A DNA stretch of 64,000 nt. Origin: Gammaproteobacteria bacterium. Lineage in GTDB: Bacteria > Pseudomonadota > Gammaproteobacteria > Xanthomonadales > Wenzhouxiangellaceae. The stretch's first letter is position 1. The number at the start of each line of letters is the position of its first letter. Shown piece after piece: positions 1 through 64,000 of the stretch. The stretch covers positions 54,868 to 118,867 of the forward strand of contig PXBD01000005.1 in assembly GCA_003565625.1 (NCBI GenBank). Direction: 5' to 3'. Position numbers and translations under genes: made by a program. The notes under the pieces are model-generated. The model searched no databases, was not told the origin of the DNA, and saw only the letters and a program-made list of their open reading frames with translations.

Positions 1-611
1 CTGGCCCAGCAGCGTCCCTCGAACCCCGCGCCCATCCAGTCCCGGGCAGCGCGCGCCTGGGTCATGGTTTCTTCGGTGGAAAAGGACTTCGAGGCAATCA
101 CCAGCCCGGTTCGGGCAGGATCCAGAGAGGCGAGCAGCCTGCGAAAACGCCGGCCATCCAGGGTCGACAACCAGTGCACTCGCACCCGGCCATCGTTTTC
201 ATCCAGCGCATCGGCCACCAGCCGGGGGCCCAGATCAGAGCCACCGATTCCGACGTGCAGCAGGTCATCGATCCCCGCATCTCCGCTGTGCAGTTGCCCT
301 GCCAGATGCAGGACCCGACGCCGCTCGTCAAGCAATTCTTGCGGTGCATCCTCTGCCCGCAATTGCATATGCAGCGCCGGCTGCGCCTCGGTCGGGTTGA
401 CCAGCGCGCCGTTGAACAAGCGCTCCACGCCCGCGCGCAGCCCGCTTCGCCGGGGCAGCTCGAACAAGCGCTCCCGCATGCCACGATCAAGCGGCATGCG
501 GGAATAGTCCAGCAGCCAGCCGTGCTGGAGGATGGAAAACGTACGTCCCCGATCCGCATCCTGATCAAAAAGATCCATCACGGCGGATAATTTGTTGTTT
601 TCTTGCGACAC
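1..611 (-). CDS. pgi: Glucose-6-phosphate isomerase, N-terminal part (runs off the window's left edge)
   Basis: Manual minus-strand translation from GTG at 611 (or ATG at 578): (M)SQENNKLSAVMDLFDQDADRGRTFSILQHGWLLDYSR...DDLLHVGIGGSDLGPRLVADAL...LVIASKSFSTEETMTQARAARDW. GIGGSDLGP and SKSFSTEET are PGI hallmarks. The frame is absent from the ORF track because it has no stop inside the window. Confidence 0.93.
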   Translation of the reverse strand, partial: MSQENNKLSAVMDLFDQDADRGRTFSILQHGWLLDYSRMPLDRGMRERLFELPRRSGLRAGVERLFNGALVNPTEAQPALHMQLRAEDAPQELLDERRRVLHLAGQLHSGDAGIDDLLHVGIGGSDLGPRLVADALDENDGRVRVHWLSTLDGRRFRRLLASLDPARTGLVIASKSFSTEETMTQARAARDWMGAGFEGRCWA

Positions 612-709
612 GATACAGACTCCCTCAGAACAGGTGCACTGCATTCCATTCTAGCGTACCTCTCCACCAGCGCCGCTGGAACACCATGGGCTGCGGGAGA
701 GCAACAGAC

Positions 710-737
710 AAAAAAAACCCCTTCCGTGAGGAAGGGG
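710..737 (-). terminator. Rho-independent terminator, leftward
   Basis: Minus strand: CCCCTTCC-TCAC-GGAAGGGG followed by TTTTTTTT (A-run 710-717 on plus). Confidence 0.8.
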
Positions 738-818
738 CAACTTGATATCGGAGTGATGTACCTCGCTTCGCGCCCTGCGACCTTGCCCAACCGTTGCGGT
801 TTTACCAAGGCTGTATGA

Positions 819-847
819 ATACTACCACAGCCTGCGCCTCAATCCAA
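819..847 (-). promoter_or_regulatory. Candidate sigma70 promoter, leftward
   Basis: Minus strand TTGGAT (847-842), 17-nt spacer, TAGTAT (824-819), about 100 nt before the terminator at 710-737. Confidence 0.35.
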
Positions 848-1025
848 GCGGAACTTGCGGGCACGGTGCGCAGGCTTCGCAAAGTCGGACTGCCGGTGAT
901 CAAGGAAGTTTCCAGCGCGGGCCTGTTCACAGCGGTTTCACCGCTGCGCCAGCAAACTAAACTTGTATTCGGAGCGGTCCCTCCAAGGCCCTGACTCCCT
1001 CCCTCCGTTCCGGATGCGCACTCGA

Positions 1026-1062
1026 AGACCCCGACCACGGCTCCCGGTCGGGGTCTTTTTTT
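1026..1062 (+). terminator. Rho-independent terminator, rightward
   Basis: GACCCCGACC-ACGGCTCCC-GGTCGGGGTC followed by TTTTTTT. Confidence 0.85.
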
Positions 1063-1128
1063 GTCCATACCGAGCCAGCGGTATTGTACGCTGAGCAGAC
1101 GTTTTGACAACGGACTGGACAGTGCATC

Positions 1129-1563
1129 ATGGATTCCTTGACGATCAACACCGTGCGCACGCTGACCTGGAGCGGCCTGATTCCTTTTGCCGCACTGGCG
1201 GTAATCAACGCGACCGGCGCCCCGAACTGGCTGGAAACCCTGCTGCTAGCCTACCCCGCGCTGATCCTCGCTTTTCTCGCAGGCACCCTCTGGACCCGCC
1301 ATCTGCTGGGTGAGCGCACTCGTCCACGCCTGCTGATTGCCAGCAATGCGCTGGTTTTGCTGGTCTGGCCCGCGATCCTCATGCCCCTGGGCTGGGCCAC
1401 TCTGTGGATTGCCGTCATGTTTGGTGCCCACCTGGCGCTGGACGAGCCGTGGCGCGGCTACGGCATGCCGGGATGGTACCGGCGCCTGCGGCTGGCCGTC
1501 AGCAGCAGCGCCATTGCCGTGCTCATCATCGGCGGCCTGATCGGAGTCAGCCTGCATGGCTGA
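1129..1563 (+). CDS. Small integral membrane protein, DUF3429-like
   Basis: ORF of 144 aa, 4-5 hydrophobic segments, WYRRLR motif near the C-terminus; overlaps the start of the next ORF. Confidence 0.7.
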   Translation: MDSLTINTVRTLTWSGLIPFAALAVINATGAPNWLETLLLAYPALILAFLAGTLWTRHLLGERTRPRLLIASNALVLLVWPAILMPLGWATLWIAVMFGAHLALDEPWRGYGMPGWYRRLRLAVSSSAIAVLIIGGLIGVSLHG

Positions 1564-2227
1564 ACCGGTGCTCAGTATTCAGGACCTGCAGCGTCGCTTC
1601 GGAACGACAGGCCCGGTCCAGGTCCTTGATCAACTGACGCTAAGTCTCGAGGCGGGCGAACGGGTCGCGGTGATGGGGTCTTCGGGCTCCGGCAAAACCA
1701 CCTTGCTGCACCTGGCCGCCGGCATGGACACCCCGGATGCCGGCGAGGTCTGCATTGCAGGGCGCAATTTGTCGGCCCTGCCGGAGCCGGAGCGCACCCG
1801 CTTCCGGGCCCGCTTCATCGGCCTGGTGTTTCAGGATTTCAATCTCATTGACAGCCTGACGGTGCGCGAAAACATCGAGTTGCCGCTGTGGCTGAACCAT
1901 GCCCTGGAACACGTTGACCGAATCACCGAACTGGCCGTGGAACTGGGCATCGAGCCCCTGCTGGAGCGACTGCCCGAAAAACTGTCCGGCGGCGAAAAAC
2001 AGCGCGTGGCCATCGCTCGGGCCCTGGTGCACCGTCCGGCATTGCTGCTGGCCGACGAACCCACCGGCAGCCTGGACCAGACCACCGCCGAGGGCGTACT
2101 GGCGCTGTTTGATCGCATCACCCGGCAGCACAACGTCACCTTGCTGATGGTCACCCACAACGACGAGGCCGCCGCGCTGTGCGACCGTGTTCTGCACCTG
2201 CGTCACGGCCGATTGAGCGATCACTGA
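1556..2227 (+). CDS. ABC transporter ATP-binding protein (LolD/AttE-like)
   Basis: Walker A GSSGSGKTT, signature LSGGEKQR, Walker B LLADEPT. Confidence 0.92.
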   Translation: MAEPVLSIQDLQRRFGTTGPVQVLDQLTLSLEAGERVAVMGSSGSGKTTLLHLAAGMDTPDAGEVCIAGRNLSALPEPERTRFRARFIGLVFQDFNLIDSLTVRENIELPLWLNHALEHVDRITELAVELGIEPLLERLPEKLSGGEKQRVAIARALVHRPALLLADEPTGSLDQTTAEGVLALFDRITRQHNVTLLMVTHNDEAAALCDRVLHLRHGRLSDH

Positions 2228-4662
2228 TGCGCTTGCTGCTGGAGTCCTCGCGGCGATTTTTCTATCGTCATCCGGGCCAGCTGCTGCTGGCTCTGGTGGG
2301 CATCGCGGCCGGGGTGGCCGTGGTGACCGGGGTGGCGCTGATGCGCGACGTATTGATCGATGCGCTCGACAGCGCCACCGAGAGCCTGAGCGGAACCGAC
2401 ACCGTGCGCGTGGTCGACCCCGGCGGCGCGCTGGACGAGGAAGTCTTTCGGCAACTGGCCACCACCCGGGGCGCACCCGACCTGGTGCCCGTGCTCAGCT
2501 CGCGGCTTCGCCTTGGCAATCGCATGCTGGAGCTGGTGGCAATTGACCCGCTCTCCCTTGGCCCCAGCAGCATCATTCGCCCCGCCGGAACCGCAACCGG
2601 CGCCCTGGTTGGCCAGGCCAACGCGGCCATGGTTACAGAACGAACCCTGCAGCGCCTCGATCTGGCCCCGGGCGAGACCCTTGAGGTGCGTCATTTCGGT
2701 CAGACGCTGCAGCTTGAAATCGTTGCCGTTGTCCAGGGCGGGCCAGCACTCGATGATCGCATCATCATGGATCTGGCCGCAGCCCAGCACCTGATCGGCC
2801 GCCGCGGGGAATTGAGTTTCATTGAGGCCCCGAGCAGCGCCAGCGAATGGCTGCGGCAGCAGTTGCCGGAGAACCTGATCCTGATTGACGCCGACCAGCG
2901 GCGCGAATCAGCCGCCAGCCTGACGGCCGGCATGCGCGCCAACCTGACCGCGATGAGCCTGCTCAGCCTGGCTGTCGGCCTGTTCGTGATCTACAGCGTG
3001 CTGGCGTTCCTGCTGGTCCAGCGCCGCCGCACCATCGGCATGCTGCGCGCCGTCGGCGTTACCCAGGGCCAAATCCAGGCCCTGCTGGCCATGGAGACAC
3101 TGGTACTGGCCAGCCTGGGCGCGCTGGCCGGCCTGGTGCTGGGCACCCTGCTCGCCACCGCGCTGCTCGATCTGGTTCGCCAGCCGGTCGCCGAGCTGTA
3201 CCGCATGGTGGCCTCGGCCGGCGTCCGTCCCGGGGTCGGGCTGTATGCCAGCGTCTGGCTGCTGGCCGTGGTCATGGCCCTGGCCAGCGTGCTCGGGGTG
3301 TTGCGCGAGGCCCAGCGGATTCCGCCCGGGCAACTGGCCCGAACCGTCCATGAATCGCAGTACAACTCGGCCGGATTCTGGCAGTGGCTGCCTTGGATAC
3401 TGCTGATCCTTGGTGGCGCAGTCATCGGCATGACGCGCAGCTTGCCGCCGGTGTTGGCAGGTCTGTTCGTCATGCTGTCCGGATGCGCGCTGCTGGCGCC
3501 GGCCGGCGGCATGCACCTGCTGCGACAGGCCGCGCGCCTGGCCGGCAGCGGCCTGGTCGCCAGAGCCATCAAGATGCTGATGAGTTCCCGCCAACGCCTG
3601 GCGCCGGCGGTATCGGCTCTGAGCCTGGCGCTGGCATTGAGCGCCGGTGTCGGCATGATGGTGCTGGGGTTCCGCGCCACGGTGGATGACTGGGTCAGCC
3701 GCCTGATCAATGCCGACACCTATCTCACCGTCAGCCAGGGCACGCTGGACTCGGCCGACGTGGAAACCATCGCTGCGTGGCCGGAAGTGACCATGTTGAC
3801 CAGCTCGCGTCAGTTCCGCCTCGATGACGGCAGCATGGTAGTCGGCTACGACCTCAATCCGGTCGCCTGGTCCGGTTTCGAGTGGCTGGACGGGGATGGT
3901 GAAGCTGCTCGTGCCGCCGTGGAATCCGGCGCTGCGGTTCTGGTCACCGAACCGATGGCAAGGCGCCGCAATCTCGACCCAGGCGACAGACTGGAGCTGG
4001 TCACCCTCACCGGTCCAGTCGACTTCGAGGTCGCCGCCGTCTACCGCGACTACAGCACCGATCGAGGAATGGTCGCCATGATTGGCTGGCGTTACCGCGA
4101 ACTCTGGGAAGACGACCGGCGCGACAGTATCGGCCTGTATCTGGCTCCCGACGCCGATATCACCGCGCTCGAGGAGCGCATCGCCAGCCAATTCGAGACC
4201 GGCAACCTGACCTCGCGCGAATCCGTGCGCGAACAAACCCTGGGCGTGTTCGACCGCACCTTCCGGATCTCCTGGGCACTGGCCATTCTGGTCGGCCTGA
4301 TCGCCGCCATCGCCCTGATCAGCGCGCTGCTGGCGCTGGGGCTGGAGCGGGGTCGCGAATACGCCACCCTGCGCGCCGTTGGCCTGCCGCGCCGTGGTCT
4401 GGCGGGAGTGGTCCTGACCCAGACCACCAGCCTGGCGGCCATCGCCGTGGCCATGGCAATCCCGTTCAGCCTGCTGATCCATGCAGTGCTGTCGCTGGCG
4501 GTTCAGCCGCGCGCGTTCGGCTGGAGCATCGCCCTGACCTGGCCGTGGCAGCCGCTGGCGGTTCTGGTGCCGCTGGCCTTGGCAATTGGAGTGCTGGCCG
4601 GCACCTACCCGGCCTGGAAAATCGCCGGTCGCGATCCCGCGCCGCTGCTGAGGGCCGGCTGA
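2227..4662 (+). CDS. ABC transporter permease, FtsX-like (AttF/G-like fused permease)
   Basis: ATG at 2227 overlaps the preceding stop; two FtsX-type modules (…VQRRRTIGMLRAVGVTQGQI… and …RGREYATLRAVGLPRRGL…). Confidence 0.9.
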   Translation: MRLLLESSRRFFYRHPGQLLLALVGIAAGVAVVTGVALMRDVLIDALDSATESLSGTDTVRVVDPGGALDEEVFRQLATTRGAPDLVPVLSSRLRLGNRMLELVAIDPLSLGPSSIIRPAGTATGALVGQANAAMVTERTLQRLDLAPGETLEVRHFGQTLQLEIVAVVQGGPALDDRIIMDLAAAQHLIGRRGELSFIEAPSSASEWLRQQLPENLILIDADQRRESAASLTAGMRANLTAMSLLSLAVGLFVIYSVLAFLLVQRRRTIGMLRAVGVTQGQIQALLAMETLVLASLGALAGLVLGTLLATALLDLVRQPVAELYRMVASAGVRPGVGLYASVWLLAVVMALASVLGVLREAQRIPPGQLARTVHESQYNSAGFWQWLPWILLILGGAVIGMTRSLPPVLAGLFVMLSGCALLAPAGGMHLLRQAARLAGSGLVARAIKMLMSSRQRLAPAVSALSLALALSAGVGMMVLGFRATVDDWVSRLINADTYLTVSQGTLDSADVETIAAWPEVTMLTSSRQFRLDDGSMVVGYDLNPVAWSGFEWLDGDGEAARAAVESGAAVLVTEPMARRRNLDPGDRLELVTLTGPVDFEVAAVYRDYSTDRGMVAMIGWRYRELWEDDRRDSIGLYLAPDADITALEERIASQFETGNLTSRESVREQTLGVFDRTFRISWALAILVGLIAAIALISALLALGLERGREYATLRAVGLPRRGLAGVVLTQTTSLAAIAVAMAIPFSLLIHAVLSLAVQPRAFGWSIALTWPWQPLAVLVPLALAIGVLAGTYPAWKIAGRDPAPLLRAG

Positions 4663-5783
4663 TGCGTCTGGATGCCGCCGTGATTCTGACGCTGGTCGCA
4701 ATGGCCATTGCCTGGCTGGCCTGGCAAACCCGGGAACCGGCAGCACCTGCCGTCGAAAGACTGAACGTCCAGGGACTGATGAGTACCGGCGGCGAACCAT
4801 TCCGGCGCGTCACCGAGCCTGTTCCGATGTCGTTTCCGGACGACCATGCCCTGCATCCGGGCTACCAGTACGAATGGTGGTACTTCACCGGCAATCTCGA
4901 TACGGCCGCCGGCAAGCGGCTGGGCTACCAGTTCACGTTGTTTCGCTTTGCCAGTCCGCCGGGCGAGGAACTGGATTCCGCCTGGGCGACCAACGCAACT
5001 TGGATGGCCAATCTGGCCCTGAGTGACGGCCGCCATCGGCGTTTTTACCCGGCCGAGCGATTCGCGCGCTCGGCGCTGGACCTGGCTGGAGCCGACCAGG
5101 ACCGCTGGTGGCTGCGCGATTGGGAAGTGGCCCGACGCGGCGGCAGCTGGCACCTGAACGCAGAGCACGACGATTTTGCTCTGGCACTGGAACTGACAGC
5201 CACCCGGCCGCTGGTGCTGCAGGGCGATGCTGGCTACAGCCGCAAGGGGCCGGATCCGGGCAATGCCTCGCGCTACTATTCCATCCCCCGGCTGGCCACC
5301 TCCGGCACCGTCCGAATCGGGGACGAGACGCTGCCCGTCGAAGGCCTGTCCTGGCTGGACCGGGAATGGGGCTCCAACGCACTGGGCGAGGATCAGGTCG
5401 GCTGGGACTGGTTTGCCCTGCACCTCGACGACGGCCGCGACGTCATGCTGGCCCGTATCCGCTACGTCGACGGAACCACCTCGGAATGGTCCTACGGACA
5501 GCTGGTCTTCCCCGACGGCAGCCATCGCTACCTGGCCGCAGAAGAATACGAAGCCACCGTCTCGCGCTGGTGGACCGATGCCAACGGTTCACGCTGGCCG
5601 CTGGACTGGGATATCGAAATCCCGTCGGCCGATCTGGACATCCAAACCCGGGCGGTATTCGACCATCAGCACTGGCAGGGCTCGGTCGATTACTGGGAGG
5701 GCATGATCGACGTAATCGACATCGCCGACGGCCGAAAGATCGGCCGTGGTTACCTGGAACTGTCCGGATACGGAGAGGGATAG
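4662..5783 (+). CDS. AttH/CrtC-like lipocalin-fold protein associated with ABC transporter
   Basis: ATG at 4662 overlaps the permease stop; HPGYQYEWWYFTGNL…GYQFTLFRF and SWLDREWGSN motifs typical of AttH / carotenoid 1,2-hydratase family. Confidence 0.82.
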   Translation: MRLDAAVILTLVAMAIAWLAWQTREPAAPAVERLNVQGLMSTGGEPFRRVTEPVPMSFPDDHALHPGYQYEWWYFTGNLDTAAGKRLGYQFTLFRFASPPGEELDSAWATNATWMANLALSDGRHRRFYPAERFARSALDLAGADQDRWWLRDWEVARRGGSWHLNAEHDDFALALELTATRPLVLQGDAGYSRKGPDPGNASRYYSIPRLATSGTVRIGDETLPVEGLSWLDREWGSNALGEDQVGWDWFALHLDDGRDVMLARIRYVDGTTSEWSYGQLVFPDGSHRYLAAEEYEATVSRWWTDANGSRWPLDWDIEIPSADLDIQTRAVFDHQHWQGSVDYWEGMIDVIDIADGRKIGRGYLELSGYGEG

Positions 5784-5802
5784 ACCGTTTCCATCCCCCG
5801 CT

Positions 5803-7086
5803 TCAGGGGCTGCGGTAGACGCGTCCCTCGCGCATCACGAATGGCACGTCCATAAGAACCGCCACGTCCGCGATCGGATCGCCGTCAACCGCGATGACAT
5901 CGGCCAGGAAGCCGGTGCGCAAGCGGCCCAGGTCCTCGGTCCGGCCAAGCAGCTCGGCCGCGTTCACGGTGGCCGAGCGCAGCGCATCGGCCGGCGACAT
6001 GCCGGCCTCGACCATGTACTGAAACTCCAGCGCATTGTCGCCGTGCGGACATACCCCGCAGTCGGTGCCGAAGGCGATCCGGACGCCGGCGGCCTGCGCT
6101 CGGCCAAAGGTGTCCTGGATCAGCGGCCCGATCTCGGCCGCCTTGGCCGCCACAATCGGCGGGAAATAGCCTTCCACGGCAGCCATGTCGGCGACGAAGC
6201 GACCGGCCGAGATCGTGGGCACGTACCAGGTGCCGTGCTCGATCATCAAGGCGATGATGTCGTCGTCCATGTAAGTCCCGTGCTCGATCGAGTGCACGCC
6301 GGCGCGGATCGCCCGGCGCATGCCCTCGGCGCCATGCGCATGCGCGGCCACGTGCATTTCGTAATCGGCGGCAATGCGCACGATTTCGCCAATCTCGGCC
6401 TCGGTGAACTGCGGGTTCTGGCCGCTGCGCGCAACACTGAGTACGCCACCGGTCGCGGTAATCTTGATCAGGTCGGCGCCGTCCTTGTAGCGCTGGCGCA
6501 CCGCCTGACGGCCATCCCGTTCGCCGTTGACGACCCCCTCGCGCGGACCCGGGTCGCCCATCAGGTCGCGCCGAAACGCGTTGGTCGGGTCGGCATGGCC
6601 GCCGGTGGTAGCCAGGGACTTGGCCGCGGTAAGAATGCGCGGGCCCGGTAAAATGCCCTGGTCGATGGCATTCCGCAACGCGATACTGGCGTTGAACGAA
6701 TCCCCGAGATCACGGATCGTGGTGAAACCGGCTTCGAGCGTGACCTGGGCAAAGTGAGCCCCACGCAGAGCGACATCAGCCTCGTTGTTGGTAAAGCGGC
6801 GGATATAGCTGTCCGGCGAAGACTGGCTGGTCACGTGGGTATGCATGTCCATCAGGCCCGGCAGGCAGGTCAATTCGGTCAGGTCCAGCGCTTCAGCGTT
6901 GGTCGGCGCGTCTGCCAGGCCGGCGTGAACCGCCTGGATCCGACCATCAGCGACTACCAGCGTATGGGCGCCCAGCGTCGTGCCCGCGTCGACGTCGACC
7001 AGGGCACCGCAGCGCAACCAGACTTCGCCAGCCAGGGCGGGCGATGCCGCCATCAGGCCGATCAGCACAACCGCAATCGTTTTCAT
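5803..7086 (-). CDS. Exported amidohydrolase family protein (imidazolonepropionase/Xaa-Pro dipeptidase-like)
   Basis: MKTIAVVLIGLMAASPALA signal peptide, then …CLPGLMDMHTHVTSQ…HAHGAEGMRRAIRAGVHSIEHGTYMDDD…FGTDCGV. Confidence 0.88.
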   Translation of the reverse strand: MKTIAVVLIGLMAASPALAGEVWLRCGALVDVDAGTTLGAHTLVVADGRIQAVHAGLADAPTNAEALDLTELTCLPGLMDMHTHVTSQSSPDSYIRRFTNNEADVALRGAHFAQVTLEAGFTTIRDLGDSFNASIALRNAIDQGILPGPRILTAAKSLATTGGHADPTNAFRRDLMGDPGPREGVVNGERDGRQAVRQRYKDGADLIKITATGGVLSVARSGQNPQFTEAEIGEIVRIAADYEMHVAAHAHGAEGMRRAIRAGVHSIEHGTYMDDDIIALMIEHGTWYVPTISAGRFVADMAAVEGYFPPIVAAKAAEIGPLIQDTFGRAQAAGVRIAFGTDCGVCPHGDNALEFQYMVEAGMSPADALRSATVNAAELLGRTEDLGRLRTGFLADVIAVDGDPIADVAVLMDVPFVMREGRVYRSP

Positions 7087-7129
7087 TTCCGAATCATCCT
7101 CGCGCGAACCAATCGGCAATGGTACCCGA

Positions 7130-7945
7130 TCAGGACAACCAGCCTGCGATCAGGATCAGGCTCAACGCCACCAGCCAGATCATCAACATGCGCCAGACGA
7201 TGTGATGTCCGGTGGTCACCCCTTCTTCAAACGACGCGCGAGAATCCACGATCACCGCACCGACTTCGTCGAGAACCTCCGGCTGCAAGGTCCATGGAGA
7301 CCGCCCTTGCCGGTGCGCATGCCAGGCATGACGAACGCGATCGTAGTCACCGCCCAGGCCCGCGCTGATGAGCATCAACAGCAACACCGGCCAGTCCAGC
7401 ACATCGCGCAGGCGCAGCAGCCAGCCCGACTGGGCCGGAGCCAGGCCGGGCAGGTTCAGACTGATTCGGGTCAGGCGGTACAACAGGACTCCGGGTATGC
7501 CCAGCAGCACGAACCAGAACAAGGCCCCGAACCAGCGCGCCTGGGCGGCGTGGAACAGCGCGGCAGCGGCTTCCGGCGCCCCGGCATCGCGCTGAATTCG
7601 CATGATTCGACGCACTTTCAGATAGCGCGGATCGTTGCCGCCGGCCATCAGGATCTGGACATCGTGGTCCAGATCGCGGGGCCCCAGACTGTAGACGAAC
7701 ACGGCCAGCGCGGCAAAAAACCAGCCCGGCCACCCTAACCAGGAATACGCCAGCCAGTCCAGGGCGAGGGCAAGGGCCAGGGCCACGACCACCACGGCGA
7801 TCGCCGGCGCCGGGGCAGCGCCACCCAGTCGCGAACGACGCAGCGCGCCCAGCAGTCGGCCGAACCAGCCGAACCGGCGCAGCCGGGAGACCGGGCGCAC
7901 GAGATGGCTGAGCAGCAGGCCCAGCAGCACGATGAGAATGGTCAT
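7130..7945 (-). CDS. ampE: AmpE/CobD-like regulatory membrane protein
   Basis: Membrane protein with YSLGPRDLDHDVQ…ALFHAAQARWFGALFWFVLLGIPGVLLYRL, typical of the AmpE family. Confidence 0.75.
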   Translation of the reverse strand: MTILIVLLGLLLSHLVRPVSRLRRFGWFGRLLGALRRSRLGGAAPAPAIAVVVVALALALALDWLAYSWLGWPGWFFAALAVFVYSLGPRDLDHDVQILMAGGNDPRYLKVRRIMRIQRDAGAPEAAAALFHAAQARWFGALFWFVLLGIPGVLLYRLTRISLNLPGLAPAQSGWLLRLRDVLDWPVLLLMLISAGLGGDYDRVRHAWHAHRQGRSPWTLQPEVLDEVGAVIVDSRASFEEGVTTGHHIVWRMLMIWLVALSLILIAGWLS

Positions 7946-7993
7946 GCGACCAGCAGAAGCCGCCGGCGCCGACGACCCGGAAACTGGTGCGAG

Positions 7994-8338
7994 TCAGGCA
8001 AGCCCGAACGACGAGCCGCAGCCACAGGTCGTGGCAGCGTTCGGGTTGCGGATGACGAACCGCGCGCCCTGAAGACTTTCGCTGTAATCGATCTCAGCAC
8101 CCTCCAGGTACTGGAAGCTGAGCGGGTCCACCACCAGGGTCACGTCATCGCGGGTGACCGCGACATCGCCGTCGTCGGTCGCCTCGTCAAACGTGAAACC
8201 ATACTGAAAACCGGAACAGCCGCCACCGGTGATATACACGCGCAACTTGAGCGCCGGGTTGGCTTCCTCGAGAATGAGTTCCCGCACCTTGGCGGCGGCG
8301 GCCTGAGTAAAAACAAGAGGTTGTGCTTCGGAGGCCAT
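7994..8338 (-). CDS. erpA: Iron-sulfur cluster insertion protein ErpA
   Basis: A-type carrier: [21 protein letters not shown]…[14 protein letters not shown]. Confidence 0.95.
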
Positions 8339-8398
8339 AGTTGTTGCGATTGCCGTTGGAAATTTCTACAACCACGAATATACCACTGCAAGGTGCGG

Positions 8399-8426
8399 AA
8401 AAAAAAGCGGCCTTGCTCTGGCCGCT
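8399..8426 (-). terminator. Rho-independent terminator, leftward
   Basis: Minus strand AGCGGCC-AGAGCAA-GGCCGCT followed by T8 (A-run 8399-8406 on plus). Confidence 0.82.
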
Positions 8427-8515
8427 GCAGCGGTGTTGCCCCAAACCGGATGATCGTGCACTTGTTATATCACCAACTCATGATGTTGTATTTTCATGAA
8501 TTTTTCGTAATGCGC
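8399..8515 (-). ncRNA. Candidate sRNA or erpA leader/attenuator transcript (about 117 nt)
   Basis: Bounded by a strong promoter (8522-8551) and a terminator (8399-8426); no convincing ORF inside. Confidence 0.4.
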
Positions 8516-8521
8516 ATGGCT

Positions 8522-8551
8522 GTTATACCGTGCCGGCACAAGGTACGTCAA
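8522..8551 (-). promoter_or_regulatory. Candidate sigma70 promoter
   Basis: Minus strand TTGACG (8551-8546), 18-nt spacer, TATAAC (8527-8522). Confidence 0.65.
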
Positions 8552-8610
8552 GTTGTAATCCGCCCCCCCTTGCCCGACAATGCCTGCTGTTGCGATTCTG
8601 GAGAGTTCCG

Positions 8611-9030
8611 ATGTTGTGGCTGGAAGCTTCCCACATCATTTTCGTGGTGACCTGGTTTGCCGGTCTGTTCTACCTGCCGCGCCTGTTTGTCTACGCTGCC
8701 GAGAATCCACAGGGCGAGACTTTTGAGCTACTGCGCATCATGCAGCGCCGTCTGCTGATGATCACCCACATCGGTGGCGGGCTGGCGGTGCTTCTCGGAC
8801 TGGGCCTGCTGATTGCCGAACCATGGCACCTCAGCACGGGTGGGTGGATGCACGCAAAGCTGGTTCTGGTGGCGGGCCTGATCGGATATCACCTGTGGTG
8901 CTGGCGGCTGGTCGGTGTGTTCGCCCGCGGCGCCAATCGCAACACCTCGCGCTGGTACCGCTGGTTCAACGAAATTCCGGCGTTGTTCCTGGTACTGATC
9001 GTCGTGCTGGTGGTGGTCAAACCGTTCTGA
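8611..9030 (+). CDS. hemJ: Protoporphyrinogen oxidase HemJ
   Basis: Four-TM protein: MLWLEASHIIFVVTWFAGLFYLPRLFVY…HAKLVL…RWFNEIPALFLVLIVVLVVVKPF. Confidence 0.9.
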   Translation: MLWLEASHIIFVVTWFAGLFYLPRLFVYAAENPQGETFELLRIMQRRLLMITHIGGGLAVLLGLGLLIAEPWHLSTGGWMHAKLVLVAGLIGYHLWCWRLVGVFARGANRNTSRWYRWFNEIPALFLVLIVVLVVVKPF

Positions 9031-9038
9031 GCCCGGAG

Positions 9039-9608
9039 TCATACAAGCTTGCGTTGCAGAAGATCGCGCGCCATGTACAGGGCGGCAATGCTGCGACCCT
9101 CGCTACAGTCTTCGCGCTGAATCAAGGTTACCAGGTCATCCAGCGGCCAGGTCACGACTTCCAACTCCTCCGGTTCGTCTCCGGGTAGCCGGGACGGATA
9201 CAGATCGCGGGCAAGCACAACCTGTGTGGTGTGGGTCATGTAGCCTGGTGCCATGCTCAGGGCGCCAAGGCCGTGCAGATCGCGGGCCGCGAAGCCACAC
9301 TCTTCCTGCAGTTCCCGATTGGCCCCTTCCAGCGCGGTCTCGCCCGGATCCAGCCGACCCTTGGGCAGGCAGATCTCGTAGCGATGAAACCCGCAGGCGT
9401 ATTCACGGATCAGCAGCACATGTTCCGGGTCGGGCATGGCGACCACGATGACCCCACCCAGACCGCGGCTGATCAGTCGCTCGTAGGTGCGCCGCTCGCC
9501 GTTGGAAAACTCCAGATCCACCTGCTCGACCTTGAACAGGTCGGCCGGTCGGCGCTCGCGTCGGTCATGAATCCGCGGCAGCGGACGATTGGATTGCATC
9601 GTCATCAA
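9039..9608 (-). CDS. nudE: ADP compounds hydrolase NudE (Nudix)
   Basis: Nudix box GRLDPGETALEGANRELQEECGF; NudE-like N-terminus. Confidence 0.88.
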   Translation of the reverse strand: MMTMQSNRPLPRIHDRRERRPADLFKVEQVDLEFSNGERRTYERLISRGLGGVIVVAMPDPEHVLLIREYACGFHRYEICLPKGRLDPGETALEGANRELQEECGFAARDLHGLGALSMAPGYMTHTTQVVLARDLYPSRLPGDEPEELEVVTWPLDDLVTLIQREDCSEGRSIAALYMARDLLQRKLV

Positions 9609-10377
9609 AACAGGATAGCACCTGGCGATGCAAAACCGGGTTGGCCGCCAGAATGGACGTGCTGTCGAGCCCGATCGGCTGTCCGTAAAGATCGGTTACC
9701 CGGGCCCCGGCCTGACGGCAAATGACGGTCAAAGCGGCAATATCAAGGATGTTGACATCACTCTCGATGACCACATCCTGACTGCCCTCGGCCAGCCGGT
9801 GATAGGAATAGAAATCGCCGTAGCCGCGACTGCGCGCCGCCCTGGCCACCAGCCGCCCGACCACCGACCAGCCGTCTGCACCGGCCAGGGTTCGCAGGTT
9901 GCCGAAGGAAATATCGGCCTGCTCGATGCGCTCAACCGGGCGCACCGCCAGTTCCCGGGCATCCATGCGGGCAGCGCCACCAGCCACGGCCCATGCGGTC
10001 TCGCCGAACGCCGGCGCAGACGACACGCCAAGAACCAGCTCACCCTCCACCATGAGAGCAATCTGCACCGACCAGAACGGCAGCCCGCGGATGAAGCTCC
10101 GGGTCCCGTCAATCGGGTCGACCAGCCACAGGCACTGACTGTCGCCGGCGTGGCCGTATTCCTCACCGAACACGGCATGATCCGGAAAGGCCCGGCCCAG
10201 CGTCTCGCGGATGGCGGCCTCGCACTCGCGGTCAGCCACGGTCACGGGGCTGGCATCGGACTTGTGCTCCACGGCCAGATCGGCAGCCCGGAAATACCGC
10301 ATGGCAATCCGGTCGGCAGCAGCCGCAGCCTCCCGCGCCACCTGCAGCGCATGCTCAAGGTCGAAAGATTCACTCAT
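9565..10377 (-). CDS. Inositol monophosphatase-family phosphatase, HisN-like (histidinol-phosphatase)
   Basis: MSESFDLEHALQVAREAA…; VFGEEYG, WLVDPIDGTRSFIRGLPFW, DVNILDIAAL motifs. Confidence 0.82.
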   Translation of the reverse strand: MSESFDLEHALQVAREAAAAADRIAMRYFRAADLAVEHKSDASPVTVADRECEAAIRETLGRAFPDHAVFGEEYGHAGDSQCLWLVDPIDGTRSFIRGLPFWSVQIALMVEGELVLGVSSAPAFGETAWAVAGGAARMDARELAVRPVERIEQADISFGNLRTLAGADGWSVVGRLVARAARSRGYGDFYSYHRLAEGSQDVVIESDVNILDIAALTVICRQAGARVTDLYGQPIGLDSTSILAANPVLHRQVLSCFDDDAIQSSAAADS

Positions 10378-10433
10378 CGTCGCACGACTGCTCTTGCCCT
10401 CATTCCTCGACTCCACAGTGTAGTGCAATCCGT

Positions 10434-11141
10434 TCAGAATCCGGTGGCACCACCGATGCGTAGCCGCACCTGGCCATCGGGCTGCAATTCCCCCAGCTCG
10501 GCCAGGGCAGTGGTCAGCTCGGAACGGTCCGCGGCGGCGCGCAGCCACAGGTCCGCGTCGTAGCGACCGGCCGCCAGCCCGACGCGACCGCGCACCAAGA
10601 TCGCAGCCGGCTGCAGCGATCGGACCAGGAGATGCAATGATTCAGCCTCTTCCTGGGCGACCAGCTCGATCTCGCCCAGCGACTCCTGGACAGCGCCAAC
10701 CAGACCCGCCTGGCGCCACAACACGCGTCCGCTGGCCCGCGGCGCCTGCCCGGGTCCGAACCGGACGGAATGCAGATCCAGATCCAGCTCGCCCACCGGC
10801 CGGGCCAGGATCAGCCAGTGACCAAGATCCAGCCGTTCCAGTTCCAGCCGGCCGCGCAACTCCGGCAGCAGCAACTGCTGGCCCGGCCGCCACAGCCCCT
10901 GCAACTCGGTGCTGCCGCCCCGGGCCTGCCAGTGCCAAACGCGTCCGCCACGCCAGCGCCATTCCAGCGCCAGCGGCTGCCAGCCCGGCTGCTGCCAGCG
11001 CGCGCTGCCCGACCAGATGCTGCCCCGCGCCTGCCCGAGCCCATCCGGCAAATCCAGCCGGGACAACACCAGCGTTGCCGGCAAGGTGACCAGGAACAAC
11101 AGGCCGAGAATCAGCGCGGCCACTCCAAACCATTTAACCAT
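10434..11141 (-). CDS. gspN: Type II secretion system protein N
   Basis: Single N-terminal TM, position at the end of the gsp cluster, GspN-like length and composition. Confidence 0.8.
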   Translation of the reverse strand: MVKWFGVAALILGLLFLVTLPATLVLSRLDLPDGLGQARGSIWSGSARWQQPGWQPLALEWRWRGGRVWHWQARGGSTELQGLWRPGQQLLLPELRGRLELERLDLGHWLILARPVGELDLDLHSVRFGPGQAPRASGRVLWRQAGLVGAVQESLGEIELVAQEEAESLHLLVRSLQPAAILVRGRVGLAAGRYDADLWLRAAADRSELTTALAELGELQPDGQVRLRIGGATGF

Positions 11142-11619
11142 CGCCGAGCAGGGTCAAACGCACGTTAACCAGACCGCCGCCTCGCCCGCGCTCCAGATCG
11201 AGCTGGCTGACCGCGACCGGATAGGAGGCAGCCAGCTGTTCCAGCCATCGCATGGTGGCGAGAAAATCGGCCTCGTCCAGCCACACCCGGACGCGGTCAT
11301 CGCCGACCGGCTCGATCCGGGTCAGTGCTCCGGCGAGGCCGGCCGCGCGAGCCGTCTCATCGGCCAGCCCAAGCAGCGAGCGACCGGAAGGGTCGCGCTC
11401 CCGATCAGCGCGTTGACGCAACTCGGTAGCCAGCGGGGTAACCGCCTCCAGCCAGTCCAGGGTTGCCTGCTGCACGGCCACGCGGTCGCGCTGCTGTTCG
11501 CGCGCCTGGAGCATGGGTTCCCAGGCCATCACGAACAGCAGCGCGCCCAGCACCACGCCACCGGCCAGCACGACCAGGGACCGCTGGCGGCCGTTCAGCG
11601 CCTCCCAGTAGGCCCTCAT
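11134..11619 (-). CDS. gspM: Type II secretion system protein M
   Basis: N-terminal TM after MRAYWEALNGRQRSL; gene order. Confidence 0.85.
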   Translation of the reverse strand: MRAYWEALNGRQRSLVVLAGGVVLGALLFVMAWEPMLQAREQQRDRVAVQQATLDWLEAVTPLATELRQRADRERDPSGRSLLGLADETARAAGLAGALTRIEPVGDDRVRVWLDEADFLATMRWLEQLAASYPVAVSQLDLERGRGGGLVNVRLTLLGDG

Positions 11620-12782
11620 CTTGCGGCCTCCTGGATCCGGATACGGCCGCTGGCACCATCACCATCGAGGCTGGCCGACTGCACGCTGGCGGCAAGATCC
11701 AGGGCGCGCAGCCGGCCCTCGAGTTCATCCAGACCGGCCACGTCGGCTGCGCGCACGCGCAGTTCCAGGGTCTCGTCGCGGTAGCTCATGCCCTGCAGCG
11801 ACACCCCCGCTTGCCCGGCCAGCACCGGTGCCGTGCGGTACATGAGTTCCAGCAGACCGGCCGACTGGCCGAAGCGCAGACGGCCCAGTTCCCGCGCGGC
11901 CAGCTCGCGGTGCCGACCGGCCGGGGTGACCCCGGGAAAGACATCACTGAAGCGCTCGTCGATGGCCGCCTGCAGGCTTTCACTGCGCGCCTCGAGCAGG
12001 CGGTTTTCCAGCCCGATCCCAACCAGCCCCAGCAACACCGCCAGACCCGCCAACGCCGCGACCAGGCGCCAGTGGCGATGCGCCGTCCGCGCCGAACCTG
12101 GTGCCCAGGGCCCGGTCAGCAGGTTGATCGGGGCCCGGTGCACGTAGTCGGCCAGAGTCTGCATCAGGTCGCCGGCGGCGGCTGTATCGACGTTACTGGC
12201 CAGCCCTGGAGGCACCCGCCCCCCGTACCAGCGCCAGTCTGCCGCCGGGCTCACCAGCCCGGCCAGCAACTCTTGGGCCAGGTCGCCCTCGAAGACACCA
12301 AAATCCCATTCACCCCAGCGCACCAGCACCTGGCCATGCGCTTCGGCCACGCTGACCTGACCGGCAGACCATGGCAGCGCCAACGCGTCCGGGCAAACCA
12401 ACTCGACCGACTGGCCGGCCAGCGGCGCAAGCAGGGCCTGCAGTTGAGCATCACCAATGACCACGCACCGGACCCGACCCTGGGTCGTTCGTCCGGCGCT
12501 GACCACATGTTCATCGTCGGCGGCTGCAGCCAGCTGTTCTTCGGCCGCCCAGCGCAAGGCCTGCTCCATGCGGCTGGCCGAAAGCTCCGGCAGATCAACG
12601 GTCAGGCCGGTGCAGCGGGCGGCATCGAAAAACAGATACACCGGCAGCCCTTGCGGCCAGTCCGGCTGCTCTGGATCACAGCTGCCGCTTTCAGCAAACC
12701 CACTCGCCTTGCCGACTACGGCCCAGCGCCAGCGCGATCCAGCGGCATGAACAAGCAGTTTGGGCTGACCGCGACGGGCCAT
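11616..12782 (-). CDS. gspL: Type II secretion system protein L
   Basis: GspL architecture (cytoplasmic actin-like domain, TM, periplasmic ferredoxin-like domain); ATGA overlap with gspM. Confidence 0.87.
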   Translation of the reverse strand: MARRGQPKLLVHAAGSRWRWAVVGKASGFAESGSCDPEQPDWPQGLPVYLFFDAARCTGLTVDLPELSASRMEQALRWAAEEQLAAAADDEHVVSAGRTTQGRVRCVVIGDAQLQALLAPLAGQSVELVCPDALALPWSAGQVSVAEAHGQVLVRWGEWDFGVFEGDLAQELLAGLVSPAADWRWYGGRVPPGLASNVDTAAAGDLMQTLADYVHRAPINLLTGPWAPGSARTAHRHWRLVAALAGLAVLLGLVGIGLENRLLEARSESLQAAIDERFSDVFPGVTPAGRHRELAARELGRLRFGQSAGLLELMYRTAPVLAGQAGVSLQGMSYRDETLELRVRAADVAGLDELEGRLRALDLAASVQSASLDGDGASGRIRIQEAAR

Positions 12783-12816
12783 GGCACAATCCTTACATCA
12801 ACAAGCAGCGGCGAAA

Positions 12817-13743
12817 TCAGGGCACGCCCTGACTGACATAGCGAAAATCATAACCCGCACCATCGATCGAGATCAGCCGAAAGACATCGCGCTCAACGCC
12901 ACCCAGCACCACCCGGGCCTGGGACAGGTACCAGTTGCTGGCCACGCGCAACTCCAGTTGCAGTTCAGCACCTGCCCGACCGGCGAGCTGCGGATGGGCA
13001 AGCACCTGGGCCAGGTCTGTGAAAGGCCCGTCGGCCAGCACCCGGCGGGCCTGCTCGATATCCAGCCCTGCCACCAGCGCTGCCAGCACAGCGTCGCTGG
13101 TGGTGTTGATATTGACCTGGAGCACGGGTTCGGGCAGTGCGGTGACGTGTGGTCGCAGGGCCTGGTAGACCTCGCCGTCGACGCTGCGCAGCCAGCGCAG
13201 TTCACTGACGTGGGCCAGCGCTACGCCCGCCATCCGGTAAGGCGGTTGCTGGGCGCGGTACCAGAAATCACCCACGCTGCCCGACCGCAGCGCCGTACCA
13301 CCTTCAATCCAGTCGGCCAGTTCGGCGGCTACCGCCGGCGGCTGCCCAAGCACTTCGAGCAGCCGCCGCAAGACCTCCTCGGCACGCCGCGCCCGCCCCG
13401 CCTCCGGGCTGGCCAGTGCATTCAGATTGAAGCGACCCTGCTGATCCAGCAGCCGACCCTGGACAAAACCGCCCGGCACCTCGAACGGCTCGGTCCACGC
13501 GCCATCGATGGCGCTGGCATCCATCCCCTCGGCCCGGGCCCGGGCCAGTGCGGAAGCAGCCAGAGCATCCATCCCGAGCACATACTGATTCGAGCGCTCG
13601 ACCGCGATCAGGGCTTCGGTCCGGGCCATGCTGCGCTGGGCTCGCTCCAGCAGACCAAGCGCCAGCAGCGTGGCCAGAGCCACCGCCACCAGGGCGATCA
13701 ACAGCGCGGCTCCGCGCTGGCAGGGAAACGTCGGCAGCCTCAC
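12817..13743 (-). CDS. gspK: Type II secretion system minor pseudopilin K
   Basis: CQRGAALLIALVAVALATLLALG pseudopilin helix; likely GTG start at 13743. Confidence 0.88.
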   Translation of the reverse strand: MRLPTFPCQRGAALLIALVAVALATLLALGLLERAQRSMARTEALIAVERSNQYVLGMDALAASALARARAEGMDASAIDGAWTEPFEVPGGFVQGRLLDQQGRFNLNALASPEAGRARRAEEVLRRLLEVLGQPPAVAAELADWIEGGTALRSGSVGDFWYRAQQPPYRMAGVALAHVSELRWLRSVDGEVYQALRPHVTALPEPVLQVNINTTSDAVLAALVAGLDIEQARRVLADGPFTDLAQVLAHPQLAGRAGAELQLELRVASNWYLSQARVVLGGVERDVFRLISIDGAGYDFRYVSQGVP

Positions 13744-14333
13744 AGCACTACGATCCGTTCGATCCAGCCGAAACGCCGCGACTGCAGGCGGTAACGCACC
13801 GCCACCGGCAACGCTCCGGGCTCGGCTTCCGACGGCCACTGTTCCCGCCAGGTACCGTCAGCGGTGCGGTACTCGAGGCGCCAGTCGGCCACTCCGTCCA
13901 GGACCCGCTCTTGCTGCATTGCGTCCGCGCCGGCACGATCGGTCACCGGCCAGGACTGGCGCATCAGCGTCTGCGCGCTGACCTGCCAGCCGAATCGCTG
14001 CAGCTGGCTGCGGCGCTGGCCCTGGGGATTACCCCAGCCGGCCCGCGTGGCCTCGAAGCGGTCGCGCCCGCCGACCAGCGCGGGCTCGTGCGCGCCATCG
14101 GCCAACCGCACCGGCCGGGTCACGAGCTGGCGCAGATCCGCCTCAAGACGGGCAATACCAAGCTGCAGTTCGGCCAGTTGCTCGCCGCGCTCGCGCTGCA
14201 CGAAAGCGGCCTCGGACAAGGCAGACAGGGTCAGGTAGACGCTGCCGGCCAGGATGGCGAACACGGTGACCGAAATCAGCACCTCGACCAGGGTGAAGCC
14301 GCGAGCAGGAATGGTGCCTCTCAAGCGCCTCAT
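13740..14333 (-). CDS. gspJ: Type II secretion system minor pseudopilin J
   Basis: MRRLRGTIPARGFTLVEVLISVTVFAILAGSVY prepilin motif. Confidence 0.9.
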   Translation of the reverse strand: MRRLRGTIPARGFTLVEVLISVTVFAILAGSVYLTLSALSEAAFVQRERGEQLAELQLGIARLEADLRQLVTRPVRLADGAHEPALVGGRDRFEATRAGWGNPQGQRRSQLQRFGWQVSAQTLMRQSWPVTDRAGADAMQQERVLDGVADWRLEYRTADGTWREQWPSEAEPGALPVAVRYRLQSRRFGWIERIVVL

Positions 14334-14722
14334 CGCGGCAAAAATCCGGTGTGGGTGAGGATGGGCGAATCCTGGGCCGAGCTTGCATAAACGGCAACAT
14401 CCACGCGGATCAACTCCTCGCCGGGCGCCAGCTGAATCAAGGCCTGCCAGGTCCACTCGCGGTCGGCCATTGGCTGGCGTCCCTGGCGACGTCCGCTCGT
14501 CGGCACTCCCTCCAGGCGCATGTCGGCAAGCACGTTGTCGGCCACCCACAGCGCCAGCGTGCGCTCTTCCAGCGCTGCCTGGGCGTCGAGCGCCTGCGCT
14601 CCGGCGCGGGCGAGTGCAGCCAGCGCAACCGCCACCACCACCAGCGCCACCAGCACTTCCAGCAGCGTGAACCCGGCCGTCGGCCGGCGCGCGAAACCAG
14701 TGGAGCAGAACCTGCGCAACAT
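14330..14722 (-). CDS. gspI: Type II secretion system minor pseudopilin I
   Basis: RRPTAGFTLLEVLVALVVVAVALAALA prepilin motif. Confidence 0.9.
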   Translation of the reverse strand: MLRRFCSTGFARRPTAGFTLLEVLVALVVVAVALAALARAGAQALDAQAALEERTLALWVADNVLADMRLEGVPTSGRRQGRQPMADREWTWQALIQLAPGEELIRVDVAVYASSAQDSPILTHTGFLPR

Positions 14723-14728
14723 CGCGAC

Positions 14729-15214
14729 TCAGCGTGCCGGCAGATCGATGCGACCACCCGCGCTGACCGCCAGCCGGGCGGCGCGGTCAGCCACCCGGAG
14801 TTCAAGTTCAAACGGCGTAAGCTCTCCGAGCGGCTGACAGACAATCTGGGGCACATCATCGGTATCCGTCAGGGGCTGACGGCGTCCCTCGATGAACAGC
14901 ACGGCCTCGGCTCCGGCCGTCCAGGCCCGCGGCCGACTGACCCCCTCACCCGGCAACGGCGCCCAGCCAGCCGACCCAGCCTGCCAGAAATCGAAGCCGG
15001 AATCGAGAACGCGGATACCGCGAGAGCGCGCCTGGAACAGGGCCTGCTCGCACTGCAGTTCGAGCAATCCGGCCAGCCGCGCCAACTGCTCGCGGGGTTC
15101 GTCTGCCGAGCCCCAGCGCCCGAGACTCAGAACCGCTATCCCGGCCAGCACGGTCCCGATGGTGACAACAACCAGCAACTCGATCAGGGTAAAGCCGCCA
15201 GGCCGTCGTCCCAT
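14729..15214 (-). CDS. gspH: Type II secretion system minor pseudopilin H
   Basis: MGRRPGGFTLIELLVVVTIGTVLAGIAVLSL prepilin motif. Confidence 0.9.
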   Translation of the reverse strand: MGRRPGGFTLIELLVVVTIGTVLAGIAVLSLGRWGSADEPREQLARLAGLLELQCEQALFQARSRGIRVLDSGFDFWQAGSAGWAPLPGEGVSRPRAWTAGAEAVLFIEGRRQPLTDTDDVPQIVCQPLGELTPFELELRVADRAARLAVSAGGRIDLPAR

Positions 15215-15663
15215 CAGTCGCCCCAGTTGCCAATTTCGGCGTTGATACCGTCACCGCCGGGCGCACCATTGGCGCCGAAGGTCCAGACATCAATCTCGCC
15301 GCGTACGCCGGGATACAGGTATTGGTACGGGCGTCCCCACGGGTCGCGCGGTATCCGATCGAGATATCCGCCAGGGCGCCAGTTCGGCGCCTCGGGCTGA
15401 CCCGAGGGCTGGCGCACCAGCGCCTCCAGACCCTGCTCGGTCGAGGGATACACGTAGTTGTCGAGCCGGTACATGTTCAGGGCCGTAACCAGGGCCTGAA
15501 TGTCTTGCTGGGCCTTGGTCACGCGGGCCCGGTCGGGCTCGTCCATGACCCGGGGAACAACGATCGCGGCGAGAATACCGATGATGACCACGACCACCAG
15601 GATCTCGATCAGGGAAAACCCCCGGGCCATGGCCGGATGGCGGGGTGCGGCTGAACATCGCAT
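15214..15663 (-). CDS. gspG: Type II secretion system major pseudopilin G
   Basis: MARGFSLIEILVVVVIIGILAAIVVPRVMDEPDRARVTKAQQDI…YPSTEQGLEALV…DPWGRPYQY. Confidence 0.95.
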   Translation of the reverse strand: MRCSAAPRHPAMARGFSLIEILVVVVIIGILAAIVVPRVMDEPDRARVTKAQQDIQALVTALNMYRLDNYVYPSTEQGLEALVRQPSGQPEAPNWRPGGYLDRIPRDPWGRPYQYLYPGVRGEIDVWTFGANGAPGGDGINAEIGNWGD

Positions 15664-15733
15664 TGACGTACACTCCGGACAGGATTGATCACAGTGTAGC
15701 TTCCCATCATACGCGCATGACCATTTCCCCCTG

Positions 15734-16462
15734 ATGCGCAACACCCGCATTCACATTGATGAACCCCTGCGCCCGGATGCCGAGCTCACCCTGCCGGCAG
15801 CCGCCGCCCATCACCTGGTCCGGGTGCTGCGGCTGCGGCCTGGCGACCGGTTTATGCTGTTCAACGGCGACGGTCTGGAATATCCGGGCGAATTGACCGA
15901 GGCTTCGGCCCGAGGGACATGCCGGGTGCGCCTGGGACAGCCGCTGGCCCGGTCTGTGGAATCCCCCCTCAACATCACCCTGGTCCAGGCCATAAGCCGC
16001 GGCGAGCGCATGGACTGGACCATCCAGAAAACGACCGAACTGGGCGTGAGCCGGATCCAGCCCGTATTCACCGAGCGCTGTGAAGTTCGGCTGACCGGCC
16101 AGCGGGCCGGCAAACGTCTGCGCCACTGGCAGCAGGTCGCGATTGCCGCGGCCGAGCAAAGCGGCCGGGTCCGGGTGCCAAGGATCGAAGCGCCGATCGC
16201 TCTGGACAAGATCGGTTCAGTTGCGGGCACCGGGCTGTTTCTGGACCCCGCCGGCGACGTCCGGCCCGGCGATCTTGGCTCGCTCGAGCCTGCAGACCTG
16301 GTGGTCGTCATCGGCCCCGAGGGCGGGCTCAGCGTCGCGGAGACTCGGCAGCTGAGGCAGGCCGGCTACTATGGCCTGCGACTCGGGCCACGCGTATTGC
16401 GCACCGAAACCGCCGGCCCGGCGGCGCTGGTTGTGCTGCAGACGGTCTTCGGTGACTGGTGA
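15734..16462 (+). CDS. rsmE: 16S rRNA (uracil(1498)-N(3))-methyltransferase
   Basis: SPOUT: VVIGPEGGLSVAET and GLRLGPRVLRTETA motifs. Confidence 0.95.
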   Translation: MRNTRIHIDEPLRPDAELTLPAAAAHHLVRVLRLRPGDRFMLFNGDGLEYPGELTEASARGTCRVRLGQPLARSVESPLNITLVQAISRGERMDWTIQKTTELGVSRIQPVFTERCEVRLTGQRAGKRLRHWQQVAIAAAEQSGRVRVPRIEAPIALDKIGSVAGTGLFLDPAGDVRPGDLGSLEPADLVVVIGPEGGLSVAETRQLRQAGYYGLRLGPRVLRTETAGPAALVVLQTVFGDW

Positions 16463-17109
16463 GCAGGATCCGTCGCCGATGGCTGGTCGCCCTGCAGCGC
16501 TGGATGCGCGAGCATGACCAACGCACCTCTTTTACCCTGCTCTACATCACCCTGGCGCTGGTGTTGTCGATGGCCATCTCGATCTTCTGGCTGGTCGTTG
16601 TGGTCGCCGCACATGGCGTTCTGGAGTACTGGACACTGGGAAAGACCGGCGCCCACGACCATCGCCTCGGACGCACGCTTTGGCATATCCGCCTCGACAT
16701 CATGCTGGTCCTGGCTGCCTTGTGGCTGGGCTTGTACATCGATCTGCTGTTTGGCGTGGCCGGGCTGGGCGCGGCAGCGCGGACCGGCGCCCAGGTCTCG
16801 GCCCGCGTCGTGGCATGGCAGCGCACCATTCGCGGCGTTCTGCTGAGTGTCGACGAGGCTGCCCTGGCCGCCAAAGCAGCGCTGAGCCGCTCCTCGCCAA
16901 GCGGTCAAGCAGCCGAACGCAGGCGGGCAACGCCCGCTCCACCGCCCTGGCAGCAGCCCTGGAGCTGGGGCGATCGCCTGACCATAGGCGCCGCCGGGCT
17001 GCTTGCCGGACTGATTCTTCTGACCCCGGTACTGACCGACCACGGTCCGGCCGAGGCCCTTTCCATCCTGGCCCGGGATCTGCACCCCTGGCCCGGCCCT
17101 GATGAATGA
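16459..17109 (+). CDS. Uncharacterized integral membrane protein
   Basis: 216 aa, several hydrophobic segments; overlaps rsmE (ATG/stop overlap) and prmA; no family recognised. Confidence 0.7.
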   Translation: MSRIRRRWLVALQRWMREHDQRTSFTLLYITLALVLSMAISIFWLVVVVAAHGVLEYWTLGKTGAHDHRLGRTLWHIRLDIMLVLAALWLGLYIDLLFGVAGLGAAARTGAQVSARVVAWQRTIRGVLLSVDEAALAAKAALSRSSPSGQAAERRRATPAPPPWQQPWSWGDRLTIGAAGLLAGLILLTPVLTDHGPAEALSILARDLHPWPGPDE

Positions 17110-18064
17110 ATACACCAGTGAGTACCCCGTGAGCACACGAGCATCATCCCCTGATTCTTCCGCTGCCGGCTGGCTGAGCCTGGAACTGGAAGTTCCGTCC
17201 GACCGGGCCGAGCCGGCCGAAGACGGTCTTTTCGAGCTGGGCGCAAGCTCGATCACCCTGCTGGATGCAGCCGATCATCCGCTGCATGAGCCCGGTCCGG
17301 GCCAGATGCCGATCTGGCCACGCGTGGTTCTGCGCGCGCTGTTCGCCCCGGACTCCAGCCGCGACCAGCTCGTCGCGGCCTTGAGCAAAGCAGAGATCAT
17401 CGAGTCGGCCGCCCAGGTGCAGTTCAGCGAGCTTGCCGAATGCGACTGGGAGCGCGCCTGGATGGATCGCTTCCAACCCATGCATTTCGGTCACGGGCTG
17501 TGGATCTGCCCCAGCCACATCGCGCCCGACCCTGGCTGGCCGCAGGTGATCCGGCTGGATCCGGGCCTGGCCTTCGGCAGCGGCACCCATCCGACCACCG
17601 CCCTGTGCCTGGAGTGGATTGCCGCGCAGGCCGCCGGCCTGGAGCGAGTCGTGGATTTCGGCTGCGGTTCCGGCGTGCTCGCCATCGCCGCCGCCAGGAT
17701 GGGTGCGGGCGAGATACTGGCCATCGACCACGACCCGCAGGCCCTGATCGCAACCATCGACAATGCCCGCCGCAACGACGTCGCAGACCGGATTCAAACC
17801 GCCACACCGGAGCAGTTTGACCAGCTGCGGAGCGGAGCCGGAACCTGCCAACTGGTGGTCGCCAACATCCTCGCCCAGCCATTGGTCGAACTGGCTCCGA
17901 CCCTCTCACGACTGGTCGCCCCGGGCCGACACCTGGTGCTTTCCGGCATTCTGTCCGAGCAGGCCGATCGCGTAGCCAAAGCCTATCGCGCCCTCGACCC
18001 TGCGCCGGATCGCGCCATCCGCGACGGCTGGGTACGCCTGGTGCTGCAGCGCCGACCCGCCTGA
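17102..18064 (+). CDS. prmA: Ribosomal protein L11 methyltransferase
   Basis: WLSLELEVPSDRAEPAEDGLFELGA…DPGLAFGSGTHPTTALCLEW…VVDFGCGSGVLAIAAARMGA. Confidence 0.95.
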   Translation: MNEYTSEYPVSTRASSPDSSAAGWLSLELEVPSDRAEPAEDGLFELGASSITLLDAADHPLHEPGPGQMPIWPRVVLRALFAPDSSRDQLVAALSKAEIIESAAQVQFSELAECDWERAWMDRFQPMHFGHGLWICPSHIAPDPGWPQVIRLDPGLAFGSGTHPTTALCLEWIAAQAAGLERVVDFGCGSGVLAIAAARMGAGEILAIDHDPQALIATIDNARRNDVADRIQTATPEQFDQLRSGAGTCQLVVANILAQPLVELAPTLSRLVAPGRHLVLSGILSEQADRVAKAYRALDPAPDRAIRDGWVRLVLQRRPA

Positions 18065-18105
18065 GACGCGCCCATCGCGCTCGGCCGCGCAGTACACTGC
18101 TCGCT

Positions 18106-18468
18106 ATGGAACTGTTCAAGGTATTTCAAATCGAGGCGGCGCACTTTCTGCCTCACGTACCCGAAGACCACAAGTGCCGGCGGATTCATGGTCATTCCTT
18201 CCAGATCGAGATCCATGTCAACGGACCGGTCGAGGAAAGCGCCGGGTGGGTGATGGACTTCGCCGATATCAAGCAGGCCTTCGAGCCCTTGTATCGGCAA
18301 CTCGATCATCACTTTCTCAACGAGGTTCCGGGGCTGGAAAACCCGACCAGCGAGAACCTGGCGTGCTGGATCTGGGAGCGACTCCAGCCCTCGCTGCCAT
18401 TGTTGTCGAAGGTGGTGATCCGCGAGACCTGTACATCGGGCTGCGTCTACACCGGCCCGGAAGCCTGA
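18106..18468 (+). CDS. queD: 6-carboxytetrahydropterin synthase QueD
   Basis: FQIEAAHFLPHVPEDHKCRRIHGHSFQIEIH…VMDFADIK…LDHHFLNE…NLACWIW. Confidence 0.95.
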   Translation: MELFKVFQIEAAHFLPHVPEDHKCRRIHGHSFQIEIHVNGPVEESAGWVMDFADIKQAFEPLYRQLDHHFLNEVPGLENPTSENLACWIWERLQPSLPLLSKVVIRETCTSGCVYTGPEA

Positions 18469-18587
18469 AGTCCCGACCCAGAACCGACCTGCAAATGAAT
18501 TTGCCCCCCGCGCCCGGAGTCCCTACAATTGGACGGCTTTCTCTATACCAACCCAATTCAAAGACTGCGCCAGGGAGAACCTAAGTA

Positions 18588-20624
18588 ATGAATCAAATGA
18601 TGATCCCCCCGATTCTCGGGGTTGTAGGGCTGATCACGGCCTTTTTCATTTACCGCATTGTGATGCGATACCCGGTCATGGAGGGCAAACCGGTCCAGAT
18701 CGCCAAGCTGATCCAGGAAGGCGCCATGGCTTTCATGCGACGCGAATTGATCCTGATCGCCATATCTGTGGCTGTGATCTTCGTGGCCCTGGCCATCTCG
18801 GATCTCGGCATCGAAACCGCCGTCTCGTTCCTGGTCGGCGCCATCTGTTCGGCCGCGGCCGGTTTTTTCGGCATGATGGCAACAACCCGAGCCAACGTGC
18901 GCACCACCACCGCCGCCCATGAGCAGGGCCAGGACACGGCGCTGAGCGTTGCCTTCTTCGGCGGCTCGGTCATGGGCCTGGTACTGGCCTCGCTGGGCCT
19001 GCTCGGCCTGGGCTCGCTCTACCTGGTCTTCGGCACCGACCCGCAAACCGCGCACAACATCCACGGCTTTGCCATGGGTGCCGGTGTGGTCGCCCTGTTC
19101 TACCGCGTTGGCGGCGGCATCTTCACCAAGTCGGCCGACGTCGGCGCCGACCTGGTCGGCAAGGTCGAGGCCGGCATCCCGGAAGACGACCCGCGCAACC
19201 CGGGCGTGATTGCCGACAACGTCGGCGACAACGTCGGCGACGTGGCCGGCATGGGTTCGGATCTGTTCGAATCCTACTGCGGCTCGATGATCGCCACCGT
19301 GGCCCTGGCCACCGTGCTGGTGCTGCAGGCCGGCGGGGCCGGCTCGATGGTGGACCTGGGCGGCCACCTGGTGCCCGGGGAAAGCCTGATGAGCCTGCCG
19401 CTGCTGCTGGCCTCGCTGGGCCTGGTCTGCTCGATCATCGCCATCGGCATTGTCCGCCTGGTCTCCAACAAGTCGCCGCAGGTCGCGCTGCGCATCGGCA
19501 CCTTCTCGGCCTCGATCGGTTTTGTCGTCCTGGCCTTTTTCCTGATGCAGGCGATCGGCGTGGGCGCCAACGTCTGGTTCGCCACCCTGGTCGGTTCGGT
19601 CGGCGGCGTCATCATCGGCCTGTCCACCGAGTACTACACGGCCGGCAAGCCGATCCGTGACATCGCCCGGGCTGGAGAGACCGGAGCGGCAACCGTGATC
19701 ATCTCCGGGCTGGCGACCGGCATGCAGTCGGTGGCCATTCCGATCCTGACCATCTGCGCCATGATCTTCGTCGCCAACGCCAGCGCCGACCTGTACGGCG
19801 TGGGTATTGCCGCGGTTTCCATGCTGGCAACGGTGGGCTTCACCATGGCCATCGACGCCTACGGCCCGGTCGCCGACAACGCCGGCGGGATTGCCGAAAT
19901 GTCGGGCCTGGGCGAAGACACCCGCAAGATCACCGATGGCCTGGACTCGCTGGGCAACACCACGGCCGCAATCGGCAAGGGCTTCGCCATCGGCGCCGCT
20001 GCTCTGGCCGCGCTGACTCTGATCACGGCCTACATTGCCGAGGTCAGTCACCGCATCCCGGACTTCCAGCTGCTGATCTCCGACCCCAACGTGCTGATCG
20101 GGATGTTCATTGGCGGCCTGTTCCCGTTCCTGGTCGCCTCGATCACCATGACCGCAGTGGGTGATGCAGCCTTCGAGATGATCCAGGAAATTCGACGTCA
20201 GTTCCGCGAAATCCCGGGCCTGCTGGAAGGCAAGGCCGAGCCCGACGCAGCCCGCTGTGTCGATATCGCCACCAAGTCGGCCACCAAGCGCATGCTGCTG
20301 CCGGCCGCGCTGGCCGTGCTCGGCCCGGTCGTCGTCGGTTTCGGCATGGGCGCCGAAGCGCTTGGCGGCATGCTCGGTGGCGGCCTGCTCGGCTGTGTGC
20401 TGCTGGCCCTGACCATGGCCAACGCCGGCGGTGCCTGGGACAACGCCAAAAAGCACGTTGAGGAAGGGCATTTCGGCGGCAAGGGCTCGGAAACGCACAA
20501 GGCCAACGTGGTTGGCGACACCGTGGGTGACCCGCTGAAAGATACCTCCGGCCCGTCGATGAACATCCTGATCAACGTGATGGCCATCGTCAGCCTGGTG
20601 ATCGCACCGCTGCTCAGCCAGTAG
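18588..20624 (+). CDS. hppA: Membrane-bound ion-translocating pyrophosphatase (K+-dependent type)
   Basis: [85 protein letters not shown]. Confidence 0.96.
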
Positions 20625-20645
20625 GCGCGGCTCTTTACAAGCGCC

Positions 20646-20676
20646 AAAAAACGCGGCCACCGGCCGCGTTTTTTTA
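20646..20676. terminator. Bidirectional Rho-independent terminator between hppA and the convergent symporter gene
   Basis: AAAAAACGCGGCC-ACC-GGCCGCGTTTTTTT. Confidence 0.85.
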
Positions 20677-21840
20677 TTCTTCCCGGGCGATAGGATCGAC
20701 CTGGGCGACCGAATCGATCATCAACGCAATGGCCCCGTCACCGGTCACGTTGCAGGCGGTTCCAAAACTGTCCTGGGCCATGTACAGGGCAATCATCAGG
20801 GCGATGGCGGTTTCGCCAAAACCCAGCATGGATCCCAGCAACCCCACCGCCGCCATCACCGCACCGCCCGGCACCCCCGGCGCGGCCAGCATGACCACGC
20901 CCAGGGTCAGGATGAACGGGATCATGGCGCCCAGCGTCGGCATGGCCAGGGCATCGTGCAACACCATGACAGCCACAGCGCAGGCCACGATGGTAATCGT
21001 CGAGCCCGCCAGATGAGTGGTTGCGCACAACGGTACGGTGAAGCTGGCCACATCCGGCCTCACCCCGTTGGACCGCGCGGCCTGCAACGTCACCGGAATG
21101 GTCGCCGCACTCGACATGGTGCCCAGGGCAGTGAAGTAGGCCGGCAGCATGCCGCCGATCAGCTTCAGCGGCGAGACCCCTGCGCGCATCCCGGCCAGGG
21201 TAAACAGGACCAGGATCCAGGCCCAGTGCAGCGCGATCGACATCGCCAGCACCACCCCGAACATGCGCAGCGTGGCAAAGACCGTGCCGGCAGCGGCCAG
21301 TTCGGCGAAAACACCGGCAATGTAGACCGGCAGCAGCGGAATGATCACGCCAACCAGCAAAGCCTTGATCACGTCGCGACCTTCATCGAACAGCGTTTTG
21401 AGCCCGTCGGCCCGACTCGCGGTAATACCCAGACCGAAGATGAAGGCCGCCACCAGGGCACTCATGATGCCAAACAGCGGCGGAATATCCAGCGTAATGA
21501 ACGGCTCCGGCGCCGTTCCGGAAGCCTCGGCCGCGGTCAGGGTGGCCCCGGACAACATCGGAATCAACGCTGCCGTCACCAGGAACGCCAGCACCCCGGC
21601 AATGATGGTCGAAAGGTAGGCCATGCCCAGGGTGCCGCCGAGCAGGCGGCCGGAATCACGCGGCAGCCCGGCAATACCGCTGGTAATGAAAAACAGGATC
21701 AGCAGCGGGATGGTAAAAAACAGCAGTTGCCCGAACAGCACCTTGAAGGTCAACAGAACCTGGGTAATCCAGACCGGGGCGAACAGCCCGATGAGGATGC
21801 CCAGCCCAATGCCTGCGATCAGTTTCAGAATCAGTTTCAT
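20674..21840 (-). CDS. Dicarboxylate/amino acid:cation symporter (DAACS family)
   Basis: [20 protein letters not shown]…[22 protein letters not shown]…[39 protein letters not shown]. Confidence 0.9.
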
Positions 21841-21865
21841 CAAATCTCCCTGGCGAAATACCCCA

Positions 21866-22624
21866 TCAAATCCAGTCAGGCAGCCGCAGCCAGACCTGGC
21901 GAAGATCAGCCTGCCGGGCACGATGTTCCGGCACCAGTTCGGCCACGTTCTCCCAGAAGGCCCGGGAATGATCCGGATGAACGGTATGCACCAGCTCATG
22001 GATCAGGACGTATTCACAGGCCTCCGGGGCACAGAACAGCAGGCGCGCGTTGAGCGACAAGGTGCCTCGGCTCGAGCAACTGCCCCAGCGGCTGCGCTGG
22101 TTACGCACCTGCACAGCGCGGTAGGTAAAACCGTGACGGGCGGCAAGACGGGCGGTCCACTGCGGCAGAACCTCCCGCCCGCGCGCCATCAGCCAGGCCC
22201 GCAAACTGGCCGCTATGCGCTGGTCATACTGCGCTGCGGGACCGTCCGGCAAATCAAGGATCAATTTTCCCGGCACCTGCTGCAGGCGCAAGCGGCAGCG
22301 CGAACCGGATCGGTACTCGACCTGCCATTCCTCGTCGAGGGCCGGCAGCGCGACACGCTGCGGGCGCAGGCCGGCCAGAGCCGGCGAGCGCTCGCGCCGA
22401 ACCGCTTGCTGGCCTTCCCGGGCTGCCTGAATCCAGTCCTCGCGCTTGCGCAGCAGCGCCGGCAGGCAGGCCCGATCAAAACCCATGGGCACGGTCACGA
22501 TCAGGCCCTGCACGGGGTCGACCCGCAGGCGCACATGGCGCGCCCTGGGGTGTTCGCGCACGTGGCAATTCAGGCCTGGTAACTGCGGTTGGGTAACGGA
22601 CACAAGCACGATTGGGCAAGGCAT
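21866..22624 (-). CDS. YgjP-like (DUF45) zinc metallopeptidase-domain protein
   Basis: RSRWGSCSSRGTLSLNARLLFCAPEACEYVLIHELVHTVHPDHSRAFWENV. ATG placed at 22624; the longer listed ORF (to 23623) is antisense overrun. Confidence 0.87.
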   Translation of the reverse strand: MPCPIVLVSVTQPQLPGLNCHVREHPRARHVRLRVDPVQGLIVTVPMGFDRACLPALLRKREDWIQAAREGQQAVRRERSPALAGLRPQRVALPALDEEWQVEYRSGSRCRLRLQQVPGKLILDLPDGPAAQYDQRIAASLRAWLMARGREVLPQWTARLAARHGFTYRAVQVRNQRSRWGSCSSRGTLSLNARLLFCAPEACEYVLIHELVHTVHPDHSRAFWENVAELVPEHRARQADLRQVWLRLPDWI

Positions 22625-22672
22625 TCGGATACCATTATGCCCGGCCCTAACGCCATCAATGCCCGTTTCTTC

Positions 22673-24568
<1,896 letters not shown>

Positions 24569-24666
24569 CCGATGCGGGTGAATCAAGCGCAAATGTTGTC
24601 GCTACCCCTGCGATGGGCTATGGTCACGGCTGAAACCTCCCGTCCCTGCCCAGGAGAGACCGCAGC

Positions 24667-25923
24667 ATGACCCGACTGCTGGCCGTTGGCGATCTGCACC
24701 TGGGCCGAACCCCGTCGGCTCTGCATCCCGACTTGCAGGCCCGCCGCGCCGAGCTCGGCCCCGAGGCGGCCTGGACCCGCTGCGTCACTGCCGCCATCGA
24801 CCAGGCGGTGGACGGCGTGGTGATGGCCGGTGATGTCGTCGAACGCAGCCGCGACCTGCTGGTTGCCTATGGCGATTTGCGCCAGGGCATCGACCGGCTG
24901 GCCGCTGCCGGCATCCCGGTCGTGGCCGTGGCCGGAAACCACGACACGCTGGTGTTGCCGCGCCTGGCCGCCGAAATCGACAACCTGCAGCTGCTCGGCG
25001 CCGGCGGCAGCTGGCAGGAGCGTCGCATCGGCCAACTGCGCATCCTCGGCTGGTCTTTTCCGCGTCGTCATGTCCGACGCGATCCGCTTAAGGACTTTCC
25101 CGCGCTCGACGACGCTGCCGGGGTCGTCGGACTGCTGCACTGCGACCGCGACCAGCGCGACAGCGCGTATGCGCCGGTCAGCAGCCGTGACCTGGAACGT
25201 ACCGGCATTGCCGGCTGGTTGCTGGGTCATATTCACCAGCCCGATCCGCTGCAAGGCCCGCGACCCATCGGCTACCTGGGTTCGGTCAGCGCCCTGCGGG
25301 CGTCGGAAACCGGGCCGCGCGGTCCGTGGCGCATCGACTGGAATGGCCACCAGCTCGAGGCAACACATCTGGCGCTGGCGCCCCTGCGATTCAGCGCCCT
25401 GGAAATCGATCTGAGCGACCTCGACGGGCCGGACGACCTGGCCGCAGCCGCGCTTGACGCCGGCCGCCGGCACGTCCGGACGCTGCTGGCGGCGACCGAT
25501 GGGCCGGATGTGATCGGCTTGCGCCTGACTCTGACCGGTCGCTGTTGCTTTGAACACCGCTTGGCCGAAGCTGCCGAGCAGCTGCTCGCCGAGTCGCGGC
25601 CCTGGCAGGAGGGCCCGGTGCAGTTGTTTATCCAGCACCTGCTCATCGCCACCGATCCGGCCCATGACCTCGAACGCCTGGCCCGCCAGTCCGACCCCTG
25701 CGGCCTGCTGGCCCAGCGACTGCTGATCCTGCAGGACACCAGCCATGCCGACCATGCCCGACTGATCGAACAGGCCCGCCCGCACCTGGCTGATGCTGCC
25801 GGCCGCAGGGAATTTCAGGCTCTGGACACGGAGCTCGACGAGTCGGAAATCCGCCACTGGCTGATCCAGGCCGGGCGCATCGCCCTCCATCAGCTGCTCG
25901 CCCAGAAACAGACCAGGCGATGA
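24667..25923 (+). CDS. Metallophosphoesterase / DNA repair exonuclease, SbcD/YhaO-like
   Basis: AVGDLHLGR…VVMAGDVVERSRDLL…VVAVAGNHDTL…LGHIHQPDPL motifs. Confidence 0.85.
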   Translation: MTRLLAVGDLHLGRTPSALHPDLQARRAELGPEAAWTRCVTAAIDQAVDGVVMAGDVVERSRDLLVAYGDLRQGIDRLAAAGIPVVAVAGNHDTLVLPRLAAEIDNLQLLGAGGSWQERRIGQLRILGWSFPRRHVRRDPLKDFPALDDAAGVVGLLHCDRDQRDSAYAPVSSRDLERTGIAGWLLGHIHQPDPLQGPRPIGYLGSVSALRASETGPRGPWRIDWNGHQLEATHLALAPLRFSALEIDLSDLDGPDDLAAAALDAGRRHVRTLLAATDGPDVIGLRLTLTGRCCFEHRLAEAAEQLLAESRPWQEGPVQLFIQHLLIATDPAHDLERLARQSDPCGLLAQRLLILQDTSHADHARLIEQARPHLADAAGRREFQALDTELDESEIRHWLIQAGRIALHQLLAQKQTRR

Positions 25924-28900
25924 GGCTGCTGGAGCTCGAAATTCGTCACCTGGCCGGCATCGAGGCGCCGTTCTCGGTGCAGTTTGAGCCGGCAACACTC
26001 AACCTGATCACCGGACCGAACGCCTCCGGAAAATCCAGCCTGGTGCGAGCGGTACGCGCCGTACTCTTCCCCGAGCCGCTGGCGGAATACTGCGAGATCA
26101 ATACCCGGTGGGAGGACGATGAAGGCATCCTGACCGGTCAGCGCATTGCCACCGAGGTGCGCTGGAGTCGCGCCGGGCACAACGCGGCGCCACCCAACCT
26201 GGCCGGGATCGAGTCGGCCAGCGCCTTCCTGGTCAGCACCGAGGACCTGACCGCTCCCGGCCGCACCGAGGGTCATATGGCCGGCGAGCTCAAAACCCTG
26301 CTGGCCGGCGGGTACGACCTCGATGCGGTCCGGGGCCACGGCCCGCTGATCGCCCCGGCGCGTCCGCAAAAGCTGGCCCGGAGGGCCGAAGACCTGCACC
26401 AGGCAATCCGCGCCAAGGAGCAGGAATACACCCATCTGCACGATGAATTCCAGCAGCTGCAGCAGTTCAATGAGCAGCTTGAGGAAGCCACCCGGGCCGC
26501 CGCCCGGGTCGGGCGAATCGACGACGCGCTGGCCCTGGCCGAAGCCATCGCCCGACGCAGCGCGCTGGAAAACACCCTGATCGAGGAATTCCCCGGCGGC
26601 ATGGATCGGCTGCGCGGCGATGAAATGCAGCGACTGGAACAGGCTCGCCAACAACTGAAACGAAAACAACACTCGATTGTCCAGGAGCACTCGGCGCTGA
26701 AGGCCGAACGGGAACAGCTGGCGCGCAGCGGCATTGATGATCCCGACCGACTGGAAGGCCTGCAGGCCGAACTGGGCGAGTTGCGCGACCGCCTGGCCGC
26801 CCTGGAACAGCAAACGGAGAACGAAACCGAACAGCTCGCGCAAGCCCAACAAAGCTGCGCTGAGGCCGCGACCCGGCTCGGCGGCAACCTTCCGGACGAG
26901 GCCGAACAGCTCGATCAGCAGGCCCTCGAGCAGATCGAAAAACAGGTCGACAAGATCCTGGCCCTGCGCGAACGAACCCGCGCGCTCAGCGGTCAGCTCG
27001 CCCTGGCCCAGGCCTCGCGCAACCTCAGCGGACGCCCACAGGAAGACCTGCGCGCGGCACGCTCGGCACTCCAGGACTGGCTTGCGCTGGCTCGACTGAG
27101 CCCGCTGGAAGGCCCGATCTGGGGCACCTTGTCGGCCGCCGCCCTGATCGGAGGGCTTCGGCTGCTGGCCGGCGCCAGCCTGTCGGAACAACCCGAGTTG
27201 TTGCTGCTGGTCGGCCTCGCGGTCGGCCTGCCGGCGGCCATGCTGGTCCGTTTCGTGCTGCGCATCCAAGAACGCAACCGGGCGCGCTCAGGCTATGCTC
27301 AAACCCAGATCGAACCCCCGCTGGGCTGGAGTGAGCCAGAGGTACGGGCTCGGCTCAAGCGCCTGGAAATCGAGCTCGAGGCCGCGACCCAGCACGAGGT
27401 CAGCCAGCTGCGGGCGGGCGAGCTGCACCAGCAGCTGAACCAGCAGCGCGGCGCCCTCGACCGCGCCCGGGCCCAGCTCACCGACCAGGCCGCCGCGCTG
27501 GGCCTGTCGGCCGAGCAGCGCCTGGAAACCTCGTTTTTGTTGTGGTCGCGCAACCTGCAGGACTGGCAGCAGCGCGCCCGCCGGGTTCGCGATCACCAGG
27601 CCCGGCTTGACCGCCTCCAGGCTCGTCACCGGGCCGTAGAGCAGGAGGCCACCGGGCTGCTGCAAAGCCATGGCCTGGACGGGGAGGAAGTGAATGCGCG
27701 CACTCTGGCCAGCCTGATCCATCAGCTGGCACCAAAAATTCGCCGGCATGCCGAACTGTACAACTCCATCCAGGCCCGCGAGCGAAGAGTCGGTGAGCTG
27801 CACGCCGACATCAGCCAGGCGAACCAGCAGTTGACCGACCTGTTCGACGCGGCCGGGGTTCGCCAGGATGACGACGACACGCTGCGCGGCAAAAGCGACT
27901 TGTTCGCGCGCTGGCGAGAACTGGAGAGCGAACGCATCGACCTGGATCGCGAAGTCGCCCGCCTCGAACAGCGCCTGGCCGGCGAGCAAGCATTACGCGA
28001 CTTGGCCGCTCGCCAGGCATTGCAGGAGCTGGCCGCGTTGCGCGAACAGACCGACCGCCAGGCCAGCGAACGTGATCCGCTCAATCGGCGCATTGCCGAA
28101 ATCCAGACCCGGCATGCCGATACCCTGCAGCGACGCGAACTGGAGCGCCTAGGCGGCGAACTGGAGGCGACCCGGGATTTGTTGCAGGCCGAGCGCGCGC
28201 GCCATCTGCTCGCTGCCGGAGGACAATTCCTGATTGATGAGGTAGCCGCCATCCATCGCGCCGAGCAGGAACCGGCAATGCTGACTGCGGCCGACCGTTG
28301 GCTGGGCCGGTTTACCGGGCATCGCTACCGCCTGGAATTCGACGGCGAAAGATTCGAGGCAGTCGATACCCGCAGCGATCGCCGCCAGGCGGTATCCAGC
28401 CTGTCCACCGGCACGCGCGCGCAGCTGATGCTGGCCTTGCGGCTGGCCTGGATCGAACAGCTGGAACGTCGGTTTGAGCGCCTGCCGTTATTCATGGACG
28501 AAGTGTTGACCACCAGTGATCCGGACCGCTACCGGGCCGTGGTGCAGGCCGTCGCCCAGCTGGTGGCAAGCGACCGCCAGGTGGTCTACCTGACCGCACA
28601 AAGCGATGATGCGCAGGCCTGGCGCGAGTGGCTGGGACCGGATCTGCAGCCGCACGAGATCAACATGGGCGAAATCCGTGATGGCCAGGTTCGCCAACTG
28701 GCCTTCCACATGCCCGAGGCGCCGGAATCAGCGCCCGAGCTGATTGACCCCGACGGGATGGCAGCCGATGAATGGGCGCAGGCGGTCGGAGTTCCACCGA
28801 TCAATCGCTGGCAGGGCGTAAACGGCATGAACGTGTTTCACCTGCTGCGCGATGATCTGGGCCTGGCACACCGCCTGATGGAGAACGAACTGGGTCGGGT

Positions 28901-29420
28901 CGGGCCGCTGGAGCGCTTCCTGGCCTTGCGCGCTGAACACCCGGACGCGCCCTGCGGCTGGCTCAATGACGCCGATGCCGAACGCCTCAGCCGGCGTATC
29001 GATGCCGGCCGGCGAATCCTGACCGACTGGCAACAGCGCCATAAACGCCCGGTCGACCGCGCCACGCTGGAGCGCTGCGGGATCCTGAGCAAGCGGTTCC
29101 TGCCGCGGGTCGCAAAACTGGCCAGGCACGTCGAGCATGATCCGGTCGCGTTACTGGAGGCGCTGGACGCAGGACAGGTGGCGCGCTTTCGCAGCGACAC
29201 GCTGGAAGAACTGAGCCAGTGGCTGGCCGCGCAGGACTACCTGCCCGGAGAGCATACGGAACCGCTCACAGCGGCGGAACTCGGCCTGGCCTGCGGGCTC
29301 GAGACCACCGAGACCCGTCAGCTTCAAGGCTGGATCGAGAACGCCATTGCCGACCCCCTGATCGACAATCCGGAAACTTGCGACGAGGCGAAAGACGCGA
29401 ATCAGAGATTGCGCCCGTAG
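25920..29420 (+). CDS. SMC-like AAA ATPase, SbcC/YhaN-like, with central hydrophobic segments
   Basis: Walker [16 protein letters not shown]; long coiled coils; [18 protein letters not shown] signature; LPLFMDEVL Walker B; ATGA overlap with the nuclease partner. Confidence 0.87.
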
Positions 29421-30193
29421 AACAGCTCCTGGATTTCCTTGCGCAAGCGGCGCTCGATCCGCACCCGCTCGCGTTTTTCAATGTCATCGGCATTGATCCC
29501 GAACAGGTAATTATCGAGATCGAAGTTTTTCAGCCGCATCTTGGTGTGAAAAAGGTTTTCCTGGTAGACGTTGACATCAATCATGTCGTAGGCGTTCTTG
29601 GTATCGCGACTGAAGAAGTTCTGGATCGAGTTGATCTTGTGGTCGATGTAATGCTTGCGGCCGCGCACATCGCGGGTGAATCCGCGCACCCGGTAGTCGA
29701 CCGTGACGATATCGGATTCGAAACTGTGGAGCAGGTAGTTGAGCGCCTTGAGCGGCGAAATCACGCCGCAGGTAGCCACATCGATGTCGGCGCGAAAGGT
29801 ACAGATCCCGTCGTGCGGATGGCTTTCCGGATAGGTGTGAACCGTAATGTGGCTTTTGTCGAGATGGGCAACCACGGCCTCCGGCAGCGGCCCAGGCGCT
29901 GCACTGGCGGTGTCTTCGTCGGACTCCACCGGTTCTTCGGCGATCAGCATGGTCACGCTGGCACCTTGCGGCTCGTAGTCCTGACGAGCGACATTGAGTA
30001 TATTGGCGCCGATGATGTTGGATACGTCGGTCAGGATCTGGGTCAGCCGCTCCGCGTTGTAGGCCTCGTCGATATAGGCAATGTATTCCTTGCGCTGCTC
30101 CTCGTTGGTCGCATAACAAATATCGTAGATATTGAAGCTCAGCGCTTTGGTGAGATTATTGAACCCGTGCAGTTTGATTCTGCGCATCGACAT
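29402..30193 (-). CDS. speD: S-adenosylmethionine decarboxylase proenzyme
   Basis: [20 protein letters not shown]…[16 protein letters not shown] (pyruvoyl cleavage site K-S)…[15 protein letters not shown]. Confidence 0.95.
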
Positions 30194-30324
30194 GGCGCAT
30201 TGCTCCTGATCGTCTATGTATCAAACCCTAACCCGTCATTATCCTTCATCTGTGGTCTCCGGTTGACTCTGGCGAGGCAAACAGGCACTATTTCAGGACT
30301 GTTAAGGGGCGCAATCCAAACTGT

Positions 30325-30996
30325 ATGATTTCCGAACCCCACTTCTATCCTGTCGACCGCGAAGCCATCGTCCAGCTGCTGTCAATCTGCGAGCGACGTC
30401 ACTTCGAGCCCAAGCAGGTCGTAATGCACCCCGGTGACGAGGGTGCCACCTTGTTTTATGTCATCGATGGCTCGCTGTCGATCTCGACCGAGGGCGAGGA
30501 GGGCCGCGAACTGATCCTGACCTACGTCAATCCCGGTGATTTTCTGGGCGAACTCGGTTTGTTCATGAAACCTCGAGAGCGCGAAGTCATGGTCCGGACG
30601 CGCTCGATCTGTCAGCTCGCCGAGGTTCACTATGACCGGCTGCGCCACGCGCTGGACAACGAACTCAGGGAACACGCGCTGGCGATCATGACGGCGATCG
30701 GTTCCAAGCTGGCCTACCGACTTCTCCAGACCCGGCGCAAAGTGCTGCAGCTGGCGTTTCTTGATACCCAGGGCCGCGTTGCCAAGGCGATCATGGACCT
30801 TTGTGATGAACCGGACGCTGTCTCCCATCCCGACGGTACGGTGATCCGCATCACCCGCCAGGAACTCAGCCGCATTGTCGGCTGCTCGCGCGAAATGGCC
30901 GGTCGGGTCATGAAGGCGCTGGAAGAAGACGGCATGCTCAAGGCCTCGGGCAAGACCATTGTCGTGCTCGGCAAGTACAAGGGCGTCGCGGTCTAG
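30325..30996 (+). CDS. CRP/FNR-family transcriptional regulator, Clp-like
   Basis: Cyclic nucleotide fold GDFLGELGLF…PREREVMVRTRSICQLAEV; HTH RQELSRIVGCSREMAGRVMKALEEDGML. Confidence 0.93.
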   Translation: MISEPHFYPVDREAIVQLLSICERRHFEPKQVVMHPGDEGATLFYVIDGSLSISTEGEEGRELILTYVNPGDFLGELGLFMKPREREVMVRTRSICQLAEVHYDRLRHALDNELREHALAIMTAIGSKLAYRLLQTRRKVLQLAFLDTQGRVAKAIMDLCDEPDAVSHPDGTVIRITRQELSRIVGCSREMAGRVMKALEEDGMLKASGKTIVVLGKYKGVAV

Positions 30997-31003
30997 TGGC
31001 CCA

Positions 31004-31789
31004 CTAGCCGCGCCCGAGCCAGCGGCGCCAGCCGCCGCTCCGCGCCCGCCGGGCCTGATCGGCAGGAGCGCGTACCAGAACCAGCGAGACGTTGTCCCGC
31101 GCACCGGCGGTCAAGGCATGTTCCATAAGCTGGCCCGCCAGCGCCTCGAGAGGTTTGTCCTGGCTCAGAATCGAGGCCATTCGCTCATCGTCGAGTTCAC
31201 CGCTCAGCCCATCAGAGCACAGCAGCAACATCTGTCCTGGCTGCCAATGACCACAGAGCCGATCAATCCGGGGGCCCTGCTCCGAATGCAGGCCCAGACA
31301 GTCAGTGAGCACGTGGCGTTTCGGGTGTCGATTGGCCTCAGATTGACTGATGGCACCCACGGCCACCATCATGCCGGCAAGGTTGTGATCGCGCGTCAGC
31401 AAGGTCAGACGGGCCGCCCCGCTGTCAAACAAATAGGCGCGACTGTCGCCGACCCACAAGATCTCGTACTCATGACCTCGCTCGCGCAGCGCCACGATGG
31501 TCGTGCCCATGTCCGCCTTGTCCGGGTCGGCCGCCTGAGAGTCCAGGATGGCGCGGTGGGCATGACGAATTGCATCTTCCAGGTTGGCGCCAGCCGCAAC
31601 GGAGCTCCGAACGGTCTCGCGCGCCAGATGACTGGCTTCGGCGCCACCGGCATGCCCGCCCATGCCGTCCGCCACCAGCCACAAGCCGGACACCTCATCA
31701 ACCAGGATCGCGTCCTGGTTGCTCGCGCGGACGCGACCGGTGTCGGACCGGCCAGTGGAACGGGAGTTGATGATCGGATCGGGAGCCAT
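31004..31789 (-). CDS. PP2C-family Ser/Thr protein phosphatase (Stp1-like)
   Basis: TGRVRASNQDAILVDEVSGLWLVADGMGGHAGGAEAS…WVGDSRAYLF…LLCSDGLSGEL…GARDNVSLVLVR. Confidence 0.93.
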   Translation of the reverse strand: MAPDPIINSRSTGRSDTGRVRASNQDAILVDEVSGLWLVADGMGGHAGGAEASHLARETVRSSVAAGANLEDAIRHAHRAILDSQAADPDKADMGTTIVALRERGHEYEILWVGDSRAYLFDSGAARLTLLTRDHNLAGMMVAVGAISQSEANRHPKRHVLTDCLGLHSEQGPRIDRLCGHWQPGQMLLLCSDGLSGELDDERMASILSQDKPLEALAGQLMEHALTAGARDNVSLVLVRAPADQARRARSGGWRRWLGRG

Positions 31790-31912
31790 CACTCTGAATA
31801 AGCGTAAAATGAGGATAAAACCGGCCATCTGCACTGCTGGCGAACAGAAAGCACGCCACGCAAGGCATTGCGCCAGACCCTGACTCTTTTCAACTTCAAG
31901 CCGTAATGTAGC

Positions 31913-34522
31913 ATGCCTGTCGATCATTCCAACGAGCCGCCGCGCTGGCGCGTTCTGAAATTTGGCGGCAGCTCGGTCGCCCATCCGGAACACTGGCCAC
32001 ACATCGCCGCAAGCGTGCGCGCAGCCCGGCAAGACGGTGTCGGCGTGGTCGTCGTGGTTTCAGCCTTGCGCGGCATCACCGATCTGCTGCTGGCCCAGAC
32101 CACGCCCGAGACCGCCCAGACGGTCACCGATGTACTGACCACGGTGGCCGAACGCCATCAAACCCTGGCCCGGGCGCTGGGCGCACCAACGGCCGATCTG
32201 GACGCATTGCTGCAAGCCTTGAAGACCCGGCTTGAGCATCCGCAGTTGCACAGCGATCCGGCTGCCCAGGCCGAGCTGCTGGCCCAGGGCGAGTGGTTGA
32301 GCAGCCATCTGACGGTGAGCTTGCTGGAGCATCTTGGCGTTCCCAGTCGCTGGCTGGACGCGCGCGAACTGTTGATCTGTCCGGGCGATGCGCGGCGCCC
32401 GGGTCCTGGCCAGTACCTGTCCGCTCACTGCCCTGCGCAGCCGAATCCCGGGCTGGCCTCAAGGCTCGCAGCCGAGGCAGACTGCTTCGTGATGCCGGGA
32501 TTTCTGGCCGCCAATGCGCGCGGCGAAATGGTTCTGCTGGGCCGCGGCGGATCAGACACCTCGGCTACCTGCGCGGCCGCCGTTCTGGAAGCCGAGCGGG
32601 TGGAAATTCACTCCGACGTGCCCGGGCTGTTCAGCGCCGACCCGCGCCGCATTCCGGCCGCGCGTCTGCTCAAGATGGTCAGCTATCGAGAAGCCCAGGA
32701 ACTGGCCGCCATGGGCGCCAAGGCGCTGCACCCGCGTTCCCTGATTCCGGTCACCCACTACCGGATTCCGCTGTGGCTGCGCCAGGTCGACCGGCCTGAT
32801 CTCGACGGCACCCGGATCACCCCCGAGGCGCGCGACCATGGTGCCCAGGTCAAAGCCATCGTCCAACGCAAGGGCATGACCCTGATCGCCCTGGAAGGCA
32901 TCGGCATGTGGCAGCAGGTCGGCTTCCTGGCCGACATCTTTGCCGAGTTCAAGACCCTGGGCCTGTCGGTTGACCAGGTCTCCACGTCGGAATCGAACGT
33001 GACCGTGACCCTGGACCCGGGCGCCAACATCACCGACCAGGCCACCTTGCGCGAACTCAAGCGTCGCCTGGAACGACACTGCCGAGTGGACATCCTGACC
33101 GACTGCGCCACCATCAGCCTGGTCGGGCTGGGCATTCGCACCATCCTGCACCGACTGGGGCCCGCGCTGGAGGTATTCGAGCAGCGCCGAATCTTCCAGG
33201 TCAGCCAGGCGGCCAACGATCTGAACCTGACCTTCGTGGTCGAGTCGCGCCACGCCGACCGCCTGGTCCAGCAGTTGCATCAACAGGTCATCCCCGGCGG
33301 TGTCGGCGGCGATTCGGTGTTCGGTCCAACCTGGGAGCAGTTGTTCCGCGATACCGGTCCGGTCCGGGTCCAAAAGGCCTGGTGGCGCCGCCAGGCCGCA
33401 GCGCTCGAGGCCCGGCTGGAAGACCGCGACTGTGCCTATGTGTACAACCTGGCCGAGGTTCGGGCCGCCGCCGGGCGCTTGCTGGGCCTGGATTCCGTCG
33501 ACCGCGTGTTGTACTCGATGAAGGCCAATCCGCACCCGGCAATCCTGGCCGCGCTGGCCGAATGCGGCCTTGGAATCGAGTGTGTGTCGGTCAACGAGGC
33601 GCGCCATGCGCTCGCCAGCGCACCGAGTCTGGCGATCGAAAACATGCTGCTCACGACCAACTTCGCCGGCCGCACAGAGCTCCGCGAAGCACTCGCCATG
33701 GGCCTGAAAATCACCGTCGACAATGTCTACATCCTCGAGCACTGGGGCCACGAGCTGGCCGGACGCGAGATCTTCCTGCGCCTGGACCCCGGATCCGGTC
33801 TGGGCCATCACAAGATGGTTCGCACCGCCGGCAGCCACGCCAAGTTCGGCATTCCGCTGACCGAGCTGGAGCGCGCCCGGCGCCTGGCCGAGGCTCACGC
33901 CATCCGCATTACCGGCCTGCACGCCCACACCGGCTCCGGCATTCTGCATCCGGACAACTGGCATCGGACCCTGGAGACGCTGGGCGAGGCCGCGCGCGAA
34001 CTCAAGGATGTGCGCGTGATCAACCTTGGCGGAGGCCTGGGCGTGCCCGAACGGGCCGACGAACTGCCGCTGGACCTGGCCGCGCTGGACGCCGGTCTGC
34101 AAAAACTCAAAAACGATTTACCCCGACCGGTCCAGGTCTGGCTGGAACCCGGCCGCTACCTGGTCAGCCAGGCCGGCGTTCTTCTGGCCCGGGTCAACCA
34201 GACCAAAGGCAAGGGCGAAGTCCGCTACGTCGGCCTGGCCACCGGCATGAATTCGCTGATCCGCCCGGCCCTGTACGGGGCCTGGCACGAAATTGTCAAC
34301 CTGAGCCGGCTTGATGCACCCGGCGATCACGTCTACAACGTGGTCGGTCCGATCTGCGAGACCGGCGACATCCTCGGGCTCGATCGACTGCTGCCCGAAT
34401 GTCGCGAGGGCGACGTCATCCTGATCGCCAACACCGGCGCCTACGGGGCGGCCATGGCCTCGCGCTACAACCTGCGCGAACCGGCCGAAGAGCTGGTGTT
34501 CGAGGAGGACTCGGAGACCTGA
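31913..34522 (+). CDS. Bifunctional aspartate kinase / diaminopimelate decarboxylase
   Basis: N-terminal KFGGSSVA, GRGGSDTSATCAA (aspartokinase) plus ACT-like regions; C-terminal VLYSMKANPHPAILAALAECGLGIECVS (PLP lysine), GLHAHTGSGI, GGGLGVPE, ETGDILG (DAP decarboxylase). Confidence 0.93.
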   Translation: MPVDHSNEPPRWRVLKFGGSSVAHPEHWPHIAASVRAARQDGVGVVVVVSALRGITDLLLAQTTPETAQTVTDVLTTVAERHQTLARALGAPTADLDALLQALKTRLEHPQLHSDPAAQAELLAQGEWLSSHLTVSLLEHLGVPSRWLDARELLICPGDARRPGPGQYLSAHCPAQPNPGLASRLAAEADCFVMPGFLAANARGEMVLLGRGGSDTSATCAAAVLEAERVEIHSDVPGLFSADPRRIPAARLLKMVSYREAQELAAMGAKALHPRSLIPVTHYRIPLWLRQVDRPDLDGTRITPEARDHGAQVKAIVQRKGMTLIALEGIGMWQQVGFLADIFAEFKTLGLSVDQVSTSESNVTVTLDPGANITDQATLRELKRRLERHCRVDILTDCATISLVGLGIRTILHRLGPALEVFEQRRIFQVSQAANDLNLTFVVESRHADRLVQQLHQQVIPGGVGGDSVFGPTWEQLFRDTGPVRVQKAWWRRQAAALEARLEDRDCAYVYNLAEVRAAAGRLLGLDSVDRVLYSMKANPHPAILAALAECGLGIECVSVNEARHALASAPSLAIENMLLTTNFAGRTELREALAMGLKITVDNVYILEHWGHELAGREIFLRLDPGSGLGHHKMVRTAGSHAKFGIPLTELERARRLAEAHAIRITGLHAHTGSGILHPDNWHRTLETLGEAARELKDVRVINLGGGLGVPERADELPLDLAALDAGLQKLKNDLPRPVQVWLEPGRYLVSQAGVLLARVNQTKGKGEVRYVGLATGMNSLIRPALYGAWHEIVNLSRLDAPGDHVYNVVGPICETGDILGLDRLLPECREGDVILIANTGAYGAAMASRYNLREPAEELVFEEDSET

Positions 34523-35949
34523 CCATAGCGGTCGGCCAGGACCACGAACTGGTCCTGGATGCGGGCCCGCTCGGTGCGCAGCAATTCGACCAGCTCGCGC
34601 TCGTCCCAGAACAGAGTGCGAACCAGGATCCGGTCACGATAGCGCAGCACGTTGCGGCGATAGCGCAGGGCAACAAATCCGGTTGGCGGCAGTGCCGCCA
34701 GGTAGGCCATTGTCGCTGCCAGACCCAGCGCCGATTCCTGCCACAGCCACCAGCCGATCAAGGCATACCAGCCACCAAAACCGATCACCCCGAGGCCAAA
34801 GTAGGAAAATAGCCGGATGGCCTCATCGCGAATCAGCAGCGAGCCCAGGCGAGCAAACAGGTACGGCAGCAGATTGTGAACCAGGCCGAACAGGGCGATC
34901 GGCGCCATCAGGATCGCGTAGGCGGTCATCTTCAGACGCAGCAAGCGACCGGTGACCGGCTGGCCTGTCGACTCGGCCAGCGCCTGGCGAACCTCGGTCT
35001 GGCGCAGGTGATCAATGTAGCGCTCCACGCCCAGACCCAGTTCCAGCACTCGCTCCGGGTCGGCCTGCCAGGCCCGGTCGATGACCTCACTGATGAACTG
35101 GCGGTTGTAGACGCGGCGCTGAAAAGCGGCCGCAGTCGCAGCCGAGGAGCGGCTGTAGATTCCAATCAGTCGACCCAGCCAGCGCTTGATGAAGCGCTTG
35201 CGCCGGGGTGGTTGCGGCGGCGGCATGGCGGCCAGCTCACCCAGGGATCCCTGCAGCGAGTCTCCCAGCTCGTCGACCAGCCTGGCCAGGCGCTCATCCT
35301 CCAGGTGCAGGGTCTGGCGGCGCAGCGCCTGCTGGACATCGTCGGTCAGGCGCAGCACCGCCTGTTCCGGATCCTGGCGATGCAGCTCGGCATAGTCACT
35401 CACCCGAATCGGTTTGCCGAAACGCAGCAAAACCGCCGAGCCGAGGAACTCGCGATGTTCCAGGTTGACCCCGGCCGGGACGATGACCAGGCCCAGCTCG
35501 TAGCCCTGGCGCGCCTCGGCCCCGAGCGCGATCCGGGCAATACCGGTGCGTAGTTGCCCGACCTGGAGACGCGGTGAGTTGCGTCCTTCCGGGAACACGC
35601 CCACGCAACCGCCTTTTTCCAGCAAATCGTAGACGTGGCCGAAGACCTCCCGGTTGCGATCGGCGTGATCGCCGACTTCGCTGCGACGGTAAATGGGTAT
35701 TGCGCCCAGCGTTCGAAACAGCGCAGCCAGCAGCGGAAAGCGAAACAGACCGGACCGGGCCAGGTAATGGATCGGCCGGCGAATCTGGGTGGAGAGAATG
35801 ACCCCGTCGAGAATCGAGCTGGGATGGTTGGCCGCAACGATCACCGGCCCGGCGTCCGGCATGCGCTCGCTCCTCGCCGAGCGGATATCGACGAAATACA
35901 GCCGGCTGGCCAGCCGCAGAAACCAGACCAGAAGCGCGTACAGTCTCAT
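34465..35949 (-). CDS. PlsC-like 1-acyl-glycerol-3-phosphate acyltransferase family protein
   Basis: VIVAANHPSSILDGVIL (HX4D variant), GVFPEGRNS, C-terminal membrane segments. Confidence 0.87.
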   Translation of the reverse strand: MRLYALLVWFLRLASRLYFVDIRSARSERMPDAGPVIVAANHPSSILDGVILSTQIRRPIHYLARSGLFRFPLLAALFRTLGAIPIYRRSEVGDHADRNREVFGHVYDLLEKGGCVGVFPEGRNSPRLQVGQLRTGIARIALGAEARQGYELGLVIVPAGVNLEHREFLGSAVLLRFGKPIRVSDYAELHRQDPEQAVLRLTDDVQQALRRQTLHLEDERLARLVDELGDSLQGSLGELAAMPPPQPPRRKRFIKRWLGRLIGIYSRSSAATAAAFQRRVYNRQFISEVIDRAWQADPERVLELGLGVERYIDHLRQTEVRQALAESTGQPVTGRLLRLKMTAYAILMAPIALFGLVHNLLPYLFARLGSLLIRDEAIRLFSYFGLGVIGFGGWYALIGWWLWQESALGLAATMAYLAALPPTGFVALRYRRNVLRYRDRILVRTLFWDERELVELLRTERARIQDQFVVLADRYGQVSESSSNTSSSAGSRRL

Positions 35950-35951
35950 GA

Positions 35952-37952
<2,001 letters not shown>

Positions 37953-38000
37953 TCGCAGGGGTTCACGTTGTACTGCCAACAATTCTGGTTTATTGACAAC

Positions 38001-38555
38001 ATGAAAAATACTTTGCACTCTGGATTGCGGCGGCAGATGCTCCTGGGGCTTGGCCTGACCGTGCCCGCGTTCTTGCTGAAAGGTTGTGGCGGGGAGACAG
38101 CTTCTGCCGGGGCGCCGGGAGAATTGCCGTTCGCCCCTTTGAAGCTGACAGAAGCACAGTGGCGCGAGATTCTCACCGCCGAGGAATATCGGGTGCTGCG
38201 CCGCGACGGCACGGAACGGGCATTTTCCAGCCCCCTGGACAGCGAATACGGCGATGGCACCTATATCTGCGCCGGGTGCCACCTGGCGCTGTTTTCCAGT
38301 GCGCACAAGTTCGACTCGGGTACGGGCTGGCCCAGTTTCTGGCAACCGATTGACCCGGAACATGTCGACACCAAGCGCGACTTCAAGCTGATCATTCCGC
38401 GCACCGAGTACCACTGCGCGCGTTGCGGCGGGCACCAGGGACACGTGTTCGAAGACGGCCCGCCGCCTACGGGAGAGCGCTGGTGCAACAATGGCGTGGC
38501 CTTGCGCTTCGTGCCGGCTGGTGAGGAAGCACCGGCTTTGCGGACGGGGGCTTGA
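38001..38555 (+). CDS. msrB: Peptide-methionine (R)-S-oxide reductase, exported
   Basis: RRQMLLGLGLTVPAFLLKGCGG export signal; YICAGCHLALF…GWPSF…CGGHQGHVFEDGPPPTGERWCNNGVALRF. Confidence 0.94.
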   Translation: MKNTLHSGLRRQMLLGLGLTVPAFLLKGCGGETASAGAPGELPFAPLKLTEAQWREILTAEEYRVLRRDGTERAFSSPLDSEYGDGTYICAGCHLALFSSAHKFDSGTGWPSFWQPIDPEHVDTKRDFKLIIPRTEYHCARCGGHQGHVFEDGPPPTGERWCNNGVALRFVPAGEEAPALRTGA

Positions 38556-38565
38556 AGCATGCAGG

Positions 38566-38600
38566 AAAACCGCGGATGAACGCCGATGAACACCGATAGA
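38566..38600 (+). repeat. 10-bp-period intergenic repeat, copy 1
   Basis: AAAACCGCGGATGAACGCCGATGAACACCGATAGA. Confidence 0.85.
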
Positions 38601-39227
38601 AAAAGACGGTTTATCCGGGCGGCAGGCCAGATGCTCGCCCTGGCGGCGATGATGTTGGCATCGGCGGTTGTTGCCGATGAGGCCGAGGAACTGGCGCGGG
38701 CGACCTTCGCCGGCGGCTGCTTCTGGTGCATGGAGCCGCCTTACGACAAGCTGGACGGGGTCGTGGAGACCATTTCAGGCTTCAGTGGTGGCCATGTGTC
38801 CAATCCCAGCTACGATGAGGTCGTCCGTGGCGGCACCGGGCACCTGGAGGTCGTGCAGGTGGTCTACGACCCAGCCGTGGTTTCTTACGAGCAACTGCTG
38901 TACGTGTTCTGGCGCAACATCGACCCGTTCCAGGCCGACGGCCAGTTTTGTGACCGTGGCTCTATTTATCGTTCGGCCATCTTCGTCCACGATGAAGACC
39001 AGCGACAGGCTGCGTTGGCATCACTCGATGAAGTCACACTGCTGGGCCTCGCCGATGAGCCGATTGATACCCGCATCCTGACGTTCGAGGCGTTTTATCC
39101 GGCCGAGGAATACCATCAGGGCTATTACCTGAAAAACCCGGTCCGCTACCGCTACTATCGCTGGCGTTGCGGCCGCGACCAGCGACTCGAAGCGCTCTGG
39201 GGATCCGAGGCCGGCGGTCATCCGTGA
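38586..39227 (+). CDS. msrA: Peptide-methionine (S)-S-oxide reductase, exported
   Basis: Signal peptide MNTDRKRRFIRAAGQMLALAAMMLASAVVA; FAGGCFWCMEPPYDKLDGV…GGHVSNPSYDEV…QFCDRGSIYRSAIF. Confidence 0.93.
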   Translation: MNTDRKRRFIRAAGQMLALAAMMLASAVVADEAEELARATFAGGCFWCMEPPYDKLDGVVETISGFSGGHVSNPSYDEVVRGGTGHLEVVQVVYDPAVVSYEQLLYVFWRNIDPFQADGQFCDRGSIYRSAIFVHDEDQRQAALASLDEVTLLGLADEPIDTRILTFEAFYPAEEYHQGYYLKNPVRYRYYRWRCGRDQRLEALWGSEAGGHP

Positions 39228-39348
39228 CCTTTGACCCATGCCCGCCTGGCGTCCGGTCGGGCATCATGCTGGGCAAATCAACACCCCGGGTCTGACCATA
39301 ATCATGATCAGGCCCCGCAAATCACCCAACCAGAGAAGGTAAAAAACC

Positions 39349-42099
<2,751 letters not shown>

Positions 42100-42222
42100 A
42101 GCAACTTGATCGGTAACGACACCGTCCCGGGCAAATGCCCGGAGCGGTTTGTCATGATCAAGCGATGATCGATCGCCGCTCCGGCCATCGCTGGCGGCGG
42201 GCGGAGGCCGCCGAGAATCGGA

Positions 42223-43023
42223 TCAGGCCTTGAACCAGGCCGGGTCTGGCTGCCCGCAGACGATGAAATGCGGGTTAAGCAGCGACTCGCGCGCATTGTA
42301 GGTCAGCGGCTCGCCGGTTTCTGCATTCAGCACCTGGCCGCCGGCCTCCTCGACCACGGCCTGGGCAGCACAGGTATCCCATTCGCTGGTCGGCCCCAGG
42401 CGCGGATAAACATCGGCCGAGCCATCGGCCACCAGGCACAGCTTCAGCGACGAACCCATGGCGACCATCTCGGCGTCTCCCAGGCGCTGAACAAAGGCAT
42501 CCACCTCCGGGCTGCCGTGCGAGCGGCTGCCCACCACTTTCCACGGACGACCGGCCGGTGGGTCGGCGACCTGGATGCGATCCATCACGCCACCGCCGAC
42601 CTGGCGCCAGGCGCCTTCATGCCGGGCAGCGAAATACCACTGCTGCAGGGCCGGTGCGTAGACCACGCCCAGAATGGGCTGGTGATCGCGCACCAGCGCC
42701 ACGTTGACGGTGAATTCGTCGTTGCGTTTCAGGAACTCCTTGGTTCCGTCCAGGGGGTCGACCACCCAGCACTGCTCCCAGTGCTTGCGCTCGTGCCACG
42801 GGGCTTGTTTCGATTCTTCCGACAATATGGGAATGCCCGGCGTCATTTCCTGCAGGCGGGCCACCAGCAGCCGGTTGGCTGCCAGGTCAGCAGCCGTCAG
42901 TGGACTCTGGTCTTCCTTGTGCTCGGTCTCGAAGCGCTTGGGGTCCGCGTAAATCTCCAGGATGGCGCCGCCGGCCTCGGCAACGGCATCGCGAACGTTC
43001 TGCAGCGTCTTTTTCAAATCCAT
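42223..43023 (-). CDS. cysQ: 3'(2'),5'-bisphosphate nucleotidase CysQ
   Basis: DQSPLTAADLAANRLL, ILSEESK, WVVDPLDGTKEFLKRNDEFTVNVAL, SEWDTCAAQAVVEEAGG. Confidence 0.93.
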   Translation of the reverse strand: MDLKKTLQNVRDAVAEAGGAILEIYADPKRFETEHKEDQSPLTAADLAANRLLVARLQEMTPGIPILSEESKQAPWHERKHWEQCWVVDPLDGTKEFLKRNDEFTVNVALVRDHQPILGVVYAPALQQWYFAARHEGAWRQVGGGVMDRIQVADPPAGRPWKVVGSRSHGSPEVDAFVQRLGDAEMVAMGSSLKLCLVADGSADVYPRLGPTSEWDTCAAQAVVEEAGGQVLNAETGEPLTYNARESLLNPHFIVCGQPDPAWFKA

Positions 43024-43121
43024 GATGGGCACCCGGGTTGAAGCGGTCAGTCAAAGCAGCGCTGCGCGGTTTCTTCCACCCAGCGCGGAGAAAGCATTGC
43101 AGAATCAGCATAGCAAAAGGC

Positions 43122-43769
43122 TCAGGTCCCGGGGCGGTCTCCCCACAAGAACTTGTGGATTTGCAGCTGCAAGCGCACAGGCGCGGCCGAGGCCAGGATC
43201 CAATCGGCCAGCAGTTGAGGATCCAGCTCACCCCAGACCGGGGAGAGCAGCACCTGCCAGCGCGACAGATCGCGCTCCCGGATCTGCTCCAGCGCCCAGT
43301 CAAAGTCGGCACGGTCAGCAATCACCATCTTGATCTGGTCACGGTCACCCAGATGGGCGACGATGCTCCACAGATTACGCTCGACCTCGCCCGAACCCGG
43401 TGCCTTGAAATCCACGACCTTGATGACCCTGGGGTCGACCGCACTGACGTCGAGTGCCCCGCTGGTTTCCAGAGAAACCGTATACCCGTGCTCGCACAGC
43501 CAGGACAGCAACGCCAGGCAACGCTTCTGGGCCAGCGGTTCACCACCGGTCACACAAACCCGCTGATGGCCGAACTTGGCCACCGCAGCACCGATTTCTT
43601 CCAGCGACTGCCATTGCCCACCGTGAAAGGAATACGGGGTATCGCACCATCGGCAACGCAACGGGCAGCCGGTCAGGCGGACAAACACCGTCGGCCAGCC
43701 CACCAGGTCAGACTCGCCCTGGATGGAGCCAAAGATTTCGGTGATTTTCAGACGGGTTTCGGTCGACAT
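43122..43769 (-). CDS. queE: 7-carboxy-7-deazaguanine synthase (radical SAM)
   Basis: IFGSIQGESDLVGWPTVFVRLTGCPLRCRWCDTPYSF; VCVTGGEPL. Confidence 0.95.
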   Translation of the reverse strand: MSTETRLKITEIFGSIQGESDLVGWPTVFVRLTGCPLRCRWCDTPYSFHGGQWQSLEEIGAAVAKFGHQRVCVTGGEPLAQKRCLALLSWLCEHGYTVSLETSGALDVSAVDPRVIKVVDFKAPGSGEVERNLWSIVAHLGDRDQIKMVIADRADFDWALEQIRERDLSRWQVLLSPVWGELDPQLLADWILASAAPVRLQLQIHKFLWGDRPGT

Positions 43770-43828
43770 GCAACGATTTCCGGGTGGAGCGTGGTCCGGA
43801 ACCCGGTCAGCGGAATCCGGAATGCCGG

Positions 43829-44671
43829 TCAGAAATGCCCGGCCAGGCGCATGTCACGCAAGCGACTGTCGGCGAGTCGGGCCAGGGTGGTGTCCGGATG
43901 ATCGCTGCGAACCTGTTCCAGCGCGGCCCGCGCTTCGGGCCACTGGCGCAGCTCGAAGTGGCTGAACCCGATCTTGAGCAACGCATCGCCATCTTTGTTA
44001 CTGCCCGGATAGCGATCGCGCAGCTGGTTGAAAAACCGCAGCGCGGTTTCAAAATCGCGCGTCACATAATAGGTCTCGGCCAGCCAGTACAGGGCATTGG
44101 GTGCATAACCGGACTGCGGAAACTGGTCCAGGAATCCTGAAAAGCCTTCCGCCGCGTCGGCATACCGCTGCTCGCGCAAGGCCCGGAAGGCGCGGTCGTA
44201 GGCGGTCTGTTCAGATTCGGTCGGAGTACCGAGATCGCGCGGCGAGATGACCGTGCCCCCCGCTAGCGGGGTGATTTCGGTTTGGGCATCGATCGGTGCG
44301 CGCACATCGGGCACATCAACAACGGCGGGAGCCTCCGGCACGCGGTCGCGATCCAGTTGGTCCTCACTCGACCCCTCCATTGCAGGGGGGACAGGCTCGG
44401 CAATCGGCGAAATCGCGGTCACGCCGTCCTGGCCGAGCTGCTGCAGGCGCTGATCCAGATCCAGGTACTGGTCACGCTGGCGGCGCCTGAGGTTTTCCAG
44501 CTCCCGCTGCTGCGACTCCACCACGCCACGCAGCTCGCGCATTTCCTCGAGCAGTTCCTGCATCTGGTAGACGAGGTTGGTGCTGTCCTGGGCTACCGAC
44601 GGGGCAGCGATGACGGCGGCCAGCGCCGCCGCCATCACCATCCGTACCCACTTGGTCGAACGGTTGTTCAT
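43829..44671 (-). CDS. cpoB: Tol-Pal system protein CpoB/YbgF
   Basis: Signal peptide, coiled coil, TPR C-terminus (YDRAFRALREQRYADAAEGFSGFLDQFPQSGYAPNALYWLAE); adjacent to pal. Confidence 0.93.
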   Translation of the reverse strand: MNNRSTKWVRMVMAAALAAVIAAPSVAQDSTNLVYQMQELLEEMRELRGVVESQQRELENLRRRQRDQYLDLDQRLQQLGQDGVTAISPIAEPVPPAMEGSSEDQLDRDRVPEAPAVVDVPDVRAPIDAQTEITPLAGGTVISPRDLGTPTESEQTAYDRAFRALREQRYADAAEGFSGFLDQFPQSGYAPNALYWLAETYYVTRDFETALRFFNQLRDRYPGSNKDGDALLKIGFSHFELRQWPEARAALEQVRSDHPDTTLARLADSRLRDMRLAGHF

Positions 44672-45195
44672 CAGCGAGCGGTGTAGACGATCTCCGTGCG
44701 CCGGTTGCGCTGCCAGCAATCTTCATTGCTTTCGCGACACACCGGGCGCTCTTCGCCGTAGCTGACCACCTCAACCTGGCGCGATGCCACACCTGCTGCA
44801 CGCAGCAGTTCCTCGACGGAATTGCCGCGACGCTCGCCCAGACCGAGGTTGTACTCGCGCGAACCGCGCTCATCGGTATGGCCTTCCAGAATGACCCGGG
44901 CGGTCGGATTGGCCTGGATGTAGGCGGCATGGGCATCGACGATGGGGCGGAACTCGGCGCGCACGTTCGAGCGGTCAAACTCGAAGTAAATGGTGCGCTG
45001 GCTCAGCAGGCTGTCGGGGTTGTCGAGGTTGCGCGCATCGGTGAAATCACGCGGATCGACCCGGTCGACCTCAACCGGCGGCGGTGGCGGTGGTGGTGGC
45101 TCCGGCGCCGGCGGCTCTTCACGGACATCCCGCGCACAGGCAGCCAGAAAGGCAACCAGCATCACGAGGGCGAGGAAACGAATTGCAGTCTTCAT
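44671..45195 (-). CDS. pal: Peptidoglycan-associated lipoprotein Pal
   Basis: Lipobox LAAC; IYFEFDRSNVR…ARVILEGHTDERGSREYNLGLGERRGNSV. Confidence 0.95.
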   Translation of the reverse strand: MKTAIRFLALVMLVAFLAACARDVREEPPAPEPPPPPPPPVEVDRVDPRDFTDARNLDNPDSLLSQRTIYFEFDRSNVRAEFRPIVDAHAAYIQANPTARVILEGHTDERGSREYNLGLGERRGNSVEELLRAAGVASRQVEVVSYGEERPVCRESNEDCWQRNRRTEIVYTAR

Positions 45196-45253
45196 GAAAC
45201 CTCCCGAATCGAAAAGAAGAAACTATTGGGGCTTAAAAATCAGTTTTCCGGCA

Positions 45254-46606
45254 TTACCGTATGATCGGAGACCAGGCCGGCTCGCGCGCATCGCCCTCGC
45301 TGTCGACCAGCCGCTGGCGAATCCTGCCGTCGGCAGACACGGCGGCCAGTACGCCGCGACCGTTCTCGCGCGCCGCGTACAGCACCATGCTGCCGTTTGG
45401 CGCGAAGCTCGGAGATTCGTCCAGCCGACCGTTGGATAATACACGCAAACGCTCGGTTTCGCGATCATGGATTGCGATGCGGAAATCGTTATCGCCGTCG
45501 CTATGGACCACGGCCAGGAAGCGCTCGTCCAGACCGATCGAGGCGCGCGAATTGTAGCGCCCCTCCCAGGTCACCCGCTCCATGTCGCTGCCGTCGGCGT
45601 TCATGACGTGGATCTGCGGTCGACCAGCCCGGTCGGAGGTGAAGTAGATCCGCTCACCGTCCGGCGACCAGGCCGGCTCGGTGCTGATCGACCAGTGATG
45701 GGTCAACTGCTCATGGCGCCCGCTGTCGACGTCGATCACCCAGACGTCCGGGCTGCCGCCGCGCGACAGGGCGACCGCCAGGCGACGACCATCCGGTGAC
45801 CAGGCCGGCGCGCCGTTGATCCCGCGGCTGGAGCTGACCACCTCGGTCTGGCCGGTAAACAGGTCCTGCACGATGATGTTCGAGCGTCCGGTCGCGAACG
45901 AGACATAGGCCAGGCGGCGGCCGTCCGGCGCCCAGGCCGGCGACAGGATGGGCTGGGTATTGCGCACCACGGTCTGCGGGTTGAAGCCATCGGCGTCGGC
46001 CACGACCAGCTCGAACAACTCGTCTTCACCGCCGATGTCGGTGACCACCACGTAAGCAATGCGGGTGGCGAAAGCGCCCGGCACCCCGATCAGGGCCTCG
46101 TAGACCGCGTCCGAGACCCGGTGGGCGCCGAAACGGAGATCACCGGCGGCCACCGGCAAGGCCTGGGAGAGCAGAATGCGGCCGCTATGCACATCCAGCA
46201 GGTGGTACTCGATTTCCTGGCCGATACCGTCGGGCGCATCGGTTACCCGGCCAATCACCAGGTGATCGACGCGCAGCAGCCGCCAGGTGCCGAAGCGCAC
46301 TTCCGGCGGGCGGGTCGGACGCTCGATCATCTGGGCAGCGTCCATGGCCTCGAACAGCCCCGACCGGGCCAGGTTGGCGCTGATGATATCGCTGACCGGG
46401 TTGGCCGGCTCGGGCATGTCTGAATCCCAGGCAAACGGCACCACGGCGATGGGCATGGCGCCCTCGACACCATCGACGATCTCGATCCGCAACTGGCCCT
46501 GGGCCAGCAGCGGCAAGGCCAGCAGCAACAGGCCCAGGACCGGCCGGGCGAGATCAGCCTTCAAACCGGAAAAGAAACTCGATTTCTCTGTTGAATACAC
46601 TCTCAT
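45254..46606 (-). CDS. tolB: Tol-Pal system beta-propeller protein TolB
   Basis: Repeated SPAWSPDGRRLAYVS / EPAWSPDGERIYFTSDRAGRPQIHVMNADG blades; N-terminal TolB domain. Confidence 0.95.
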   Translation of the reverse strand: MRVYSTEKSSFFSGLKADLARPVLGLLLLALPLLAQGQLRIEIVDGVEGAMPIAVVPFAWDSDMPEPANPVSDIISANLARSGLFEAMDAAQMIERPTRPPEVRFGTWRLLRVDHLVIGRVTDAPDGIGQEIEYHLLDVHSGRILLSQALPVAAGDLRFGAHRVSDAVYEALIGVPGAFATRIAYVVVTDIGGEDELFELVVADADGFNPQTVVRNTQPILSPAWAPDGRRLAYVSFATGRSNIIVQDLFTGQTEVVSSSRGINGAPAWSPDGRRLAVALSRGGSPDVWVIDVDSGRHEQLTHHWSISTEPAWSPDGERIYFTSDRAGRPQIHVMNADGSDMERVTWEGRYNSRASIGLDERFLAVVHSDGDNDFRIAIHDRETERLRVLSNGRLDESPSFAPNGSMVLYAARENGRGVLAAVSADGRIRQRLVDSEGDAREPAWSPIIR

Positions 46607-47501
46607 AACCTCGATAGGGTAGCTCACCGACGCGATTGACGGCAGCAATGATGGATCGCCGGGTGGCGGCATCGGCGTTGCAGGGTTGGACCACTTCAGC
46701 GGCAATGATTTCCCCGCCGGGAATCTGGAAAACGCGCACCGTACAGGCCACCCCCGGCCGGGTGGTCGGCGGGCGTCGCCAGTTCTGCGTCACCAGGGTG
46801 CGGATGGTAATGATGTATTCCTCGCGCAGCGTCGCCCGACGTGCATCGGCCTGGGCGCGCTCGTCGGCCAGGCGCAGGCGCTCGGCCTCTTCGCGGGCGC
46901 GGCGCTCGGCCTGTTCGGCTTCGCGACGCTGGGCAATGTCGGCCAGGCGGCGCTCCTCTTCCTGGCGCCGGCGTTCGGCTTCCTCGCGCTGGCTGCGCAG
47001 TTCGGCCAGTTCCTGCAGGCGTTCCTCCTCACGGCGCCGGCGCTCTTGTTCGACCTGGCGCTGCTGTTCCTCGCGTTGCTGCTCGGCCCGGCGCTGCTCT
47101 TGCAGTTCGCGCTGGCGGCGCTCGATCTGCTCCTGGCGGTGAGCCTCTTCCTCGGCCCGGCGCTGTTCGGCCCGACGCGCCTCCTCTGCGGCCTGGCGCT
47201 GGCGCTCGGCTTCCTGCCGGGCCTGCTCCTCGACGCGACGCTGGCGCTCGACCTCTTCGCGGCGGCGTTCTTCCTCGCGCTGTTGACGGGCCTCGCTTTC
47301 GGCCTCCTCGGCACGGCGCTGCTCGATCACCGGGCCCATATCGACCAGGGTAACCTGCACCGGCGGGAGTTGCTGCTCGAACGGCTGCCAGTTCCAGCTG
47401 CCCAGGACCAGCACGCCGACCATGAGCAGATGCACAGCCAAGGCCAGGCCCAGCGCCTGGGCCTGTTCCTTGAGCACCTGCTTGCGAGCGTCAGAGATCA
47501 T
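46554..47501 (-). CDS. tolA: Cell envelope integrity protein TolA
   Basis: N-terminal TM, long Arg/Glu/Gln-rich helix, C-terminal TolA/TonB-like domain. Confidence 0.92.
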   Translation of the reverse strand: MISDARKQVLKEQAQALGLALAVHLLMVGVLVLGSWNWQPFEQQLPPVQVTLVDMGPVIEQRRAEEAESEARQQREEERRREEVERQRRVEEQARQEAERQRQAAEEARRAEQRRAEEEAHRQEQIERRQRELQEQRRAEQQREEQQRQVEQERRRREEERLQELAELRSQREEAERRRQEEERRLADIAQRREAEQAERRAREEAERLRLADERAQADARRATLREEYIITIRTLVTQNWRRPPTTRPGVACTVRVFQIPGGEIIAAEVVQPCNADAATRRSIIAAVNRVGELPYRGYESVFNREIEFLFRFEG

Positions 47502-47519
47502 CGCCGGAAAGCAATCACA

Positions 47520-47550
47520 CCGCAGATGAACGCGGATGAACGCAGATTGA
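47520..47550 (+). repeat. 10-bp-period intergenic repeat, copy 2 (direct orientation)
   Basis: CCGCAGATGAACGCGGATGAACGCAGATTGA. Confidence 0.85.
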
Positions 47551-47628
47551 TAACGAACAGACTGCCTGCCGATGGGCGCACAGCGGCAGCAATTTCGAAC
47601 GTGATGCCAATTCCATCAGAAACACCTG

Positions 47629-47664
47629 CCTTCATCTGCGTCCATCTGCGTTCATCCGCGGTTC
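47629..47664 (-). repeat. 10-bp-period intergenic repeat, copy 3 (inverted relative to copy 2)
   Basis: Plus strand CCTTCATCTGCGTCCATCTGCGTTCATCCGCGGTTC; reverse complement GAACCGCGGATGAACGCAGATGGACGCAGATGAAGG. Confidence 0.85.
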
Positions 47665-47709
47665 CAGTTTGATTTCGAAGAACCCTGGCAGATTCCGGGC
47701 CTGGGCCGG

Positions 47710-48135
47710 TCAGTCCGGCTCGGGATCACCCACCAGCCCGACAGAAGCCACGCCGGCGCTTTGCAGGTAGACCATGGCGCTGTAGATGAACTGGTAGGGC
47801 ACGTCGCGATCGCCGCTGACCGTGACCTGGAGATCCGGATTGCGCTCGACGATGGCGCCGACCATGGCGGCCAGCGTGGCGCCGTCGACCAGCTGCGGCG
47901 TATCGCCGGTATCGAGGTAGAAATCGCCGCCGCGGGTGACCGTGACCAGCAACGGATCGCCCTGGTCGGTCATCGGATCGGCCGCGCCGGTGGGCAGGTC
48001 CACCTCCACACCCAGGTTCATCAGCGGCGCGGTGACCATGAAGATGATCAGCAACACCAGCATGACGTCGATATAGGGCACGACGTTCATTTCCGACATG
48101 CGCTTGCGGCGGCGCCGGACGTGGGTCTCGGACAT
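47710..48135 (-). CDS. tolR: TolR (ExbD family)
   Basis: MNVVPYIDVMLVLLIIFMVTAPLM. Confidence 0.95.
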   Translation of the reverse strand: MSETHVRRRRKRMSEMNVVPYIDVMLVLLIIFMVTAPLMNLGVEVDLPTGAADPMTDQGDPLLVTVTRGGDFYLDTGDTPQLVDGATLAAMVGAIVERNPDLQVTVSGDRDVPYQFIYSAMVYLQSAGVASVGLVGDPEPD

Positions 48136-48140
48136 GGTGC

Positions 48141-48836
<696 letters not shown>

Positions 48837-48844
48837 AGGATTTT

Positions 48845-49264
48845 TCAGTATCCCCGGAATTGATGAATGGCCGCATGCAGGGCCGGCGGCATGCGGGTCG
48901 GCCGAAAAGTGCCGGCCGCCAGGCAGGCGATGGCGACCTCGCCCGAGGCCAGCAGCACCCCGTCGGCGCGGCGCGCGCGCTGGGAAACCCGCATCGAAGC
49001 GGCCCGAAGCTGTTCGACGACGACATCCACGTCAAGTTCATCCTCCAGCCGGGCCGGCGCGCGAAAATCCAGCGCCAGCGAGGTGACCACGAACAGGCAG
49101 CCGGCGTTTTCACGCAATTCGATCTGCGGAAAACCCAGCGCCAGCAGCCAGTCGGAGCGGGCCCGCTCCATGAAATTCAGATAGCGCGCATGGTAAACGA
49201 CACCGCCGGCATCGGTATGCTCCCAGTACACCCGGTAGCGCCAGCTGGCCGGCGTTGCGCTCAC
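48845..49264 (-). CDS. ybgC: Tol-Pal-associated acyl-CoA thioesterase
   Basis: [30 protein letters not shown] hotdog-fold motif. Confidence 0.94.
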
Positions 49265-50307
49265 GCCTGGTCACCCGGCCCGGGTTCAAACAGGTCGCCG
49301 GAGACCTGCGCCGGCGGCTTGAGGCCGAGATGGCGCCAGGCCCGGGCCGTGGCCATGCGACCACGCGCGGTGCGCACCAGGTAGCCTTCCTGGATCAGGT
49401 AGGGCTCGATCACGTCTTCGAGCGTACCGCGCTCTTCCGACAGTGACGCGGCCAGGCTTTCCACACCGACCGGTCCCCCGCCAAAGTGCTCGATCAGTAC
49501 GGTGAGCAGACGCCGATCCATCGTATCGAAGCCGCGCTGGTCCACCTGCATCATCTCCAGCGCGCTCACCGCCACGCTGCCATCAATGTGGCCATCGGCC
49601 CGCACCTGGGCGTAGTCGCGCACCCGGCGGAGCAAGCGGTTGGCGATGCGCGGCGTGCCGCGGGCGCGGCGAGCGATTTCGGCCGCACCGTCAGCATCGG
49701 CGGCAATACCCAGAATGCCGGACGACCGCTTGACGATCCGGGCCAGGTCCTCGACCCGGTAAAACTCCAGGCGCTCGACGATACCGAAGCGGTCGCGCAG
49801 CGGCGAGGTCAGCAGACCGGCGCGGGTGGTAGCGCCGACCAGGGTAAAGCGCGGCAGGTCCAGCTGAATGGAGCGCGCGGCCGGACCCTCGCCGATGATG
49901 ATGTCGATGCGGTAGTCCTCCATGGCCGGATACAGCACCTCTTCGACCACCGGGCTGAGGCGGTGGATCTCGTCGATGAACAGCACATCGCCGGGTTCCA
50001 GGTTGGTCAGCAGCGCGGCCAGGTCGCCGGCCCGCTCCAGCACCGGACCCGAGGTCTGGCGCAGGTTGGTGCCCATCTCGACGGCGATGACATTGGCCAG
50101 GGTGGTCTTGCCGAGCCCGGGCGGGCCGAAAATGAGCACGTGATCCAGCGCCTCGTGACGGTGCCGGGCAGACTCCAGGTAGATCCCCAAGCGCTCCTTC
50201 ATGACCGGCTGACCGATGTACTCGGCCAGCCGCGCCGGGCGCAGGCTCTCCTCGATGCGGGCCTCTTCGCCGCTAGCCGCCGGGCTGATCAGGCGCTCAT
50301 CGTCCAC
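49261..50307 (-). CDS. ruvB: Holliday junction branch migration helicase RuvB
   Basis: [13 protein letters not shown]…[20 protein letters not shown]…[22 protein letters not shown]. Likely GTG start at 50307. Confidence 0.95.
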
Positions 50308-50896
50308 CGGCAGACCCCTGCATCTTGCGCTGGAGGGCACTTCGGATCAGGGCCTCGGCGCTCTGATCCGGGCCTTCGACCGCGCGCACCATTTTCAGCG
50401 CCTCGGCGGCCGAGTAGCCCAGGGCGGTGAGCGCGGCCCGCGCTTCACCGGCCGCATCGGGCGCCAGCCCGGGCCCGACCAGGCCGGGATCAAGATCGCT
50501 GAGTCGGCCGCGCATTTCCAGCAGCAGGCGCTCGGCGGTCTTTTTGCCGATGCCGGGCAGCCGGGTCAGGGCCTGGGCATCACCGGCCTCGACCATCAGG
50601 GCGAAATCACGGCTGCTGACCCCCGACAGGATGGCCAGGGCGAGGCGCGGCCCGACCCCGGAGACCTTGAGCAGCGAACGGAACAGGTCACGGTCGCCGG
50701 CCTCCATGAAGCCGTAGAGCGTATGGGCGTCCTCGCGCACGATCAACTGGGTCAGCAAAACCAGTTCTTTCCCCGGCTGCGGCAGCCGGTCAAACACCGA
50801 CAGCGGCGCCTCGACCTCGTAGCCGACCCCGCCGACCTCGACCAGCAGAAACGGCGGATTGCGCTCCAGCAGGGTTCCGCGCAGCCGGGCAATCAT
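50297..50896 (-). CDS. ruvA: Holliday junction branch migration protein RuvA
   Basis: [28 protein letters not shown]…[20 protein letters not shown]. Confidence 0.95.
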
Positions 50897-51381
50897 CGCA
50901 GCACGACACCGGCGGGCAGACGCGCATGGGTCTGGGCGGTGTGCAGATGGCACAGCGCCACGGCCAGCGCGTCAGCCGCATCCTCGGCTGGCGTCTCGGT
51001 CAGCTTGAGCAGAATGCGGGTCATGTGTTGGACCTGCTCCTTGCCCGCCCCGCCGCGGCCGACAATGGCCTGCTTTATCGCCCTGGGCGCGTATTCATGC
51101 ACCTCCAAGCCACCGGCCACCAACGCACACACGGCCGCACCGCGGGCCTGACCGAGCTTGATGGCTGCCTGTGCATTGCGGCTCATGAAGACCGTCTCCA
51201 CGGCGCCAAAATCGGGCCGGAACTGCTCAATCAGCGCCTGGACGCGGGTGAAAATGGCCCCCAGACGTTCCGGCATAGGCCCATCGCCCAGGCGCAGCGA
51301 CTCGGCATGCACCAGGCGCTCACCGTCGATAATGCCCACCCCGGTGATGCGCGAGCCAGGATCCAGGCCGATGATTCTCAT
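50893..51381 (-). CDS. ruvC: Crossover junction endodeoxyribonuclease RuvC
   Basis: MRIIGLDPGSRITGVGII…VETVFMSRNAQAAIKLGQARGAAV…DAADALAVALCH. Confidence 0.95.
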   Translation of the reverse strand: MRIIGLDPGSRITGVGIIDGERLVHAESLRLGDGPMPERLGAIFTRVQALIEQFRPDFGAVETVFMSRNAQAAIKLGQARGAAVCALVAGGLEVHEYAPRAIKQAIVGRGGAGKEQVQHMTRILLKLTETPAEDAADALAVALCHLHTAQTHARLPAGVVLR

Positions 51382-51406
51382 CTGTAAAGCCGGGCCAGGA
51401 TCTGCC

Positions 51407-51436
51407 CCGGAAACCGGAAACCGGAGACCGGAAACC
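51407..51436. repeat. 7-bp tandem repeat (CCGGAAA x4, one degenerate unit)
   Basis: CCGGAAA CCGGAAA CCGGAGA CCGGAAA in the ruvC-yebC gap. Confidence 0.85.
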
Positions 51437-51441
51437 CTCGG

Positions 51442-52179
51442 CTACTCATAGGCCTCAGCCGGAATTTCCGCGTTCGACCACACGTCCTGGGTATCGTCCA
51501 GGTCTTCGAGCAGGTCGAGGAACTTCAGCACTTTCCGGCCCGTCTCGAGGTCGAGTTCGACCGTGGTCGCGGCGCGCTGGGTCACTTCGGCCTCGCCGAA
51601 TTCCAGGCCGGCATCGCGCAGGGCGTCGCGCACCGCCTCGAAATCCTCCGGCGTGGTCAGCACTTCCAGGCTGCCGTCGTCATCGCTGACGATGTCCTCG
51701 GCACCGGCCTCCAGCGCTGCCTCCATGACCTCGTCCTCGCTGCTGCCGGGGGCAAAACTGATCACGCCCTTTTTCTCGAACAGGTAGGCGACCGAACCGT
51801 CGGTGCCCAGGTTGCCGCCGTGCTTGGTGAAGGCGTGACGAACCTCGGCGACGGTGCGGTTGCGGTTGTCGGTCAGGCAATCGACCATCACCGCCACACC
51901 ACCGGGGGCATAGCCCTCGTAGCGCAATTCCTCGTACGCGGCACCCTCCAGGTCACCGGTCGCCTTCTTGATCGCTCGGTCGATGTTGTCCTTGGGCACG
52001 TTGGCCGCATTGGCCTTGTCGATCCCTAAACGCAGGCGCGGATTGGCTTCCGGATCACCACCGCCCTCGCGCGCGGCGACGCTGATCTCCCGGATCAGGC
52101 GGGTAAAAATCTTGCCGCGCTTGGCGTCCTGGGCTTTCTTGCGGTGCTGGATGTTGGCCCACTTGCTGTGACCGGCCAT
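51442..52179 (-). CDS. yebC: YebC/PmpR family protein
   Basis: [32 protein letters not shown]. Confidence 0.95.
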
Positions 52180-52341
52180 TGGCGATGTTCCTGCGTTCCG
52201 TAACAGCATTGCATTCTAGCGCATGGGCCCCATCCGCCGTGGCCGACGCGAGCGCGTTTGGCGGAGGTAATCCGTATTCAGCACCCGGTCAGCGCAAACG
52301 GGTACACTCGGCAATATTCAGCCACCACGAGGAGCCCTCCC

Positions 52342-53391
52342 ATGCGTCTTTTTGTTCTGATCCTCGCCCTTCTGGTGACCGGAAAGGCCACTGCCACCGG
52401 CGAAATCAATGTTCTGACCGATCTGCTCTCCCCCTTCCCACCGGGCTGCGTGGCACTGGATCTGCCAACCCAGCCGACGCCGGGGGAAAACGAGCTCTGG
52501 GACGAAGTGGTACAGGCTCCGGCCGTGGGAAGCAACACTGCCAATAGTAATGTGCGCATCCAGATCTGGCGAGTGGGCTGTGCCGATAGCGGATTTTCCG
52601 TCGTCATGGTCCGGCTGCAGAACCTGAGCGAGCAACTGGTCCTGATCCCGCAGGTGTTCGCCGAAGCCGGCCAATCGGAACTGCCCTTTCACGAAGCCCA
52701 GCTGATCTCCCAGCCGGCCGTAGGCAACATCGGCGCAGCGGGAAATGTCATGCCGTTCAGTGGACAGACCTTCATGCTGGCCGTCGACCCAGTCTCTGTC
52801 GACGCAGAAACCTTTTTCTCGCCCCAGGACTACAACGAGGAGTTCACTCTGGAATTTTTCTGGGGTGGATTTGCATCCGAAGTTACGCTGGGGGAGTTGT
52901 TCCCCATCGCCTCCTACACTCCGGCGCTGGACCCTCTGCAATTTGATCCGCCCCTGCTGCACGGCCGCATGAACGGCGCCTACATCTTCGGCGACAAGCC
53001 CTCGGCGGGCCTTTTTCTGAACGTCGGCGAGCAACTGTCCGAAATCGACGGTGAACTGGTCGACACCAACTTCGTGTTTGCCGCCTTCTTTACCTACCTG
53101 GACGGCGAGCCATACTGGATGGTCGGCAGTACAGGCCCGCAGGATCCCGGTCTGGGCACCATCACCATCGACATGGTGAGCTTGCGCGGCGGCGACTTCT
53201 TTACCAACCCGCCCAGCTACACCGATGCCGACCTCGACGCCGAGGTCGTCGGCAGACTGACCATCGAGGCGCTGGACTGCAACAACCTGCTGCTAGACTA
53301 CGATTTCGGCAACATCGGCGTCGGTTCCGGCAGCCTGGAGGCACAACGTCTGATCCGAGTCGCCGGCTACGACTGCAATCCCTGGAACTGA
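52342..53391 (+). CDS. Uncharacterized secreted protein
   Basis: GAGGAG-like RBS, signal peptide MRLFVLILALLVTGKATA, no recognised domain; Cys-containing beta-rich C-terminus. Confidence 0.75.
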   Translation: MRLFVLILALLVTGKATATGEINVLTDLLSPFPPGCVALDLPTQPTPGENELWDEVVQAPAVGSNTANSNVRIQIWRVGCADSGFSVVMVRLQNLSEQLVLIPQVFAEAGQSELPFHEAQLISQPAVGNIGAAGNVMPFSGQTFMLAVDPVSVDAETFFSPQDYNEEFTLEFFWGGFASEVTLGELFPIASYTPALDPLQFDPPLLHGRMNGAYIFGDKPSAGLFLNVGEQLSEIDGELVDTNFVFAAFFTYLDGEPYWMVGSTGPQDPGLGTITIDMVSLRGGDFFTNPPSYTDADLDAEVVGRLTIEALDCNNLLLDYDFGNIGVGSGSLEAQRLIRVAGYDCNPWN

Positions 53392-53400
53392 ACCGGGTCG

Positions 53401-54078
53401 TTAAGCGCCGCGGCCAAAGCGGCCGTGGCGCAGAAAGCGGTCGACCACGCCGACCACGTCGGCCGACAACACCAGGCCGGTGTGCGAGACCGGCAACTCG
53501 ATCGAATCGGCCGCTCCCGGCAGCCGGGTTTCGGCAACCGCGATGGTGCCATCGTGGGGAGATTCGATGCGCTGGAACACCCGGCCCAACCCCACCGGTC
53601 GGGTTCCGGCGACCACCCCGATCTCGCGCCCGGCCGGGGCGTGAGCAAAACCGTATTCCAGGGCCGTTTTGGCCCGGCCGATGACCGGCTGGATCAGTTT
53701 CATGCGCACGATCCGGCTGGCGGTCTTCGAGCCCTGCACGGGTGAACCAAGCAGCACCACCCGCCCCGGCGGCAGGCCCGACCACTCATCAAACATTCGC
53801 AGGATCACCAGGCCACCCAGGCTGTGGCCAACAAAATGCAGGGTTTCGACATCCAGGCTGCGGGCAAAGTCGAACAAGGCCCGGGCGTTTCCGGCCAGTG
53901 ACCGGGCCACCGTGGGGTAGGAAAAACTGCAGGTCTGCCGGCCTCGCGTCTCCAGCCGTCTCGCCATCAGGGCCAGGCTGACCGGGCCATACCACAGCCC
54001 GTGCACCAGTACGACCGTGGCGGCGGATGCCGGCTGACTGCGTGCGTCCGCGGCTGCAGCCGAACCCGCTTCGGTCAT
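53401..54078 (-). CDS. Alpha/beta hydrolase (lipase-like)
   Basis: [11 protein letters not shown]…[17 protein letters not shown]. Confidence 0.88.
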
Positions 54079-55841
54079 TGCTCCGGCTTGAGCTGGATGT
54101 GCAGTTCGTCCAGCTGAACAGAATCGACCACCGATGGCGCGCCGGTCAGCGGGCAGCCGGCCGTTGTTGTTTTCGGAAACGCAATGACCTCACGAATCGA
54201 GTCCTCACCGCACATCAGCGCGGCAATCCGGTCGATGCCGAAGGCGATGCCGCCGTGCGGTGGGCAGCCATAGCGCAGCGCTTCGAGCAAGAACCCGAAG
54301 CGCTGCCGGGCCTCGGCTTCGTCGATGCCGAGCAGATCGAACACGGCCTGCTGCAGAGCCGGATCGTGGATACGGATCGACCCACCACCGATTTCCGAGC
54401 CATTAAGCACCATATCGTAGGCGCGCGACACCGACGCCGAGGGGTCGGCCTGGAGACTGTCCGGGTCGGCCACCGCCGGTGCAGTAAACGGGTGATGGAG
54501 GGCGTAGTAGCGCTGGTCATCGGGGTCGAATTCGAACATCGGGAAATCGACCACCCACAGTGGCCGCCAGCCCGGCTCGACCAGGCCGAGGTCGCGTCCC
54601 AGCTTCACGCGCAGCGCACCCATGAACGCATTGACCACCGGTTCCTTGTCGGCACCGAAGAAGAGCAGGTCTCCGGCCACAGCATCCGTGGCCGCGAGGA
54701 TGGCGACAATCGCGTCTGCATCGAGGAACTTGGCAATCGGCGACTGGACACCCTCGACACCGGCGGCAGGATCATTGACCTTCATCCAGGCCAGACCCCT
54801 GGCAGCGTAGCGACCGGCATAGGCGGCATAGTCATCGATCTGCTTGCGCGACAGGCCGGCTGCTCCCGGAGCTTTCAGCGCCACCACCCGGCTGGCCGGG
54901 TCATTGGCCGGACCCGAGAAGACCTTGAATTCCACCGAACGCACGGCATCACAGACGGTCACCAGCTCCAGCGGAATGCGCAGGTCCGGCTTGTCGGAGC
55001 CGAACCGGCGCATGGCCTCGGCCCAGCTCAGGCGCGGAAACGGGCCCGGCAGCTCGACGTTCAGCACTGCGCGAAAGACGGCCCGGACCATGCCCTCGGC
55101 GATTGCCTGGACATCGCTTTCCTCGACGAAGGCCATTTCCAGGTCGAGCTGGGTGAACTCGGGCTGGCGGTCCGCGCGCAGATCCTCGTCGCGAAAACAG
55201 CGCGCGATCTGGTAGTAGCGATCCATGCCGCCCATCATCAGCAGTTGTTTGAACAACTGCGGCGACTGCGGCAGGGCAAAGAAACGCTGCGCCTGGGCCC
55301 GGCTGGGCACGAGGTAGTCACGCGCACCCTCCGGCGTGGCCCGGGTCAGAATCGGGGTTTCGATGTCCAGAAAATCATGGCCATCGAGAAAGTTACGGAT
55401 GGCCTTGGTCAGGCGCGTGCGCAGGCGCAGGTTGTGCTGCATGCGCGTCCGCCGCAGATCGAGATAACGGTACTTCAGCCGCACCTCTTCACCGTCCTCG
55501 TCGCTCATCAACAGCGGCAGCGGTGCGCTGGCATTGAGAACCTCGACGGTCTCGGCCAGCAGCTCGACCTTACCGGTGACCATGTCCTCGTTCCACTGGC
55601 TTTCCGGACGCAGGCGCACCTGGCCGGTCACCCGGATGCAGAATTCATTGCGCAGTTTTTCGGCCTCGGCAAAGGCGGTCTTGTTGTCCGGCTCAATCAC
55701 TACCTGGAGCACGCCGGCATGATCGCGCAGGCCGACAAAGATCAGCCCGCCCAGATCACGCGCGCGCTCCACCCAGCCGCACAGGACCACGCTCTGGCCG
55801 TTGAGATTTTCGTTGATGTTGCCGCACAGATGGGTTCGCAC
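54075..55841 (-). CDS. aspS: Aspartyl-tRNA synthetase
   Basis: [42 protein letters not shown]…[28 protein letters not shown]…[17 protein letters not shown] start at 55841. Confidence 0.96.
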
Positions 55842-55845
55842 GGGA

Positions 55846-56166
55846 TCAGGCCGCCTTGTCTGCAGAGGGCTTGGCAGGCTTGCCGGCAGACTTGCTCTCG
55901 GCCGGCTTCGCGTCGGACTTGGGCTTGTCCGCCGCGCCGTCCTTCTTGCCGCCCTCGGCATCGCCGGCAAGATTGCGCTTGCCGTCTTTTTTGAAGTCGG
56001 TTTCGTACCAGCCGCCGCCCTTGAGGCGGAAGCCGGCGGCCGAGACCAGCTTGGTCAGGGCGGCCTTGCCGCAGGCCGGACAGTCGACCAGCGGGGCATC
56101 GGACATTTTCTGCAGTTTTTCCAGCTCGTGGCCACAGGCCTGGCAGCGGTATTCGTAAATCGGCAT
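55846..56166 (-). CDS. FmdB-family zinc ribbon protein
   Basis: [57 protein letters not shown]; Lys/Ala-rich tail. Confidence 0.93.
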
Positions 56167-56311
56167 GACGGCGATCTCCATCTCAATGACGAAAAAGCGA
56201 GTTCGGTTTCCCGATCGGTCCGCAACATAGGGACCGCCGGCCGGAAATTCGAGCCCTTGTGCGCGCTATTTTGCCAGAAACCCGCCCCTCGCCCTCGGCT
56301 ATCATCCCGGG

Positions 56312-56962
56312 ATGACCCGTTCGCAGTCGTTGTCGCACCCGGATGAGGCACTCGCCGACTGGCTCGAGCAGCTCGACTTTGCCAGCGGAATCTCGCTCGG
56401 TCGCAGCAACCAGGGCGAGGTACGCCGCTTTCGCTTCCGCGACACCGACCTGGCCATCAAGACACCCAGCGGGCGCGGCGCCCTGCGCTGGCTGCGCGTG
56501 CAGTCGCTGAAACGCGAATACCGGACCTACCGGCGACTGGAAGGCCTGCCCGGCTTCGCGCGCTGTCACGGCCTGTTCGACGAGCGCTACCTGGTCCTGG
56601 ACTACATCGAAGGCGAAGACTTCCGGCACGCCCGCCTGGCCGACCGCGAGCGGTTTTTTGACCGCCTGCTGGAAACCCTGCGATCCATGCACGCACGCGG
56701 CATCGCCCACGGCGATCTCAAGCGCAAGGACAACCTGCGCATCGACCGGGACGGCCACCCGGTCATCCTCGACCTGGGCACCGCGGTGCGCCGCAAACCC
56801 GATGGCGGCCGGCTGAACCGGAAGCTGTTCGACTTCATCCGCCAGACCGACCTCAACGCCTGGGTCAAGCTCAAGTACGGCAGCTACAACCGGGTCGCAA
56901 ACTCCGACCGCGCCCTCCTCAAGCGCTCGCGCCTGGAGCGCTGGCTGGGCCGGATGCGATAA
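56312..56962 (+). CDS. Small protein-kinase-fold protein (RIO/InaA-like)
   Basis: LVLDYIEGED…MHARGIAHGDLKRKDNLRIDRDGHPVILDLGTAV. Confidence 0.78.
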   Translation: MTRSQSLSHPDEALADWLEQLDFASGISLGRSNQGEVRRFRFRDTDLAIKTPSGRGALRWLRVQSLKREYRTYRRLEGLPGFARCHGLFDERYLVLDYIEGEDFRHARLADRERFFDRLLETLRSMHARGIAHGDLKRKDNLRIDRDGHPVILDLGTAVRRKPDGGRLNRKLFDFIRQTDLNAWVKLKYGSYNRVANSDRALLKRSRLERWLGRMR

Positions 56963-59399
56963 GGTCCACGGCCTTGATTGCCCCGAAGCGCTCGATGATT
57001 TTCCACTGCTCTCGCATGGTCTTGCCGACCAGAACAACGAGCAGATCACCCGGACCTGCCGCCTCGAGTGAACGACGAATCCCGTCATTTCCAATCTCGA
57101 CGACCGAGATTTGTCCAGGTGCTACACCCTGAGCCAGCAATTCGGCTCGGAGCAGCTCGGGAATTTCAGCTGGTCCGCGCTGATAGAGCGCGGCATAGTT
57201 GGTACACAGGTAAAAGTCAAAGCGCCCGGCAACGATGGCGGCGACTTCCCGCGCAAAAGCATCGGAGCGGCGTGCACTGACGGCGAAATTGAGGTGTTTG
57301 CGGCCAGCCACAGGGAGCCTGTCCACTACCTTCATCAGGGCACTCACCCCATGCGGATTATGCGCATAGTCGAACAGTACGTGAAACGCGCCAACCTGGT
57401 AATAATTCAAACGCGCTGTCAGGGACCGGGCATCCGGCTTGAAACCTTTGAGCCCAGCCGCAATCGCTGCATCTTCCATCCCGAACGCTGAACAGAGTGC
57501 GACCGCATGAGCGGCATTGCTGACGTTATAGTCCGCCATGCCAGACAGCGTGATCGGGATTTCATCCACCGCGACAACCGGCCGTGCGCCATTGCGAGTG
57601 TGCAACGTAATCCAGCTGCGACCAGCTTGTGCTTCAACGGTGCAGAACACATCAACCGCAGGAAACTCGGCGGCCAGTGATCGGGCTGTTCGAGACGTCG
57701 AAACCAACAGCAATTCCTGCTGGCTGAACGAACTGATCATTGCCCGGCTGCGTTCATCATCGGCATTGAGCACGACACCTTTTTGTGCCCGCAGCGCGAT
57801 CCACTGCTTGATCTCGGCCAACTCCTCAAGGTTTCGCAAACCCAGTTCATCGTTCAGGTGATCAGCTGCCACGTTCAAGCAGGCCGAAAAATCACAGCGG
57901 TCAAACCCGAGCCCGATGCTCCGCGCTCCGCCTCGCGTGGATTCCAGGATCGCGACCTCTACCCCGGGATGACCCAGCACGGTGAGGTGTCCCGGAAGGT
58001 AACCATCCTCCCGGTCACAGATCAAATCACCGTTCACCTTCGATCCCAGCGACGTGGCAAGACCGACCCGGAAACCCGCTCCCAACAGCATCGACTCGAG
58101 CATATGGCAGGTGGTAGTCTTGCCGTTGGTACCGGTCACAGCAAATATCGGTATTCGCCCATCGGCACCGTCCGGATACAGCCAGCACAGCAAGCTGCGC
58201 GCCGCCTCCTCCAACGCGTTTTCATCGTACGTGAATCGATCAAGGCGCGGATTCAGGTCAAAATCCAGTATTCGCCAGCCCGCCGTCGCCTCGACCAGCG
58301 CGACGCTCAGGCATCCGGAATTCAGGGTCGCTGCCAGCTGCGCACTCAGTTCGGCGCATGACGATGGCAGCGCCAACAAGCTCCGGGATGTTGCCACGGT
58401 CTCATTCTCCAGCAGCCCGAAGATCTGACCATCAATCCAGAGCAGATCGATACGGCGCCCTTCCGGAGACCGACCCAGCAGGGTTTCCGGACAAGCTTGC
58501 GACAATCTTTCGGCCAGTGTCTGTATACGATCGGGATCCGTTTCTGCTTGCATCTCGATCAGGCCAGGTCCCGTAGCGCAGGCTAGCCAGACTGGACCGC
58601 CGATCTGCCTCGCAACACGCCGTGCACGTGCCGCACTTGAGATTGCTTGCGCGCCTGTGTCGTGAACCGGCAATCCACTCCGGCTCAACCAGGACAGACG
58701 CTGGGCACGGTTATGCACCAGTCCGTGCCAATCCTTCAGACCTTCAACGCAGAACACTCCGTCCAGGGTCTGTTGATGGCACCCATGGCCAAACCGCAGG
58801 AGGCCATTCGGACGCAAACGGAAAGCGCCTTCGATCGGGTCAAAGGGCTCACGGTCCATTCGATACCAGGGCACCCCCCGACTACGGGCAGCAGAGATAA
58901 GGGCCCTCGCATCGGCTGGGGTGGTGACTTTTGCTGCGGCGGCTTTGAGTTGAGCGAATTCGGCCTGCAAGCGGGAAATCGTGTCGGTTGCAGGAAGATC
59001 GCGAAGCAACCAGGCCCTGACCAGGCGACGAGCCAGGCGAATCGCGCCTGCGACCGTATCCACGTGATCGTACTCAACGACAAAGCGAATCGACGCGTCT
59101 TCCCGCGGGGCGAGGGGCCAGGCCAGGCGAACCATATGGCCCGCGCGGCGCTGCAGATCCAGCGCCAGTTGCGCCAGGAAAGAAGAAGGCTCGCGGGCTT
59201 TTGGCATCGGGCAGTTGCGAACGGGTTCTCCTGCTCCCAAAACCCGGAAATAAAGCTCGGCGAACTCATCAGCGCGATCAGCAGCCGCAGGATCGAAGGT
59301 TGCTTCCTGCGCACCCTCGAAGTTGAGCCAGGCTTCCATCACAGGCCAGTCGGCATGCAGATTGGGAACCGGAAAGGAAAAGGAACGATACAGTCGCAC
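56919..59399 (-). CDS. Cyanophycin-synthetase-like Mur ligase with degenerate ATP-grasp region
   Basis: CphA-type N-domain (ALDLQRRAGHMVRLAW…FVVEYDHVDTVAGAIRLARRLV; LLRFGHGCHQQTLDG) and intact Mur domain (AVTGTNGKTTTCHMLE…AILESTRGGARSIGLGFDRCDFSACLNVAADHL…VLFDYAHNPHG). Probable GTG start at 59399; the ATG at 59486 lies inside the upstream gene. Confidence 0.83.
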   Translation of the reverse strand: MRLYRSFSFPVPNLHADWPVMEAWLNFEGAQEATFDPAAADRADEFAELYFRVLGAGEPVRNCPMPKAREPSSFLAQLALDLQRRAGHMVRLAWPLAPREDASIRFVVEYDHVDTVAGAIRLARRLVRAWLLRDLPATDTISRLQAEFAQLKAAAAKVTTPADARALISAARSRGVPWYRMDREPFDPIEGAFRLRPNGLLRFGHGCHQQTLDGVFCVEGLKDWHGLVHNRAQRLSWLSRSGLPVHDTGAQAISSAARARRVARQIGGPVWLACATGPGLIEMQAETDPDRIQTLAERLSQACPETLLGRSPEGRRIDLLWIDGQIFGLLENETVATSRSLLALPSSCAELSAQLAATLNSGCLSVALVEATAGWRILDFDLNPRLDRFTYDENALEEAARSLLCWLYPDGADGRIPIFAVTGTNGKTTTCHMLESMLLGAGFRVGLATSLGSKVNGDLICDREDGYLPGHLTVLGHPGVEVAILESTRGGARSIGLGFDRCDFSACLNVAADHLNDELGLRNLEELAEIKQWIALRAQKGVVLNADDERSRAMISSFSQQELLLVSTSRTARSLAAEFPAVDVFCTVEAQAGRSWITLHTRNGARPVVAVDEIPITLSGMADYNVSNAAHAVALCSAFGMEDAAIAAGLKGFKPDARSLTARLNYYQVGAFHVLFDYAHNPHGVSALMKVVDRLPVAGRKHLNFAVSARRSDAFAREVAAIVAGRFDFYLCTNYAALYQRGPAEIPELLRAELLAQGVAPGQISVVEIGNDGIRRSLEAAGPGDLLVVLVGKTMREQWKIIERFGAIKAVDLIASGPASAPGASA

Positions 59400-59412
59400 G
59401 CGCCCGGCCTCG

Positions 59413-60399
59413 CTACGATGACCGACGATCGCGTAACCGTCGCAGCCCTTCGGCAATGGAGATTTCCGGTTCGTAGCCCAGATCACGGCGGGCGGCGCTG
59501 ATGTCGTACCAGTGGGCGGTGGCCAGGTGCTCGACCACGAAGCGCGACAGCGGCGGGTCGCTGCGGCGCCCGGTCAGGCGCCAGGCGCCCTCGACGGCGC
59601 CGGCCAGGGTGTTGGCCAGGCCCAGCGGCACCTGGCGGATCGCGGGTTGTTCGCCAACCGCCTCCAGTAGCCGGGCGATGATCTCGCCGTTGGCCAGGGG
59701 CTCGCCGTTGCTGATGAAGTAGGCCTTGCCGGCCGCCGTTGCGGGCCCGGTCAGGTTGTCCAGCGCAAGGATGTGGGCCCGCGCGGCATTGTCGATGTGG
59801 ACGGTATCGATCTTCTTGTCGGATGCCGGCAGGCGCAGCCGCCCGGAACGATTTTTCTCGATCAGGCGCGGCAGCAGCTGGTTGTCGCCCGGCCCCCAGA
59901 TCAGGTGTGGACGCAGGGCGCAGGTTTTCAGGTCCGGGCCGTTGGCCGCCAGCACCGCGCGCTCGGCCCGGGCCTTGGTTTCCGGGTACGGCGCGTGGAA
60001 GTGTGTTGCATAGGGCAGCGATTCATCGCCGTTTTCGATATCGCCACCGCCGTGGACCACGCTGGGCGAGGAGGTGTAGACGAGCAAGCCGATCCCGTGG
60101 GTCGCACAGGCAGCCAGGACGTTGTCGGTCCCGACCACGTTGGGCCGCTCGAAATCCGGCGCGTGCAGCCCCGGCCCGGCCTTGGCGGCCACGTGGATGA
60201 CCGCATCACAGCCTGCGGCCGCGCCCAGCACGGCATCGGCATCGCCGATATCGCCACGGCGGCAGTCCACGCCGAGCGCCTCCAGCTCAGGGTAGGCCGA
60301 GCGGTTCAGGGCGACCACCGCATCGCCGCGTTCGATCAGCTGACGGACGATCGCCTGGCCGAGAAAGCCGCCGCCGCCGGTGACGAGAATTGTCATCAA
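59413..60399 (-). CDS. NAD(P)-dependent SDR, OleD-like (2-alkyl-3-oxoalkanoate reductase family)
   Basis: ILVTGGGGFLGQAIVRQL…VYTSSPSVVHGGGDIENGDESLPY…YPETKARAERAVLAANG…ALRPHLIWGPGDNQLLPRLI…GKAYFISNGEP. Confidence 0.8.
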   Translation of the reverse strand: MMTILVTGGGGFLGQAIVRQLIERGDAVVALNRSAYPELEALGVDCRRGDIGDADAVLGAAAGCDAVIHVAAKAGPGLHAPDFERPNVVGTDNVLAACATHGIGLLVYTSSPSVVHGGGDIENGDESLPYATHFHAPYPETKARAERAVLAANGPDLKTCALRPHLIWGPGDNQLLPRLIEKNRSGRLRLPASDKKIDTVHIDNAARAHILALDNLTGPATAAGKAYFISNGEPLANGEIIARLLEAVGEQPAIRQVPLGLANTLAGAVEGAWRLTGRRSDPPLSRFVVEHLATAHWYDISAARRDLGYEPEISIAEGLRRLRDRRSS

Positions 60400-60430
60400 T
60401 CGATCTCTCTTTTTTAATGCCGAAGTAAGG

Positions 60431-60470
60431 AAACCGCGGATGAACGCAGATTAACGCAGATGAACACGGG
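60431..60470 (+). repeat. 10-bp-period intergenic repeat, copy 4
   Basis: AAACCGCGGATGAACGCAGATTAACGCAGATGAACACGGG. Confidence 0.88.
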
Positions 60471-60543
60471 TATCATGTCGAGCGTCGGGAGTTCCAACGC
60501 CGACGTCTCCCAATCGTCAGCTTCAAGCCACTACGGATTCATC

Positions 60544-62203
<1,660 letters not shown>

Positions 62204-62214
<11 letters not shown>

Positions 62215-63055
62215 AAGGGCGCGGGTTCCAGCCCAGCTGCGCGCGCGCCGGGGCGTCGTCGACCACCAGGTCTTCGGCCTGGCGGGCGAGCATGGCCGGG
62301 GTGACGTCGCGCAGCTTGCCAAGAAGGTGGGCCGCGCCCAGGACCGGGCGCAGGCTCCAGGCCGGCAGCGGCAACAACCTCGCCGGGATTCCCTCGGCAT
62401 CGGCAATGCGGCGCAGCATGGCCGGATAGCTCAGGCGTTCCCCGCCGCCGAGCAGCCATGCTCCCTGGCTGACCGGCCCCAATGAAAGCACTCGGGCCGC
62501 CAGATCGGCCAGGTCCTGGGCGTGGACCGGCGCGCGCAGCCCGCGGCCGGTCACCGGCACGAGCGGCAAACGCCGCATCAGGTTGGCGAGGCGGCGCACG
62601 TTGGCATCCTCGCCGCCGCCGTAAATCATCGTGGTCTTGAGCAGGGTGGCCAGGACATCGCGATCGCGGCACAGGTCAAAAAGCCGTGCCTCCTCGTGGC
62701 GAATCCGCCTCATCAAGGAGCGTTCGAGCGGGTCCGGGGAGTCGGTCTTGAACTCGGTGCTGGCCGAAGACACGGCGACCACCCGGCCGATGCCATCGCC
62801 TGACTGGAGCTGACGCACGGCCAGGCCCACCGGCCCGAAACTGACCAGCACGCTCGGCCGGGCCGGGGCCGGTCCGTCGTCCAGGTCGTGCTGCAGCCAG
62901 GTCACACCTTCGCGGTGGGCATCCGGCGGGCGCCGGGAGACGGCCAGAACGTGAATCCCGGGCCGGTATGAGATCGCGTCCAGGAACCAACGTCCGGCCG
63001 CGGTGCTGGCGCCTAGGACCAGCAGCACGGACTCGGGAGTCAGCGGCCGCGCCAC
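62204..63055 (-). CDS. NAD(P)-binding SDR/epimerase-like protein
   Basis: [19 protein letters not shown]…[21 protein letters not shown]…[17 protein letters not shown]. Likely GTG start at 63055. Confidence 0.78.
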
Positions 63056-63912
63056 AGCGTCAGCGGTGTTATGGCCACCGCGTGAGCATAGATCCCCAGC
63101 CACCAAAGGGTCCGGTTCCACCACGGCCAGGGGAGTTCAGGGTGACGATTGAGGTAGCGCCACAGGCCGAGGTGTTTTTTCCACAGTACCCGCACCGGTC
63201 GCGAGCGCGAGGACACGCCACCGGCGTGGGAAACAGCCACGTCCGAGCGCAGACGAATGGTCCAGCCGGCCTGGTGCAGACGCGCCATCAGGTCCAGGTC
63301 TTCGAAATGCAGCGGGTAGTGCTTGTCGAAACCGCCCACATCAAGCAACGCCTGGCGGCGCAGCAGCATGCAGGCACCTGAGACTGCTTCAACCTCTTCG
63401 GCCGTCTGCGGGGCCGGCAAGTGCGTCAGGTCAATGCCGTTCCGGCCGCGGAAGCGCAGCACTTCATCCAGCACGCGCCGGCGCGTGGGCAGGCGCCGGC
63501 GGCTGCCGCGCTGCTCATTGCCGCTCATGTCGAAAATCCGGCCCGAGACCAGCCCGGCGTCGGGATGGGCATCGAGTTCTTCGACCAGGCGCAACAAGGC
63601 GTCGGGCACCAGCAGGCAGTCGGGGTTGATGATCAACAAATACTCGGTTTCGACCGCGCGCGCGGCCAGGTTGACGCCGCGGCCAAAACCGAGGTTGCGC
63701 GGCGAGCGGCGGATGCGCACGCCCGGCAAGTCGGGCAGTTCTTCCAGGCTGCCGTCGTCGGAGTTGTTGTCGAGCACCTCGACGGCGGGCGGCGCCTTGT
63801 CATCCCCGCGCAGGGCCAGCACACAGCGCTCCAGCCAGCGCCCGGAGTTGTAGTTGACGACGACCGCCGTGACCCTGGCCAGCGGCGATTCAGGGCGGGC
63901 CGGAGAGGACAT
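63040..63912 (-). CDS. Glycosyltransferase family 2
   Basis: TAVVVNYNSGRWLERCVLAL…VLDNNSDDGS…NPDCLLVPDALLRLVEEL…ACMLLRRQALLDVGGFDKHYPLHFEDLDLMARLHQAGW. Confidence 0.92.
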   Translation of the reverse strand: MSSPARPESPLARVTAVVVNYNSGRWLERCVLALRGDDKAPPAVEVLDNNSDDGSLEELPDLPGVRIRRSPRNLGFGRGVNLAARAVETEYLLIINPDCLLVPDALLRLVEELDAHPDAGLVSGRIFDMSGNEQRGSRRRLPTRRRVLDEVLRFRGRNGIDLTHLPAPQTAEEVEAVSGACMLLRRQALLDVGGFDKHYPLHFEDLDLMARLHQAGWTIRLRSDVAVSHAGGVSSRSRPVRVLWKKHLGLWRYLNRHPELPWPWWNRTLWWLGIYAHAVAITPLTLWRGR

Positions 63913-63914
63913 TT

Positions 63915-64000
63915 TCACCGGCGTGTGAACCAGCGCCGCCACCACGGCACATCGAGCCGACAGCGCAGCTCGGCGATTTCGGCATCGCGCTCGGCCAGCA
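63915..64000 (-). CDS. C-terminal end of an ORF running in from the right edge (coiled-coil tail)
   Basis: Minus strand …LAERDAEIAELRCRLDVPWWRRWFTRR* ending at 63915, 2 nt before the GT2 ATG; typical tail of a glycosyltransferase or sulfotransferase neighbour, identity unknown. Confidence 0.55.
   Translation of the reverse strand, partial: LAERDAEIAELRCRLDVPWWRRWFTRR

Follow-up and report, generated by a model that had tools for sequence, protein, structure and literature searches.

The described system that stands closest to the element family reported here is the intervening sequence (IVS) of 23S rRNA. In Coxiella burnetii this IVS is 428 nt in length, carries a 28-bp terminal inverted repeat, displays three tandem heptamers (GACAGAT) ahead of an S23 open reading frame (ORF), and is cut by RNase III; the origin of 23S rRNA intervening sequences was still called unclear after more than 25 years (PMC4990558). 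REPINs, with their RAYT transposases (PMC3116915), form a second system for comparison, and the MITEs and small palindromic repeats form a third. Of the latter, ERIC/IRU, RUP and Correia/NEMIS elements are roughly 70-220 bp in length, possess inverted ends, occupy intergenic DNA in many copies, and share interior sequence from copy to copy.

The family of tiny dispersed inverted-arm elements that is the subject of this report is apparently undescribed. No paper presenting its arm sequences in a relevant context was found in the open-access literature searched (an absence that constitutes weak evidence), and no paper in that literature linked the GxxExxY protein, which is encoded within some of its members, to inverted repeat arms or to mobility (again weak evidence, since most subscription journals lay outside the scope of the search). 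The library names of that protein family (TIGR04256; PDDEXK_3, PF13366) are descriptive only.

An inverted-arm element between tolR and tolA

The window (that is, the whole stretch of 64,000 nucleotides that was analysed) contains an ORF-less element, composed of inverted arms and a spacer and assigned to no strand, at positions 47518-47663 between tolR and tolA, where it corresponds to an insert of about 144 bases. Its left arm (47520-47547, forward strand) consists of three units, CCGCAGATGAACGCGGATGAACGCAGAT, with zero mismatches to a consensus of 102 element ends; its right arm (47634-47661, reverse strand) is inverted, reads ATCTGCGTCCATCTGCGTTCATCCGCGG, and is accompanied just inside by a degenerate fourth unit (CTTC). 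Between them lies a spacer of 86 bp (47548-47633, no strand) of which a second copy is absent from the genome. The arms form two convergent tracts of approximately 30 bp with the structure AACCGC(RGATGAACGC)n, and the pair was top-ranked in a de novo inverted-repeat scan of the window (21/24 match). An earlier note, made from the sequence alone, had reported an inverted pair between tolA and tolR, and both arms were indeed found at the place that it gave; the loop that it measured as about 78 bp is 86 bp by the boundaries used here.

The surrounding operon was identified from protein profiles. The upstream neighbour, tolR (47710-48135, reverse strand), matched PF02472, the ExbD/TolR domain, at 80.8 bits, above the cut-off, and the best TIGRFAM match of its product was TIGR02801 (124 bits, just below that profile's cut-off); the downstream neighbour, tolA (46554-47501, reverse strand), matched TIGR02794 at 79.8 bits against a cut-off of 59.45, and TolQ was also confirmed near the element (TIGR02796). 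A consensus scan of the tolR-tolA gap recognised neither a promoter nor a terminator, and a comparison with Rfam gave no match for the element. Its sense RNA is predicted to fold into an arm stem (-76.2 kcal/mol, z = -6.8), and effects of that stem on the tol transcript are therefore possible, albeit inferred only from the predicted fold; the suggestion of the earlier note that the arms might form a long stem is compatible with these data. A 328-amino-acid ORF with a TTG start (46686-47672, forward strand), which runs antisense to tolA, traverses the element and ends in ...FICVHLRSSAVPV, is very probably spurious and an example of the arms generating false proteins.

Elsewhere in the window, a 16-base core of the repeat was matched 13 times with three or fewer mismatches, as compared to 1.9 +/- 1.4 matches in dinucleotide shuffles of the window, none of which gave 13. 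Two further loci contain arms of the same GATGAACGCR unit family on the forward strand: one at 38567-38600, in the gap between two genes that we take, from names read from the sequence, to be methionine-sulfoxide-reductase-like, and one, also intergenic, at 60431-60471. These are solo arms, so called because no inverted partner was found within 700 bp of either, and the earlier claim that the same element occurs at both loci was thus correct only for the arm and not for the paired element.

Dispersal, anatomy and conservation of the arms

The window feature is a dispersed element. Its genome (G000) contains 50 matches to the arm pattern with no more than two mismatches (24 forward and 26 reverse), as against 0 for a reversed-pattern control, and about 25 convergent arm pairs together with solo arms; about 20-25 pairs were found in each of G000 and two congeners, G001 and G004, and none or only one or two matches in the other sampled congeners. 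Other congeners harbor a different unit family (CACGAAGNN): counts of ACCACGAAGNNCACGAAG per strand are about 15-20 in G008, in G326 and in G320, the chromosome of which is closed at 3.675 Mb, and about 11 in G007, and the sequence is absent from G000. Beyond the genus, the exact GATGAACGCNGATGAACGC pattern was present in 3 of 298 genomes of the phylum, all belonging to a single family (f29) that also contains most of the GxxExxY genes of the phylum sample. Most genomes in the comparison were metagenome-assembled; the arms break contigs, and the repeats therefore fragment such assemblies and bias copy counts downward, so that the counts given here are lower bounds.

Comparison of the tolR-tolA gap in ten congeners demonstrated that its content is variable. 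An orthologous element is present in G012 (with a homologous spacer and a decayed left arm) and in G004, where both tol-region contigs (L054 and L066, on C21 and C214) end at arms. The gap holds a pair with the unit ACAGATGAAC in G002 and G010, a pair of another family (CGCAGATTT) in G009, and a CACGAAG pair in G007 and G008, and it measures roughly 23-35 bp and contains no element in G005, G011 and G021. Similarly, at sites where G000 carries GATGAACGCR pairs, G001 was found to carry a GCAAAG-type (L192) or GGGACCA-type (L188) pair. An ancestral tol leader was rejected, given that the gap contains other unit families or none in relatives. One clean empty site, GGAGTGATGG^CCATGACAGAG (L199), could be aligned with its occupied counterpart, GGAGTAATGG-TTTTACCGC...GCGGTTCAAGTCAAAAGTATTCAAA-CCATGACTGAAG (L090), and the extra DNA in the latter is the complete element, spacer included. 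No target-site duplication was found at that junction, which is the sole clean one, the others having diverged.

These observations bear upon the view that each copy arose independently, through local expansion of tandem repeats and their inversion by template switching, with the likeness between copies due to convergence or composition. Some solo arms and one expanded arm (L085) would be in keeping with that view, but a nearly identical 28-bp sequence lies at dozens of unlinked sites while the reversed pattern lies at 0, and unit families that are specific to species are incompatible with convergence; independent local events are all but excluded. Chance and local tandem expansion were likewise rejected on the basis of the motif excess over shuffles, the genome-wide copies and the absence of reversed-pattern matches. 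The earlier note had read the feature as a miniature element that is dispersed and may be mobile, and not as a local expansion. That reading accordingly held (with about 25 pairs here, similar numbers in two sister genomes, few or none in most congeners, and one clean comparison of an empty with an occupied site), and it withstood both of the checks by which it was to be refuted: further copies are many, in this genome and in two sister genomes, and the gap differs or is empty among relatives. The target-site duplications that were to be sought by comparing flanks, and a shared interior of the kind seen in a classical miniature transposon, were not found.

The anatomy of the family was established from 68 convergent pairs and 18 solo arms in G000, G001 and G004. 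The consensus of 102 ends, TKKAA-CCGC-R-GATGAACGC-R-GATGAACGC-R-GAT-RAAA, comprises three units phased at 10 bp and spans about 30 bp; its 28 core positions are 75-100% fixed, with the exception of three purine (R) sites at positions 5, 15 and 25, where A and G occur at ratios of roughly 60:40 to 50:40. Element length has a mode of 139-146 bp, a median of 141 and a range of 70-425 across the 68 pairs. Arms are nearly identical between copies and spacers are unique: an all-against-all comparison gave good spacer matches at orthologous sites only, with a few weak matches of 13-18 bp otherwise, and a search for second genomic copies of 14 spacers from the window's genome returned only self matches. 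Three candidate sources of spacers were rejected on these grounds and on that of the empty site, namely copying from DNA elsewhere in the genome (self matches only), sharing or swapping between sites (good matches at orthologous sites only), and capture of local DNA (the clean empty site contains none of the spacer). With gene directions taken from open frames and codon-position GC content rather than from annotation, 52 of the 68 pairs lie between codirectional genes, 12 between convergent genes and 2 between divergent genes. Two unusual members were also observed: the right arm of L085 (G004:C149) is expanded to a longer tandem of CCTTCATCCG-like units, and the spacer of a GATGAACGCR pair, L191 (G001:C178), contains a nested second inverted element of another unit family (ACGCAGAGACGCGG...).

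Arms outlast spacers at orthologous sites. In 27 orthologous element pairs (not all of them independent, and with flanks mostly 75-97% identical), positions of the arms other than R differ at 66/1350 (4.9%) and R sites at 67/162 (41%), and most orthologous spacers resemble each other scarcely more, or no more, than shuffled sequences do; these sites were found through intact arms, a caveat that applies to the whole comparison.

The R sites of the two arms are not independent of each other, and their pattern is one of non-complementarity. At the innermost site, with orthologues removed, left and right arms read A/A in 4 elements, A/G in 21, G/A in 19 and G/G in 0 (Fisher p = 6e-9), and the corresponding difference between arms gives p = 0.0013 at the middle site and p = 0.2 at the outer one. 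When the bases that face each other are compared, 47 of 51 elements lack a Watson-Crick pair at the innermost site, where 40 transition mismatches (A-C or G-T) were counted and 21.8 +/- 3.4 were expected; the count is 35 against 23.8 expected at the middle site and 28 against 23.0 at the outer one. Among orthologues, four double changes between A-C and G-T were seen at the innermost site. The claim is confined to the GATGAACGCR family, since a test of the CACGAAGNN family gave no significant result (22 pairs, many with irregular unit spacing and a poor fit to the template).

This pattern is the opposite of ordinary compensatory pairing, yet it may indicate a mutual constraint upon both arms, and the signature remains unexplained. 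If arms are constrained relative to each other, the suggestion is that they come together, in a hairpin or a synapse. Possible causes are that a perfect palindrome is avoided, that a wobble geometry is conserved, or survivor bias. The pairs A+.C and G.T are isosteric; a strict wobble rule is nonetheless unlikely in view of other mismatches at the innermost site (7/51). A mismatch rule between arms that persists through turnover of the variable sites would, if real, be unusual evidence of two inverted sites being read against each other.

It is in this context that a host-maintained RNA or DNA structure must be considered. According to that explanation, selection retains the arms because they serve, in transcripts or as phased sites for protein binding, to process, stabilise or insulate the junctions of operons; elements move seldom and only incidentally, and gene-bearing copies represent occasional cargo. 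In its favor, arms at orthologous sites remain conserved when spacers and variable sites have already reached saturation; codirectional genes flank 52 of 68 pairs and divergent genes only 2; the window copy's sense RNA folds into the arm stem (z = -6.8); the arms are phased at 10 bp; and RNase III cuts the related element of Coxiella (PMC4990558). Against it, the element is missing from the same junction in close relatives, and the unit families of closely related species are unrelated, so that neither a particular site nor a particular unit is needed; the strand preference of mismatches expected for RNA was not seen (A-C 42, G-U 29), a difference too weak to be accepted as evidence of RNA-level selection; the copies on which conservation was assessed had been located by their intact arms; and the explanation does not account for GxxExxY and S23 genes within arms. 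The host-structure explanation is on balance unlikely.

Genes enclosed by the arms

One element of the window's genome (L013, 425 bp) encloses a GxxExxY gene (TIGR04256, 150.9 bits against a cut-off of 35) and is the only arm pair there to do so. Its start ATG sits inside the left arm, MNADVNGLTERVIG..., so that the MNAD... sequence, which is read off an arm, is in this copy the N terminus of the GxxExxY protein; the resemblance to spurious small proteins mentioned in the earlier note also held. The window copy contains inverted tandem 9-10-bp units starting ACC(A/G)C, as do the arms of gene-bearing members, and no GxxExxY gene between them; it is counted as an ORF-less member of the GxxExxY arm-bounded family because its arms are identical to those of L013, which shares its unit family and genome and has the gene.

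The association of gene and arms recurs at most of the other loci examined. When the best inverted 24-mer around each gene was scored at a threshold of 19/24, inverted arms bounded 31 of 38 GxxExxY loci (genus and phylum) and 13 of 19 loci encoding the S23 four-helix protein (TIGR02436), whereas of 263 control windows, obtained by shifting within these loci, 0 reached that threshold. Eight further GxxExxY loci in five congeners, and most of those from other families and classes, place the gene between inverted arms of other unit families (ACCGCAGAGTACGCAGAG, ACCACGGAANNCACGGAA, CACAGATGAA, ACGCAAAG, CACCGAANN and others). The arm period is 9-10 at GxxExxY loci wherever one period is clear, and 7 or 14 in 21 of 26 S23 arms. 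Plasmid GxxExxY genes have inverted arms in Bacteroides finegoldii (22/24) and Bernardetia (20/24) and a shorter inverted match in Treponema saccharophilum, and in 6/6 plasmid cases with annotation the gene points the same way as the genes on either side.

Several individual loci deserve mention in their own right. On a Sphingomonas parapaucimobilis plasmid (L314) the GxxExxY gene lies between fabD and fabG, codirectional with both, and a clear arm is present on the upstream side only. Direct rather than inverted short repeats flank the gene in a Fusobacteria strain, in Persicobacter and, as judged by eye, in Prevotella (L310, L316 and L317). In four congeners (L098, L099, L101 and L102) a GxxExxY element occupies the same place, with mostly different unit families, and a dehydrogenase-like gene (MDTKNIKAVITGGVSGLGLAVAEHF or a near variant of it) follows directly downstream.

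A copy in G004 was found to have lost the middle of the GxxExxY gene (profile positions 36-86) and to have kept both arms, which are of another unit family; it is an internally deleted form and a direct intermediate towards ORF-less elements. No other GxxExxY gene was found in G004, and none was found in G001, which is rich in pairs (genome 65% complete).

The protein itself, assigned by Pfam to PDDEXK_3 (PF13366), is invariant in 25 aligned sequences at G26, L28, E29, Y32, D68, E78, K80, Q92 and Y96. D68, E78 and K80, with Q92/Y96, are taken to be the PD-(D/E)XK catalytic set and the QxxxY motif, as in nucleases of the RecB/Cas4 type. A structure model (pLDDT 94.6) found its best PDB fold matches in SSO0001 (4ic1), which we take to be a Cas4, LHK-Exo and lambda exonuclease, with E-values of 1e-4 to 1e-3; there was no convincing sequence match to a solved structure, and the resemblance is one of fold only. 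The GxxExxY protein is thus a minimal PD-(D/E)XK nuclease, similar to RecB, Cas4 and lambda exonuclease, in which the catalytic residues are intact and the fold is that predicted by the model. A reading as a defence system was rejected, the best PADLOC match having an E-value of only 0.018.

Two further explanations are addressed by the enclosed gene. In the first, the element would be REPIN-like and moved by a RAYT (Y1 HUH) transposase via a single-stranded hairpin; the layout is alike (inverted doublets, an unconserved spacer, ORF-less and intergenic copies, and solo ends; PMC3116915), and a target-site duplication was not seen. Against this, Y1 transposase (PF01797) was not found in G000, G001 or G004 (89, 65 and 88% complete, respectively), the arms are direct tandems and not REP palindromes, and the gene within the arms encodes a PD-(D/E)XK nuclease; the explanation is very unlikely. 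In the second, the element would be a classical MITE, derived by deletion from a DDE transposon whose terminal inverted repeats match its own, as the inverted ends, small size and many copies might suggest. This too carries very little likelihood: interiors are unshared between copies, the target-site duplication is missing at the clean junction, and the sole gene seen inside GATGAACGCR arms encodes GxxExxY and not a DDE transposase.

A proposed nuclease-based model and its relation to known systems

The explanation that is preferred, with moderate confidence, is that the tolR-tolA feature is an ORF-less member of a miniature inverted-arm family whose elements are moved in trans by the GxxExxY nuclease. 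Members of the family are bounded by inverted arms of short phased repeat units, longer ones containing a single gene, for the GxxExxY nuclease, between arms of 9-10-bp units, and a sister class containing the S23 four-helix-bundle protein between arms of 7-bp units. ORF-less copies would arise by internal deletion of the gene, followed by drift of the spacer. The element-encoded nuclease is inferred to recognise the paired arms, whether folded into a hairpin or brought together as synapsed sites, and to act in trans in moving elements, or copies of them, into intergenic DNA, such that ORF-less derivatives like the tolR-tolA copy would depend upon a nuclease encoded elsewhere. The tolR-tolA copy itself may now be a tolerated passenger in the operon transcript, which is likewise an inference.

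Several observations weigh against the nuclease model. Movement is unobserved, and no target-site duplication was found at the clean junction; the window copy lacks an ORF, and a single arm pair of its genome encloses the gene; G001 and G004, though rich in pairs, yielded no intact GxxExxY gene; most GxxExxY arms belong to unit families other than GATGAACGCR; and spacers are unshared between non-orthologous copies, which ordinary master-copy transposition would not produce except where insertion happened long ago. The lasting conservation of arms at fixed sites also points to selection for staying in place, whether in addition to mobility or in its stead.

In a bolder reading, GxxExxY and S23 elements would together form an unrecognised superfamily of minimal mobile elements in several bacterial phyla, in which the GxxExxY branch is mobile via a single-domain nuclease similar to Cas4 and lambda exonuclease, hairpins with near-obligatory mismatches serve as its substrate, unit sequence diversifies together with the protein, and the intervening sequences of 23S rRNA are merely those copies that were inserted into rRNA. 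The balance of evidence tips slightly against this extension. Were such interpretations true, they would provide a biological context and a testable substrate for the GxxExxY/PDDEXK_3 and S23 four-helix families, which are both common and of unknown function, would explain the repeats behind spurious ORFs of the MNADERR and ICVHLRSSA types, and would suggest where the intervening sequences of 23S rRNA came from. The earlier note did not anticipate a nuclease gene between the arms, the large number of interchangeable unit families or the pattern of mismatches from arm to arm.

For the present, the feature is grouped with known miniature inverted-arm elements, and to call it a new class would depend on the nuclease step, which is unproven. 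MITEs and small palindromic repeats resemble the window family in size, inverted ends, intergenic location and number of copies per genome; unlike them, the window family shares only its ends, and its unit sequence differs between closely related species. REPINs and their RAYT transposases resemble it in having two inverted conserved ends, a less conserved spacer and a predicted hairpin, and in being ORF-less and intergenic with solo ends as remnants (PMC3116915). They differ in that the window family's arm repeats GATGAACGCR, a unit without self-complementarity, in direct tandem and has no REP palindrome, that the family's spacer is without shared sequence, and that its copy-rich genomes contain no RAYT that could be found, the associated protein being a PD-(D/E)XK nuclease.

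The comparison with 23S rRNA intervening sequences is the closest. Both display terminal inverted repeats of about 28 bp (28-30 bp for the arms of the window family), short tandem units at an end, a single small or decayed ORF with no other genes, and a sporadic distribution. They differ in location, the IVS residing in 23S rRNA (helix 9, 25 or 45) and the window copy between tolR and tolA, and in content, the former combining heptamer units with an S23 ORF and the latter consisting of 10-bp units without an ORF; the coding form of the window family carries instead the GxxExxY nuclease. The dispersed S23 class found in relatives possesses both an S23 ORF and heptamer units, and thereby shares the layout of the Coxiella IVS, which supports a common family.
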